Positions 1 to 7,430 of a stretch of 7,430 nucleotides of DNA are shown here, in pieces. The first letter of the stretch is position 1; each line of letters opens with the position of its first letter. The position numbers were made by a program, and so were the translations under genes. The DNA is from Acetobacteraceae bacterium (GTDB lineage: Bacteria; Pseudomonadota; Alphaproteobacteria; Acetobacterales; Acetobacteraceae): contig PLSZ01000303.1 in the NCBI GenBank assembly GCA_003164305.1, forward strand, positions 15,734 to 23,163. Reading direction: 5' to 3'. The notes beneath the pieces were generated by a model. The model was not told the origin of the DNA. It was given only the letters and a program-made list of their open reading frames with translations, and did not search any database.

Positions 1-64
1 GCTCCAGAACGTCATCCTCGGGCTCGACCCGAGGATCAACCCCCACAGGCACCTTGTCCGACAT
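1..64 (-). CDS. 5' end of an unidentified gene, N-terminus only (partial)
   Basis: An ATG at 62-64 (minus strand) is preceded by a strong Shine-Dalgarno AAGGAGG four bases upstream, and the frame stays open to the left edge. The 21 visible codons begin MSDKVPVGV and continue DPRVEPEDDVLE. The second part is encoded by one arm of a palindromic repeat (positions 7-37), so the element contributes to the N-terminus; the same DPRV-x-P-x-DD peptide occurs in the exporter gene further right. The gene follows the chain-length-factor gene on the same strand after a gap of about 186 nt and is probably the next member of the pathway cluster. Too little is visible to name a family. The start is well supported by the ribosome binding site. 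The main doubt is whether the frame continues into a full protein beyond the window. Confidence 0.6.
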   Translation of the reverse strand, partial: MSDKVPVGVDPRVEPEDDVLE

Positions 65-118
65 TTGGCCTCCTTCGCGTGTCGAGAGATCCTCGGGTCG
101 AGCCCGAGGATGACGTTC
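7..118. repeat. Palindromic element: perfect 31-nt inverted repeat with 50-nt loop
   Basis: Positions 7-37 are the exact reverse complement of 88-118. Each arm contains its own smaller palindrome: stem ATCCTCGGG, five-base spacer, stem CCCGAGGAT. The form resembles dispersed GTCATCC...GGATC repeats common in alphaproteobacterial genomes (recalled knowledge, no search run). A diverged second copy is inside the exporter gene at 4768-4847, where the inner stem is ATCCCCGGG/CCCGGGGAT. Relative to this copy a T-A pair has become a C-G pair, a compensatory change that supports selection on, or copying through, the hairpin. One arm is coding for the leftmost gene, the other is in its leader, and the loop holds that gene's ribosome binding site and start codon. 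Confidence 0.9.
69..75 (-). promoter_or_regulatory. Strong Shine-Dalgarno (AAGGAGG) for the leftmost gene
   Basis: The minus strand reads AAGGAGG, then CCAA, then ATG. It is by far the best ribosome binding site in the window, where most other starts rely on stop/start overlaps. It lies in the 50-nt loop (38-87) between two perfectly complementary 31-nt arms, so an mRNA hairpin would display the binding site and start codon in its loop. Confidence 0.7.
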
Positions 119-177
119 GAAAGCCCGAGGATGACGTTCGAGCGCCTGAGGATGATGTTCGAGTGTCCGAGGATGAC
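101..177. repeat. Tandem 21-nt repeat array attached to the palindrome
   Basis: On the plus strand three consecutive 21-nt units follow the palindrome arm at 115-135, 136-156 and 157-177. Each begins GTTCGA and ends GAGGATGAC or GAGGATGAT. The unit looks like a duplication of the outer half of the arm (101-114 has the same ending CCCGAGGATGAC). The first unit matches best and later ones drift. Because 21 is a multiple of three, copy-number changes do not break a reading frame. On the plus strand the units read as heptapeptides VRKPEDD, VRAPEDD and VRVSEDD, then GER; the related element in the exporter gene reads VRWAVDD then GER at the same spacing. There are no spacers of CRISPR type. Confidence 0.85.
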
Positions 178-250
178 GGGGAGCGGCGAACAGCATCCTC
201 CCCGGGAGGCTTATCCTGACGCTGATGGGGTGTGTTCGCCGGCGCCAGGT
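178..250. other. Intergenic remainder with small inverted repeats
   Basis: This is the rest of the gap between the chain-length-factor stop and the repeat array. It contains CGGCGAACA (184-192) paired with TGTTCGCCG (233-241), and between them CCTCC-CCG-GGAGG (197-209), which can fold on itself. There is no T-run on either side, so a rho-independent terminator is not supported. I see no convincing gene or promoter here. Confidence 0.4.
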
Positions 251-1054
251 TCATCGCGGCTCGACCAGGATCGTGGCACCGGTGCCGGCGGCGGACTCCA
301 GGTGAACCGTCCCGCCGCGTTCCGCCGCCAGCGCCGCGAGCAGCGGCAGGCCGCGGGCCGCGGGGTTGGTCAGCCGCAACCGCTCCAGGCCAGAATCCGC
401 CATGGTCGTGGCCGCGTGGGAAGCGGGGCGGAGGGTCAGGCGTGCGCGGGTTCGCTCGGTCGACCAGGGGGTCAGGACCAGCGCAAGAGCGACGGGACCA
501 GCGATCGGGCGAACCTTATTCAGCGGCTCCGGATAGGGCAGGTCGTAGGCGACGAGGGTCACCGGCCGCTCATCCACCACCGCCTGGGCGGCGGCGTCCA
601 GCAGTCCGGCGGAGAAGCTGGAATCGAACGCGCACAGGCTGGTGCTCGGTTCGCACGAGCCGGTGGCGACAGCCCAGTACCCGGCCGGCGCGTTGTGCAC
701 CGAGTTGTGGAAGCGGGTGGGCGAGACCTCGCGCCGATCCGTGGCCAGAACGGCCAGGATGTCGGCGACGGTCGCGGTGTCGCCGCTGGAGGACGTGAAG
801 ACCATCGCCATGGAGGTGGGCTCGCGTCCGGCCTCGGTCAGGGCTTCCAATCCGGTGCCGATGGCCAGCCGGATCGCGGTTCCGGCGCGGCGCCGCTCGG
901 CGGGTGGCAACAACGCGATGGGCGGCGGTTCGAACGGCGCGGGTTCATACGCCGCCTCGCCCCGCAGCACGCCCAGAGACTCCGCCCAGCCGCGCAATCC
1001 TGGACCGGCCAGCCCGGCGCCCTCGACGAACACCTGGATCAAGGGGGGGATCAC
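251..1054 (-). CDS. Beta-ketoacyl synthase chain-length-factor-like protein (short KS-like partner)
   Basis: From the GTG at 1054 the product is 267 aa, beginning MIPPLIQVFVEGAGL. The GTG overlaps the stop of the ketosynthase gene (GTGA), implying translational coupling; a TTG at 1078 is also open but would lengthen the overlap. The protein resembles the short KS N-terminal-like family (PF13723) seen in aryl-polyene and related clusters, with the hallmark TRFHNSVHNAPAGYW at about residues 113-127. Where an active ketosynthase has its Cys (CACASS), this protein has AFDSSF, so the nucleophile is absent. It should be a non-catalytic partner that shapes the chain-length pocket, as in the known ApeO:ApeC KS:CLF heterodimer. 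Its position immediately after the KS gene agrees. The family assignment comes from recognised motifs; the chain length made cannot be inferred. Confidence 0.85.
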   Translation of the reverse strand: MIPPLIQVFVEGAGLAGPGLRGWAESLGVLRGEAAYEPAPFEPPPIALLPPAERRRAGTAIRLAIGTGLEALTEAGREPTSMAMVFTSSSGDTATVADILAVLATDRREVSPTRFHNSVHNAPAGYWAVATGSCEPSTSLCAFDSSFSAGLLDAAAQAVVDERPVTLVAYDLPYPEPLNKVRPIAGPVALALVLTPWSTERTRARLTLRPASHAATTMADSGLERLRLTNPAARGLPLLAALAAERGGTVHLESAAGTGATILVEPR

Positions 1055-2235
1055 GGCGCGCCGAACACCAGGCTGCAATTGCTGCCGCCAAAGCCGAACG
1101 AGTTGCTCAGCACGCGATCGACCCGCCCGGTCTCCGCGGCGAGTTGATACCGGCCGTGAAACGCCGGGTCGATCGTTTCGGTGTGCGGCGTGCCGGGCAC
1201 CAGACCGTGCTCGATCGCCAACGCCGAAATGATCGCCTCGACGATCCCCGCGGCGCCCAACGTGTGGCCGGTGTGGCCTTTGGTGGAGCCTCGGGCGGGG
1301 CCATCGCCGAACAGGTTGAACACCGCGAGGTCTTCGGCGATGTCTCCGACCCGCGTCGCGGTGCCGTGCATGTTGATGTAGTCGATCTGCTCCGCCCCGA
1401 TGCCGGCGCTGCTCAAAGCGCGTTCCATGGCGAGGCGGGCGCCGGCGCCCTCGGGGTGCGGCGACGACATGTGGTGCGCGTCATTGCTTTCGCCGAAGCC
1501 CAGAAGGTGGACGTTGGCGTCGCGCGATGACGGACGTTCGAGCAGGACGAAACCGGCGGCCTCGCCGATCGAGATGCCGTCGCGCGCCACGTCGAACGGG
1601 CGGCACGGTCCGGGCGCGTTCAGGGCCAGCGAATGAAATCCATACAATGTCGTCAGGCACAGCGAGTCCGAGCCGCCGACCACCGCCGCGTCGCACAGTC
1701 CGGCGGCGATCATGCGCGCGGCGTTGCCGAACGCCTTGGCCGAGGACGCGCAGGCGCAGGAGATGACGAACGCCGGCCCCTCAATGCCCAGACGCGCACG
1801 CAGGTAAGCGGCGAGGGAGCCGGTGTTGTGGGTTTGCTCGTAGTGGAAATCCGAGGGCAACTCTCCGGTGGCGGGATCGCGCGCGCGGAAGGCCTGCTCG
1901 GTTTGCAGGATGCCTGACGTGCTGGTGCCGACGACCAAAGCGACCCGTGCGGTGCCGTACCGTTCGATCGCCGCGCGCACGGCTTCGGCGAAGCCGTCCT
2001 GGCCCAGAGCGACCTCGGCCAGGCGGTTGTTGCGGCAGTCGAAGGCGGCGTGCTCGCCCTGCAGGCGGATGTTGTCGAGGGCCTGGATCTCACCCGTCCA
2101 GGTCGGCAACGTAACGGTTTCGAACGGCCGTGGACTGAGGCCGCTTTGTCCGGAGCGCAACGCCGTGAGGGTCGCGTCGAGGCCGAAGCCGACGCTGGAC
2201 GCGACGCACATATGGCTCAGGGCGAGCGGCCGCAT
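1051..2235 (-). CDS. Beta-ketoacyl-ACP synthase, FabF/KAS II type
   Basis: A 394-aa thiolase-fold condensing enzyme of usual KAS II length. It catalyses decarboxylative condensation of malonyl-ACP with an acyl-ACP in the cytoplasm. The catalytic set is complete: nucleophile Cys162 in CACASS, His290 in NMHGTAT, Lys319 and His324 in TKGHTGHTLGAAG, and the C-terminal glycine-rich NSFGFGGSN at about 378-386. The ATG at 2235 is two bases past the stop of the upstream lipoprotein gene (TGACGATG) and has no clear Shine-Dalgarno, so it is probably translated by coupling. The directly following CLF gene suggests that the two form a heterodimer devoted to a polyene or similar secondary product rather than housekeeping fatty acid synthesis; that specialisation is inferred from neighbours. 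Symbols such as fabF or apeO are plausible but not certain from sequence alone. Confidence 0.93.
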   Translation of the reverse strand: MRPLALSHMCVASSVGFGLDATLTALRSGQSGLSPRPFETVTLPTWTGEIQALDNIRLQGEHAAFDCRNNRLAEVALGQDGFAEAVRAAIERYGTARVALVVGTSTSGILQTEQAFRARDPATGELPSDFHYEQTHNTGSLAAYLRARLGIEGPAFVISCACASSAKAFGNAARMIAAGLCDAAVVGGSDSLCLTTLYGFHSLALNAPGPCRPFDVARDGISIGEAAGFVLLERPSSRDANVHLLGFGESNDAHHMSSPHPEGAGARLAMERALSSAGIGAEQIDYINMHGTATRVGDIAEDLAVFNLFGDGPARGSTKGHTGHTLGAAGIVEAIISALAIEHGLVPGTPHTETIDPAFHGRYQLAAETGRVDRVLSNSFGFGGSNCSLVFGAP

Positions 2236-2237
2236 CG

Positions 2238-3536
2238 TCAGGATCTTTGTCCGGGAGTGGTTGGCGAAAGACTGAGCGCGACGTCGAGTTGGCGTTTCTC
2301 GGCGGCGATCGCCTGGTAGTACCGGGCGTAGAACGCGCCGCGCGCGCCGTCGGCGGTCTTTGGGTGCGCCAGGATCGTGGCGTAGAGTCGTTCGAAATGC
2401 TTCATATTCGCACGCAGGTTGGTATAGCGCGGGTCGCTGAAGATTTGCTCGAAGTGCTGCTGATAGTGGCCGAAGGTCGGTTCGTCGTAAAAGATCAGCC
2501 GCAGGTTGGTGTTGTAGACGTCGTTAGGCTGGAACGCGCGTTCGGCTTCGGCGAGGCCTCCGGGACCGACCGGCAACGCACCGTTGGCGAGGATGGTGGC
2601 GCGCGCGGCCGGGTCGTCGTACAGCGCGTCCGGGTCGGCGACCGGCAGGTCGTTGGTACGGCGCATCAGGTTGACGAACTCGTTCTTCGGCACCGGAAAG
2701 TCGAACATGGCGAAGATGAAGGGCATGTCGGTCTTCCACTCGTCCCAGACGCCGGCGACCGCGAGCACGTTATGCGCGAGGTGCGTGCAATTGTTTTGCA
2801 ATACGTTCCAGTTGAACAATTCGCGCCCGGTCCGGTAGGGTTCATTGATGGCGTTCAGGTAGGTCACCACGCGGGCCATCTTGTCGCGGTTCAAGGGGAC
2901 GCGGGCGCAGTAACGATCGCGGCCCAGATTGACCGCGTAATCGGTGGCGATCGACATGTCGTACATGAAGTCGATTTTCGACATGGCGGCGGGCTGGGTG
3001 TCGAACACTTCCTTGTGGAACACGACGCCGTCGAGGATCCCCATCGCCCTGGCTTTCGCCTGGGTGCGCAGATAGGTGGCTTTTGTCACGGGTTCGCCGG
3101 GCGCGAGATCGCCGTGCATGACGAAATCACGTCCCTCGGTCGCGATCCAGTTGGCGTTGGCGTAATGATCGTTGACGCTGAGGCCGACGCCCTCGCCGGG
3201 TTTCGGGTCGCCCGGACCGCAGAGTGTGACGACAGGATAATGCGCGTCTTTGTCGCGGCAGACGCCGTTGAGGTAGAGGATCGAATGGCCGCCGGGCCCG
3301 CCAGGCACGATCTCGGCGCCGAAGCCGGGTTTCTTGCTGATTTCGGAGACGGCGCAGAACTCCGCGTACCACGGGTAGAGCGAGTCGTAGGACGCTTCGT
3401 TCAGGGTGCCCTCGGGTTGGGCGAACAGCGTGCTGGTGCAGCCGCCGAGCAGCATCGAAGCGCCAACCAGCCAGGCGACCGGAGCGCGAAATGTCAAGAT
3501 ATACCGGCCTGGGCCGAGCCCCGCGTCGTGTTCCAT
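2238..3536 (-). CDS. Predicted lipoprotein with separated His and Asn-Cys motifs (putative papain-like cysteine hydrolase)
   Basis: A 432-aa product from the ATG at 3536. A hydrophobic stretch (VAWLVGASML) ends in a lipobox LLGGC with the lipidated Cys at residue 33, predicting a membrane-anchored periplasm-facing protein. A TTG at 3497 would give a shorter, more standard signal peptide (Cys20) and may be the true start; an ATG at 3563 is a third option. Two motifs stand out: GGHSILYLN with His84, and QNNCTHLAHN with Cys250. A His before a hydrophobic strand followed much later by an Asn-Cys at a helix start is the pattern of permuted papain-like families (DUF4105, YiiX and LRAT-like). That resemblance is by eye and the catalytic role is inferred. 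The body is otherwise unfamiliar. The gene lies two bases before the KS gene, so it is co-translated with the lipid or polyene machinery and may process the product or its acyl carrier in the envelope. Confidence 0.8.
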   Translation of the reverse strand: MEHDAGLGPGRYILTFRAPVAWLVGASMLLGGCTSTLFAQPEGTLNEASYDSLYPWYAEFCAVSEISKKPGFGAEIVPGGPGGHSILYLNGVCRDKDAHYPVVTLCGPGDPKPGEGVGLSVNDHYANANWIATEGRDFVMHGDLAPGEPVTKATYLRTQAKARAMGILDGVVFHKEVFDTQPAAMSKIDFMYDMSIATDYAVNLGRDRYCARVPLNRDKMARVVTYLNAINEPYRTGRELFNWNVLQNNCTHLAHNVLAVAGVWDEWKTDMPFIFAMFDFPVPKNEFVNLMRRTNDLPVADPDALYDDPAARATILANGALPVGPGGLAEAERAFQPNDVYNTNLRLIFYDEPTFGHYQQHFEQIFSDPRYTNLRANMKHFERLYATILAHPKTADGARGAFYARYYQAIAAEKRQLDVALSLSPTTPGQRS

Positions 3537-3712
3537 TGGTCTGTCGCTGCCCGCGTCGCCCATGCTGCACTGGATGGAGACAACGTGGCGCCGGGTAGGT
3601 TCGTTCCGCGTCCGGCGACGATATTCGGCGTCCCGGCGTGGCGCGCGGAGACGATCGCGACCTGGCGCGCGGAGTTGTTCGACGTGCGCCATGTCGCGGC
3701 ACCGCTGTTCAC
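3494..3712 (-). CDS. Possible small ORF, 72 aa (doubtful)
   Basis: A GTG at 3712 preceded by a reasonable ribosome binding site (GGGAGAG, seven bases upstream) opens a 72-codon frame beginning MNSGAATWRTSNNSARQ. Its stop overlaps the alternative TTG start of the lipoprotein gene (TTGA at 3494-3497), mimicking the 4-nt overlaps elsewhere in this operon. The first 40 or so codons use mostly G or C at the third position, as real genes here do; the second half less so. The product is rich in Ala, Ser, Thr and Asn, with no recognisable domain, signal peptide or membrane segment. It would overlap the lipoprotein N-terminus if that gene starts at 3536. It may be a real small gene, a remnant, or chance. 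Confidence 0.25.
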   Translation of the reverse strand: MNSGAATWRTSNNSARQVAIVSARHAGTPNIVAGRGTNLPGATLSPSSAAWATRAATDQWNTTRGSAQAGIS

Positions 3713-3802
3713 CGTTGGTCTCTCCCGTTGGTTGCTTTGGCGTTGCCCACGGCCCAGGTGATGAGACTCTGAAGCATGCGAGATCGTGACGCAAGATTCG
3801 GC
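3537..3802. other. Interval between hydrolase and lipoprotein genes
   Basis: This gap of about 266 nt is the only sizeable break in the operon besides the repeat-filled one at the left. On the minus strand it holds a 22-codon ORF (ATG at 3774, MLQSLITWAVGNAKATNG, stop 3709) without a ribosome binding site, whose stop overlaps the GTG of the doubtful 72-aa ORF, and most of that ORF. I see no clear sigma-70 promoter, terminator hairpin or RNA gene. It could house an internal promoter for the lipoprotein-KS-CLF genes, but nothing visible proves it. Confidence 0.4.
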
Positions 3803-4489
3803 TCAGTCGGCGCGTTCGCGGGGATCGGCGCGGAAGGGTGCGTGCGGCAGCAGGTCTCGCCAGAGTCGTGTCCAGGTGGGCCAGTCGTGGCCGCCGGGGA
3901 TGATGGCGAGCCGATCGGGTGCCAGATGACCGGCGAGCAGACGTGACGCGTCCGCGTAACGATCGTGGTCGCCATGTCCGAGCAGCAGGTGTGGGTATGG
4001 GCCGGTCCAGGACTTCAACCAGGTCAGCAGGCGGCGCTCGATGTCATGCGCGGGCGGCTCGGGTCCGGGATCCCAGGCGGCGAGGCCGCCGGCCGCGGTG
4101 ACCTCGGCGATGGTGCCTCGGGTGGCCAGGAAGGGGGCGAGCAGGATGAGGCCGTCCACGCGCGCGAGCCCGGCCTTGGAATAGAGCAGGGCGCCCATGC
4201 CGCCGAGCGAGATCCCCAGCAGCCACAGCCTTCGGTAACCGCGGCGCAGGGCTGGCTCGATCGCCGCGTGATGCAGCCGAGCGGCGACGTTGCCGTCCAG
4301 GTAGTCGTCGGATTTGAGGTCGATGGCGACGGTATCCACCGGCTCGCCCAGGGCGTGGAGCGCGGTGAGGAAGCCGTGGCGGGCGAAATCGGCCGGGGAG
4401 AGATGCGCGCCGGGGAGCATGACGAGCAGGGTGCGCTCGGTGCCCTCGGCGGGGCCTGGGGTCCAGAGGGTGTGCAGGGTGGGCCTCAG
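3803..4489 (-). CDS. Alpha/beta hydrolase
   Basis: A small alpha/beta-hydrolase-fold protein, 228 aa if it starts at the CTG at 4489. Visible core: early strand TLLVMLPGAH, nucleophile elbow GISLGGMG with Ser94, acid region GHGDHD (Asp174 or Asp176), and catalytic His201 in IPGGHDW; together a complete Ser-Asp-His triad. No signal peptide or membrane segment is seen, so it is probably cytoplasmic. The start is unusual: no ATG or GTG lies in frame between the stop of the exporter gene and the first beta-strand. A TTG at 4633 would add 48 mostly Arg/Pro residues that are just the exporter's coding sequence read out of frame. CTG overlapping the exporter stop (CTGA) fits the coupling style of this operon. 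Its substrate is unknown; thioester or ester hydrolysis in product release or tailoring is plausible from the neighbours. Confidence 0.8.
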   Translation of the reverse strand: MRPTLHTLWTPGPAEGTERTLLVMLPGAHLSPADFARHGFLTALHALGEPVDTVAIDLKSDDYLDGNVAARLHHAAIEPALRRGYRRLWLLGISLGGMGALLYSKAGLARVDGLILLAPFLATRGTIAEVTAAGGLAAWDPGPEPPAHDIERRLLTWLKSWTGPYPHLLLGHGDHDRYADASRLLAGHLAPDRLAIIPGGHDWPTWTRLWRDLLPHAPFRADPRERAD

Positions 4490-7041
4490 GCGCTTGTCGT
4501 GAGCGGAGGGCGGGCGTTCAGGATCGCGCCGAACAGCAGGCAGAGGAAGGCTCCGATCGCCACGGTGGCGCCGATCCCGTGCAGGACGGGGAAACGGGAA
4601 AAGGAGAGGATGCCGAAGCCGATGACGGTGCAAAGGTTGGCGAGAACGAGGGAGGCGACCATGCGCTGGCGGGCGCCACTCGTGTCCTGCCCGGGCCGTT
4701 CGCCGTCATCCACGGCCCATCGCACGTTATCCGCGGACTTTCCGCCGTCGCCGCTCGCCCTTTCCTCGTCATCCCCGGGCTTGACCCGGGGATCTGTCGC
4801 CGCACCGGCTTGCTGGAACTGGTCCCCGGGTCGATCCCGGGGATGACGGCTGAGGGGTAGGGGGTGGTGGAGTATGGAATCGGGATGACGGCCGAGGGGA
4901 TCCCGTCGCTCGAAGAACAGGCAGTAGTTCGACCCCACCGCGACCACCAGCAACAGGCCGAACAGATTGAAGATCGACAACGTGCCGCCGCTGAGCAACA
5001 GGATCGCCGCGGTGCACAGGACGGCCGCGGCCAGCGGCAGCAGCACCGCGGCGATCCGGCGGGGTTGGCGCAGGCACACGGATAACAGCGCCACGATGAC
5101 CAGGCCGCCGACCAGCGAGAGGGTCAGCGCCTCATGCAAATAGGCATCCAGCAGACGGTCGGATTCCGTCCGCAGGTCCAACAATAGCACCCCAGGTTCG
5201 TTGAAGGTGGCGATCTGGGTGGCCAGGGACGCCGGGTCGGTCACGCCGTGCAACGGCAGCAGCGCGGTCCAGCCTCGGGCGCCCTGGACCAGCAGCGAGT
5301 CGAGGCGCAGCGCCAGGCTGGTGCCGTCCAGATCCCGCCGGGTCAGCAATGGCCTATGCGCCGCCGCGGCGACATCCGCCAGGAACGGACCGAACGCGTC
5401 CTCCCGGAACGGCGTCCCCACCAACGCCTGGGCCAGGTTCGTGGCCAAGGTCGGAGGGTCGGGCAACGCGGTTTGGCGGGCGCGCTGGGTGGCCTCGCTC
5501 GGCAGCCAGCGGCCGGGGAAATCGAAGCTGTTCAGGGCGCCCGCCGTCACCAGATCGGTCAGGCGGGCCGCGGTTCGTTCGCTGGCGGCCAGGGTGCTGT
5601 CCCGGTCGGCGGTCTGGGCCACCAGGAAAAAGCGCACGTCAGGGGCGCCGGTCTCGCGCCGCAACTGCTCGTCGGTCTGCTTGTCGGCGGCGGACAGCGG
5701 ACTCATGCTCGTCAACTCGTCTTCCCAGTAACGTCCGGGGTGCAGCAACAGCGCGAGGGCGGCGGCCAGGGTCAGGACCAGGATGACGGCGCGGCCGGCG
5801 CGAGCGTGGCCCATCAGGGCCAGCAGGGGAGCGGCGAACAGGGTCGCGCCGTGGAACGGCGACCGGCGAGGCAGCAGCGCGGGCAGGACCCAGCGCGTCA
5901 CCGCCAGCGCGATCAACAGGCCGACGATGGTGAACAGCCCGAGCTGCGCGAAACCCGTAAAACTGGAGAACAGCATGGCGCTGAAGCCACACACCGAGGT
6001 CAGCATCCCCAGCAGCAACGTCGGCCAGATTCTTCCGAGTGTCGCCGCGGGTTCAGCGCCGTATTCGGTCTGGGTGAACAGATAGATCGCGTAGTCCACC
6101 GCCTCCCCGATCAAGGTGACGCCGAAGCCGAGCGTGATGCCGTGCACGAAGCCAAAGCCCAGGCTGACGGCGGCGATGCCTCCGACGATGCCGGTGAGGA
6201 CGGGGAGCAGGGCCAGGATCAGCACGCGGGCCGAGCGGTAGGCAAGCAGCAGAACCGCGGCGACCAGCAGGGTAGCGAGCGCCGATAGACGTTTGATGTC
6301 CTGGCGCATCTCGTCGCGGGTGTGGATGGCGAAGACCGGCGGCCCGCTCTCGATCAGGTGGGTTTCCGCTGCCTTGGGAATGGTGCTTCGGGCGGTGTCG
6401 AAGGCGGCCTCGATGTGGGCGATGGCCTGGTCCTGCGCGGCGAGGTCGAAGCCGGCGGCCAGCGTTTGCACCATCAGCAAGGCGCGGTGCCCGTCCGGCG
6501 ACATCCAGACGCCATCATGGCTCGCCGGATGCGCCTCCGTGCCCAACGCGTCGAGCAACCGCGCCATTTCGCCCGTCGGATCGGCGGGAATGGCGCGCTT
6601 GGCCAGCATGCCGAGGTCGGAGTCGAGCAACGCGACGTCGGCCTCCAGCGCGGCGTGCAGGGCGGCCGGCGTGAAGTGTTCGGGTGTGACCGCCGGGCTG
6701 AGCAAATAACGATTGTGCCAGAGGACGTCGCGGTCCTTGGTCAGCGCGTCTGTCTCACCGTTATTGACGACGCCGAAGCCGGGGGCGGCGCGGAGAGTGC
6801 TCGCCATCGAATGGCTGACGGCGGCGAGCGTATCGGGATCGGCGCCCTCGACCGCGAGCAGGATCATGCGGGAGACGACGCCCTCGCGCAGTTGATCGAC
6901 CAGGATCTGCTGCGCGGCGTTGGGGGAGCGCGGCAGAAACGCGGACATGTCGGTGCTGAGACGGGTGCGGGAAATGATCAGGCCGCTGACCAGCAATCCG
7001 GCGAGCCAGAGCACGATGATCGTCAGCCGTTTGGCGGTCAT
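4486..7041 (-). CDS. MMPL/RND-superfamily exporter with an in-frame repeat insertion
   Basis: An 851-aa inner-membrane exporter with the two-fold RND layout. TM1 is at about 5-24, a large periplasmic loop 25-250, TM2-TM6 about 251-390, TM7 about 416-434, a second periplasmic loop to about 637, then TM8-TM12 (about 639-657, 663-684, 688-710, 793-813, 820-843). TM4 carries the charged GEAVDYAIY (Asp316), the likely proton-relay acid; the matching spot in TM10 is GSNYCLFF, with Asn705 instead. Such proteins with a LolA-like partner are typical of aryl-polyene/xanthomonadin clusters and are thought to move the product out of the inner membrane. The ATG at 7041 overlaps the LolA-like stop (ATGA). 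Residues 711-790, between TM10 and TM11, form an 80-residue linker, whereas the equivalent TM4-TM5 linker has 12. The roughly 68 extra residues come from a palindromic repeat element inserted without breaking the frame. Confidence 0.92.
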   Translation of the reverse strand: MTAKRLTIIVLWLAGLLVSGLIISRTRLSTDMSAFLPRSPNAAQQILVDQLREGVVSRMILLAVEGADPDTLAAVSHSMASTLRAAPGFGVVNNGETDALTKDRDVLWHNRYLLSPAVTPEHFTPAALHAALEADVALLDSDLGMLAKRAIPADPTGEMARLLDALGTEAHPASHDGVWMSPDGHRALLMVQTLAAGFDLAAQDQAIAHIEAAFDTARSTIPKAAETHLIESGPPVFAIHTRDEMRQDIKRLSALATLLVAAVLLLAYRSARVLILALLPVLTGIVGGIAAVSLGFGFVHGITLGFGVTLIGEAVDYAIYLFTQTEYGAEPAATLGRIWPTLLLGMLTSVCGFSAMLFSSFTGFAQLGLFTIVGLLIALAVTRWVLPALLPRRSPFHGATLFAAPLLALMGHARAGRAVILVLTLAAALALLLHPGRYWEDELTSMSPLSAADKQTDEQLRRETGAPDVRFFLVAQTADRDSTLAASERTAARLTDLVTAGALNSFDFPGRWLPSEATQRARQTALPDPPTLATNLAQALVGTPFREDAFGPFLADVAAAAHRPLLTRRDLDGTSLALRLDSLLVQGARGWTALLPLHGVTDPASLATQIATFNEPGVLLLDLRTESDRLLDAYLHEALTLSLVGGLVIVALLSVCLRQPRRIAAVLLPLAAAVLCTAAILLLSGGTLSIFNLFGLLLVVAVGSNYCLFFERRDPLGRHPDSILHHPLPLSRHPRDRPGDQFQQAGAATDPRVKPGDDEERASGDGGKSADNVRWAVDDGERPGQDTSGARQRMVASLVLANLCTVIGFGILSFSRFPVLHGIGATVAIGAFLCLLFGAILNARPPLTTSA
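4696..4899. repeat. Composite palindromic element inserted in frame in the exporter gene
   Basis: The core is an inverted repeat with 27-nt arms at 4768-4794 and 4821-4847 (three mismatches, 26-nt loop), each arm itself palindromic (ATCCCCGGG/CCCGGGGAT). Next to one arm are three degenerate 21-nt units at 4705-4725, 4726-4746 and 4747-4767, of which two begin GTCATCC or GTTATCC. On the other side an 18-nt sequence at 4840-4857 (GGGATGACGGCTGAGGGG) recurs at 4882-4899 with one mismatch, displaced by 42 nt, that is two units. Read with the gene, it encodes DPRVKPGDD, heptads EERASGD, GGKSADN and VRWAVDD, then GERPGQD. The 204-nt span matches the roughly 68 extra residues estimated by comparing the two linkers. 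Boundaries are approximate. Confidence 0.85.
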
Positions 7042-7430
7042 CGCGGCTCGGGCGTGATCGCCATGGTGGTGCGGTCGCCGTCGGCCTCGTTGGTGTCGAT
7101 TTCGCGGATCGCTGTTTGCTGGCCCTGGATGCGGATGGCGGCGACCATGTCTCGGAGTTTCGGGTCGGTAGGGGTCAGCGTCAGGGTCCAGGCGTTGGCG
7201 TCGCCGGTCAGGGCCGGGGTGAAGTGGCGGGAGAGTTCGGTGACGTCTCCGGCGAGGGTGGCGCGGACGCTGTCGATCAGAGCGCCGATCTGGGAATAGT
7301 CCTGGAGGGAGATTTCGCGGTTGGGCTCGCCCTGACGCTCGATGGTCAGGCGGTCGCCGGCGATGGTCAGGCGCGAGGCGACGGGCGTGATTGTCTGCTT
7401 CTGCATCCAGTTGGGGGCGACGTAGAGCAG
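7038..7430 (-). CDS. LolA-like periplasmic carrier (partial, 5' end outside window)
   Basis: The frame is open from the right edge (LLYVAPNWMQKQTITP...) to the stop at 7038, giving the C-terminal 130 residues. The pattern of a Tyr-x-x-Pro strand followed by alternating beta-strands (RLTIAGDRLTIERQG, WTLTLTPTDPKLRDMV, IREIDTNEADGDRTTMAI) matches the LolA/LolB-like fold, specifically the LolA-related proteins found beside MMPL exporters in polyene-type pigment clusters. It would lie in the periplasm and accept a lipidic product from the exporter. The N-terminus and any signal peptide lie beyond the window; an ATG at 7406 is internal, since the family strand continues upstream of it. Its stop overlaps the exporter start by four bases (ATGA), so the two are tightly coupled. 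This is probably not the housekeeping LolA, judging by its neighbours. Confidence 0.82.
   Translation of the reverse strand: MLYVAPNWMQKQTITPVASRLTIAGDRLTIERQGEPNREISLQDYSQIGALIDSVRATLAGDVTELSRHFTPALTGDANAWTLTLTPTDPKLRDMVAAIRIQGQQTAIREIDTNEADGDRTTMAITPEPR

Follow-up and report, generated by a model that had tools for sequence, protein, structure and literature searches.

The closest described relatives of the repeats analysed here are the CGTC-tagged REPs, found mainly in alphaproteobacteria. According to the parts of the survey by Di Nocera, De Gregorio and Rocco (2013, PMC3733652) considered here, these repeats bear a terminal CGTC (TGTC or CCTC in many copies), have a stem of 8-9 bp that starts with AT and a loop of 4-5 nt, end in a short unpaired tail that is CCA in most members, not in all, and are mostly arranged as head-to-head dimers; a genome has many scattered copies of them, and no transposase is dedicated to them. 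In the same passages head-to-tail dimers are called 'negligible' and clusters 'rare', intragenic copies are reported to add 20-82 residues, and the Acetobacteraceae are said to lack these repeats; the Rickettsia palindromic elements RPE-4 and RPE-6 are counted there as CGTC REPs with many in-frame genic copies. In the REPINs of Pseudomonas the unit is formed by two REPs that make up a hairpin, and ordered tandem clusters of them include the flanks (PMC3116915, in the passages considered). REPINs belong to the GTAG REP superfamily, which PMC3733652 treats as distinct from the CGTC one.

In this work we analysed a stretch of 7,430 nt, hereafter the window, that carries two palindromic elements. 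The minus strand of the window holds part of an operon with a LolA-like gene, an MMPL exporter gene, a gene whose weak hydrolase match does not reach the Pfam cut-off, a further gene that is unassigned and two genes of the ketosynthase type, a combination that we take to be that of an aryl polyene type cluster. The 518-aa ORF at 2238-3794 (minus strand), within the operon, gave no Pfam match at 0.001. In relatives, a dehydratase frame follows the last ketosynthase-type gene, often with a ketoreductase-like frame next to it. Among the 80 loci listed, L001, from an Acetobacteraceae MAG, matches the MMPL gene best (73% identity).

An inverted-repeat search of the window returned one repeat of 31 nt with 100% complementarity (I1, 7-37/88-118; element 1) and another with 82% (I2, 4767-4804/4811-4848; element 2). 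The four dimer arms (7-37 and 88-118 in element 1, 4767-4793 and 4822-4848 in element 2) follow a single pattern, in which CGTC is followed by AT and seven more bases of the stem, then by a loop of 5 nt and the complementary strand, so that each has a 9-bp stem, with a single mismatched pair in arm 4822-4848. The CGTC tag is present in all four arms, where the GTAG tag of REPINs and GTAG REPs was not found, and it is outermost in both elements, which places the arms head to head across a gap of 50 nt in element 1 and of 28 nt in element 2. The unpaired tails are CAA, CTC, CTG and CAG, none of them CCA. Since tag, stem, loop and orientation match the description in the parts of PMC3733652 considered, the palindromes were assigned to the CGTC REP family; in each element, two CGTC-tagged REPs, a known alphaproteobacterial repeat, form a head-to-head dimer (Table 1).

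Table 1. Features of the two elements and of the genes around them (positions in the window)
Feature	Position	Strand	Details
Element 1 left REP	10..37	+	CGTC 10-13, stem 14-22/28-36, loop CTCGA 23-27
Frame of ATG overlapping preceding stop	36..254	-	ATGA 254-251; closed by stop 38-36 inside element 1
Spacer between element 1 arms	38..87	-	Shine-Dalgarno AAGGAGG 75-69, ATG 64-62 of gene running off the window
Element 1 right REP (partner)	88..115	-	Stem 111-103/97-89, tag complement GACG 112-115
Outward array, element 1 right	103..178	+	Arm half and three more 21-nt units, the last incomplete
Beta-ketoacyl synthase N-terminal-like gene	251..1078	-	Immediately upstream of element 1 in the operon
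MMPL-family exporter gene, 851 aa	4486..7041	-	Carries element 2
MMPL insert stretch, residues 716-789	4675..4896	-	Nearest homologue has 3 residues there; almost wholly composite
Outward array, element 2, downstream in gene	4677..4766	-	Four degenerate 21-nt units beyond the arm
Element 2 REP	4767..4794	+	CGTC 4767-4770, stem 4771-4779/4785-4793, loop CTTGA; DPRVKPGDD on the minus strand from 4794
Element 2 partner REP	4822..4848	-	CGTC 4848-4845, stem 4844-4836/4830-4822, loop ATCGA; read RHPRDRPGD
Outward array, element 2, upstream in gene	4849..4895	+	Two copies of GGGATGACGGCYGAGG at a distance of 42 nt, twice the 21-nt unit; weak alone

Beyond the arms, both elements carry tandem units of 21 nt that run outward. 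Each unit is composed of the outer half of the arm, CCCGRGGATGACG, which comprises the 3' stem strand and the tag, and about 8 nt of local spacer. On the right side of element 1, CCCGAGGATGACGTTCGAAAG is followed by three further copies that decay outward, and TRF reported a tandem array at 100-178 with a period of 21; element 2 shows outward units on both sides, one side being weak. The significance of the arrays was evaluated by comparing the self-identity at a given lag with that of 5000 mononucleotide shuffles. For the right side of element 1 the lag-21 self-identity is 0.76, a value reached by none of the 5000 shuffles, and for the right (downstream) side of element 2 it is 0.49 (p 0.0004 at lag 21 and 0.011 over all lags tried; 0.001 and 0.049, respectively, when the arm itself is left out). 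The upstream side of element 2 gives 0.50, with p values of 0.014 at lag 21 and 0.24 over all lags, and this array is only suggestive. When the 70 nt beyond both arms were compared between the two elements, 41 positions were identical; the background from 120 other REP-arm flanks is 19.1 +/- 5.9 (7072 pairs, those with 60 or more matches being excluded as copies), and 1.5% of these pairs reach 41.

The initial annotation had proposed, from the letters of the window, two elements composed of a palindrome and outward 21-nt units, a description with which the inverted repeats, the TRF array and the shuffles agree. It had also translated them, and we obtained the same readings, DPRVEPEDD VRKPEDD VRAPEDD VRVSEDD GER on the plus strand from 88 and DPRVKPGDD EERASGD GGKSADN VRWAVDD GER on the minus strand from 4794, within the 851-aa ORF, including the likeness of the final heptad and GER. 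The order of exactly three heptads and then GER is loose in element 2, where the first heptad barely matches and a further degenerate unit lies beyond GER. The plus-strand reading of element 1 is antisense to the operon, hence its heptads are probably untranslated; the right array of element 1 lies outside any likely gene, yet it has the same 21-nt period as element 2.

The effect of element 2 on its gene can be read from the L001 homologue, which aligns to residues 1-715 and 790-843 of the MMPL protein. Because the homologue has 9 nt between these flanking alignments, the net gain in the window's gene is 213 nt, that is, 71 aa in frame; the insert starts and ends with array units. The corresponding segment has 117 residues in the window and no more than 52 in 114 of the 120 proteins listed, the window's own included. 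The six longer segments are those of P0001 (the window's own, 117), P0002 (107), P0095 (98), P0102 (78), P0077 (57) and P0028 (56), and P0033, with 27 residues and among the 114, is probably truncated or shifted at this segment. To judge by these protein alignments, the loop (window 4675-4896) is an insertion-tolerant hot spot, and element 2 is apparently tolerated in the MMPL gene. In P0002 the same loop reads RHGAPFP RHGASFP RHDASFP RHDASFP RHG, with RH at each seven residues, a period that CGTCAT tags spaced at 21 nt would give, as far as the protein alone can tell. Over the usual 46 residues, the loop inserts add 61 residues in P0002, 52 in P0095 and 32 in P0102, and that of P0095 bears PTGAS-like pentads.

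Element 1 is placed where the dehydratase gene is expected to start. On the minus strand, the ketosynthase-like gene ends in a stop that shares bases with an ATG (ATGA, 254-251), and in L001 the dehydratase begins at a GTG shortly before the ketosynthase-like stop, so that the genes overlap there too (P0122 starts MLAATIGK); the ATG at 254-251 is likely the native dehydratase start. The frame that it opens reads MNLAPANTPHQRQDKPPG, continues through the array in another frame (RTSSSGA, RTSSSGF) and ends at the stop 38-36. A second ATG (64-62) lies 190 nt beyond the native-like one, 1 mod 3 out of frame, between the two arms of element 1 and four bases behind the Shine-Dalgarno (SD) sequence AAGGAGG. 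From this SD (75-69) and ATG (64-62), the left arm (7-37) is predicted to be coding on the minus strand, MSDKVPVGVDPRVEPEDDVLE, and gives DPRVEPEDD in the predicted N-terminus of a dehydratase.

The ATG at 64-62 opens the frame of P0214, a protein of 201 aa whose first 21 residues are identical to the window's minus strand from 64, and on this join P0214 apparently is the gene beyond the window edge. After the shared residues, P0214 continues with VLEPEDD VLEPEDD VLEPGDD and then with a dehydratase like those found after the ketosynthase in relatives, reading GNTPLGKPEIAALIPHTG where their conserved part begins. Element 1 therefore appears to bear arrays on both sides, the left one being known from protein P0214 alone, and the composite has more symmetry than the initial annotation gave it. 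The spacers of the two sides are unlike, TTCTGGAG (deduced from the last window bases and P0214) and TTCGAAAG. The protein listing assigns PF22817 (dehydratase) to P0214, despite which a Pfam search of this protein gave no match. The N-terminus of P0214 has 68 residues before the motif IPH; in the other 117 proteins scored (118 of the 120 listed, P0185 and P0230 being without the motif) 3-29 residues precede IPH, VPH or LPH, where the minimum of 3 (P0177) is due to an earlier VPH. Codons for NTP are found on both sides of element 1, in MNLAPANTP (window) and in GNTPLGK (P0214). Most simply read, some 340 nt, the left part being taken from the protein, would have been inserted behind dehydratase codon 9; this insert would have closed the native frame, and translation would restart from within it; 340 nt is not a multiple of 3. 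Of the two locations given in the initial annotation, one largely intergenic and one in a gene, the latter is confirmed by the MMPL gene, and the former has to be amended, since the left arm of element 1 lies in the predicted dehydratase start. Element 2 is apparently tolerated in the MMPL gene; element 1 seems to have displaced a native frame.

The arm was then looked for in other genomes. In the nearest relative examined (G001, the genome of L001) it recurs at 30 places when up to 3 mismatches are allowed, including 4 exact copies, and the reversed control gave 0; arm copies were found in 6 of the 12 genomes searched. The exact arm is present in 3 of 200 genomes of the family; in evenly drawn samples, with G001 counted in each, a stricter array pattern occurs in 3 of 200 genomes of the family and in 8 of 385 of the class, and is thus rare in both. 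From these counts, the arm sequence of the window is narrow, and other genomes have other stems. By plasmid searches (29 and 21 records), arms related to it were found in Sinorhizobium, Shinella, Neorhizobium and Rhizobium, among others; no record covers 80% of the query, and one S. medicae site has outward half copies too. The existence of a repeat family made of a palindrome and a 21-mer composite and present in coding DNA, as put forward in the initial annotation, is supported.

Outward copies were counted strictly as a 13-mer half-arm with up to 3 mismatches within 100 nt of an arm. By this count they accompany 6 of 30 arms in G001 (0.93 expected; lags of 21, 21, 22, 23, 23 and 24 nt), 4 of 19 in G407 (0.98 expected; 19, 19, 21 and 70), 2 of 3 in S. 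medicae (0.15 expected; 33 and 45), 1 of 2 in one contig of G002 (0.12 expected; 14) and 2 of the 3 scorable arms of the window (0.05 expected; 21 and 42). In G006 they accompany 12 of 28 arms (2.05 expected) at lags of 76-86 nt, and in G004 3 of 32 arms (2.0 expected) at 79, 80 and 89 nt, so the strict count found no short-lag tails in these two genomes, where the half-arm pair pattern occurs with 25 and 29 nt (G006) and with 40 and 42 nt (G004). The extra half-arm at 76-86 nt in G006 (loci L190-L209) hints at a regular larger composite. A looser arm scan, in which 46 of 147 arms had an outward half-copy against about 10.4 expected, was set aside because it includes second whole arms at 75-79 nt. 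Tandem pairs of half-arms numbered 42, in 14 of 15 genomes that had been preselected for REPs or such pairs, so that this rate is no survey; the reversed control again gave 0.

The arrays of other genomes differ in unit and in copy number. In G242 a head-to-head dimer carries 26-nt units in 5, 3 and 2 copies at three loci, hence the copy number varies, and a longer conserved stretch around the dimer is also repeated. This dispersed element (L241, L242, L243) consists of a flank with GGTGATGTGTGCACAG, the REP dimer and the 26-nt units, and two of its three loci are near contig ends. The units of G470 have 25-29 nt with A-rich spacers, and in general the spacers vary from site to site, and also from one side of a dimer to the other. 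Two further arrays were observed: in G163 (L250, ~957-1003) an 18-nt array of units that bear GGGATGACG lies beside a REP with a different stem, CCCGACCAT, and its units are thus no exact copy of the adjoining REP stem; in G153 (L251, ~941-1013) there is a 15-nt array of CCCGGGGATGACGCR, possibly coding DNA, with no full REP arm seen alongside.

The explanation that we consider probable is that these are CGTC-REP dimers whose outer ends were expanded by local tandem duplication, and that the genic copies are those that selection let stand. The arrays would arise in place, for example when replication slips at the hairpin. If slippage or a tandem duplication took place at the outer hairpin base, the copy would include the 3' stem strand, the tag and part of the flank, and the amount of flank copied would set the unit length, which would then differ by site and genome. 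Within genes, only those lengths that keep a product would remain. Element 2 would have been kept because it adds 213 nt in frame to an MMPL loop of variable length, and element 1 would have closed the likely native dehydratase frame, with translation predicted to restart at the SD and ATG between the arms. Against duplication in place, what the data show are differences in copy number between loci of one genome, not duplication events. The lack of short-lag tails in G006 and G004 by the strict count, the rarity of the array pattern in family and class and the REP tails other than CCA also weigh against this explanation, as does the left array of element 1, which is taken from a protein joined to the window by 21 identical residues.

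It is also conceivable, if rather unlikely in our judgement, that array, dimer and array together make up a single non-autonomous mobile unit and insert as a whole. The MMPL insert begins and ends with array units, the NTP codons on both sides of element 1 are what a short target duplication would give, and the composite of G242, found at three loci together with its conserved flank, may be spreading there as a whole. However, the match of three residues may be due to chance, the spacers vary by site and by side, and 24 of the 30 G001 arms are without an array by the strict count, which argues that the array is no fixed part of the repeat. Duplication in place and spread of the whole composite may both act, in turn.

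An improbable alternative is that element 1 was kept for regulation, its perfect arms forming a long hairpin in the RNA, with the dehydratase SD and start codon exposed in the loop. The predicted fold of the minus strand from 200 to 1 has -110.9 kcal/mol (z -7.3; none of 200 shuffles as good), and in it neither the ATG nor any of the seven SD bases is paired, all of them lying in the loop region. Nonetheless, any perfect inverted repeat folds in this way. The RNA of element 2 also folds strongly (z -3.1; 1 of 200 shuffles as good), and the folds of both elements are as expected of such inverted repeats. No conservation of the arrangement was found: a protein search with the first 60 residues of P0214 retrieved P0214 alone among 535 candidates.

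The initial annotation favoured a conserved period of seven codons, by which the repeat family would remain harmless in coding DNA. The 21-nt units of both elements, the VLEPEDD, VLEPEDD, VLEPGDD series of P0214 and the RH-led heptads of P0002 at the same MMPL loop would fit, and bare GGATGACG pairs, sought in 8 relatives under less strict conditions, have lags of 14-42 nt, of which 3 of 16 are 21 and 10 of 16 are multiples of 3. The lags of these bare pairs lean toward a coding period; such pairs have no tie to REP arms, may be ordinary coding DNA and were not used to establish the period. In contrast, the lags of the 42 half-arm pairs range from 14 to 42 nt, with 21 in a single pair and multiples of 3 in 18, and among the strict lags of up to 30 nt outside the window (n=10) 3 are 21 and 4 are multiples of 3. 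The outward units of G001 have 14-28 nt by eye, and 21 nt is among the commoner lengths in this nearest relative, beside 22, 23 and 24; it is no rule of the family. When frames were called by GC3, a crude and small test carried out on relatives, only 2 of 112 arms lay in coding-like spanning ORFs, and neither in the DPRV-x-P-x-DD frame. One of them is in a penicillin amidase gene of G001 (L172, 1257-3923; Pfam 2.4e-175, domain 64-505), where the arm reads RDPRACPGDP in frame at codon 248; the other, ahead of an oxidoreductase domain, is probably in a false N-terminal extension. In addition, the insert of element 1 is out of register with the codons and seems to shift the native frame, and its right array keeps the period outside likely genes. 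A conserved seven-codon period is thus not supported, and we hold such a family to be very improbable.

Chance similarity of low-complexity, GC-rich DNA, to which one could ascribe the degenerate arrays of element 2 and the poor score of its upstream side over all lags, has a negligible likelihood, and for the REP arms and the element 1 array it is refuted by the shuffles, the arms in other genomes and the empty reversed controls.

REPs are mostly treated as fixed units of 20-40 nt; here, in several alphaproteobacterial genomes, they look like starting points of arrays of short units. With such REP-seeded arrays, the DNA near and inside genes would vary in length at REP sites, and heptad runs such as VLEPEDD in predicted proteins would have an explanation; these runs call for caution before they are read as protein motifs, as does a 21-nt period before it is taken as a sign of coding selection. 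A bolder reading is offered tentatively, being in our opinion possible and short of probable: CGTC-REP dimers would seed half-REP satellites that keep growing at either outer end, each site or lineage having its typical unit length, and in this genome one insert would have cut off the native start of an operon gene, supplied a new ribosome-binding site and start codon between its arms, and added a repeat-made N-terminus to an enzyme.

It remains to place the window among the known systems. With the CGTC REPs, as presented in the parts of PMC3733652 considered, its arms share the terminal CGTC, the 9-bp stem starting with AT, the 5-nt loop, the head-to-head dimers and the genic copies; they differ in their tails, which are not CCA, not a strict feature of the family, and in the outer tandem half-REPs, of which those parts describe none. 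G001, labelled as an Acetobacteraceae MAG, is with its 30 places an exception to the absence stated there for this family. RPE-4 and RPE-6 resemble element 2 in their in-frame genic copies, a likeness drawn from the description in PMC3733652 rather than from sequence, and, unlike the window elements, no outward half-repeat arrays are mentioned for them in that description. REPINs, in the passages of PMC3116915 considered, have in common with the window elements a two-REP hairpin unit and a tandem order, but what is repeated in them is the whole REPIN or REP, for example at 72 and 112 bp, versus a half-REP at 14-30 nt here. No description of half-REP arrays was found in the titles, abstract openings and passages of the literature covered, including PMC3733652, PMC3116915 and PMC12306157 (RepRanger). 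Of the composite, which the initial annotation did not know as a described unit, the palindrome is described, being the CGTC REP of PMC3733652; for the half-REP tails the remark stands within that literature. The composite is real and is built on a known repeat, and its outward half-REP tails appear to be new with respect to the literature covered.
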